IMG/VR virus record: IMGVR_UViG_3300020172_001510
Coordinates: 1-35,142 of that record
Strand: one strand, 5' to 3'
Source of the DNA: a virus
DNA: 35,142 nt
Below are positions 1 through 35,142 of this stretch, piece by piece; position 1 is the first letter of the stretch; each line of letters begins with the position of its first letter. Below the pieces are notes generated by a model, which had not been told where the DNA came from, did no database searches, and saw only the letters and a program-made list of their open reading frames with translations. Both the position numbers and the translations under genes were made by a program.

Positions 1-668
1 TGAGAAGCGTCCTCGCCACTAATATCTTCAATCATTGAACGCCAAATTTCAAGATGCGGTACAACATATCCTAAAGTCAGTCTCTTAGCAGAGTTGCCGC
101 AGCAGTGGTATACAATTTTATTTGGATCGCTGCGATCACCAAAGTGTCCAACCTTACATGACCATCCCTTTGGATCAATCATAGTAACAATTTCTTTTGT
201 TACTGGATCTAAATAGCGGAAGTATCCACCATTTTCTTCTGAGTTATATGTGATAAGAATATTATATCCTGATGCATTCCAGTTGGTATGCCAACCCATA
301 AACCCATCTTCAGGATAGTAAGTAAATACAGCATTGTTTCTTGCGCCAAGATAACTCATCAACTCAGCATTTGTTGCCTGCTGCCTTCTTCCATATTCAG
401 AAGGAAACCATGTTTGACCATGTGCTTGTGACATGTCAGTGCACCATGCAACATCAGGAAATCCTACATGCTTTTCGCCCTTACCGACAATATGATTTAA
501 ATATTGTTCGTCAGTAGCAGTGTCCACATTCAATCCGCCTCGACGCTTTTCCTGCAAGTCTTGTGGACCGAGAACAAGATGTTGATCGTTTTGCTCAAAG
601 AACCATTGGGTAAATGGGTCTAGAATATCACTTAGTTCTTTAGAAACTGAATTTGTAAATTGTAGCAT
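1..668 (-). CDS. 2OG-Fe(II) oxygenase-like protein, C-terminus cut by window edge
   Basis: The reading frame opens at ATG 668-666 and stays open to the left edge (222 codons seen), so the C-terminus is missing. AGGA lies 6 bases before the ATG. The protein has YYPEDGFMGWHTNWNASGYN around residues 118-136, then NGGYFRYLDP, and YHCCGNSAKRLTLGY at 187-201. The order H127-x-N129 ... H188 ... R196-x-T resembles the double-stranded beta-helix of 2OG-Fe(II) oxygenases (HxD ... H ... R-x-S/T), but the usual Asp is Asn here. Similar proteins occur beside structural genes of marine T4-like phages. It follows a glycosyltransferase by 11 bases and the pair lies downstream of two fibre genes, so action on a virion protein or a surface glycan is possible but is inference. 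Fold assignment is fairly likely; catalytic activity is uncertain because of Asn129. Confidence 0.6.
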   Translation of the reverse strand, partial: MLQFTNSVSKELSDILDPFTQWFFEQNDQHLVLGPQDLQEKRRGGLNVDTATDEQYLNHIVGKGEKHVGFPDVAWCTDMSQAHGQTWFPSEYGRRQQATNAELMSYLGARNNAVFTYYPEDGFMGWHTNWNASGYNILITYNSEENGGYFRYLDPVTKEIVTMIDPKGWSCKVGHFGDRSDPNKIVYHCCGNSAKRLTLGYVVPHLEIWRSMIEDISGEDAS

Positions 669-679
669 GTGTGTCCTGT

Positions 680-1375
680 TTAATTCAATAAAGCATGTGG
701 AATTGTATAGTGATAAATTACTATTGGTTGACCCTGTAATTCTTCTTCTTTGTAACCCGAAACAAAGTTCCATCTGGCATCAGGGTCTGGGAATCTACCT
801 GTTTTGACGCCGAAGTCAAAATGATTTAGCAACCTCCACATTGTAAATGTGTCCCACTGCAGAGCAGATTCAGGATAATGCTTGCGATCCCATCCTGGTT
901 TATTCTGTTCCCAATACTCATCATACCAAGCACGCATTAGTTTTAGAGTGTGTTCATTATTTCGATAGATAAACAACCCACAATGCTCAGTCATTTCTTC
1001 AGTTTCTGAGAGTTTAGTTAATGCTGCATTGTATGGTCGATTGGCAGTAAACAACACATCTACATCATCAGGAATCTGATCAAAGATCTTAGTTATGTCT
1101 TCATGTTCAACTTCCATATCACAATCCATGTATACGGTCAAGTCATACGGTGTCTGATCAAGCGCCCAAAGTTTTGCTCGCTTGTCTCTTGGAACATTCT
1201 CAGTGATGATTGTATCGAAGATTTCATAATCATCTGGTTGGACCCATTCCTCGTGTGTGAAGAATGTTATTTTTGCATCAGGATAAAAGTCGCGCAGAGA
1301 TATAGCAGAATTCCTTGCTGCTCTGTAGTAACCTTTTCTTACTGTTGCGACATAAAGGAAACCATTATTCTGCAT
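680..1375 (-). CDS. GT-A-type glycosyltransferase with DxD motif
   Basis: 231 residues. A TTG one codon earlier would extend the frame, but ATG 1375-1373 is the natural start. The N-terminus GFLYVATVRKGYYRAARNSA followed by SLRDFYPDAKITFFTH is the first beta-alpha-beta unit of a nucleotide-sugar-binding GT-A fold. YMDCDMEVEHEDI contains the DxD pair D84/D86 that normally holds the metal and sugar nucleotide. The start overlaps the end of the 151-residue gene upstream by 11 bases, so the two are probably translationally coupled, and an oxygenase-like gene follows. Donor and acceptor cannot be read from the sequence. By position, the acceptor could be the Tyr/Asn/Thr-rich fibres just upstream in the operon, or a host surface glycan; both are inference. 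Confidence 0.75.
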   Translation of the reverse strand: MQNNGFLYVATVRKGYYRAARNSAISLRDFYPDAKITFFTHEEWVQPDDYEIFDTIITENVPRDKRAKLWALDQTPYDLTVYMDCDMEVEHEDITKIFDQIPDDVDVLFTANRPYNAALTKLSETEEMTEHCGLFIYRNNEHTLKLMRAWYDEYWEQNKPGWDRKHYPESALQWDTFTMWRLLNHFDFGVKTGRFPDPDARWNFVSGYKEEELQGQPIVIYHYTIPHALLN

Positions 1376-1820
1376 CAACTGTTTCTCTTACGATAGAAGT
1401 ATTTGCTTCCTCTTGCTGGAGAAGAATAACAGTGTAAGCAGTGACTTCCATGATGTTTTTTGCTTTACGAATCTTAGACTTCAACTCACGATTCTTTGAG
1501 GACTTGATTAGATCGATCTCAAATGCATCCAGTTTAGCAGCGAACAGTTGCTCTTGCTGCATGCGAGTTTTGTCAACCTTCTGGCGTTCAATGTTATGTT
1601 TGATATGTTGGTTGCGATCATCAAACCGCTTTTTAGTATTCGCATCAATCTGCTCGACGCTATACTTTTTCATCAACTCATCATAATCTCGATTAGTTCC
1701 ATCGTTCATAATCGATGCAGTTGCTCGTTTACCCGTATCAGGATAAACGAACTCTGCTATGACATGTTGCTTTTCTTTATTCGCCCAATACGGGTTTTCA
1801 ATAGTGCGCGTAGTAGTCAT
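1365..1820 (-). CDS. Hypothetical 151-residue protein, possible fibre assembly chaperone
   Basis: The start ATG 1820-1818 has GGAG 6 bases upstream. The first 45 residues (IENPYWANKEKQHVIAEFVY, then PDTGKRATASIMNDG) look like a small beta domain. Residues about 55-135 are highly charged and predicted helical (KKRFDDRNQHIKHNIERQK, LKSKIRKAKNIMEV), consistent with a coiled coil. I do not recognise the family with certainty. The small-beta-plus-coiled-coil plan and the place directly after the fibre genes resemble tail-fibre assembly chaperones of other phages, which is the best guess. It is the first gene after the only sizeable intergenic gap in this operon (72 bases, promoter-like) and overlaps the glycosyltransferase start. 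Confidence 0.6.
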   Translation of the reverse strand: MTTTRTIENPYWANKEKQHVIAEFVYPDTGKRATASIMNDGTNRDYDELMKKYSVEQIDANTKKRFDDRNQHIKHNIERQKVDKTRMQQEQLFAAKLDAFEIDLIKSSKNRELKSKIRKAKNIMEVTAYTVILLQQEEANTSIVRETVDAE

Positions 1821-1892
1821 TCAAATCTCCATTAAAAAAAATATATTCTCAATATTATATATACGCGATTTTGACCCAAAAGTCAAGGGTTT
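1821..1892 (-). promoter_or_regulatory. Sigma70-like promoter candidate with an inverted repeat over the -35 box
   Basis: On the minus strand the gap reads TTGACT (1886-1881), 17 bases, then TATATA (1863-1858) within TATATATAAT, then an A/T-rich leader and GGAG before the ATG at 1820. The -35 box is half of an inverted repeat TTGAC-N6-GTCAA (1871-1886), which could be an operator or a weak hairpin. It would allow the last three minus-strand genes to be expressed separately from the late structural operon. This is called from the motif alone; A/T-rich phage DNA gives such matches by chance. Confidence 0.4.
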
Positions 1893-3632
1893 TTATACAG
1901 TGCGAACCCAAAGTTTTATCGTCGATACAGTTTCTTTGGTTGCAATTACTGTTGCGCCAGAGAAGTTAGTGGAATAAGTTCCACTAAAATTGCTGGCATA
2001 GTTGCCCGAATAGTTTCTAGAACCTGAATAATATCCAGTGTAGTTACCTGTGAAGTATCCAGTATATGTGCCAGTAAATGTTGCCGTTCCCAGATAGTTA
2101 CCAGTAAAGTTCCCAGCATATGTACCCGAGTATGTTCCAGTGTATGTTGCTGGTCCAACATAGTTTCCTGTGAAGAATCCTAAGTATGTGCCAAGATATG
2201 TTCCAGCATAGTTACCAGCATAGTTTCTAGAACCTGAGAAGAACCCAGTATATGTTCCAAGATAGTTGCCTGCATAGTTGCCCGCATAGTTTCTCGAACC
2301 ACCATAAGTTCCAAGATAGTTACCGCTGAAACTGCCGAGGTAATTTCCAGTAAAGTTACTCGCATATGTTCCAAGATAGTTACCCGCGAAGTTACCACCA
2401 ACGAAACCACCAAAGAATAGTGTATATGTTCCAAGGTAGTTACCACTAAAGTTGCCTAAGTAGGTTCCACTAAAGTTTCTCGAGTATGTTCCAAGGTAGT
2501 TGCCAGCATAGTTACCAGCATAGTTTCTTGAACCAGCATATGTTCCTACATAGTTACCACTAAAGTTCCCAGCATAGTTACCAGCATAGTTTCTGGATCC
2601 AGCATAATTTCCTGTGTAATTGCCGCTGAAGTTTTGTGTGTAATTGCCAGAATAACCAGAGGTACCGACATAGTTACCAACATAGTTACCAGAGAAGTTT
2701 CCAGTATATGTTCCTGAATAGTTTTGTGGACCGACATAACCGCCACTAAAGTTATTTGCAAATGTGCCAGCAAATGTGCCAGCATAATTACCAGAATAAT
2801 TTCTTGAACCCGCAAAGTTACCGACATAGTTACCGACGAAGTTACCTTGATAGTTCTGTGGTGTTACTTGCTCTCTGGTATCAGCAAACTCATCACCGAG
2901 TTGAACCCATGTTCCACCAGAAACTGGAGCAGTTGATTGAACCTTATATAATCCTACGCCACTATCAATAATTCTGTTTCTAAAATTCGGAAGCATCTGT
3001 AGAATTTCCGAAGATGACATTTCTTTGACATCTTTGGTATCGATAAGTTTCAGTGGTTTTAGATTAGAGTCTGAAAGAGTGGTTGCTGCAGTTTTCTGCC
3101 AAAGGTACGTAGTAGTATTACCGCCATTAGCAACATCTGTTAGAGTATAACGTGAAACCCATGTACCACCTGACGGAGCAGTTGGTTGCAATCTATACTG
3201 ACCAGCAGTATATGTTGTCTCGTTGATCATCGCATCGATCGCGTAGTCTAGGAGTTCGGTATCAATTTGACCATCTGTCAGTTCTTTGATACCGTCGTCA
3301 TATTTTAGTGGACGATTGGTAATACTTTCCACCGCAGCAGCAGTAACCTGTTTGGCAGTGTATGTGACAGTGTCAACAGCGCCAGTCGCAGGGTGTGTTC
3401 CTGTTGCTTCTTGACGATCCGTATCCGCGAATGTTCCGATTGTAGTACCAGCACCACTGTTGTTTGTGGTAATGTTTATTTCAGCAGTACCAGTACCATC
3501 TGCGTTTGCACCAAAGGAAACTGTCAGAGTTTGTGCAATATAATTTTTTATTTCAGCAACAGACATCTGCTGAAGACCCTGCCAGTTTACAGCAGAAACA
3601 GGTGTCGCTGAAGATTTATTTCTTAAGACCAT
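1893..3632 (-). CDS. Tyr/Asn/Gly tetrapeptide-repeat fibre protein B
   Basis: 579 residues in three parts. Residues 1-258 form a non-repetitive head carrying two related modules (GQYRLQPTAPSGGTWVSRYT at 145-164 and GLYKVQSTAPVSGGTWVQ at 227-244), with EEVTPQNY-like sequence at its end. Residues about 259-558 are a continuous tandem array of four-residue units, N/T-Y/F-x-G (GNYAGNYLGTYSRNFSGTY), about 75 units, with GSRNYAGNY punctuating it. The last 21 residues, GATVIATKETVSTIKLWVRT plus V, form a conserved tail also found in the gene upstream. The regular period and Gly suggest an elongated beta-structured fibre. Position after baseplate genes supports a tail fibre or adhesin. Exact role and receptor are unknown. 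It begins 3 bases after the stop of paralogue A. Confidence 0.75.
   Translation of the reverse strand: MVLRNKSSATPVSAVNWQGLQQMSVAEIKNYIAQTLTVSFGANADGTGTAEINITTNNSGAGTTIGTFADTDRQEATGTHPATGAVDTVTYTAKQVTAAAVESITNRPLKYDDGIKELTDGQIDTELLDYAIDAMINETTYTAGQYRLQPTAPSGGTWVSRYTLTDVANGGNTTTYLWQKTAATTLSDSNLKPLKLIDTKDVKEMSSSEILQMLPNFRNRIIDSGVGLYKVQSTAPVSGGTWVQLGDEFADTREQVTPQNYQGNFVGNYVGNFAGSRNYSGNYAGTFAGTFANNFSGGYVGPQNYSGTYTGNFSGNYVGNYVGTSGYSGNYTQNFSGNYTGNYAGSRNYAGNYAGNFSGNYVGTYAGSRNYAGNYAGNYLGTYSRNFSGTYLGNFSGNYLGTYTLFFGGFVGGNFAGNYLGTYASNFTGNYLGSFSGNYLGTYGGSRNYAGNYAGNYLGTYTGFFSGSRNYAGNYAGTYLGTYLGFFTGNYVGPATYTGTYSGTYAGNFTGNYLGTATFTGTYTGYFTGNYTGYYSGSRNYSGNYASNFSGTYSTNFSGATVIATKETVSTIKLWVRTV
1959..2858 (-). 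repeat. 12-bp-period coding repeat array in fibre B
   Basis: About 75 consecutive codon quartets of the form N/T-Y/F-x-G, visible on the plus strand as repeated blocks such as TAGTTACCAGCATAGTTTC and TAGTTACCACTAAAGTT. Codons vary at the third base, so the array is old or has diverged, but many 20-30 base stretches recur exactly and could recombine. Confidence 0.9.
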
Positions 3633-3635
3633 GTT

Positions 3636-5888
3636 TTATGCCGTCCTTATCCATAACTTAACAGATGACACTGTTTCTTTAGTTGCCTGTATTGTTGCTC
3701 CAGAAAATGCTCCAGTAAAATTCCCCGAGAATGCGTTGGAATAATTACCTGAATAATTTGCTGGTCCATTATATAGGCCTGAGTAATTTCTAGATCCAGA
3801 GTAGGTACCAGAGAAGGTTCCGCCACCAGCATAGGTTCCAGAATAGGTTCTTGAACCAGAATACGGTGCAAGACCAGAATAACTACCTAGATAATTGCCA
3901 GAATAAGTTCTTGAACCAGAGTAATTACCAGAGAAGTTTGCACCACCACCATAAGTTCCTGAATAGGTTCTCGAACCAGAATATGATGCTGGTCCAGCAA
4001 AGTTTCCAGTCCCCAGATAGTTTCCAGTTCCTACATAGTTACCATCATAGTTTCTAGATCCACCATAGTTCTGCGGACCAGAATAGTTTACAGATCCAAG
4101 GTAGTTACCAGCATAGTTTCTAGATCCAGAGTAGTTTATTGTTCCAGCGAAACCTATAATACCTGCATAGTTACCAGCATAATTTCTAGAACCAGAATAA
4201 TTTATTCCTGGACCCGAATAAAATCCGAGATATCCATTAAGCGGAAAATATGGAGCATAATTTCTGGAACCTGAGTATCCAGGACCTGGACCAGCAAATG
4301 ATCCACCAGAATAGAATTCGGGGAAACTGCCGATTCCTGGAATGAATTGCGTTGCCTGGAATCCTGGACCTGAGTAGAATCCTCCTGGACCACTAAAGTA
4401 CGGTGTCACGAAATAAACAACTGTATCCAAACTACTTGGAGTTGGTTGGTATATTGTGTATGGTGTACCAGCGTATCCAACTGGTCCAGAATATGGACCT
4501 CCTGAATAAGTTCCTGCCATGAAGAACCCAGAATAATTTGTACCTGGACCTGCATAAAATCCTGCATAGTTTCTCGAACCAGCGTAGACTCCACCATATG
4601 TTGATGGTGGTGAAAGATAGTTACCAGCATAGTTTCTTGAACCAGCATAGTTGGTTATTCCAGAATAGTTTGCAAAACCTGCATAGTTACCAGAATAGGT
4701 TCTAGATCCAGAATAGTTTGCTGTTCCAGCAAAGTTTCCAGTTCCCAGGTAGTTACCAGAATAGGTTCTCGAACCAGAATAGTTTGCTGGTCCAGAGTAG
4801 TTCTGCGGTCCAGCAAAGTTTCCAGTTCCTGCATAGTTACCTGCGTAGTTTCTAGAACCAGAATACGGAATAGATCCGCCGTAATTACCTATGTAATTAC
4901 CAGAGTAATTTCTAGAACCAGAATAATTACCAGAGAAATTAACAGACCCCAAGTAATTACCCGAATAGTTTCTAGAACCTGAAAAGAATAACGTTCCACC
5001 ATAATTGCCTGCGTAATTACCCGAATAGGTTCTAGAACCTGAGTAGTTTGCTGTGCCCACATAATTGCCAGAAAAGTTACCAGTGAAATTTCCAGTGAAA
5101 TTTCCTGCATAGTTCTGTGGTGTTACTTCTTCACGAGTATCTGTGAATGTATTGCCTGTTTGAATCCAAGTGCCGCCACTAGGCGCATCTGATTGGATTT
5201 TATATGTTCCGATACCTGTTTCAATAATTCTATTTCTGAAGACTGGAAGCATCTGTTCGATTTCTGCCTCAGTCATCTGCTTGCAGTTACTACCAGCAAA
5301 CAATTTTAGTGGTGTAAGATCCACTGTTGGCGCTGAAGATGACACTGTTTTCTGCCACAAATATGTTACAGTGTTTCCACCTTGCGCTGTATCTGTTAAT
5401 GTATACCGCGAAACCCAAGTTCCGCCTGATGGTGCAGTTGCTTGTAGTTTATATTGACCAGCAGTGTATGTGGATTCAGCAACCATCGCCTCAACGCAGA
5501 GATCCATTGTGCTATCAATGTCACCATCTACCATTTCTTCTAGGCGAGAATCCCATGCTAAAGGTCTGTTGGTAATACTTTCCACCGCAGCAGCAGTAAC
5601 CTGCTTAGCAGTGTATGTTGTTGTAGAGACTGCACCAGTAGCAGGATGCGTTCCGATAGATTCGGTTCTGGTCGTATCGACGAACGTACCGATCGAAGTT
5701 CCTGCGCCTGAGTTATTTGTTGTGATATTTAATTCAGCAGTTCCAGTACCATCTGTTACTGCAGCAAATTTTTCTGTGATAACATTGGCAATATAATTTT
5801 TTACCTCTGCATCGGTCATGGTCTGCAAACCGCTGATGTTTGCAGAAGTGATTGGGGACCCTGTTGCCTTGACCTTTAGAGGATTCAT
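3636..5888 (-). CDS. Tyr/Asn/Gly tetrapeptide-repeat fibre protein A
   Basis: 750 residues, paralogue of fibre B. Residues 1-258 align closely with fibre B (shared TAKQVTAAAVESITNRPL, TYTAGQY, SGGTWVSRYTLTD, QMLP-FRNRII). Residues about 259-729 are repeats of N-Y-x-G with a frequent longer unit SGSRNYSGNY(A/L/I)G; this array is less strict than in B and richer in SRNYSG and SRTYSG. Near residues 425-560 the pattern breaks down into Pro/Tyr/Phe-rich sequence (TPYTIYQPTPSSLDTVVYFV, GPGGFYSGPGFQATQFIPG). It ends in the same tail, GATIQATKETVSSVKLWIRT plus A. A probable elongated tail fibre. The two genes are 3 bases apart and probably arose by duplication; the irregular segment might be a distal or receptor-facing element (inference). 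Confidence 0.75.
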   Translation of the reverse strand: MNPLKVKATGSPITSANISGLQTMTDAEVKNYIANVITEKFAAVTDGTGTAELNITTNNSGAGTSIGTFVDTTRTESIGTHPATGAVSTTTYTAKQVTAAAVESITNRPLAWDSRLEEMVDGDIDSTMDLCVEAMVAESTYTAGQYKLQATAPSGGTWVSRYTLTDTAQGGNTVTYLWQKTVSSSAPTVDLTPLKLFAGSNCKQMTEAEIEQMLPVFRNRIIETGIGTYKIQSDAPSGGTWIQTGNTFTDTREEVTPQNYAGNFTGNFTGNFSGNYVGTANYSGSRTYSGNYAGNYGGTLFFSGSRNYSGNYLGSVNFSGNYSGSRNYSGNYIGNYGGSIPYSGSRNYAGNYAGTGNFAGPQNYSGPANYSGSRTYSGNYLGTGNFAGTANYSGSRTYSGNYAGFANYSGITNYAGSRNYAGNYLSPPSTYGGVYAGSRNYAGFYAGPGTNYSGFFMAGTYSGGPYSGPVGYAGTPYTIYQPTPSSLDTVVYFVTPYFSGPGGFYSGPGFQATQFIPGIGSFPEFYSGGSFAGPGPGYSGSRNYAPYFPLNGYLGFYSGPGINYSGSRNYAGNYAGIIGFAGTINYSGSRNYAGNYLGSVNYSGPQNYGGSRNYDGNYVGTGNYLGTGNFAGPASYSGSRTYSGTYGGGANFSGNYSGSRTYSGNYLGSYSGLAPYSGSRTYSGTYAGGGTFSGTYSGSRNYSGLYNGPANYSGNYSNAFSGNFTGAFSGATIQATKETVSSVKLWIRTA
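3702..5114 (-). repeat. Coding repeat array in fibre A
   Basis: A 12-bp-period array encoding N-Y-x-G units, often combined into a 24-36 base block for GSRNYSGNY. It is interrupted at about 4200-4620 by sequence without the period. It shares many short identical stretches with the array at 1959-2858, so unequal exchange between the two genes is possible. Confidence 0.88.
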
Positions 5889-5889
5889 T

Positions 5890-6372
5890 TTAGTTTAACC
5901 TGTTACCACTCGAGTCATAAACAATTAAACTTGTTACGCGATACCAATCTACAGCATCTTGCGCAACCAATTCAACAGACGAGTATGGTGCCAAATTGAC
6001 ACCAACATTGACAGTTCCACCGTCAATAACATCTGAGGTATTTGGATACACAACAATAGTAACTGCTGTGGTGTTGATAACCTTGATGGTCAAACCTGCT
6101 ACAGCAGATGGGAGTTTTACGCCCTGACTTGCTGTTGCTGTTGTGATCATGTTAATGGTTTTTGTCAGTGCAGTTGCAGTGCCTTGAGTAGTTCCCGCCG
6201 CTGTAACTGTGCCTGAAACCGATTTGGTCAGGGTTCCTGTAAGTGTTAAATCTGCAAAAGAAGGACTAGCGCCAGATTCATACTTATCTGTATTCAAATT
6301 GCTGAAGTTATTATCAACTTCAGTATTTGTCAGCGGAGTCCCCTTTACAGATCTAAGGGTAAGTGTGCTCAT
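5890..6372 (-). CDS. Small virion protein with gp10 N-domain-like fold (fibre connector type)
   Basis: 160 residues. The N-terminus TLRSVKGTPLTNTEVDNNFS followed by NLNTDK is the helix typical at the start of many phage fibre and baseplate-connector proteins, equivalent to the 'IKINENFDELY' helix of T4 gp10. Residues 90-150 (GVKLPSAVAGLTIKVINT, TIVVYPNTSDVIDGG, SSVELVAQDAVDWYRV) follow the layout of the gp10 N-terminal domain: a beta sandwich ending in a 'lv..d.. W..v' edge strand. It lies between the DUF4815 protein and the fibre genes, one base before fibre A, which fits a linker between baseplate and fibre. Assignment to gp10 itself is not safe because the rest of gp10 is absent. Confidence 0.65.
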   Translation of the reverse strand: MSTLTLRSVKGTPLTNTEVDNNFSNLNTDKYESGASPSFADLTLTGTLTKSVSGTVTAAGTTQGTATALTKTINMITTATASQGVKLPSAVAGLTIKVINTTAVTIVVYPNTSDVIDGGTVNVGVNLAPYSSVELVAQDAVDWYRVTSLIVYDSSGNRLN

Positions 6373-6383
6373 GCTTTATATCC

Positions 6384-6593
6384 TTATTTCTGTAGTATTT
6401 GTGTTAGTAAGTTTTTAATCTCAATCATTTCATTCTTAAGGTTATTTATATCGTCTCCATATGATTCTATTTGTTTCATGTGTTGTTTGCGAGACTTGTA
6501 TGCCTTGAGTGCAGGCAGGTCATTCGAAAGTATTGCCTTCGAATGACCATCACGTTCATACTTTGTCGTATCAGTTAGTTTAATTCTTGTCAT
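6384..6593 (-). CDS. Small hypothetical protein, 69 residues
   Basis: I chose ATG 6593-6591, one base after the stop of the DUF4815 gene and 5 bases after an AGG; a longer frame would run back into that gene. The sequence is charged (TRIKLTDTTKYERDGHSKAI) and its last 30 residues (DDINNLKNEMIEIKNLLTQI) form a leucine/isoleucine heptad typical of a short coiled coil, perhaps a trimer. I do not recognise a named family. Position between two virion genes suggests a structural or assembly role. Confidence 0.65.
   Translation of the reverse strand: MTRIKLTDTTKYERDGHSKAILSNDLPALKAYKSRKQHMKQIESYGDDINNLKNEMIEIKNLLTQILQK
6443..6450 (-). promoter_or_regulatory. T4-type late promoter box TATAAATA
   Basis: Exact match on the minus strand inside the 69-residue gene. 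Transcription would begin about 6 bases downstream and give a leader of about 65 bases ahead of the gp10-like gene at 6372, then the fibre genes. Confidence 0.5.
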
Positions 6594-6594
6594 G

Positions 6595-9500
6595 TTATAC
6601 CTGCAACGCAATCGCTCTAAGTTCTCTTACACGAGGAACCACAGAACTATTTGTTGACAGAGGAATAACCTTTACTGCGAAACTTTTATATCCGCTGTAA
6701 GTAGCACTTCCTACCGTATACTCAAGAACTCCAGCATTTTTATTTGCTGCAGGTATTGTATACTGATATTCAACATAACCAGATTTTGCTGTGTTGTTGA
6801 ACGGCGGATTTATTGACTCCAATTCAATCCAAGCAAGATCATCAAAGTTTGAGGGATCCGTTGCTTCTTGGAATTTACCATATACTTTAACATCACAACC
6901 AACAGGAATCTGATTGCTCAAATATACCTTTAGATCTTCTGCATCTTGCCCGTCATCAAGAACAACTCTGCGAGAGATATACTTGGAAGCAGCGGAACCG
7001 TTGTTTCCAGTTTCAGTAGTAGTAAGATTATTTACATCATTGGCAATTGCGATTATAGAACATTTTCTAGTATCGATTACAGGAGAAACAGTTGATGTTT
7101 GTGTCATCATACCTGCTCTAACTGTCAGAGATTTATCCCCATCCAAATCTGCCTGTTCATTTGAATACGAATAGATCTGCGCTTCATATGATAACTCATA
7201 CTCTTGCCCAAAGTTGATTCCTTCAAACGTAGTTCCGCCAGCACCTGCACCAGTTGCAGTTGGTGCGACTGACCAAGCAATAGTTGCAGGAGTATGATCA
7301 ATAGAACCAATATTAGTTTCAAGTACGTTTAGTTGCTTGTTCTCAATTTCAGTAATTTCAGCATAAGATGCACCGTTACCAATAATATCAGCAGCAGTGA
7401 ATGTTCCTAGATTTACTAGAGTTTTTCCAACATTATATAGAGGATCATATTGTTTAAAGAATCCTCTATTTAAAGTTACTGCCACTACTGCGCTCGAACC
7501 ACCGCCGCTCGAGATAGTTAATGTCGGGTTACTAGTATAACCCGTTCCTGGATTTGTAACTACGACATTCGTTACTGCTCCGCCTGCAATTGTTACAGCA
7601 ACCGTTGCATTTGTAGTAGCGCCGCCGCCTGACAGAGTATGTGTAATAGTTCCGTTCGTATAACCGGAACCTGCAGTTGTGATATCAAAGGAGAATCCGT
7701 GAATTATATCACCTGCTTCAAAATTTCCGTTCGTAAACGAATCGAATTTCAAGAAGTCGACGTCCATGTTTTTCATCACAAGCGAACCAACTGTATTAAT
7801 TTCGAAGTTTGCACGGCGTAAAGTAAACTTAATATCTTCTGCCTGCTGTGCTGTCCATGATCTATCATTGGCAGATGTGAACAGGACACCAACATGAGGT
7901 TGCTCAGAAATTCTATTCTCTGTACCGAGTTCGTTCTCGCCCAACTCAGAAACCCAAATATTATAATCTGGATTATTACCTGCAGGAAGAAGAACAAAAC
8001 AATATTCTGTGTTATTTTGCAGATATACTGGTGACGGGAAGGTGAAGGTTGTTGCCGTTGCAGCGGTTTCACTGACAACAACGTCTCCAGGATTTAGTGT
8101 TACTTCGCCAAACGGAATAACTCTATTACCAGGATATCCGTTTACCACTTCTCTTAGTTGAAGAGTAATTGGTGCACTAGATGATTTGGTTCTGAAATAT
8201 ATGTCAAGATTAGTGACATAGCAACCAAATGGCATACCTTCGACGTAGAACGTCTGCGCGATAGGATCTCGTCCGCGAAAAGCTGGTGCGCAAGGACTTA
8301 CGGTGTTGCATCCAGCTGGTATGATTATTGTTTCTAAACTTCCATTGATAAGTCCACCGAAACCACCTAAACCGCCAATTTGGAACTCTGATTCTTCCCA
8401 ACAGGTTGTTACTGGTTCGCATGGATTTGGAGTTGGAGTATCAGCAATAACCACAACAGGTGGGGTTGGTGTTGGTGGTGGAGTTGGTGTAATAACAGGA
8501 GGATCTGCAGTAACAGCTGGTGGTAGCGTAGGAGGAGGAGGTGTTCCTGGCGGCGGCGGCGGTGGAGGAGGTGGTGGTGTAATCACGGTATTTTCAATAT
8601 TTGTTATGTTATTAACCGTCGTGAAGGTATTATTCACTGTTGTTTGCACAACACCAACATTTCTATCCGCTAATCTATTTACAGTAGTAGAAGTTTCAAA
8701 TACTGATCTCGAATCTGAAACGTTATTGACAGTTACGTTAGCAACACGAGTCGATACGACTGTGTCTTGAACGGATTGTGACAATCCATTTGCTGACCAT
8801 GTTTGCATTGACGCAGTTGTTATGAATGCATCACGGTTAAATTGATCATCACAGAGGCGGAAATTCTTGTCACCAGTGCGGAATGTCGCTGCTGGAATTC
8901 TAAATTGTCCTACGCAAATACCTTGAGCATTTGTAATTAGCGAGGCACCATAAGCGCCCGAATTGCCAGCAATAGCATATGAAGAATACGCTGCAGGATC
9001 CGTAGGTGTAATATTTGTAGTTGGATCAAAACTCAGTGGTCTACAATGTGTTGCGACACCAATACCATCAAAGAATGGGAATACTCTAGTATTCGGTTTC
9101 ATTCTTTTTGCGATGAATGTCACAACAACTGAACGCATGAACGGGATGATAGAAGTGTCCGTTACGCGAGCACCAATTCTCTGGGATTGTGTTTCCGGAG
9201 TTACTGAAAGAGAAACACCTTGGCGAGTTTGGCGTTGTTCGGTGGTAGTAGTTATAACTTGTGTTTGTTCTTGGAATAGTGTATCGCCGCGTATTTGTGT
9301 ATTACCAGCGACAGTTTGTGAAGATTGTCCTGTGGCAGTTCTTCCGGTTACTACATCTTGCCAATCACCATACTGAGTTCCCCATGCATCTGCCATGTTT
9401 TCCCAAGCATCATAATTTCCGTCGAAGTTTACGCTTACATCTGGTTTGATTGCGGTATCCGTCCAGTTATCAACTGGTGGATCTAGTTCCATATTTCCGA

Positions 9501-12500
9501 TGTAGTTAAAGAGTAACTCTCCGACACAATTTCTTGGTTTAGAGGCAGATGTATTTTTAGTCATCTCAACGTTTACATATGGAAGAGTGATCAAGTCACC
9601 CGTCTTATAAACGTTTGTTGAGTTGGTATAATCAAACGCGAGATCAATATTTTCCAGATGGAAGAAAGGACGCATCTCTTTCTTTACTGGATCGATTGAA
9701 ATATGATATGCACTATCGAAAACATTACCGATATTATGCCCAGTAAACGCATCAACTAGGATACCATTTTTAAATCGATCAAGACCAGAACCATCTGGTA
9801 TAGACAAATCACTCGCTGCTTTTTCTAGTAGCGATAGAGACGTATAATACTCAAGACGGTTGATTCGTTGTTCTAGGACACCGATATCGCGCATTGTGTA
9901 ACGACGATTATCAATGCTTCGAAATGTTACACCATAATCTGGTCTATTTACGCTCTTCGCAACATTAGGAGCAAGTGATGGAAATGGTGGAATTGTTATG
10001 ATTGCCAGTGACATGCAATTGTCAGGTTCAGCAGGAATTCCAGGAGTCAGTGATGGTGTACCATATATCGTACTGAACACACCCTCAGAGTCAATGATCA
10101 GTCGATCTGTTCTTCCAAGATAATACTCTAGATCAGTAATAAACTGTTCCGTTGGAACTGGATTTGTGATACCAACAGAAGGAGCAGATAAGGTTGTGCT
10201 CTCAGTAGGATTGGTTGTTGCAGATCCCACAGTGGTAGAATTTGCTGCAGAATCTGCATAACGAACACGGAAATCTAAAGTATCGCGCAAGTCAAAGGTT
10301 TCGCCTGTTAGCGGCGATCTATAGACTGGGATATCCTGTGTCTTGATTTTTCCTGCAGTCGCACCAGTATCATCAATCTGATATGAGTCAACAACAAAGA
10401 AAGTACCGTCTGCAGAAGCACCATCGTGGGTGAAGAAATCTAATTTGACAACCAATTTCTTATTCGTAAGTGACGGTGCGCTAGGTTTCTTGATGATTCT
10501 GGCATTGCGATATTCATTATCACGTTGACCATTATCGAGAGTAAACGAAGAAGCAATGTCTGTGGCGTTATTGTTTGTTATGTCAGTTACTATATCAGCA
10601 TCCAAGGTAGTATGCGGGAACGTGTAAATATTTTTAATTTGATACACGTCCGACAGACCCAGTGAATACGTACCAGTATTTGTTGATGGGTGAGTATTCG
10701 TATTGATAATTGCGTAACGATCTTCACGAAGAACCTTTAAAATAGGTTGCGCATTAGCAGTCTGAACATTTACATACAATTTAATATCAACTGGAAGTGT
10801 TACAGGCGAATTAACTGTTACTCCCCCTGCTAAATCTATTGTGATGGATTGTGCAGAGTTTCTTGTAAAAGCAGCAGATGTAAGAGCAATATTAGAACCG
10901 ATTGGTCTTGAAACCGAGTTGATTGTTGCTGGTTCTTTCATGATCATCGTGAAGTTGTTGTTGATGATCGTAGAAGTAAATCCACCAGCTGCATATGGGA
11001 AAGTCTCGTCACCAGTCAGAGTGATAGTTACTTGTCCAGAAGAATTAAGTTCACCGTCGAATTCTTTGGTATAGATAAACGAGTTATCGTAAACTGCACT
11101 TGGAGCAATCGTTTTCGTTGCTCGAGCAGGAATTCTATAAAGAGATTTGTTGAAACTTGTTTCTTGTAGAACAGCATTACCGCCTACGAGAACAACATCA
11201 GCATGACCATCTGCAGTATCATTATAGTATATACCACGAACATCCTTAAAATCCCCGCTTGACATTGCAATGTCATAGAGATATAAACGATATTCTGCCG
11301 CAGCAGTTCCAACTGTTCCAGATTCATATACGATCTGCTTTACACGAGCAGTACCAACTTCAGATCCCGCTGCTGCAGTAGCAGAAAATGTTGTTGCAGT
11401 GATTGCTCCTGCTGCTGTGCTGCGAAGACTGACTTTATCGCCAGTGTTTAAATCCCACATCCCGCAGAATTCGTCTACGAGAATATAGTTACCATACGCA
11501 GTACTGATTGGAATTTCTTGTTGATTGACTGTTGTCGTTCCCTTTGGAACAACAACGTATTCTGTTTGGAATGTTTCATGTTCATACCCACGAACATATG
11601 CCTTACCTGCTTCAAGACCGATAGCAAGAAGATCTTTATTGCCACCACGTTCTGGATCGACAGTGTTTAGTGTTCGTAAACCATTGTTACCGTCAACATC
11701 AAGATGCTCTTTAATCAGAACAGGGAATTGTCTTACTGCATAGTTACCCGACTCATCATATGTGCGTCTCGCCATGTTCTTGCCGAGTTCGCCATAGATA
11801 TTTGCAGTGTAAACTCTTTGCACTTCTCCGTTTATAATTTCAACTAATTGGTTGAATGTAGGAGGAATTGTGTCAGTTGATTCATATGCAACAAGAGTGG
11901 TTGTAACTTGGTATCTATCTGCACCTGGAGCAGCATAGTTGAAAGATCCTTGTGCAGGATCTAGTAAAGTTTGATCATCTTCAGAAGAAACTGTATTTTC
12001 TACGATCTGGAATCCAACCTTAACAGATGGTAGATTAGAATACTTGGAAAGTATGATTGTTTGTGTTTCGTGATTGACGAATTTACCATCAATATATACA
12101 ATACCATCATCAACAGTTAATGCGGAGGCAATACCCCAGTAACTGTTAATTGGTTCTGCGTCATCATATGTGGTATCAACAACAAATGTATCACCATTTC
12201 TGCCTGCAATTGTAGAAGTTACAGTAAGAGTTTCACCCCCTGTGAAGTGAACCGCAGTCGTAGATCCATCACCACTTGTATAACGAAGATACAGTGTTTT
12301 CAAGTCAGGAGATTCTGCTTCAGTACCAGTTGCTGCATCTAAAATTACTGCAGTAATTCCTGATGTTCCACCAGTTACAATATCACCAATATAGTTTGCT
12401 AATGTGTCGTTATCTGCTCCCGCATCGACGATCTTAACGAATGCTCTTTGAGAATCCAGTTTGAATTCACAACCCTGAACAACCGAACCATTCTTGAAAA

Positions 12501-12660
12501 TATGGTTTCCGAATTTACCGATTTGAGATTGCAACAGAGTCTGTAGTTGTGTAAGTTCGCGTGCCTGTACTGCATAACCAGGACGGAACAAAACTCGATT
12601 GAAATTTTTTGCATCGTCAAAGTCATCATAGTATGGAGATACATTTAAATTCAGTGCCAT
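6595..12660 (-). CDS. DUF4815-type giant baseplate/tail fibre protein
   Basis: 2021 residues. The N-terminus (NLNVSPYYDDFDDAKNFNRV, LFRPGYAVQARELTQLQTLL, GNHIFKNGSVVQG) is the hallmark of DUF4815 proteins found in marine T4-like phages. Further on come a Thr/Val/Asn-rich stretch (about 1330-1380), a run of ten prolines and a longer Pro/Thr linker (about residues 1378-1435), and a domain starting RGRDPIAQTFYVEGMPFGCY, VTNLDIYFRTKSSSAPITLQ, a jelly-roll-like module repeated in phage fibre proteins. Near residue 1660-1730 is a Gly-rich GSGYTNG/GTGYTSNPTLTIS repeat also seen in gp7 and gp8 here. It follows gp8 by 15 bases, the place of gp9/gp10 in T4, so it probably links wedge and fibres. The exact T4 equivalent is not established. 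Confidence 0.8.
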   Translation of the reverse strand: MALNLNVSPYYDDFDDAKNFNRVLFRPGYAVQARELTQLQTLLQSQIGKFGNHIFKNGSVVQGCEFKLDSQRAFVKIVDAGADNDTLANYIGDIVTGGTSGITAVILDAATGTEAESPDLKTLYLRYTSGDGSTTAVHFTGGETLTVTSTIAGRNGDTFVVDTTYDDAEPINSYWGIASALTVDDGIVYIDGKFVNHETQTIILSKYSNLPSVKVGFQIVENTVSSEDDQTLLDPAQGSFNYAAPGADRYQVTTTLVAYESTDTIPPTFNQLVEIINGEVQRVYTANIYGELGKNMARRTYDESGNYAVRQFPVLIKEHLDVDGNNGLRTLNTVDPERGGNKDLLAIGLEAGKAYVRGYEHETFQTEYVVVPKGTTTVNQQEIPISTAYGNYILVDEFCGMWDLNTGDKVSLRSTAAGAITATTFSATAAAGSEVGTARVKQIVYESGTVGTAAAEYRLYLYDIAMSSGDFKDVRGIYYNDTADGHADVVLVGGNAVLQETSFNKSLYRIPARATKTIAPSAVYDNSFIYTKEFDGELNSSGQVTITLTGDETFPYAAGGFTSTIINNNFTMIMKEPATINSVSRPIGSNIALTSAAFTRNSAQSITIDLAGGVTVNSPVTLPVDIKLYVNVQTANAQPILKVLREDRYAIINTNTHPSTNTGTYSLGLSDVYQIKNIYTFPHTTLDADIVTDITNNNATDIASSFTLDNGQRDNEYRNARIIKKPSAPSLTNKKLVVKLDFFTHDGASADGTFFVVDSYQIDDTGATAGKIKTQDIPVYRSPLTGETFDLRDTLDFRVRYADSAANSTTVGSATTNPTESTTLSAPSVGITNPVPTEQFITDLEYYLGRTDRLIIDSEGVFSTIYGTPSLTPGIPAEPDNCMSLAIITIPPFPSLAPNVAKSVNRPDYGVTFRSIDNRRYTMRDIGVLEQRINRLEYYTSLSLLEKAASDLSIPDGSGLDRFKNGILVDAFTGHNIGNVFDSAYHISIDPVKKEMRPFFHLENIDLAFDYTNSTNVYKTGDLITLPYVNVEMTKNTSASKPRNCVGELLFNYIGNMELDPPVDNWTDTAIKPDVSVNFDGNYDAWENMADAWGTQYGDWQDVVTGRTATGQSSQTVAGNTQIRGDTLFQEQTQVITTTTEQRQTRQGVSLSVTPETQSQRIGARVTDTSIIPFMRSVVVTFIAKRMKPNTRVFPFFDGIGVATHCRPLSFDPTTNITPTDPAAYSSYAIAGNSGAYGASLITNAQGICVGQFRIPAATFRTGDKNFRLCDDQFNRDAFITTASMQTWSANGLSQSVQDTVVSTRVANVTVNNVSDSRSVFETSTTVNRLADRNVGVVQTTVNNTFTTVNNITNIENTVITPPPPPPPPPPGTPPPPTLPPAVTADPPVITPTPPPTPTPPVVVIADTPTPNPCEPVTTCWEESEFQIGGLGGFGGLINGSLETIIIPAGCNTVSPCAPAFRGRDPIAQTFYVEGMPFGCYVTNLDIYFRTKSSSAPITLQLREVVNGYPGNRVIPFGEVTLNPGDVVVSETAATATTFTFPSPVYLQNNTEYCFVLLPAGNNPDYNIWVSELGENELGTENRISEQPHVGVLFTSANDRSWTAQQAEDIKFTLRRANFEINTVGSLVMKNMDVDFLKFDSFTNGNFEAGDIIHGFSFDITTAGSGYTNGTITHTLSGGGATTNATVAVTIAGGAVTNVVVTNPGTGYTSNPTLTISSGGGSSAVVAVTLNRGFFKQYDPLYNVGKTLVNLGTFTAADIIGNGASYAEITEIENKQLNVLETNIGSIDHTPATIAWSVAPTATGAGAGGTTFEGINFGQEYELSYEAQIYSYSNEQADLDGDKSLTVRAGMMTQTSTVSPVIDTRKCSIIAIANDVNNLTTTETGNNGSAASKYISRRVVLDDGQDAEDLKVYLSNQIPVGCDVKVYGKFQEATDPSNFDDLAWIELESINPPFNNTAKSGYVEYQYTIPAANKNAGVLEYTVGSATYSGYKSFAVKVIPLSTNSSVVPRVRELRAIALQV
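7470..7690 (-). repeat. GSGY-type Gly-rich repeat module in the DUF4815 protein
   Basis: Encodes two units, ITTAGSGYTNGTITHTLSGG and VVVTNPGTGYTSNPTLTISS, each followed by an Ala/Val-rich strand. The same module is found in gp7 and gp8 of this phage, but not in T4 gp7 or gp8. Confidence 0.7.
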
Positions 12661-12675
12661 ATTTTATGTTCTCTC

Positions 12676-14289
12676 TTAAAATTTTAGAATTGCTCTAATT
12701 TTCTCTACCTGATCTTCTTGACGAACGATGAATTCTCTGTTATCCAGATATATAATTTCACCTGTTTTGTTGTCAATTTCAGGTTCTACAACACTATTTA
12801 TAGTCAATCCAGTCAAGGATTGGTCAACATTAGCGAGTATACTAGAAGATGTTATTAGTGGAATTATAGGAAGAAGGTATATACTTTCTAATGATCCATT
12901 GTTATTAGCATCAACTTTTTGGACAACAATAAATTTACCACCACTGTCAGTTGTAATCACATCATCTAAGGCATAACTAGCAGGAGATGAAGTGTTAATT
13001 ACGTAACAGCAAGTTCCCGTGGAATCTTGGAAATTATTATTGGTATCAAAAATTAACGGATTTTTCACCAATCCTATTTGTCGGAAGTCATTATTGAGAA
13101 ACAGATCGGCAGTATCATTTGTTAAATTGACAGAGAATCCAACATTGGTTGCAAACAGTTCTTTCTGCGCATTGGCACCATGACCTGCTCTTGGTGAGAT
13201 CACTGGGATTAAACTAGCACCAGATCCTTCTGCGCCGTCAATGGTAACATCTGCAAAACTATAACCAGTGCCACGATTTGTTATGGTAACTGAAAGAATT
13301 GCTCCATCATCTGGATCAATTTCTAGAGTTGCTTCTGCACCAGAACCATCACCAATGATTGAAAGGGTGGCGTCGCCTTCTACGTAATCGATGCCACCAG
13401 AAAGAATTTCTATACGATCAATTGTTCCTGGAATAGCAGCATTCTCAACGTTTTGTTGTGCAGTACCAGACTCAGTAGCACCCAATGTAACAGAAGCAGC
13501 AGCGCCAGATCCACCGCCGCCCGAGAATGTGATATACGCAAAACTATAACCTTCGCCTGAATTTGATATAGTTATAGCAGTAACCAGACCAGCACTAACA
13601 GTAGCAGTTGCAACTGCACCAGTACCATCACCATTTATGATAACGGTTGGCGCAGTTTCATATGAAGAACCAGCATTAGTAATAGCAATAGTATCAATTT
13701 GTCCATTTACATCAAATGCAGGATCGCCAGAACCTGCAATTTTTCTCACAGGGATGAATTCTGGTGTGAGAAACTTTGTCTTATCTGATGCCTCGACCTT
13801 AAACATAAACTTCCAAATATATCCATCTGCTGTTTCAATTGCAGAAGTGGAAGTTCCTGTGGGTTTAGTAGTGCTTTGAGCATTACTATTATTGAAGATA
13901 CACTTATAGACATGATCATCATCAGTCAGCACATAAAATTCTGCATCTTTGAGCGATAGAGCACCACTGTTTGCAGCATATGCGTCACCATTAGCATCTA
14001 GTTCGCCATATTTGTCATCATACTGATCATAAACTGTTCCTGACGCCCAGTTAATTCTAGGAATCATAAGAACTGTGTCGCTCGACTGAATACGTTTAAC
14101 AAACAGCATGTTTCTACTTGACGTGTTCGCATAACGCACAGAATCTACTGGATCTTCGGGTGATTCTTCGTCATCCCATTCAGTTGTTCTGCCTACAAAG
14201 AAATAGTAGAAGTCGTTCTCGTTGTAAATATCACGATAAAGACTTCTTGCTATTTCTGTGCGACCTGCTGACCGTAAAAGAAGTGTCAT
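12676..14289 (-). CDS. gp8: Baseplate wedge protein gp8
   Basis: 537 residues against 334 in T4. Matches to T4 gp8 are seen at both ends: TEIARSLYRDIYNENDFYYF, FVGRTTEWDDEESPEDPVDS, a conserved IPRINWASGTVYDQYDD, DGYIWKFMFKVEASDKTKF, and the C-terminus TGEIIYLDNREFIVRQEDQV ending in ILKF (T4: SGEMIYMENRPPIIMAMDQT ... ILFTF). The extra length is a Gly/Ala-rich insertion of about 175 residues (coding 13190-13710) made of GSSYETAPTVIIN, GEGYSFAYITFSG and GTGYSFADVTIDG units. gp8 forms a dimer in the baseplate wedge with gp7, gp10, gp6 and gp53. Start ATG 14289-14287 lies 6 bases after the 150-residue gene. Confidence 0.88.
   Translation of the reverse strand: MTLLLRSAGRTEIARSLYRDIYNENDFYYFFVGRTTEWDDEESPEDPVDSVRYANTSSRNMLFVKRIQSSDTVLMIPRINWASGTVYDQYDDKYGELDANGDAYAANSGALSLKDAEFYVLTDDDHVYKCIFNNSNAQSTTKPTGTSTSAIETADGYIWKFMFKVEASDKTKFLTPEFIPVRKIAGSGDPAFDVNGQIDTIAITNAGSSYETAPTVIINGDGTGAVATATVSAGLVTAITISNSGEGYSFAYITFSGGGGSGAAASVTLGATESGTAQQNVENAAIPGTIDRIEILSGGIDYVEGDATLSIIGDGSGAEATLEIDPDDGAILSVTITNRGTGYSFADVTIDGAEGSGASLIPVISPRAGHGANAQKELFATNVGFSVNLTNDTADLFLNNDFRQIGLVKNPLIFDTNNNFQDSTGTCCYVINTSSPASYALDDVITTDSGGKFIVVQKVDANNNGSLESIYLLPIIPLITSSSILANVDQSLTGLTINSVVEPEIDNKTGEIIYLDNREFIVRQEDQVEKIRAILKF
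12795..12802 (-). promoter_or_regulatory. T4-type late promoter box TATAAATA
   Basis: Exact minus-strand match within the 3' part of gp8. It would start a transcript with a leader of about 130 bases for the DUF4815 gene at 12660. Confidence 0.45.
13190..13710 (-). repeat. GSGY-type repeat insertion inside gp8
   Basis: Encodes four imperfect units with the core Gly-x-x-Tyr followed by a strand and a Gly-Ser-Gly-Ala turn (GSSYETAPTVIINGDGTGAV, GEGYSFAYITFSGGGGSGAA, GIDYVEGDATLSIIGDGSGA, GTGYSFADVTIDGAEGSGAS). It splits the two halves of gp8 that align with T4. Confidence 0.75.
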
Positions 14290-14295
14290 TTTATA

Positions 14296-14745
14296 TTACG
14301 AGATCGTAACCGTCCAAGTGATAGTCATGCTGTCTGACGCACCCTTGTTGATGACAGCAAATTCAGTGCGGCAAAGCATTGTTCCGCTGGTAAGAGCATT
14401 GAAGATACCTGCTTCAGTAACAGCACCAGTACCCGAACCAGCACCAAACGTAGCAACATATTCAATTGCGTTTGCTGTTACAGTTGTTGAAGTCAGAGCA
14501 ACACGTGCACCAAGTGCGGTTTCAAGAGCAGTATCACCTGCTGCTGGATTTGTTGTACCCGAACCAACACCCATGTGTGTCATAGCAGTAAGAGTGGTGT
14601 CCTTCATGCGCGAAGCAATATAAGCAAGACCAGTGTTAACAACAAGGTTAGGAACAGTTACTTCTTGTGTAACATTTCCTGCTGCGTCGCGAAGAACGAT
14701 GTTTAGTTCGCCCTTAGTACCTTTTACGTTTTCGATTAGTTTCAT
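14296..14745 (-). CDS. Conserved phage virion-associated protein, 150 residues
   Basis: I chose ATG 14745-14743, preceded by AAGAAGG at a spacing of about 9; an upstream in-frame ATG lies inside gp7 and is rejected. The protein opens MKLIENVKGTKGELNIVLRD and continues VPNLVVNTGLAYIASRM, THMGVGSGTTNPAAGDTALE, FNALTSGTMLCRTEFAVI, SMTITWTVTIS. This plan (N-terminal strand, 'VtNlVvntGl.yia.rm', 'GtGttapa..dT.L') is common in small proteins of many tailed phages. Their function is not known to me; a decoration or fibre-connector role is often assumed. It is inserted between gp7 and gp8, which are adjacent in T4. Confidence 0.72.
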   Translation of the reverse strand: MKLIENVKGTKGELNIVLRDAAGNVTQEVTVPNLVVNTGLAYIASRMKDTTLTAMTHMGVGSGTTNPAAGDTALETALGARVALTSTTVTANAIEYVATFGAGSGTGAVTEAGIFNALTSGTMLCRTEFAVINKGASDSMTITWTVTIS

Positions 14746-14761
14746 TTGATTTACCTTCTTC

Positions 14762-17700
14762 TTAGTTAAAATAAGTTGCTTGACCCACAAAGTCCGAACC
14801 GAATTCACCTTCAACATAATCTTGTATGTTTATAATACCACTTTCGGTGACTGTTACTGTTTCAAATAGTCCTTTGAGTATATTTATAAGCGATTGTTCA
14901 GTAGCAGCAATAGAATCTATCGTTACAGAGTCATTCGCGACAATTAATAATTCAGTTGCACCTGCATTGTCAGTTTTAACCAGATATGGAATTATACCGA
15001 CGGTATCAGTTGACGTAACAGAATCAGTCAAATATTTATATAGATGATTGATCGAAGTTTCCGCCGCTGTTGCTACATCTGTTTGAGGTTTTTCGATACC
15101 AGCATTGGCATACTCATTAGATATTACGGATTCTGTAAACGTTCTATAATACTCCACAGTTCTAGTGAATGCATCCGAGTTAGTTACTGTATCTACCAGA
15201 GATTTATCTATACCAAACGCTTGTGAGTCTGTAGTGTTTGATGCGTCAGAAATAACCTTTGCAAAATCAAATTCAGTGGTATCTGCCGAAACATAATTTT
15301 CATCAAAGAAATCTTCAGCGTATGGATCTTGAAGGAAAATTGTTTCTTCAAGCACCTTACCAAAATCAGTAATTGCATTTTCAGCAGTAATTGTTGTTTC
15401 GTTTACTTCTCTCACATATTGGACAACACGATCAAACACATCCAGTGTTTCTGTAGTATCATCTTCGGTTCCATAGATACCAACAGTAAAATCAAGAGAT
15501 GTTATATCTGCTACTGTAGCAGCATCAGTCAATACCTTGAACACATGACTTCTGTTTACATCTGCTACTGCCGCAGAGTCAGTAAGAACTTTGATGAAGT
15601 TCACTGCGAAGTAGAATTCGTTATTGCGAGTAATACCACCTGACGCAGTAAGTTCTTCAAGCACAAACTCGTAGATATGCAGAGGTTGTATTGGTGTTGT
15701 AATGAATTGATTAAAGTCAACCGTCTGCTCAATGGTAAGTTCACCAAAGATAGCAGTACCTGCTGGGTGAGTGGTATTCTTGACAATATCCAACCATTTG
15801 TTGGATGGAACATTTGAACGAACAACATATGAGTAGTTCTGATAGTAGAAGTTATCTTGTAGTTTGTTGACATTCGACAACATACCACGCGAGTCTCTAA
15901 ATCTACCTGTCTTAACGTTTACTGCGCCCGTGGTAAACGACAGAGTAGCAGTACACCCAAGTGCCGATTCTATATCTACTGTGAACGTTCCACGCTCGAA
16001 GTCGAATCCTGTATCAAAAATACTTACTGCGGTTGGACATCCATCAACATCAATCGCATCAATTCTAATTGATGCTTTGTTATCTCTGCCAACAAGAGTA
16101 TATGGGTTCAGCGTAGTGTCAGTTTCGTTATATTTGTTTAAAAAGTATCCCGAACTACTAGGCGTTGACGTCGTATATGTTAGACCTGTTAACGTACCAG
16201 CAGTAGTTACGATTGCGACGTTAGCTTCAGTTGTTAGTGTAAATCCAGTAACATTCGGTGAGGCACCAGTTACAGCAGAAACTCTATAAACAGTTCCTGT
16301 CGTGTACCCAGTAATGGTACCAGAACCTGCACGAGTCCCTGTAATTGTTATACGATCATTAACTGCAAGTGTTGATGCGCCACAAGTAAACTGACCAGCG
16401 GTACCAGAAGTAGCAACAGTCGCTGCCAGAGTTCCAGTTGTTGCGGAATTAAATTCTACAGTATACGAACCTACTGAACCAGATTCATCGATTGAGTAAA
16501 TATCACCGACTGAAAACCCACATGGTGGTGTTCCGGAACAATCAATAACTTCAACAGTCGAAAGTTGGCGAACGATATAACCATATAGAGTTGTTGTAGT
16601 TCCAGAAACTATCTCAACCTTAGTTCTTACTGCTTCGGTGGAAAACGTAACAGCAGGTGCTGTTGAATACCCAGATCCGCCGTTTATGACTATTACGTGT
16701 GATATTTCCCCAGTATCTGCCAGGATTGCTCTAGCAGTTGCAGATGTTCCTGTCGCTGAGGTGAATTGTACTGCAGGTGTTGCAAAATAACCATTACCAG
16801 TATCAATAACAGGAGCATACAATAGTTGACTTCCTGATCCCACAATGGTAAGATCAACTGCTGTGCCAAGTGTAGCATTTCCTGCACTCGTAGCAAGTTT
16901 AATTGTATTTACATCAACTACTATGACGAAGTATACAGCGTAATTGGTAAGACCCGTTATAATTGTCCCACCATTTTTATCATAGATAACCACATCACCT
17001 GTAGAATACCCATGAGAAGGAACAGTAATAGTATTACTCGTTAAGTTAATACCTGTTGCAGTCGCATATGTTAAACCTGTTAACTTACCAGCAGTAGTTA
17101 CGATTGCGGTACCAGATTCAGTTGTTAGCGTAAATCCAGTAACACTCGGCGAGGTACCAGTTACCGCAGAAACTCTATATGTAGTTCCTGTTGTGTATCC
17201 AGTGATTGTAGCAGTACCGCCCTTAGTACCAGTAATCCTTACGCGATCATTGACTGCAAGTGTTGATGCGCCACAAGTAAATTGCCCAGCAGTTCCGGAG
17301 ACAGCAACAGTCGCTGCCAGAGTTGCAACTCCAGGTGTGCCAGTAATCGTAAGTCGATCACCGATAGATAGAGTTGAATTGCCACAAGTAAACTGACCAG
17401 CAGCACCAGAAGTAGCAACAGTCGCTACCAGAGTTCCTGCTGTCGTAATGCTACTAAATGTCTTGCTAGTTTCTCCGACTATCGCCTTGACTTGACCACC
17501 AGAAACCAAAGCATTCGCAGAAGCACCAGCGCCTGGAACTCGAATCGTTGCAGTTTTAGGTAAATTTGTTACCAACTCATAAACTGCAGGGGATACATAT
17601 GCGAATTTAGTTACATTGCTTATGCTAGTTTCAACAGTTCGCTCATATGTTACTGATGAAATATTCTCATAATATGTAATTTTGGCTGTTTTGCTGCTTA

Positions 17701-18418
17701 GATCAAACGGATTTGCTGTAATGGATGTATCAACTGCAAGTTTTAATGTTATGTCTTCAATCCAAATACCATCAGACGCACGAAGCACCTGTTCAGATGG
17801 ATAAAAGATTTCTGTGCGTTCGTTGTATAAGATTCTAAAGAGAAGTTCGATTGCTTTCTCAGAACCCTTTGCTTCATAGAACTGCTTGATGAATTTGATT
17901 AATCTTCTATCATCAATCTGTGCAGTAAGCGGGAAGTTCTGCGCATACTGGTTCTTAAATTTGGGAAGGAATGTATCAAGTGTTCTGTTGATATCGAAAT
18001 TCTTCTCATAATTGAGAAGGAAATTGTTTACCTGATTTTCTTCATCTAGAAACTCATAATATTTTTCTAGGAACGTAACGAATACAGGATACTCGACACG
18101 GACGAAATCTGGAAGTTGGTTTGCAATAAGATGACTTAATGATTCTTTAAACCCATTATAGGCATCATCAATATAAACCATGTTCGCAGTTGCTGCAGCA
18201 CCAGATCCGCTGCCACCTGAAAATGTAATTGTGGGCGGCGAAAGATAATTATAACCTGCAGACGTCAAAGTAATTGCGGTAACTTTACCACCAGAAACTG
18301 TAGCAGTTGCTGTTGCATTCCCGCTGATTGTAACTGTTGGCGCAGAGGTATAACCTGAACCGCCATCGGTAACAGTTACACTAGCAACCTTCTTATAATA
18401 TGATGTGGTTTCAGTCAT
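14762..18418 (-). CDS. gp7: Baseplate wedge protein gp7 (C-terminal half conserved)
   Basis: 1218 residues; T4 gp7 has 1032. Two stretches match the C-terminal half of T4 gp7: [40 protein letters not shown] (T4: YDFYSTKGIEASYKFLFKVL) and [39 protein letters not shown] (T4: SRSYYVMKIKSNLPSSRWKS). The beta-propeller-like N-terminal part of T4 gp7 is not recognisable; instead residues about 15-80 are GSGY repeats and the middle holds a near-exact internal duplication (see 16172-17435). After the conserved part come many units of the type '[11 protein letters not shown]' up to the end. gp7 is the largest wedge protein and binds gp10, gp8, gp6 and gp53. It follows gp6 by 3 bases. Confidence 0.82.
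14830..15600 (-). repeat. Tandem 'FxKxLxDxxxxxD' repeats at the gp7 C-terminus
   Basis: The encoded tail contains repeated units around [62 protein letters not shown] and [16 protein letters not shown], roughly every 25-40 residues. Similar strings occur at the C-termini of other phage virion proteins; no T4 gp7 counterpart is seen. Confidence 0.65.
14881..14888 (-). promoter_or_regulatory. T4-type late promoter box TATAAATA (a second copy at 15033-15040)
   Basis: Two exact minus-strand copies, at 14888-14881 and 15040-15033, lie in the 3' end of gp7 upstream of the 150-residue gene (start 14745). Either could start a transcript for that gene and gp8. Confidence 0.45.
16172..16434 (-). repeat. 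Direct repeat copy A within gp7
   Basis: About 263 bases nearly identical to copy B at 17063-17324. Both encode a module running from [15 protein letters not shown] through [15 protein letters not shown] and GFTLTTE to TAG-LTGLTY. Differences are scattered single bases. Confidence 0.9.
17063..17435 (-). repeat. Direct repeat copy B plus partial copy C within gp7
   Basis: Copy B (17063-17324) repeats 16172-16434. It is followed at once by a partial copy C (17325-17435) covering only the part that encodes [20 protein letters not shown]. Together they show repeated duplication of one Ala/Thr/Gly-rich beta module. Confidence 0.88.
18180..18370 (-). repeat. GSGY-type repeat at the gp7 N-terminus
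   Basis: Encodes [20 protein letters not shown] and [20 protein letters not shown], each followed by an Ala-rich strand. A related pair ([31 protein letters not shown]) lies further on in gp7 at about 16640-16812. Confidence 0.72.
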
Positions 18419-18421
18419 CTA

Positions 18422-20308
18422 TTATTCTTGCGAGTTAGCAATTGCAGTAACTGACAGACCCACAGGAATATTTGATACTGAATTCGCTGCACTAGTATCC
18501 AATGTTAAAACAGTATTCCTAGCAGCGTAAGGGAAAACTGCTGCCGTTGATGAGTTAGTAGTAGATGTTAGATCTGATGTTAGAATATTTGGAGCATCAC
18601 CAAAAGGTTCTACATAAACTCTAAATTCTGCTTCCGTCTCAGAATTAATTAAAAGATCTGTAATAGTTACAACACCCGTAGAATAATCAACGTTTCCAGT
18701 AACAGATAAAAGAATCGTGTCATCTGAAGCTCTCTTCATCGTAAGAGTTCCGATGTCCCCTGCCGTTTCATCATGTTGGTCTGTTATGTATACAGAATAG
18801 TTTTGTCCACCAATGGTTGTATTGAAAGTCGTTGTTCTCAGAGTTTCGGGTTCTAATGGACCATTAAATCTTATCACATAATCTTCATAAACTCCCGATA
18901 ATATCGGTATTTTTTTATGCATTAACACTTGAATACTAGCAGAGAAAATAGACTGGGTCGTTCCAACAACTGCGGAAAGCAATTTAGAATAATAAAAGTT
19001 TTTCTGCAACTTATTTACATTATTAGTAAAGAAACTTTGCACGATTGCTCTTACTTCGGACTCGATTCTAGAGGAGGTAAGAGATGTAATTGTTTTGTTG
19101 TAGTTGACTGAAATATTTAATCCGATGTATGTTTCGATTGGATCGACGAACTCGGGTTGAATTGAAACAACACTTCTTGGTCGAATAATATCTCGAGCAA
19201 TAATGTCTCTGTCTGCCTGTGAGACTATCGATCCAGGTAATGGTTGAATCGATATAAATACTTTGCCATAAACAGGAGGATCATTTTCTTCACCACCCCA
19301 TACAGCAATAGAATTGATATTATTAAATCTAGATCTGATCAATGTCTCATAATCATCAGAAGTAACAACGCGATTTTTAGTGGAATTGAATCTAGGAGCA
19401 TTATAACGAATACTGTCAACACTTTCTTTTTCACGACCACCAGTTGCAGCTGATGCAAGATAGACTACTTTAGTCTCCCCAGATGCAGTAAAAGTTTTTG
19501 ATGGTGAAAAGTTAGGAATAGAGTTAGCTGCTGATCCGCTACTTACGATATAATCAATGCCAACAATATTACCGACCTGTAATTGCTTACCGATAATATC
19601 ATCACCAAATCTAACTTCATATAATCCTGATGGACCTTCTTCGATAAAGAATGCCTTTGTAGTTTCATCGACGTCCATGATGTCATCATAGAAATTCCAA
19701 GTTACAACTGATGTGACCGTAGATGATGTCTGCACTCTTACTCTGACGGTAGTAGTATCAATATTTACATTCGGCAGAACAAATGGGCCAGATTTATTAG
19801 ATTGATCAACAATGAACGTATTAGTTACTCGCTTACCTTCAATCAGTTCCATTGGGAAAGTGAATCCTGTTTGACCAGTTTCAAGAGTTACTAATCCAGA
19901 AACATAGTCCTCTTTTGGAAAGAAAGTATATGTGTTTTTTGCTGTCTTTGCAGTGAACGGTGTATCGCGTAATATAGTTAAACTTGTATTGGTAAACGTA
20001 GAAGGTGGATCAATCTGCAATGTGATATTTGCACGAGCAGATTTTCTAGAAGTTGGCGTATAACCTAATGTTTTCGCAATCGAAGTAACCGAGTTTCTTT
20101 TAACTGCACTATCGATAAACATTTCATTTGCTTGAAGATGCGCGAGAGTTGCATTATAGTGCGTATTATATGCAAGAATATCAAGAAGGATCGTAAGACC
20201 AGCGCCATCAAAGTTGTAATCTTGGAACTCCTCTTGTGATTGCATGAAGGTTTTTAGATTTTCCTTGATGGTTGCGAAATCTAATTCAGTTACATTAAGT
20301 TGAGACAT
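18422..20308 (-). CDS. gp6: Baseplate wedge protein gp6
   Basis: 628 residues, close to T4 gp6 (660). The N-terminus LDFATIKENLKTFMQSQEEF, QDYNFDGAGLTILLDILAYN, THYNATLAHLQANEMFIDSA, VKRNSVTSIAKTLGYTP is the family signature (gp6, also related to P2 gpJ). A central EEGPSGLYEVRFGDDIIGKQ segment and APRFNSTKNRVVTSDDYETL follow the known order. gp6 dimers tie neighbouring wedges into the continuous ring of the baseplate, with gp25 and gp53. It starts one base after gp25, and AGAAGAAG lies before its ATG within the gp25 tail. Confidence 0.93.
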   Translation of the reverse strand: MSQLNVTELDFATIKENLKTFMQSQEEFQDYNFDGAGLTILLDILAYNTHYNATLAHLQANEMFIDSAVKRNSVTSIAKTLGYTPTSRKSARANITLQIDPPSTFTNTSLTILRDTPFTAKTAKNTYTFFPKEDYVSGLVTLETGQTGFTFPMELIEGKRVTNTFIVDQSNKSGPFVLPNVNIDTTTVRVRVQTSSTVTSVVTWNFYDDIMDVDETTKAFFIEEGPSGLYEVRFGDDIIGKQLQVGNIVGIDYIVSSGSAANSIPNFSPSKTFTASGETKVVYLASAATGGREKESVDSIRYNAPRFNSTKNRVVTSDDYETLIRSRFNNINSIAVWGGEENDPPVYGKVFISIQPLPGSIVSQADRDIIARDIIRPRSVVSIQPEFVDPIETYIGLNISVNYNKTITSLTSSRIESEVRAIVQSFFTNNVNKLQKNFYYSKLLSAVVGTTQSIFSASIQVLMHKKIPILSGVYEDYVIRFNGPLEPETLRTTTFNTTIGGQNYSVYITDQHDETAGDIGTLTMKRASDDTILLSVTGNVDYSTGVVTITDLLINSETEAEFRVYVEPFGDAPNILTSDLTSTTNSSTAAVFPYAARNTVLTLDTSAANSVSNIPVGLSVTAIANSQE

Positions 20309-20309
20309 C

Positions 20310-20708
20310 TTATCTACTTCTTCTTAGAACAGTTGAAAATGAAACGGGATCCACAACCCCGACAACATAAAAATATATAGATACATTAAACGCATTCTGG
20401 TCAAAAAGTGGCACAACATCTATCTGTTGCGATCTAACTCTGGGTTCATACTTATTAATTAATAACTCTAATCTTAATTTCAAAGAATTGGCAGTAACAA
20501 TATCAACGTTCTCAAACATCATACCGTAGATCGGCGAACCAATTTTAGGTTGAAATGGTCTTTCGTAGAAGTTGGTAAGAACGAGAACTTTCAATGCCTG
20601 TTTTACAGCATTGACATCAAACTTCCTCGCAACGTCACCCGTAATTGGATGCATTGCGAAGGATAGATCTAGATCCGAGTAGATTCTGTTTACTGTTTTT
20701 GTTGTCAT
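20310..20708 (-). CDS. gp25: Baseplate wedge protein gp25
   Basis: 132 residues, as T4 gp25. It shows YSDLDLSFAMHPITGDVARK, AVKQALKVLVLTNFYERPFQ, PKIGSPIYGMMFENV and the diagnostic EPR motif in INKYEPRVRSQQIDVVPLF. gp25 joins gp6 and gp53 in the core bundle of the wedge and is the starting point of the sheath; its relatives occur in every contractile tail. No Shine-Dalgarno sequence precedes the ATG; an exact late promoter box lies only 5 bases upstream, so the message may be leaderless or translation may be coupled to the upstream gene. Confidence 0.94.
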   Translation of the reverse strand: MTTKTVNRIYSDLDLSFAMHPITGDVARKFDVNAVKQALKVLVLTNFYERPFQPKIGSPIYGMMFENVDIVTANSLKLRLELLINKYEPRVRSQQIDVVPLFDQNAFNVSIYFYVVGVVDPVSFSTVLRRSR

Positions 20709-20713
20709 ATAGT

Positions 20714-20721
20714 TATTTATA
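20714..20721 (-). promoter_or_regulatory. T4-type late promoter box TATAAATA directly before gp25
   Basis: Exact match in the 20-base gap between the gp5C-like gene and gp25. With T4 spacing (box at -13 to -6) the first transcribed base would be at or next to the A of the gp25 start codon. Confidence 0.5.
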
Positions 20722-20728
20722 TCAGATT

Positions 20729-23700
20729 CTAGACGACTTGCCTAAACCCAGATTTATAAACCATACCTTTACCACCTGGTGTTGCTGTAAGCGTTTGTCC
20801 TCTTTGTTTTCCATCTCTGTTCGTGTATCCAATATGAATCCAAACACTGCCACGGGCATTTCTTTCCAAGATTATCTGATCATATCCATTCAAATTTGAT
20901 GCTGCCCACCGACAAACATCAATATACTGTTTTGGATTCAAGTTAGGGAAACTTAAATCAGCAGCAGATCCCCAACCATGCGCATTGGTATCCAGTTTTG
21001 TTTTTGTGCCATCTGGATAATACTTTCTAAATCCACAAGACCATGATACTTTACCGTACTTATCGAATAATGGTTCGATGACATTAACCGCAAGACAACG
21101 AAGATTATTCAATATTTCATATTCATTTTGTTTACTTCCTGGTGATTTATGCCCACGAAGATCAGCAGCACCATTAGGGCAACCATCCCTGCCATTACAT
21201 AATTGTGCCAGTGTTATTCTCGAGGAAATTTTTAAAGTACCATCATATTTTTGTCCCTGTTGAGGAAGAGGTGGAAGTTTCACTCCCTTCAATGTATTAC
21301 AATCTTTTGATGGAATTCCACTTTTTCCAGCTGGCGGAGGATAGGAAGTAGTACCATCGCCTGATGTTCCGCCTGATGTATCAGACGAAGTGCTCGTTGA
21401 AGGATCTCCATTGTTGACGCAATCTTCACCACCTTCAGCACCAGAAAGTTGCCCTTCAACATTACCATTTTCATCAGGTTCACCACCATCAGTATTCATA
21501 CTACTGTTTTCGCCACTATATCCAGTCTTAACAGCATCATTTGTTCTCTCGACAGGTTGTGGCGCAGATAGAGAAACAGGTTTTTCTAATTCATATGTCA
21601 CTGGAAGTTTTGCTGCTACTGCACAGATTGCATCTTCAGCAGAACCAGCAGAACCAGCAGACGCAGGAACTGTGATAGATGCAGTGGTATTACCCTTTAT
21701 ATCGGTAGTATCATCTGGAGTATTATGTGTTCCCTTGAGATTTGTGGTTCCTGCATTCAATGTAGTAATATTTGCAGTTGTAACATCAAGAGTTGCTGTA
21801 TCAATTGGCGAAGAAGTAACCAGTGGTGCCTTCAAACTGATATTTCCTGTACTTTCTGCATTAATAGTTCCAGCAGATTTAATATTAACATTACCAGTTG
21901 CTTCTTGATTGATCATCGCAGCAGATTTAATATTAACATTACCAGTTGCTTCTTGATTGATCATCGCAGCGGTTTTCAAGTTAATATCACCAGTAGATTT
22001 AGCAAGAATTTCTGCATCAGTACATAGGTTCATGTTACCAGTTGAATGATTGAAAAATGCTCCGCCAGATTTGATATGCGTATTAACCTTGGATGATAGA
22101 TTCAATCCTGCGACTGTTGTTAGGTTATATTTACCTGTAGTTTTGGTAGTTACTGCTCCTGTTATTTCAGCGTCAACCTTACCTTCATTCTTAACAGAAA
22201 TGTCACCTTCGTTTCTGAGGTAGATACCATCTTGTACTGAAAGACCAAGCGATCCGCCAATGTTGACATTAACATCATTATGGATATCAAGACTGACTTT
22301 ACCATGCATAGTTAATGCGGTATCATTCATGATGAACACATTACATTGCCCTGCGATATGGACATTGGCATTACCCTCAATAAGGACATACCCGTCTTTT
22401 TCTATTATGGAATAACCATTACCGATAATTTTATTTACCTGAGTTCCATCTGGTCCAGTCTCCGTAAAGGTTCCTGATCTGTGAGCAATATTCAATCGCT
22501 CGAATCCAGGAGTGTCATCGATTTCTAATGCGTGACCAGATTCACCTGCAAAAACTTTGTTAAACGGATACTTTGCAGCATACGGAGTTGCTGGTTGTTC
22601 CCATGTAGAACCAGAACGACCCGCCATCTTTACCGCACGTTTTCTCGATGCGTTCCTTGCTGCTGGCGAAGAACCTAATGACTGAGAAGATTTATCGCCC
22701 GCAGATGTTCTTGGGTCTGGGTTAATTCCAGGGGAATTGATACCAAGCGCAAGAGTATTAGTATCTGGTTTGTTTACGTAGTCTGGTTTTGGATAGTTCT
22801 TCTTTGGGTCTTTGAATCCTTTGCCATCTTCCTTAGCAATATTAGTATTTTCATTTGTTGGAAGATTTTCTGCGTCTGGTGCATTGACTGCAGTATTTAC
22901 TGCATCAGCTGCCTGCGCAGGATGAGAAATACCATTATCAATAGTTGATTTTGGTTGTTCCTTTAATGGTGCTTCTACTTTCTCGACAATCTTTCCTTGG
23001 GACACTGTTCCATCTGATTCCGTGGTTGTTGTTATTGTAGTAACAGCACCTGATGGTTGTAGTGTTGAAACAGAAGAAGTGGAACTACCATCTGATGCAG
23101 TTTGTGTTGATTGAGAAACAGCAGCAGACATACTTGCAGTATCTGAAGTAAAGTTTAATAGGATCTCATTTTTTGCTGAGACACATGCGACATATGTAAA
23201 TGTCAATTTTGATCTATCTGCTTCTCGTGCCTTAGTATCAAGTTGCTTGATCAGAGTTTCTACATCGGCCGGATCATCAAACGCAATAGTCTTATTACTT
23301 TCTGCGTCATCTGCTGCAGAATTTTTATCTGTGCTTGCTAATTCTTGGACAGAACCTGCAATGGAAGGATAGGTTCCAATCAACCAATCTGTAGTATCAT
23401 CAATAGCAAGTAACCAAGTACCGAAAGAAGGTCTGTTATGTAAAGAATCGCGTTCTGTTAATGACAGTCGAGTAAGTGTCGTTATTGCTGCAGCAGATAA
23501 TGCGCTTGAATCTTTATTGGTACCAGCGAATAACTCTCTATTATTTTCAATTTTATCTACAATACGAAGAGTATACGTTTCGGTGCCAACATGTTCTGCA
23601 GTAATTTGTATTCCGTTTTGAGTAAAATCATATGGATTGGCTACTGATGAAGATGCAGATGCAGATGCAGGCGCAGGAGTGCTCTTAATTCCTGTCACAA

Positions 23701-25726
23701 CCTTTGCAGATATAGTTCCTGTTGGCGTTAGTTCATAAGTAATTGATCCATTATTGATTGTTCTAACAATCTTTTTGGGAACTTCCTTTGTTTCCAATGG
23801 AGAATTAGATGTTGCTGCAGTCTCTACTGTAGTCTCGCCTACTATTTTTGGTTTTTCAGTGGGAACAACATAAACTGCAGTATCTGCAGCAGATACTGCA
23901 GTATCTGCTGTAGTTATTGGTGTAGTTTCACCTGCTGTTGATGGTGTTGCAGGTTTATTCAGTTCTTGTTGACGTGCCTTTAGAGTTAATCTATATGCAG
24001 TTTTAGCACTAAGATTCGAACTTACATCCGTGGGTTCATCCGGATCAACAATTCTTCCATCTTTTAGTCTTGCCCAACCACCGAATCGATCTATCTCAAC
24101 GATTTGACCTTGAATAGATGAATTTGCATCTTCGAAATCTGCGGGGTCAGTTGATCCTATTATTAATATTTCTCCTGGGACTCCAGGAGGAGTGATTTGT
24201 TCTTCCTTGACAATACTGGTCGTTCCAGGAGTCGGTCCTGGAGTTGCAACCTGTTCTATTGGAAGCGCGACAGCATTAAATCCAACATCAAACCAATATT
24301 TAGCAGATACACCATTTGCATCTGTCTTAACATTTCCCCGTAAATAGTTTTGAGTTGCGTCGATATCCCAACAAATCGACATACCCAATGCGCCAGCAAG
24401 AGTCTTTTTATCAACACTCTCATTAATTGCTCTTGAAGTCAGCAATAATTGATATGTGAATTTGAGCAAATTTACTGCAGCAATATCTTGTAAATGTGGT
24501 TGTAAAATGAACGCATCATGCATATTTTTCGGATCAAGAAATCTTGTTCTTGGTGGTTCAGAAGTATTCGGCGCTTGTAGAGTTAATCTATATGCGGTTT
24601 TTGCATCATTGTTAGCATCTATATTAGTGTGAAAATTAGGTTCAACAATTCTTCCATCTTTGAGTTTTGCCCATAATGGTATTTCATCCGCATCTATCTC
24701 GACGATTTGATCTTGAATATCTGGATGTGCGCGTAAGAAATCTGCAGGATCAGTTGATATTCTCTTAACTGGTTGTGCTGGTGTTACAATTATTTCTGAT
24801 TTGATTTCCGGATGACAAGAAACATTAAATCTTGAATCTGAACCATTAATAATGTGTATGAGCATGTAGTATAATGCATTATTTCTTGCACTTACAGGCG
24901 CTTCAATTATTCTTGTTTGCTTACCGGAATTATACTTCACAAACCGACTATACCAACTTTCATATTCTTCGTTACCTCTTGATGGTACAGGAATATTTGG
25001 TAGATTGTCATTAATCCAGGTGTTCAATTCGCTTCCGAGTATTCCTCCATCAATTAACTGTGTAACACCCAGTTTATATACACCATATTCACCATCCGCA
25101 TGCACGACGTTGAATTTCCACTGATCGCCAGTTGGTGTTACAGCGACTGGTGCAGTAGTTACTGCTGCTGTTGGTGTTACTGCTGCTGTTGGTGTTACTG
25201 TTGATGTCTCAGGAGTATTCGCTGCGTCTAGAGTTAATCTATATGCGATTTTTGCATCATTGTTAGCATCTATATTAGTGTGAAAATTAGGTTCAACAAT
25301 TCTTCCATCTTTGAGTTTCGCCCACAATCGTGGTGTTGTTGCATCTATCTCGACGATTTGATCTTGAATATATGGATCTGCATCTTCGAAATCTGCAGGA
25401 TCAGTTGATATTCTCTTAACTGGAGTATTAACTGTTGTTGCAGTAGTTACTGCTGCTGTTGGTGTTACTGTTGCTGCAGTCTCTACTACTGTTGGTGCTG
25501 TAGCGGGAACAATATATCCAGGTGAAACGAGTAAATTAAATCCTTGTTTCGGAGTTTCGCCAAAATTATATACTCGATTATAATACTGCAGGGTCATGGC
25601 GTTCTGAATTTGCTTCAGAAGCGTAACGACATCATCGCGAGTCAGAGAACCAATGGTCTCGTCTTCCGCCATGTTGATACTGTCAACTGTCGTAAAATAT
25701 GGAGTAGATGAATCATATTTTTTCAT
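20729..25726 (-). CDS. gp5: Baseplate central spike, gp5 C-terminal part, with M15 peptidase domain
   Basis: 1665 residues. Residues 1-970 have no T4 counterpart: three copies of a 60-residue STDPADF...QIVEID...LKDGRIV module (105-166, 322-383, 525-582) between low-complexity Thr/Ala/Pro linkers, and an unrecognised domain at about 695-865. Residues 971-1110 match gp5 (FKDPKKNYPKPDY; AKYPFNKVFAGESGHALEID, DTPGFERLNIAHRSGTFTE; T4 has YPYVHTMETESGHIQEFDDT). Residues 1110-1350 are beta-helix repeats (GNVNIKSAAMINQEA), i.e. the trimeric needle. After a flexible linker, residues 1495-1640 form an M15_3-type peptidase: NAHGWGSAADLSF gives H1583 and D1590, E1621 in IILERN, H1631 in WIHIGY. It lacks OB-fold and lysozyme, which are on the gene upstream. 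It would lie at the centre of the baseplate and be the first part to touch the envelope. Confidence 0.85.
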   Translation of the reverse strand: MKKYDSSTPYFTTVDSINMAEDETIGSLTRDDVVTLLKQIQNAMTLQYYNRVYNFGETPKQGFNLLVSPGYIVPATAPTVVETAATVTPTAAVTTATTVNTPVKRISTDPADFEDADPYIQDQIVEIDATTPRLWAKLKDGRIVEPNFHTNIDANNDAKIAYRLTLDAANTPETSTVTPTAAVTPTAAVTTAPVAVTPTGDQWKFNVVHADGEYGVYKLGVTQLIDGGILGSELNTWINDNLPNIPVPSRGNEEYESWYSRFVKYNSGKQTRIIEAPVSARNNALYYMLIHIINGSDSRFNVSCHPEIKSEIIVTPAQPVKRISTDPADFLRAHPDIQDQIVEIDADEIPLWAKLKDGRIVEPNFHTNIDANNDAKTAYRLTLQAPNTSEPPRTRFLDPKNMHDAFILQPHLQDIAAVNLLKFTYQLLLTSRAINESVDKKTLAGALGMSICWDIDATQNYLRGNVKTDANGVSAKYWFDVGFNAVALPIEQVATPGPTPGTTSIVKEEQITPPGVPGEILIIGSTDPADFEDANSSIQGQIVEIDRFGGWARLKDGRIVDPDEPTDVSSNLSAKTAYRLTLKARQQELNKPATPSTAGETTPITTADTAVSAADTAVYVVPTEKPKIVGETTVETAATSNSPLETKEVPKKIVRTINNGSITYELTPTGTISAKVVTGIKSTPAPASASASSSVANPYDFTQNGIQITAEHVGTETYTLRIVDKIENNRELFAGTNKDSSALSAAAITTLTRLSLTERDSLHNRPSFGTWLLAIDDTTDWLIGTYPSIAGSVQELASTDKNSAADDAESNKTIAFDDPADVETLIKQLDTKAREADRSKLTFTYVACVSAKNEILLNFTSDTASMSAAVSQSTQTASDGSSTSSVSTLQPSGAVTTITTTTESDGTVSQGKIVEKVEAPLKEQPKSTIDNGISHPAQAADAVNTAVNAPDAENLPTNENTNIAKEDGKGFKDPKKNYPKPDYVNKPDTNTLALGINSPGINPDPRTSAGDKSSQSLGSSPAARNASRKRAVKMAGRSGSTWEQPATPYAAKYPFNKVFAGESGHALEIDDTPGFERLNIAHRSGTFTETGPDGTQVNKIIGNGYSIIEKDGYVLIEGNANVHIAGQCNVFIMNDTALTMHGKVSLDIHNDVNVNIGGSLGLSVQDGIYLRNEGDISVKNEGKVDAEITGAVTTKTTGKYNLTTVAGLNLSSKVNTHIKSGGAFFNHSTGNMNLCTDAEILAKSTGDINLKTAAMINQEATGNVNIKSAAMINQEATGNVNIKSAGTINAESTGNISLKAPLVTSSPIDTATLDVTTANITTLNAGTTNLKGTHNTPDDTTDIKGNTTASITVPASAGSAGSAEDAICAVAAKLPVTYELEKPVSLSAPQPVERTNDAVKTGYSGENSSMNTDGGEPDENGNVEGQLSGAEGGEDCVNNGDPSTSTSSDTSGGTSGDGTTSYPPPAGKSGIPSKDCNTLKGVKLPPLPQQGQKYDGTLKISSRITLAQLCNGRDGCPNGAADLRGHKSPGSKQNEYEILNNLRCLAVNVIEPLFDKYGKVSWSCGFRKYYPDGTKTKLDTNAHGWGSAADLSFPNLNPKQYIDVCRWAASNLNGYDQIILERNARGSVWIHIGYTNRDGKQRGQTLTATPGGKGMVYKSGFRQVV
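20807..21244 (-). other. Region coding for the M15-type peptidase domain at the spike tip
   Basis: Encodes residues 1495-1640 of the spike. The spacing H-x6-D and a distal W-x-H match the zinc ligands of D-Ala-D-Ala carboxypeptidase / L-Ala-D-Glu peptidase families (M15), preceded by an SSRITLAQLC start and SWSCGFR strand. Confidence 0.72.
21873..21968 (-). repeat. Perfect 48-base tandem duplication in the spike beta-helix
   Basis: Two identical 48-base units (21873-21920 and 21921-21968), each encoding 16 residues around MINQEATGNVNIKS; a third, diverged unit follows on each side. It adds one or two rungs to the needle, and identity at silent sites suggests a recent event. Confidence 0.92.
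23981..24154 (-). repeat. Spike N-terminal module, copy 3 (diverged)
   Basis: Encodes GSTDPADFEDANSSIQGQIV and WARLKDGRIVDP, the most diverged of three copies of the same 60-residue module. Confidence 0.8.
24578..24763 (-). repeat. Spike N-terminal module, copy 2
   Basis: Encodes RISTDPADFLRAHPDIQDQI and LWAKLKDGRIVEPNFHTNID. Most of it is base-for-base identical with copy 1 at 25229-25414, including a stretch of over 80 bases with one or two changes. Confidence 0.9.
25229..25414 (-). repeat. Spike N-terminal module, copy 1
   Basis: Encodes RISTDPADFEDADPYIQDQI and LWAKLKDGRIVEPNFHTNID. Flanked on both sides by short Thr/Ala/Val/Pro tandem units (VTPTAAVT) at about 25140-25200 and 25430-25500. 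Confidence 0.9.
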
Positions 25727-25729
25727 TGG

Positions 25730-26746
25730 TTATACCTTATACTTATTTCTATAGAAGGCAAATCTCTTTCTTCTATCAGCAAGACCCAACGCAGGGTCCA
25801 CACCATTAATTGCTGTAGATACGTACTCGACATCGCCCCATCTATTATTTTTGCCTATGTTGGGTCGTTCTTTGTTGAAGTAGTAAATTAGTATTAATGC
25901 TGCGACCTCTTTAGTTGCTGCTAACTCTGGATTTTGCTCCAGCGGTTGGTTAAGGTACTTTCCAGCGTTTCGATAATTAATTTTCCACGTAAGTCCCAAA
26001 AATCCTCTTCCGCGATATTTCTTTCCATCTCCTGGTTGCGTATTGCCATTTAACCTCGCCCTTTTCCTACCTTCTGGATCTATACTTGTAATATCATAAC
26101 CGCTATGAGCCTTTGTCCCGTTTTTGCGTCTACCATTATTAATATAATTGTCGTCGCCCACTTCTGTCATTTTCGTGAAGTTAGCAGATTCGTGGGCGCA
26201 TTGTGCCATGATCATAGCCTTGGCAAGTGGAGTATATCCTTTTATTTTTTTACTACCATTAGCATCTAACCAAGATTCCAAGTAAGATTCCAGATCTTTG
26301 GCATTACCACTTGGTTGTACTACATCACCGACATCGCCAGCAGAACCAGAATCCCCGCTACCTGTTGCAGCATCACCAGAAGATCCGGATCCCTCGGAAG
26401 GAGCGCAATCTGCTGATGCTAATCCTCCTGGAATTGATCCTACAGATCCAAAAAACATAGGATGTTGACCATTTTCGCCATCGGCGAAAAATCCAACAAC
26501 CCAAGAACCTTCTACTGCACCAGTCGGAGACCACCCAACACCAGAAGTACCTGCTGAGTTTGCTGGCATGACTGGTATCGCCCATGGAAGATCTTCTGTT
26601 GGTAGAGTCTCAGTATCTTCCGTGTGATATCCAATAATTCTTACTCGACATCTACCCAGTCGTAGTGGATCATCACGATCTTCCACCACTCCGAACCACC
26701 AATAGAAGTTTGCATTATTATTAGATGTAATATTATTCATTGCCAT
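25730..26746 (-). CDS. gp5: gp5 N-terminal part: OB-fold plus GH19-type lysozyme
   Basis: 338 residues. Residues 12-110 match the gp5 OB-fold (NFYWWFGVVEDRDDPLRLGR, CRVRIIGYHTED, LPWAIPVMPANSAGTSGVGW, GAVEGSWVVGFFADG), which binds the gp27 trimer. Residues 113-147 are a Gly/Ser/Asp linker. Residues 150-338 form a lysozyme of the GH19 chitinase type: IMAQCAHESANFTKMTE carries the likely catalytic Glu186, and GKKYRGRGFLGLTWKINYRN is the family signature. T4 has a T4-lysozyme (GH24) at this place in a single gp5 that is later cut; here the gene itself ends after the lysozyme and the needle is a separate gene 3 bases on. It would cut peptidoglycan glycan strands during tail penetration. Confidence 0.88.
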   Translation of the reverse strand: MAMNNITSNNNANFYWWFGVVEDRDDPLRLGRCRVRIIGYHTEDTETLPTEDLPWAIPVMPANSAGTSGVGWSPTGAVEGSWVVGFFADGENGQHPMFFGSVGSIPGGLASADCAPSEGSGSSGDAATGSGDSGSAGDVGDVVQPSGNAKDLESYLESWLDANGSKKIKGYTPLAKAMIMAQCAHESANFTKMTEVGDDNYINNGRRKNGTKAHSGYDITSIDPEGRKRARLNGNTQPGDGKKYRGRGFLGLTWKINYRNAGKYLNQPLEQNPELAATKEVAALILIYYFNKERPNIGKNNRWGDVEYVSTAINGVDPALGLADRRKRFAFYRNKYKV

Positions 26747-26749
26747 AAT

Positions 26750-27157
26750 TTAACTTCCTATCTCACTGTTAACACGTTCGAGAACCTTTGCATAACTCTT
26801 TGGATGTAATCCATCATTAGAGGGGAATTCTGATAGTCTAACAGTTTTATCGCCGTATTTAGATGCAACACCTTGTATTTTCTGTGCAATAGTATTATCA
26901 TATGGAAGAATCCAAATAACCTTTTTAGTTTGGGATTTAATAGATTCTCTTACTGCAGTTGCGTTTTCAGCAGTTTTAATATTTGGATAACCCTTATCAT
27001 TTGATCCCATTGAAATAACTGTATAATCGGAACCACCCTTGGCAACATAATTTTTCTTAATTTTATCAGTATTCCAACCAACAGTAGCATTTGTTGCTGC
27101 ATTCTTGGCAGAACTTCCTAGACCTTGTGCAATACTATCACCGATAAACGAACCCTT
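26750..27157 (-). other. Region coding for the SGNH hydrolase domain of the hub protein
   Basis: Encodes residues 564-698 with blocks I (GDS), III (GSND) and V (DGLH). Block II Gly is less clear (about G589). About 135 residues is short for the family but covers the core fold. Confidence 0.78.
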
Positions 27158-28846
27158 TCCAACTGGTTTTGCCGAATTCGTTGCTGGTGCTGAAGTTGCT
27201 GCTGGATCTGCCGGAGTTGCTGCAGGATCTGGTGCCGGAGTTCCTGTATTTTCTGTGTTAACTGAACCACCAATCTCTTCGACCTCATATATTTGTTGTG
27301 CATATGAATCCTTAGAAATCTCTAAAAACATGGTATGTCTTAGTGGTGATACTTGATGGCGTATCGCAGTTATCATGTAAATACCAGATATAAATTTGTC
27401 CCATATCAATGCTTCAGAATCTTCTTTAGTTTTTTCCCCAACAGATGGATAGTATAATTTAATCATTCTACCAACTTCAGCATCTGTTCTTCCAGGAACT
27501 GTTATTTGTAATCTCAATGTGGTCAAGTCCATCAAAGAGCTATTTCTCTGTGAAACAAAATCTTCAGGGCGTAAATCGATAGAGTCTACTGTTGAATCCA
27601 ACACACCAGGATTAACCGTTGAAACAAATGGTTTACTATCTGCAGAACGCATCACATTAATTGGAAAAATCATCTTGTATTTTTTGTCGGTTTTACTAGG
27701 ATCATCTCTATCAATGTCAGGGAATGTATATGCCCCTGTTGCTGGATCCAATTTTCCATCTTCCATGTGATTATATTGTTTATAGTTGAACCCATGATCA
27801 TAATGATATGCAGTATATTCTTTCTTAACCATGTTGAATGAATGAATAGTACTAGCGAAATGCCCCAAGTCTTGACTTTGAAGTATATCTAAATTTGTAA
27901 TAAATTCTAGTGCCTCAATTGTTTGAAATCCTTTGATCATTGAGGAAACTTTATCAAGATTTTGTAGATTAGTATTGTATACAAACGCTGAGTAAATATC
28001 TCCGTTTTCTAACTGATTTTTAACAAGAGCTTCTATGGATGCAAAATAAAATCCTTTTGTTGTTTCATAAAATAAAAATGTCGGAGATTTGTGTAGATTA
28101 CCAATAGATCTTTTTGCTAACCAATTCAATGTTTCGATTGGTGACCACATTGGAGATACAAATGTTATCTCTGTCTCGTGTGGAGTGTCAGCGATATACA
28201 GTTCCGTATATAATGTCTCGTCAGTTACATCTTGAGAAGATTCGGTTCCATCAGTTGTCGTCGGGACGGGTGCCGCAACAACTTCGTCTTTGCTATTGAA
28301 AAATCTTTTTGATTTCATGTTTTCTGTAAAAATCTCAGAAACAATCTCATCAGTTGTTCCTTCAAATTTTTTACTTATTTTTGTAACGTTATCAGCAGCT
28401 GCTTCTAATGAGCAAAATAGTAATTCGTAATATTGCTCTCTATCATTATTAAGTTTGCGATTTTTTACTGCATAAACAGAGAAAGATTTCTGAATTTTGT
28501 TAATTGGATCGAATGCTCCAAGATTGCCTTTCGAATAACCACCCATCTCTCCCCATGGAGTCTGTATATCAATAGTGAGAACTTCATCCCCGACAATCGG
28601 TAACGTTCCAACAAGATTTAAAGAATCACGAATAACCACTGATCCATGTAAAGTCGGTGAAAAAATATCTTCATAAAGATTTATTTCCATCATAAACGGT
28701 TTTAGATCTAATGGTTGTTGTGATGAGATTACGGTTAAGTCAAGAGATGCAATAATTACATCTCCTGGTTTTGCCAATGCATCACTGACTCCTGATACCT
28801 TTTTAGTTGATGCAGATTTACTTGGATCTGCTGTCGGTTCTGCCAT
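26750..28846 (-). CDS. gp27: gp27-like baseplate hub protein fused to an SGNH/GDSL hydrolase
   Basis: 698 residues; T4 gp27 has 391. Residues about 30-515 fit a hub of the gp27/gpD type: LDLKPFMMEINLYEDIFSPT, FVSPMWSPIETLNWLAKRSI, SPTFLFYETTKGFYFASIEA and a last beta domain with SGIYMITAIRHQVSPLRHTM. It directly precedes the gp5 OB-fold gene, its expected partner. A Pro/Ala/Asp linker (about 535-562) leads to residues 564-698, which show all main SGNH blocks: FIGDSIAQGLG (nucleophile S571), ISMGSND (N616) and NDGLHPKSYA (D678, H681). SGNH enzymes in this setting remove acyl groups, for example O-acetyl from peptidoglycan or polysaccharide; the substrate here is inference. Hub assignment rests on motifs and position. 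Confidence 0.8.
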   Translation of the reverse strand: MAEPTADPSKSASTKKVSGVSDALAKPGDVIIASLDLTVISSQQPLDLKPFMMEINLYEDIFSPTLHGSVVIRDSLNLVGTLPIVGDEVLTIDIQTPWGEMGGYSKGNLGAFDPINKIQKSFSVYAVKNRKLNNDREQYYELLFCSLEAAADNVTKISKKFEGTTDEIVSEIFTENMKSKRFFNSKDEVVAAPVPTTTDGTESSQDVTDETLYTELYIADTPHETEITFVSPMWSPIETLNWLAKRSIGNLHKSPTFLFYETTKGFYFASIEALVKNQLENGDIYSAFVYNTNLQNLDKVSSMIKGFQTIEALEFITNLDILQSQDLGHFASTIHSFNMVKKEYTAYHYDHGFNYKQYNHMEDGKLDPATGAYTFPDIDRDDPSKTDKKYKMIFPINVMRSADSKPFVSTVNPGVLDSTVDSIDLRPEDFVSQRNSSLMDLTTLRLQITVPGRTDAEVGRMIKLYYPSVGEKTKEDSEALIWDKFISGIYMITAIRHQVSPLRHTMFLEISKDSYAQQIYEVEEIGGSVNTENTGTPAPDPAATPADPAATSAPATNSAKPVGKGSFIGDSIAQGLGSSAKNAATNATVGWNTDKIKKNYVAKGGSDYTVISMGSNDKGYPNIKTAENATAVRESIKSQTKKVIWILPYDNTIAQKIQGVASKYGDKTVRLSEFPSNDGLHPKSYAKVLERVNSEIGS

Positions 28847-28852
28847 TATTAA

Positions 28853-29365
28853 TTACCTACTAATCAAACTCGAGTATAAAGATACGAATTCCGCCAAATA
28901 TTTTGGCTCCAACATCTTTATTTCCCTCTTTGTATTATTTAGTTCTTCTTCATACTGATAATTAGAAACAACATTAATTACGCCATTTGTTAAATCTGTG
29001 GCATCATAATCCACAATCAATGGTGGAGTATCAGTTGTTCTGTAGTGGTGGGGCAAGTAAATTCCAGTTTCACCATACTTTTTTTTGCAATATGCTATTA
29101 AATCTGAATCACCAATCGGCCATTCTTTACGCACGTCAACAATATCATTTATAGTCATTATTACCCAATGATAGTCTGGACTATCGTAAAACTTATCAGA
29201 AACTTGCTCAATCGTAAAACCATCTGGGACAGTAATTGTTTGTAATAAAACTATATTGCTTTTGAATTTATTGAGCGAGATTCTACGAAATATATCAGTT
29301 ACAAGTGTTGCTGTGTTTGGTGTGATAGTATTGACTAACAATTTGGGGAACATAGAAAAAAACAT
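28853..29365 (-). CDS. gp53: Baseplate wedge protein gp53
   Basis: 170 residues from ATG 29365-29363, one base after the gp48 stop and 7 bases after AGGGA; a TTG six codons earlier lies inside gp48 and is less likely. It shares with T4 gp53 the pattern LVTDIFRRISLNKF near the start, FYDSPDYHWVIMTINDIVDV (T4: IYGNPQLYWVLLMCND), then WPIGDSDLIAYCKKKYG, and a C-terminal helix with IKMLEPKYLAEFVSLYS. gp53 is a LysM-like wedge protein that clamps neighbouring wedges together with gp6 and gp25. It lies between the tube cap and the hub gene. Confidence 0.87.
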   Translation of the reverse strand: MFFSMFPKLLVNTITPNTATLVTDIFRRISLNKFKSNIVLLQTITVPDGFTIEQVSDKFYDSPDYHWVIMTINDIVDVRKEWPIGDSDLIAYCKKKYGETGIYLPHHYRTTDTPPLIVDYDATDLTNGVINVVSNYQYEEELNNTKREIKMLEPKYLAEFVSLYSSLISR

Positions 29366-29366
29366 A

Positions 29367-30626
29367 TTAGTATCCCTTATCAATTCTTTCGGTAGTCAGA
29401 GTTTCCAATTCAGAGAATTGAAGTCTAACAAATGCTTCAGTCGGACAACCATTTGAGAATGTAGTAAACCCTTCTGCACCATAATCAATAACCATGTCTG
29501 TCAACACACAGTTTGATATTTTTCTAACATATGTGTTTTCAGTACCATTGTGATAATAGATTATCATGAATTCTGATGGATATGTTAGGAAAAGTCCATT
29601 GGGACTCATGGTTGGATGCATGTGCATCGCAAATAATTTGAGTATACCTGAATCTCGGATACCATTCGTTCCTGTTGGCCATCCAAAAACCATTTCTGCC
29701 TCAGCAGCATTTCTCGGCGCGAATCTATAGTCAAATGAGAATTTTCTAAATCCCATGGATCTAAACAATTGCTCCTTGTATGGATTTTCTACTTTCTTAG
29801 AAGTTGCTTCCAGAGCATTATTAAATTGATCAAATCCAGCGATATTCGCGATTCGCCCTGCCTTTCTCACAAGATAATCAGCAGTTTCTGATCCTTCTTT
29901 AACCAATCCTGATAGTGATGTCTTTCCTGAAGCAAGACCACCGACGAGTGCGCCGAGATCTGCTGTTTCATAGTTTGCATTATATGCTGATCCAATTTTT
30001 TCTGGTATATGAAGAACGATTTCGTCGCTACCAATTACTAGACGTTGCTCTCCAGCGATAGCACTAGCAGCAACACCTGCTGCACCGCCCACAGCCCCAC
30101 CAATGAGTGCTCCTCCAAGTCCTGCTGCCAATTTAGTAATAATAGAAACTGGACCGCCTGTGACATTCGGATTCGGATTTACTGTATTACCGCCATTTGA
30201 TTTTAATCGATTACCGAGAGATACTGCAGCACCAATTCCAGTAGATGCACCTATGCCTGCGCCAAGAATTGCACCTGCCGCTCCTACCGCCAATTCACCA
30301 TTTTGTGGATCAACTCTATTTTGGTCTGTCTGGTCGAAAATTCTTCCACCACCGCTTGCCAATAATTCTTTACCTCGTTTTGTTCCTTCGCGAACAAGAG
30401 GATAGAAAACAACATAATGTGGAAACTCGTCGGAATTTCCAATATCTAACGGATAACGTCGTTGTCCGTCTTTATCCAGCGGTGTTTCTAGGAAATTAAC
30501 AGGCGCAGTTCCTCTGCTGAACCTACTTTCTTTTTTCGGTTCAGGTGCCTTTGTTGGTGCAGCAGGTGTAGTTGCTCCTGGAGCAGGAGTTTGCGTAGGG
30601 GCTGCGGGTGCAGGAGTTAATGCCAT
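29367..30626 (-). CDS. gp48: Baseplate tail-tube cap protein gp48
   Basis: 419 residues (T4: 364). The first 35 residues are a Pro/Ala/Thr-rich extension (PAPAAPTQTPAPGATTPA). Two Gly/Ala-rich hydrophobic stretches follow (about 112-138 and 160-190: AAGAILGAGIGASTGIGAAV; LAAGLGGALIGGAVGGAAGV). Residues about 285-419 form the tube-like domain: FRKFSFDYRFAPRNAAEAEM, HPTMSPNGLFLTYPSEFMII, NCVLTDMVIDYGAEGFTTFS, VRLQFSELETLTTERI, matching the T4 gp48 order 'F.WDLTPR ... G.C.I.S..' and its final beta strands. gp48 sits on the hub and starts the tube with gp54. It is the first gene of the leftward operon, 37 bases from an exact late promoter box. Confidence 0.75.
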   Translation of the reverse strand: MALTPAPAAPTQTPAPGATTPAAPTKAPEPKKESRFSRGTAPVNFLETPLDKDGQRRYPLDIGNSDEFPHYVVFYPLVREGTKRGKELLASGGGRIFDQTDQNRVDPQNGELAVGAAGAILGAGIGASTGIGAAVSLGNRLKSNGGNTVNPNPNVTGGPVSIITKLAAGLGGALIGGAVGGAAGVAASAIAGEQRLVIGSDEIVLHIPEKIGSAYNANYETADLGALVGGLASGKTSLSGLVKEGSETADYLVRKAGRIANIAGFDQFNNALEATSKKVENPYKEQLFRSMGFRKFSFDYRFAPRNAAEAEMVFGWPTGTNGIRDSGILKLFAMHMHPTMSPNGLFLTYPSEFMIIYYHNGTENTYVRKISNCVLTDMVIDYGAEGFTTFSNGCPTEAFVRLQFSELETLTTERIDKGY

Positions 30627-30630
30627 CTAG

Positions 30631-30638
30631 AATAAATA
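30631..30638 (+). promoter_or_regulatory. Late promoter box candidate for the rightward operon (AATAAATA)
   Basis: Seven of eight bases match TATAAATA. The start of transcription would be near 30644, about 26 bases before gp4. It faces the leftward box at 30663-30670, so the two transcripts would overlap at their 5' ends. Confidence 0.5.
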
Positions 30639-30662
30639 TCCTATTGAGTATAGAGTTTGGAA

Positions 30663-30670
30663 TATTTATA
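30663..30670 (-). promoter_or_regulatory. T4-type late promoter box for the leftward operon (TATAAATA)
   Basis: Exact minus-strand match, overlapping the first base of the gp4 start codon on the other strand. Transcription would begin near 30657, giving a leader of about 31 bases before gp48. AGGA lies about 12 bases before the gp48 ATG. Confidence 0.65.
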
Positions 30671-31128
30671 TGAGTTATGGTAAGGAATCTTTGAAAGGTC
30701 TGTATAAAATACAGAATGCAAAAAAATATATTGGTAATCCAAACAACATTGTTTATCGCTCCAGTTGGGAACTGAAGTTCATGAAGTGGTGTGATAATAA
30801 CGACAACATATTGGAATGGGGATCTGAAGAGTTGCCCATACCATATATCTCTCCTTTAGATAATCGAGTACATAGATATTTCGTGGATTTTTATATCAAG
30901 GTTCAAGAAAAAAGTGGTGTTACAAAGAAGTATCTGGTTGAGGTAAAACCGCAGAAGTTTACTAAAGAACCCAAAGTTCCCGCTAGAAAAACAAAGAAGT
31001 TTCTACAGGAAGTTATGCAATGGGGTGTAAACCAAGCAAAGTGGAAATTTGCTACTGAGTTTTGTGAAGATAGAGGATGGAAATTTATCATCCTGACTGA
31101 AAAAGAGTTGGGAATCCGTAATAAATAA
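30670..31128 (+). CDS. gp4: Head completion protein gp4 (nuclease fold)
   Basis: 152 residues, T4 gp4 has about 150. Family signature throughout: NIVYRSSWELKFMKWCDNND, ILEWGSEELPIPYISPLDNR, VHRYFVDFYIKVQEKSG, KKYLVEVKPQKFTKEPK, QWGVNQAKWKFATEFCEDRG and FIILTEKELGI. E34, D73 and E91-x-K93 form a PD-(D/E)xK restriction-enzyme-like active site. gp4 completes DNA-filled heads together with gp50/gp65 and gp2 and may trim or sense the packaged end. It is the first gene of the rightward operon. TTGGA lies 9 bases before the ATG. Confidence 0.93.
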   Translation: MSYGKESLKGLYKIQNAKKYIGNPNNIVYRSSWELKFMKWCDNNDNILEWGSEELPIPYISPLDNRVHRYFVDFYIKVQEKSGVTKKYLVEVKPQKFTKEPKVPARKTKKFLQEVMQWGVNQAKWKFATEFCEDRGWKFIILTEKELGIRNK

Positions 31129-31142
31129 GAAGGAGAATATCT

Positions 31143-31298
31143 ATGGCAAAGGCAAGTGGTGGAAACAATAAGATTTCCTTTACTAATCAGAAAAAGGGTA
31201 AGACCACAATTGGTGGCAGTGCCTCTTCGATTAAGTTTTCAACCATGAATAAACGTAAACGTGCAAACTATAAAGCATACAGAGGACAAGGTAGGTAA
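31143..31298 (+). CDS. Small basic protein, 51 residues
   Basis: The ATG at 31143 has a strong AGAAGGAG at a spacing of about 7 and the frame ends at TAA 31296-31298. The protein is rich in Lys, Arg, Ser and Asn (MAKASGGNNKISFTNQKKGK at the start; FSTMNKRKRANYKAYRGQGR at the end). A small protein with the same 'MNKxKRxxYKxYRGQGR' ending sits beside gp4 in marine T4-like phages; its role is unknown to me. The charge and the place between gp4 and gp2 suggest a DNA- or neck-binding head-completion role (inference). Confidence 0.8.
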   Translation: MAKASGGNNKISFTNQKKGKTTIGGSASSIKFSTMNKRKRANYKAYRGQGR

Positions 31299-31871
31299 TT
31301 GGCAAATCCGTTTCAGAGACTTCGTGCCAAGGCAGGTGATGGACAAAAGTCCATGGATTGGTATATGAGTAATGTGAAAAACCTCGTTGGTGCGAGGTTG
31401 TCTCAGAGCAGCGTAATGAAATCTGATATTGGTGAATTAAACTCCAATATTGAGATTGGTTCGATGTATATGTATTTCTATGATCCAAAGTTAAAGGAAG
31501 AACTTCCTTTCTACGACACCTTCCCATTAGTGCTGCCATTTGGTCCAGCAAAAGGTGGATTCTATGGAATCAATTTACATTATCTACCTTACCTGTTACG
31601 AGCACAAGTTCTTGGTGAGTTGTTAGATTACAAAACAACCAAGACATATTCTGAAACGACCAAGTTACGCATGTCATACAATCTATTAAATAACTTGAAG
31701 AATGCGAATGAAGTCAAACCATGCATCAAACATTATCTGGCGAATCATGTTAATTCACAATTCTTAAAAGTCAATCCTGAAGACTGGCAAGCAGCAATAT
31801 TCTTGCCGATCGAGAACTTTGTGGGTGCCACAAAGGAACAGGTATTCAGAGATTCTAGGAGCAAATTCTAA
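31299..31871 (+). CDS. gp2: DNA end protector protein, gp2-like
   Basis: 190 residues from TTG at 31299, which follows the upstream stop without a gap and has AGGTAGG 4-5 bases before it. The next ATG would remove 17 residues of a typical start (ANPFQRLRAKAGDGQKSMDW). It shows YFYDPKLKEELPFYDTFPLV, LPFGPAKGGFYGINLHYLPY and YSETTKLRMSYNLL, features of the marine T4-like family annotated as gp2, and the end motif EDWQAAIFLPIENFVG. T4 gp2 protects the end of injected DNA against host exonuclease V and completes the head. Shorter than T4 gp2 (274), as usual in this branch. Confidence 0.76.
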   Translation: MANPFQRLRAKAGDGQKSMDWYMSNVKNLVGARLSQSSVMKSDIGELNSNIEIGSMYMYFYDPKLKEELPFYDTFPLVLPFGPAKGGFYGINLHYLPYLLRAQVLGELLDYKTTKTYSETTKLRMSYNLLNNLKNANEVKPCIKHYLANHVNSQFLKVNPEDWQAAIFLPIENFVGATKEQVFRDSRSKF

Positions 31872-32548
31872 TGGCGCAACCAACGTTCCATAACATAAAT
31901 GATTTTTTAGGTCAGATTAGAAAAACTGATTTTGCGAGATCTAGTCGATTTGAAGCACTGTTTTTCGCACCTTCGTTCATGCGCGAGCATAGAACAAGTC
32001 AAGGAGATTCTCCAAAAATAATTTCTATGATGGTTGAAGATGCAATGTTCCCAGGACTGTTGGTTGGAACTAGACCACTAAGATTAAACAATCTAAATGA
32101 ACAACGTGCAAATGCTATTGATTTTGGTGGGGATTCTATCACGTTTACGTTTTTGTGTGATACATCTTGGACCGCAAAAGATTTCTTCGGAGATTGGATG
32201 CGCAAAATTATCAATCCATACTCGAGATATGTGAGTTACCCAGATGATTACTATTCAGAAATTGATTTAGTATCTCTCAATAATGAAGACGAAGTTATTG
32301 CTCATTGGAGAATTCATGAAGCATTTCCAAGATCTATCGCACCAATAACTGTTTCTGCAACCAATTCAGAAGTTCTCAGAATGCCTGTGACTTTCGCATA
32401 TAAGAGATGGGAAGTAATAAGTGCATATACACCAGAGGGCGTAGAATATAGTAATTTGAATGAATTAGATAATACTGATGACGCTGATCAGTTTATCAAT
32501 GATGTTGAATCTGACATCGCTGACATCCCAGAATTTGAAGACACTTAA
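31871..32548 (+). CDS. gp54: Tail tube-like protein, probably tube initiator gp54
   Basis: 225 residues. Start ATG overlaps the upstream stop by one base (TAATG). SRFEALFFAPSFMREHR, VEDAMFPGLLVGTRPLRLNN, GGDSITFTFLCDTSWTAKDF, FGDWMRKIINPYSRYVSYPD, DYYSEIDLVS and SIAPITVSATNSEVLRMPVT then FAYKRWE show the tube fold shared by gp19 and gp54. The order '..CIPISVSAPELSY....DVTFAYRV' of T4 gp54 is matched best. gp54 caps gp48 and starts tube polymerisation. The tail end is acidic (DNTDDADQFINDVESDIADI), unlike the tube proper. A gp19-like tube protein is the alternative. Confidence 0.68.
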   Translation: MAQPTFHNINDFLGQIRKTDFARSSRFEALFFAPSFMREHRTSQGDSPKIISMMVEDAMFPGLLVGTRPLRLNNLNEQRANAIDFGGDSITFTFLCDTSWTAKDFFGDWMRKIINPYSRYVSYPDDYYSEIDLVSLNNEDEVIAHWRIHEAFPRSIAPITVSATNSEVLRMPVTFAYKRWEVISAYTPEGVEYSNLNELDNTDDADQFINDVESDIADIPEFEDT

Positions 32549-32565
32549 ATAATTTGGAGTAAATT

Positions 32566-33252
32566 ATGGCATTACCTACAATATCAGTACCGACATTTGA
32601 CGTTGAAGTATATTCAACGAAACAAAAGGTATCAATGAGACCATTTCTCGTGAGAGAGGAAAAGATTTTGATTCTAGCGGCGGAATCAAATCAACGAGCA
32701 GATATGATTCGATCCATGCAGCAAGTTATTAATTCTTGCTCCGATGGTAAAATTGACGCAGAGAATCTACCATTCTTTGACATACAAAACATCTTTATTA
32801 GATTACGTTCACAGTCTATCGGCAGAGACTCAGAGTTCAATTTGATTTGCGGTGAATGTGGTCACAAGACTCCAACTATTTTGGATCTGGATCAGATTGA
32901 GTTACAGATAACTCCTGACCACAAAAATAAAATTATGATCACTGACGATATTGGTGTCATCATGAAATATCCAACTGCAGAAGTTTTGGTTGATGATGAC
33001 TTGCCCATATTTGATTTGGTTGTATCATGTATTGATAAAATCTTCACACAAGATGAAATACATGATGCGAAGGATCAAACTACTGAAGAAATCGTAGAAT
33101 TTATCGAAGGATTAACAAGTGAACAGTTTGAGAAAATCGTAGAATTCTTTATCACTTCGCCGAAGATTTTCCACAATATCGAGTATACATGTGTAAAATG
33201 CGAAACTGAGAACACGGTGGTTGTGGAAGGTGTAGAAAATTTTTTCGGATAA
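32566..33252 (+). CDS. gp26: Baseplate hub assembly protein gp26, with zinc-ribbon motifs
   Basis: 228 residues. PFLVREEKILILAAESNQRA near the start and two pairs, C95-GE-C98 and C209-VK-C212, are typical of gp26 of marine T4-like phages (T4_baseplate family). The two pairs probably bind one zinc. Residues about 150-205 are helical and acidic. In T4, gp26 with gp51 and gp28 helps to build the hub around gp29. The last codons are GAA AAT TTT TTC GGA TAA, a slippery site directly before the stop, and the -1 frame is open for 57 codons beyond (see 33237-33246). TGGAG lies 7 bases before the ATG. Confidence 0.83.
   Translation: MALPTISVPTFDVEVYSTKQKVSMRPFLVREEKILILAAESNQRADMIRSMQQVINSCSDGKIDAENLPFFDIQNIFIRLRSQSIGRDSEFNLICGECGHKTPTILDLDQIELQITPDHKNKIMITDDIGVIMKYPTAEVLVDDDLPIFDLVVSCIDKIFTQDEIHDAKDQTTEEIVEFIEGLTSEQFEKIVEFFITSPKIFHNIEYTCVKCETENTVVVEGVENFFG
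33237..33246 (+). promoter_or_regulatory. Probable -1 programmed frameshift site
   Basis: A AAT TTT TTC in the gp26 frame contains two overlapping X XXY YYZ heptamers (A AAT TTT and T TTT TTC). The stop TAA is two codons on. GGAAGG at 33225-33230, 6 bases upstream, could act as the upstream Shine-Dalgarno-like stimulator known from dnaX. Slipping at either heptamer gives the same product. Confidence 0.62.
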
Positions 33253-33419
33253 CCCTTTCTCATGATAACTTAATGAATTTCTATAAAATCAACTTTATTT
33301 TAATGCATGAACATAAATACAGTTTGACTGAATTAGAGAATATGATGCCGTGGGAGAGGGAAGTTTATATAGGGATGCTAATGGCGCATCTTAAAAAGAA
33401 AGCAGAGAATCAGGACTAA
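33246..33419 (+). CDS. -1-frame extension of gp26 (tail chaperone-like C-terminus)
   Basis: After a slip the ribosome reads RITLSHDNLMNFYKINFILM, then HEHKYSLTELENMMPWEREV and YIGMLMAHLKKKAENQD, 57 residues, to TAA 33417-33419. The full fusion would be 284 residues. An ATG occurs in this frame at 33273, but no Shine-Dalgarno sequence precedes it and the recognisable sequence begins before it. 'LTELENM.PWERE.Y...L' is a pattern of tail assembly chaperones ahead of tape-measure genes, and the next gene overlaps its stop (TAATG). In T4 the place after gene 26 is held by gene 51. Separate initiation at 33273 is the alternative. Confidence 0.65.
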   Translation, partial: RITLSHDNLMNFYKINFILMHEHKYSLTELENMMPWEREVYIGMLMAHLKKKAENQD

Positions 33420-35142
33420 TGAACGAATTAGACGAAAAAACTGGACCAATAAATGAAAAAGGAACTGCTGGTTCAGGAGTCGGACAAGGCCGCACCATCC
33501 CTCAGTCTGGAACTGCACAACAAAAAGGTATCGGCAAAGAAAGTCAACTTTCTAAGATTGCTGCTGCAGTAAATCCAGGTTCTAAGGTAGAGGCAAATCC
33601 TACTGCTACACAATCTATGATCTCAACCTTCATGAAGACATTTGAGGCATCAGCAATTGAGATGCGAGATGAAACTAATGATGATCAGAAACAGTTGATC
33701 AAAACAATGATCGAAGAGATCACCAAGTTACAGACTAAAAACATGGGCGAGTTCGAGAAAGCAATTGGTAAGATTGTTGGTATCACAAAAGAATTACAAT
33801 CCTCGAATAATCCTACGTTACAAAAACTCGGATCTACGATGGAATCTACCGCTCGTGATGAAGCAGTAAAGGCATCGGGGTACACTCTAACTGGCGAGAA
33901 AGATACACTATTAAATCGCCTTGGTCGTTCAGTTGGTATGAACGCTGAAAATGAACCAGTTGAAAAAAGTGCATCTGGTATCGGAAAACTCACCAAAGGA
34001 TTTGCGTCTAATTTAGGCAGAGACGTTAAACGTGGTTTCAAGATAGCAGTTGGTGCTGATCCTGAACAAGAAGGTACTTTCTATAATAATGTAGTTAGAT
34101 CCGACACAGAAAAGCGCGAACGGTTGATGACCAGAATAGATTCTGAATCAAATACAGTACAATCTCAATCTGTATCTGACCAGTTTAAAAAAGTTATCGA
34201 AGAATTCTTCAAAGAGAGCAAATCCGAATCATCCGAAAAAACTTCAAAATCTTCGCCAATTAATAGTGAGCAACAAGAAGATTCAGCAGGCATTTCCAAG
34301 GATGCCACAATTGAAGCATTACAAAAAACTGCTGAATCTAATGTATCAATACAAGAAAATACATCTGAAACAGTTGATATACTGAAAAAAATACTGGAAA
34401 AGATGAATAATATGCCATCTGGTGGCGGCGAAGGTGGCGGCGGATTACCCATGCTAGGCGGCGGATTATTAGCTGGAGGATTGCTCGCAGGAGGTGCAAG
34501 AGCACTCGGACGAGGCGTAAGAGCAGTTGGTAGAGGAATAGCATCAGGCGCAAGAGCAATTGGATCAGGTGCCCGATCATTCGGCAGAGCAATATTGGGC
34601 GGCGGCAGAGCATTAGCCAGAGGAATCGGATCAGGCGCAAGAGCAATCGCAACAGGTGCCAGAGCAATAACAGCGCCGATGGCAATTGCAGGAACTGCTG
34701 CAGTTGCTGCAACAGGGTCGATTCTTTACGGTATTGATAAGGGTATTAAGAGTATAAACATCGGGGCGAGAAAACAACAAGAAGAAGGAACTGCTAAATT
34801 CGGTTTAACTGGTAATAACATGGACGGGTTTTTCATTAATGGAAAACCTGCTGGTAAATATAAAGATCTACCAGAGTATTATCAGAAGGTTTCCGACGGG
34901 TATGGTGCCAACAGCAGAGGCGGTGCAGCAGAACGTGCACGCGAATATGTTAAAACTCATAATCCTGACGGTAGTCCTAAGATTGAGAAAGATAAGAAAA
35001 AATCTACAGCGGAACCAGTCGCAAAACCAAAACCAACTGTTGCTACAACGGTGAAAAAAACAACTACTAAGTCTGACAAACCAAAGGCAAAAGTAGCATC
35101 TGATAAACCAAAAGCAGAGGCAGTAGTTTCTGACAAACCAAA
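33419..35142 (+). CDS. gp29: Tape-measure-like protein, gp29-like; C-terminus beyond window
   Basis: Frame is open from ATG 33419 to the right edge (574 codons). The first 60 residues are flexible (GTAGSGVGQGRTIPQSGTAQ). Residues about 70-130 are amphipathic helix (MISTFMKTFEASAIEMRDET, KQLIKTMIEEITKLQTKNMG). Residues 265-340 contain a second coiled coil; about 340-430 is a long Gly/Ala/Arg-rich hydrophobic stretch (GGGLLAGGLLAGGARALGRG, repeated GSGARAIGSGARSFG), typical of tape measures, then AGTAAVAATGSILYG. The visible end is a Lys/Pro repeat (SDKPKAKVASDKPKAEAVVS). The position after gp26 and its frameshift extension matches the tape measure in long-tailed phages and gp29 in T4. No sequence identity with T4 gp29 can be claimed by eye. 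Confidence 0.68.
   Translation, partial: MNELDEKTGPINEKGTAGSGVGQGRTIPQSGTAQQKGIGKESQLSKIAAAVNPGSKVEANPTATQSMISTFMKTFEASAIEMRDETNDDQKQLIKTMIEEITKLQTKNMGEFEKAIGKIVGITKELQSSNNPTLQKLGSTMESTARDEAVKASGYTLTGEKDTLLNRLGRSVGMNAENEPVEKSASGIGKLTKGFASNLGRDVKRGFKIAVGADPEQEGTFYNNVVRSDTEKRERLMTRIDSESNTVQSQSVSDQFKKVIEEFFKESKSESSEKTSKSSPINSEQQEDSAGISKDATIEALQKTAESNVSIQENTSETVDILKKILEKMNNMPSGGGEGGGGLPMLGGGLLAGGLLAGGARALGRGVRAVGRGIASGARAIGSGARSFGRAILGGGRALARGIGSGARAIATGARAITAPMAIAGTAAVAATGSILYGIDKGIKSINIGARKQQEEGTAKFGLTGNNMDGFFINGKPAGKYKDLPEYYQKVSDGYGANSRGGAAERAREYVKTHNPDGSPKIEKDKKKSTAEPVAKPKPTVATTVKKTTTKSDKPKAKVASDKPKAEAVVSDKP
35065..35142 (+). repeat. Lys/Pro 'SDKPKAxx' tandem repeat at the window edge
   Basis: Three units of 24-30 bases encoding SDKPKAKVA, SDKPKAEAVV, SDKPK; the array runs out of the window. 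Confidence 0.75.

Follow-up and report, generated by a model that had tools for sequence, protein, structure and literature searches.

Three envelope-cutting domain types predicted on neighbouring tail-tip proteins of an uncultured T4-like virus

The window analysed here (35,142 nt, positions 1 to 35,142 of the record IMGVR_UViG_3300020172_001510) comes from an uncultured T4-like virus, and three adjacent minus-strand ORFs encoding its hub, gp5N and spike proteins form the cell-puncturing tip (Table 1). Domain analysis of the predicted products confirmed that these neighbouring proteins carry putative envelope-cutting domains of three types, SGNH, GH19 and M15. An initial annotation had assigned a different class of enzyme to each of three successive proteins of the tail tip, and the domain calls bear this out; the residues that it named for hub, gp5N and spike were all found where it had placed them.

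Table 1. Features of the tail-tip gene block in the window
Feature	Extent	Position	Strand	Evidence or key residues
Hub ORF	698 aa	26750-28846	(-)	
gp27-like baseplate hub core	residues 1-519	27290..28846	(-)	phrog_350 'tail protein', E 7.1e-73
Pro/Ala/Thr-rich linker	residues 520-563	27158..27289	(-)	sequence
Compact SGNH hydrolase-like domain	residues 564-698	26753..27157	(-)	S571, N616, D678, H681
gp5N ORF	338 aa	25730-26746	(-)	
gp5 N-terminal OB fold	residues 13-112	26411..26710	(-)	Pfam Gp5_OB, E 1.7e-14; phrog_430
GH19-type lysozyme/endolysin domain	residues 149-338	25733..26302	(-)	E186, E195
Spike ORF	1665 aa	20729-25726	(-)	
Long N-terminal spike part	residues 1-1035	22622..25726	(-)	three ~65-residue STDPADF repeats at 107, 324, 525
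gp5C-type beta-helical spike	residues ~1036-1400	21527..22621	(-)	phrog_430 at 1030-1285, E 3.7e-44
M15-type zinc peptidase domain	residues ~1530-1650	20777..21139	(-)	H1583, D1590, E1621, H1631

The tail-tip genes and their predicted domains

The tail-tip ORFs belong to a T4-like baseplate block and have gp53, gp25 and gp6 as neighbours, and a Pfam search of ten other window ORFs at E 0.01 revealed no PAAR protein. The psbA/D family was absent from all six related contigs searched, but each of them is a fragment, so that this absence argues neither for nor against a cyanobacterial host. For the hub, a 14-row profile aligned with a 4-row gp27 profile over 192 columns (hhalign probability 91%, E 1.1e-6). 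As a single sequence the hub did not match T4 gp27, so that deeper profiles were needed, and a sequence-profile search of the PDB with the hub core gave no match.

The C-terminal domain of the hub displays three conserved motif blocks of SGNH hydrolases. In an alignment of 15 rows including the window, ten of them 28-34% identical to it, block I (G, D and S of GDS, with S571 as the candidate nucleophile), block III (G614, N616 and D617 of the GxND motif, GSND in the window) and block V (D678 and H681 of DxxH) were invariant in all rows. A candidate block II glycine, G590, assigned by position only, is shared by all 13 rows of a hub alignment, yet is not conserved throughout the 15 rows of this broader one. 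Pfam GDSL_2 matched the window domain with E 1.4e-4 at 22.9 bits, below the 32.9 cut-off, and matched seven of the 15 rows (E up to 0.1). Against the PDB, neither the single sequence nor the 13-row hub profile gave anything useful, whereas the 15-row profile found acyltransferase chains, such as 5ug1 ('Acyltransferase', E 0.0046). The predicted model had a pLDDT of 61.6, with residues 1-42 of the domain below 50. Its VIA list contained mostly SGNH/GDSL-type enzymes, headed by 6wn9 with Z 8.6 and rmsd 2.8 over 101 aligned residues, where the first 42 residues of the model are poor and Z below about 8 can reflect a common arrangement. As judged from model and profile, the nearest solved structures are SGNH enzymes handling peptidoglycan O-acetyl groups, which would point towards a possible activity on O-acetylated peptidoglycan.

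In gp5N, the OB fold is followed by a domain that aligns with the SPN1S endolysin 4ok7 (phmmer E 8.6e-14), including both glutamates, E186 and E195, whose counterparts we take to be the catalytic pair of that enzyme. The domain also matched phrog_181 'endolysin' (E 1.7e-33) and contains a YRGRGF motif at residue 244. The Pfam Glyco_hydro_19 score of 24.6 lies just below the 25.5 cut-off, which was exceeded by 12 of the 14 homologues with a match, that of phage BUCT-ZZ01 included; those of contigs L006 and L014 scored 24.3.

The spike combines an N-terminal part that differs in length among relatives, a beta-helix resembling gp5 of Aeromonas phages and RB49, and a C-terminal M15-type domain matching phrog_894 'endolysin' (E 1.7e-9). 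The predicted zinc ligands of the latter (H1583, D1590 and H1631) together with E1621 were invariant in 16 of 16 aligned rows. Four contigs (L015, L016, L017 and L021) have an HxxGxAxD loop shortened by one residue; three of them, L015, L017 and L021, sit among these rows. Pfam M15_3 matched nine of the 16 rows (best E 4.2e-5), the window row being unmatched. The domain alone found nothing in the PDB, and the 16-row profile was weakly similar to hedgehog proteins (best E 0.014) and to 2vo9 (E 0.8). The predicted model (pLDDT 75) yielded a VIA list dominated by the expected family, with the zinc D,D-peptidase 1lbu as the best match (Z 9.9, rmsd 3.7, 127 aligned). In Foldseek searches with the SGNH and M15 models, no hit reached E 0.001.

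Distribution and exchange of the enzyme domains

All three genes were readable in 25 metagenomic contigs. Eighteen of these carry the same SGNH, GH19 and M15 triple, so the fusions noted in the window recur in related phages, whose lack of them would have counted against the initial annotation. Two contigs (L019 and L020) have SGNH and M15 with Phage_lysozyme2 at the place of the window's GH19 domain, and in five the hub is without SGNH. In the hubs of L013, L015, L017, L018 and L021, the linker is mostly missing along with SGNH. The triple occurs in two lineages, between which the identity of the hub cores is only 51-54%. Between the window and L019/L020 the hub core is 53-54% identical with dS of 2.0-2.2, while the SGNH domain is 90-92% identical with dS of 0.41-0.48. 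This low dS is indicative of recent exchange of the domain, and it rules out, for L019/L020, selection alone as the source of the SGNH likeness across lineages. Between the window and L005, the beta-helix is 97% identical and the M15 domain only 45%. Sequence comparison thus indicates that the enzyme domains are exchanged separately from a conserved scaffold.

Relatives of the SGNH domain outside hubs are mostly small and separate. Among the non-hub viral relatives listed, 53 of 54 are stand-alone ORFs. Ten neighbour proteins scanned at eight such loci matched CMD (four), aldolase (two), AhpC/TSA (one) and deaminase (one) or remained unmatched (two); they were thus metabolic-type or unmatched, and no envelope theme was seen among them. 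A second fusion of this SGNH family is seen in L104, where the domain is joined to a gp5-like protein that also has an OB fold and two GH24 stretches; this copy, which is not among the 15 aligned rows, has Tyr in place of the His of DxxH. A scan of genome contigs found no relative. The plasmid relatives that were read are small separate proteins, and as markers of conjugation machinery they were rejected, since their context proved too mixed in the 13 of 32 plasmid records followed. One adjoins trbL and a transglycosylase, four lie within or beside a CsgG/HfaB gene group (two of these with mobF), one follows a TraG gene at a distance of about 570 bases, one has a lytic transglycosylase 2.5 kb away on the opposite strand, and the other six are without such context or without annotation. 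The data point to a compact SGNH family, below the Pfam cut-off, whose members occur in the tail tips of phages, as stand-alone proteins of phages and on plasmids of alphaproteobacteria.

Proposed working of the tip and alternative readings

We consider it probable that the window encodes a T4-like puncturing tip whose three proteins each bear a wall- or envelope-active domain, swapped like tools. In favour are the domain calls, the conserved catalytic residues, the low dN/dS of SGNH, the recurrence of the triple in two lineages, the separate exchange of the domains, the second SGNH fusion in L104 and the gp27-like part with SGNH in 80alpha and phi11. By analogy with what we take to be the T4 arrangement, the spike tip would come first along the axis, the OB/glycosidase part next and the hub behind. 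Upon sheath contraction, the spike tip with M15 would be the first to reach the periplasm, where it would cleave peptide stems or cross-links, GH19 would cut glycan strands, and SGNH, on its flexible linker behind both, would strip a wall or surface glycan of an ester-linked group, most likely acetyl. Domain swapping on a conserved scaffold would fit adaptation to differing host envelopes. Yet the assumed axial order puts SGNH last, the reverse of deacetylation before glycan cutting, unless the linker reaches forward. The domain is also optional, its relatives are mostly stand-alone with neighbours of metabolic type or unmatched, L104 has lost the His, the M15 loop is shortened in four contigs, and the SGNH model is poor at its start, all of which speak against a tool-bearing tip of this kind. 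The "penetration kit" of the initial annotation is reasonable for GH19 and M15, but the removal of O-acetyl groups from peptidoglycan by SGNH is no more than a possible reading: the nearest structures favour it, whereas the stand-alone relatives with their metabolic-type or unmatched neighbours, and the five of 25 contigs without SGNH, do not.

An alternative that we judge unlikely, if still worth weighing, is that SGNH acts outside the wall, deacetylating or binding an O-acetylated target on the surface, be it polysaccharide, LPS or receptor, and so serves adsorption instead of wall cutting. Its patchy presence among relatives would fit a host-range trait, and the accessible parts of published reports describe tailspikes or fibres of phages that bear SGNH/GDSL esterases, a GDSL domain on a Streptococcus thermophilus phage antireceptor (PMC5601072) and, for phi11, whose Tal protein has a C-terminal SGNH domain, a receptor that includes MurNAc O-acetyl groups (PMC4876445). 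However, in the window the domain is part of the central, gp27-like hub and not of a fibre, and the closest structures are peptidoglycan O-acetyl enzymes. These same structures would suit a bolder form of the tool-bearing tip, which seems doubtful to us, in which an O-acetylesterase dedicated to peptidoglycan would form part of the hub and work with GH19 and M15 at the same tip to defeat lysozyme resistance based on O-acetylation, the three tools being exchanged as cartridges that match host wall chemistry.

It appears improbable that M15 forms a structural tip of the spike, or is an accessory general to T4-like phages and without relation to SGNH and GH19, and that the triple is a coincidence of three common modules. 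Cr30, Melnitz and BUCT-ZZ01 do have M15-like spike ends together with hubs that are without SGNH, an M15-like match lies in gp5 of pf16, and other enzyme mixes exist, such as that of Cr30. Invariance of the zinc-ligand residues across 16 sequences is nevertheless hard to square with a mere cap. Still less do we expect SGNH to be a recently captured passenger from small stand-alone phage or plasmid proteins, with a binding role only or none in penetration. Such an origin would agree with the small, separate relatives, the recent horizontal movement, the optional presence and the His lost in L104, but dN/dS between the window and nine relatives is 0.045-0.15 (NG86), the GDS, GxND and DxxH motifs are kept in all hub copies read except the frameshift-broken L012, and two lineages carry the domain. 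The idea that chance resemblance of motifs underlies the SGNH or M15 calls is largely refuted: both window domains are below the Pfam cut-off or unmatched and Foldseek E-values are weak, but the SGNH catalytic residues are invariant at 28-34% identity, those of M15 in 16 rows, and the expected families dominate both VIA lists.

Comparison with known phage tail tips

T4 gp5 is a single polypeptide with one GH24 lysozyme. The window resembles the T4 gp27-gp5 device in its gp27-like hub, Gp5_OB domain, beta-helical gp5C spike and neighbouring gp53, gp25 and gp6, but it does not have the T4 layout of OB fold, GH24 lysozyme and beta-helix in one chain. Instead, the gp5 N-part and the spike are encoded by two genes, the lysozyme is of GH19 type, and SGNH and M15 are added. 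A related arrangement is that of gp5 of Synechococcus phage BUCT-ZZ01 (ON615601), with OB fold, GH19, beta-helix and M15_3, the last matched at E 0.0086, below the cut-off. This phage is the closest named relative of the window hub and gp6, yet all its gp5 domains lie in one 939-residue protein and its hub end is without SGNH. In Caulobacter phage Cr30 and Methylophilales phage Melnitz, as in the window, a gp5-type spike ends with an M15-like match, and Pseudomonas phage pf16 has one inside its gp5-annotated gene. Cr30 differs in using Phage_lysozyme2 as the glycosidase, next to M15, Melnitz in a gp5N with a weak VanY match, where no glycosidase was found, and both in a hub without SGNH.

For the SGNH domain itself, OatA/PatB-type domains acting on peptidoglycan O-acetyl groups are nearest both by fold (6wn9) and by sequence profile (5ug1), although the sequence relation is weak. 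As described in the accessible parts of PMC7048315 and PMC4876445, the Tal proteins of Staphylococcus phages 80alpha (gp59) and phi11 (gp44) join a gp27-like N-part to a C-terminal SGNH/GDSL hydrolase domain. These are siphophages of a Gram-positive host, with an SGNH part of about 240 residues vs. 135 in the window, and their likeness to it is one of architecture.

The full triple was found in no named phage, and the parts of the open-access PMC literature that were accessible held no report of it or of a tail-tip peptidoglycan O-acetylesterase. The earlier comparison with T4 only overstated the novelty, given GH19 with M15 in BUCT-ZZ01 and a gp27-like part with SGNH in 80alpha and phi11. The natural series of tail tips, with or without SGNH, with GH19 or Phage_lysozyme2 and with several M15 types, allows each activity's part in wall crossing to be tested. 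Our results suggest that a T4-like central puncturing device can gather three domains that differ in chemistry and act on wall or envelope, swapped independently of the scaffold, an unusually full, yet not wholly new, toolkit for DNA passage through the bacterial wall.

Baseplate block and tail-tip carriers

The 35 kb virus contig carries a T4-like baseplate block on its minus strand (tube-cap gp48-like protein, gp53, hub, gp5N, spike, gp25, gp6 and a gp8-like protein), and genes for a head-closure protein, a DNA-end protector, a tail tube and a baseplate hub protein on its plus strand. Gp5N was identified as a tail-tip carrier by its Gp5_OB domain and the spike by its gp5C beta-helix. No recognisable match of the hub to gp27 was obtained with the single sequence, nor against the PDB; a comparison of a 14-row hub profile with a 4-row gp27 profile revealed a collinear match over 192 columns in the N-terminal part (probability 91%, E 1.1e-6). 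In T4, the counterparts of hub, gp5 and spike form the axial puncturing device. Synechococcus phage BUCT-ZZ01 is the named phage with the nearest hub and the nearest gp6, at identities of only 27% and 32%, respectively.

Gp5 is represented by two genes in the window (OB fold with GH19, 25730-26746; spike, 20729-25726) and the same split was seen in the related contigs that were read, whereas gp5 is not split in BUCT-ZZ01 and Caulobacter phage Cr30. T4 gp5 undergoes proteolytic cleavage, a step which the two-gene arrangement would make needless in advance. The approximately 1000 spike residues ahead of the beta-helix (22622-25726) include an STDPADF repeat of ~65 residues that occurs three times, at residues 107, 324 and 525. 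A similar module is present in a protein of the related contig L002 (2990-5452, minus strand; 49% over 61 residues), which seems to be the counterpart of the plus-strand ORF that starts at 33419 and runs off the window end; the module is absent from the in-window part of that ORF.

Enzyme domains of the three proteins

Predicted enzyme domains of the tail-tip proteins
Domain	Location	Strand	Features
SGNH	hub residues 564-698	minus	preceded by a 44-residue Pro/Ala/Thr-rich linker
GH19	gp5N residues 149-338	minus	match to the endolysin 4ok7 at E 8.6e-14 that aligns both Glu
M15	spike residues 1530-1650	minus	H1583, D1590, E1621, H1631 and model match

Compared alone with Pfam GDSL_2, the SGNH domain gave an E of 1.4e-4, under the curated cut-off. 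The window was aligned with four further hub copies and with ten relatives that come from plasmids or are stand-alone phage proteins (the ten at 28-34% identity); the G, D and S of block I, the G, N and D of block III and the D and H of block V were invariant in all 15 rows. The profile of this alignment matched 5ug1 (E 0.0046) and 5ufy (E 0.0086), both labelled 'Acyltransferase' and both pneumococcal OatA; weak matches to 4c1b (an ORF1 esterase, E 0.14), 8gr2 (E 1.3) and 8tlb (PatB, an O-acetyltransferase, E 1.7) were intermixed with unrelated chains of like score. The structure model was of modest quality (pLDDT 61.6, the first 42 residues below 50), and VIA-align placed the OatA catalytic domain 6wn9 on top (Z 8.6; runner-up Z 7.2). 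Among the matches listed, 43 of 50 titles were, by our own reading and with TesA and EstL5 included, those of an esterase, lipase, acyl-/acetylhydrolase, other hydrolase or acyltransferase. An SGNH fold is therefore likely for this domain. The dN/dS of the domain between the window and nine relatives was 0.045-0.15 (NG86; the values exclude the L021 row, in which an unrelated stretch had been forced into alignment, and also L013 and L015, which gave no alignment), and therefore the domain is maintained under selection. It most likely takes off an acetyl or other acyl group, with peptidoglycan O-acetyl as one candidate substrate and a surface polysaccharide or receptor as another.

The four M15 residues were invariant across 16 sequences, including those of Cr30, Melnitz and BUCT-ZZ01. 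For the M15 model (pLDDT 75) the best match was the zinc D,D-peptidase 1lbu (Z 9.9), followed by VldE and hedgehog domains, which share the M15 fold. In four related contigs (L015, L016, L017 and L021) the zinc motif of the spike reads HRYSAVD or HRYAAVD, one residue short of HxxGxAxD; the same contigs are without the hub SGNH. In gp5N of phage Melnitz (L026:16727-17764) the OB fold is followed by a weak match to VanY, and the adjacent spike also ends M15-like, so that this tail tip possibly carries two putative peptidases.

Distribution, exchange and relatives

A scan with the hub found 23 loci and one with the SGNH domain 26, the two sets overlapping. With the window, duplicates and contigs ending before a domain left out (L001, L004, L008, L012, L018, L023, L024, L028-L032, L034, L037, L039), all three genes were visible in 25 contigs, among them L014, whose hub is a 3' fragment including SGNH, and L016, whose hub has an in-frame stop. 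SGNH, GH19 and M15 occurred together in 18 of these; two (L019, L020) combined SGNH and M15 with Phage_lysozyme2, and five (L013, L015, L016, L017, L021) were without SGNH and retained GH19 and M15. Redundant contigs remain in this set: all three proteins of L002 and L003 are the same as those of the window, and L038 and L040-L043 score alike. Of the 23 contigs taken to carry GH19, 12 were scored for it with Pfam (L005, L006, L009, L011, L013, L014, L015, L017, L022, L033, L035, L038), as was L041; the remainder were called from protein similarity to the window. A search with the hub against 50,697 records of named phages gave 170 matches, none spanning 80% of the hub, and each of the best 50 of the 170 stops by residue 523; the SGNH domain (E up to 1) gave two, each a small separate ORF.

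Judged from NG86 comparisons, the SGNH, GH19 and M15 domains move independently. Between the window and L019/L020 the hub core is 53-54% identical with a dS of 2.0-2.2 (NG86; high values are close to saturation, hence rough), whereas SGNH is 90-92% identical with a dS of 0.41-0.48, and therefore was recently transferred. Likewise, the beta-helix is 97% and M15 45% identical to those of L005, and the OB fold 86% and GH19 44% identical to those of L033.

A broad profile scan confirmed 175 SGNH relatives. Among the 80 listed, 26 were hub-type and 53 of the 54 others lay in ORFs that measure 134-248 codons from stop to stop, a size by which they were judged stand-alone. The single fused case, L104, has SGNH within a 1179-residue gp5-like frame (L104:3020-6559) that also contains an OB fold and two stretches of GH24; its DxxH is changed to DxxY (His replaced by Tyr). 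By its predicted domains, L104 is a second fusion of this family to a tail tip and another multi-enzyme tail tip. At eight of the stand-alone loci, ten neighbouring proteins showed no envelope theme (CMD family, 4; class II aldolase, 2; AhpC/TSA, 1; deaminase, 1; unmatched, 2). The plasmid relatives (32 records) all came from alphaproteobacterial genera, and their neighbours were mixed in the 13 records examined (L047-L059). The mostly stand-alone relatives, the missing envelope theme and the mixed plasmid neighbours are the main evidence against SGNH being a wall enzyme by descent.

At six loci (L098, L101, L109, L128, L137, L142) the stand-alone gene shares a 4-base overlap with the next gene (170-180 codons); in the five scanned (all but L101) this gene was of the CMD family in four and a deaminase in L128. 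At a few of the 13 plasmid loci, the neighbours of SGNH include CsgG/HfaB or mobF genes, or trbL together with a transglycosylase.

Proposed order of action and comparison with known phages

Building on the established tail-tip anatomy, domain families, conservation and exchange, we infer an order of enzyme action, for which T4 geometry gives the axial order of the proteins. M15, at the spike end, would go in first and GH19 second, with SGNH at the rear on its flexible linker. The pairing of M15 with GH19 makes sense as a combination of peptide and glycan cutting.

BUCT-ZZ01 gp5 already unites OB fold, GH19, helix and M15_3, so two thirds of the triple exist in this one named phage, and M15-like domains are present on the spikes of several phages, as in the window. 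Staphylococcal phages 80alpha and phi11 are described as sharing with the window a gp27-like hub with a C-terminal SGNH, whose enzyme activity was not yet established in the papers on them. The triple is therefore a new variation on an existing theme.
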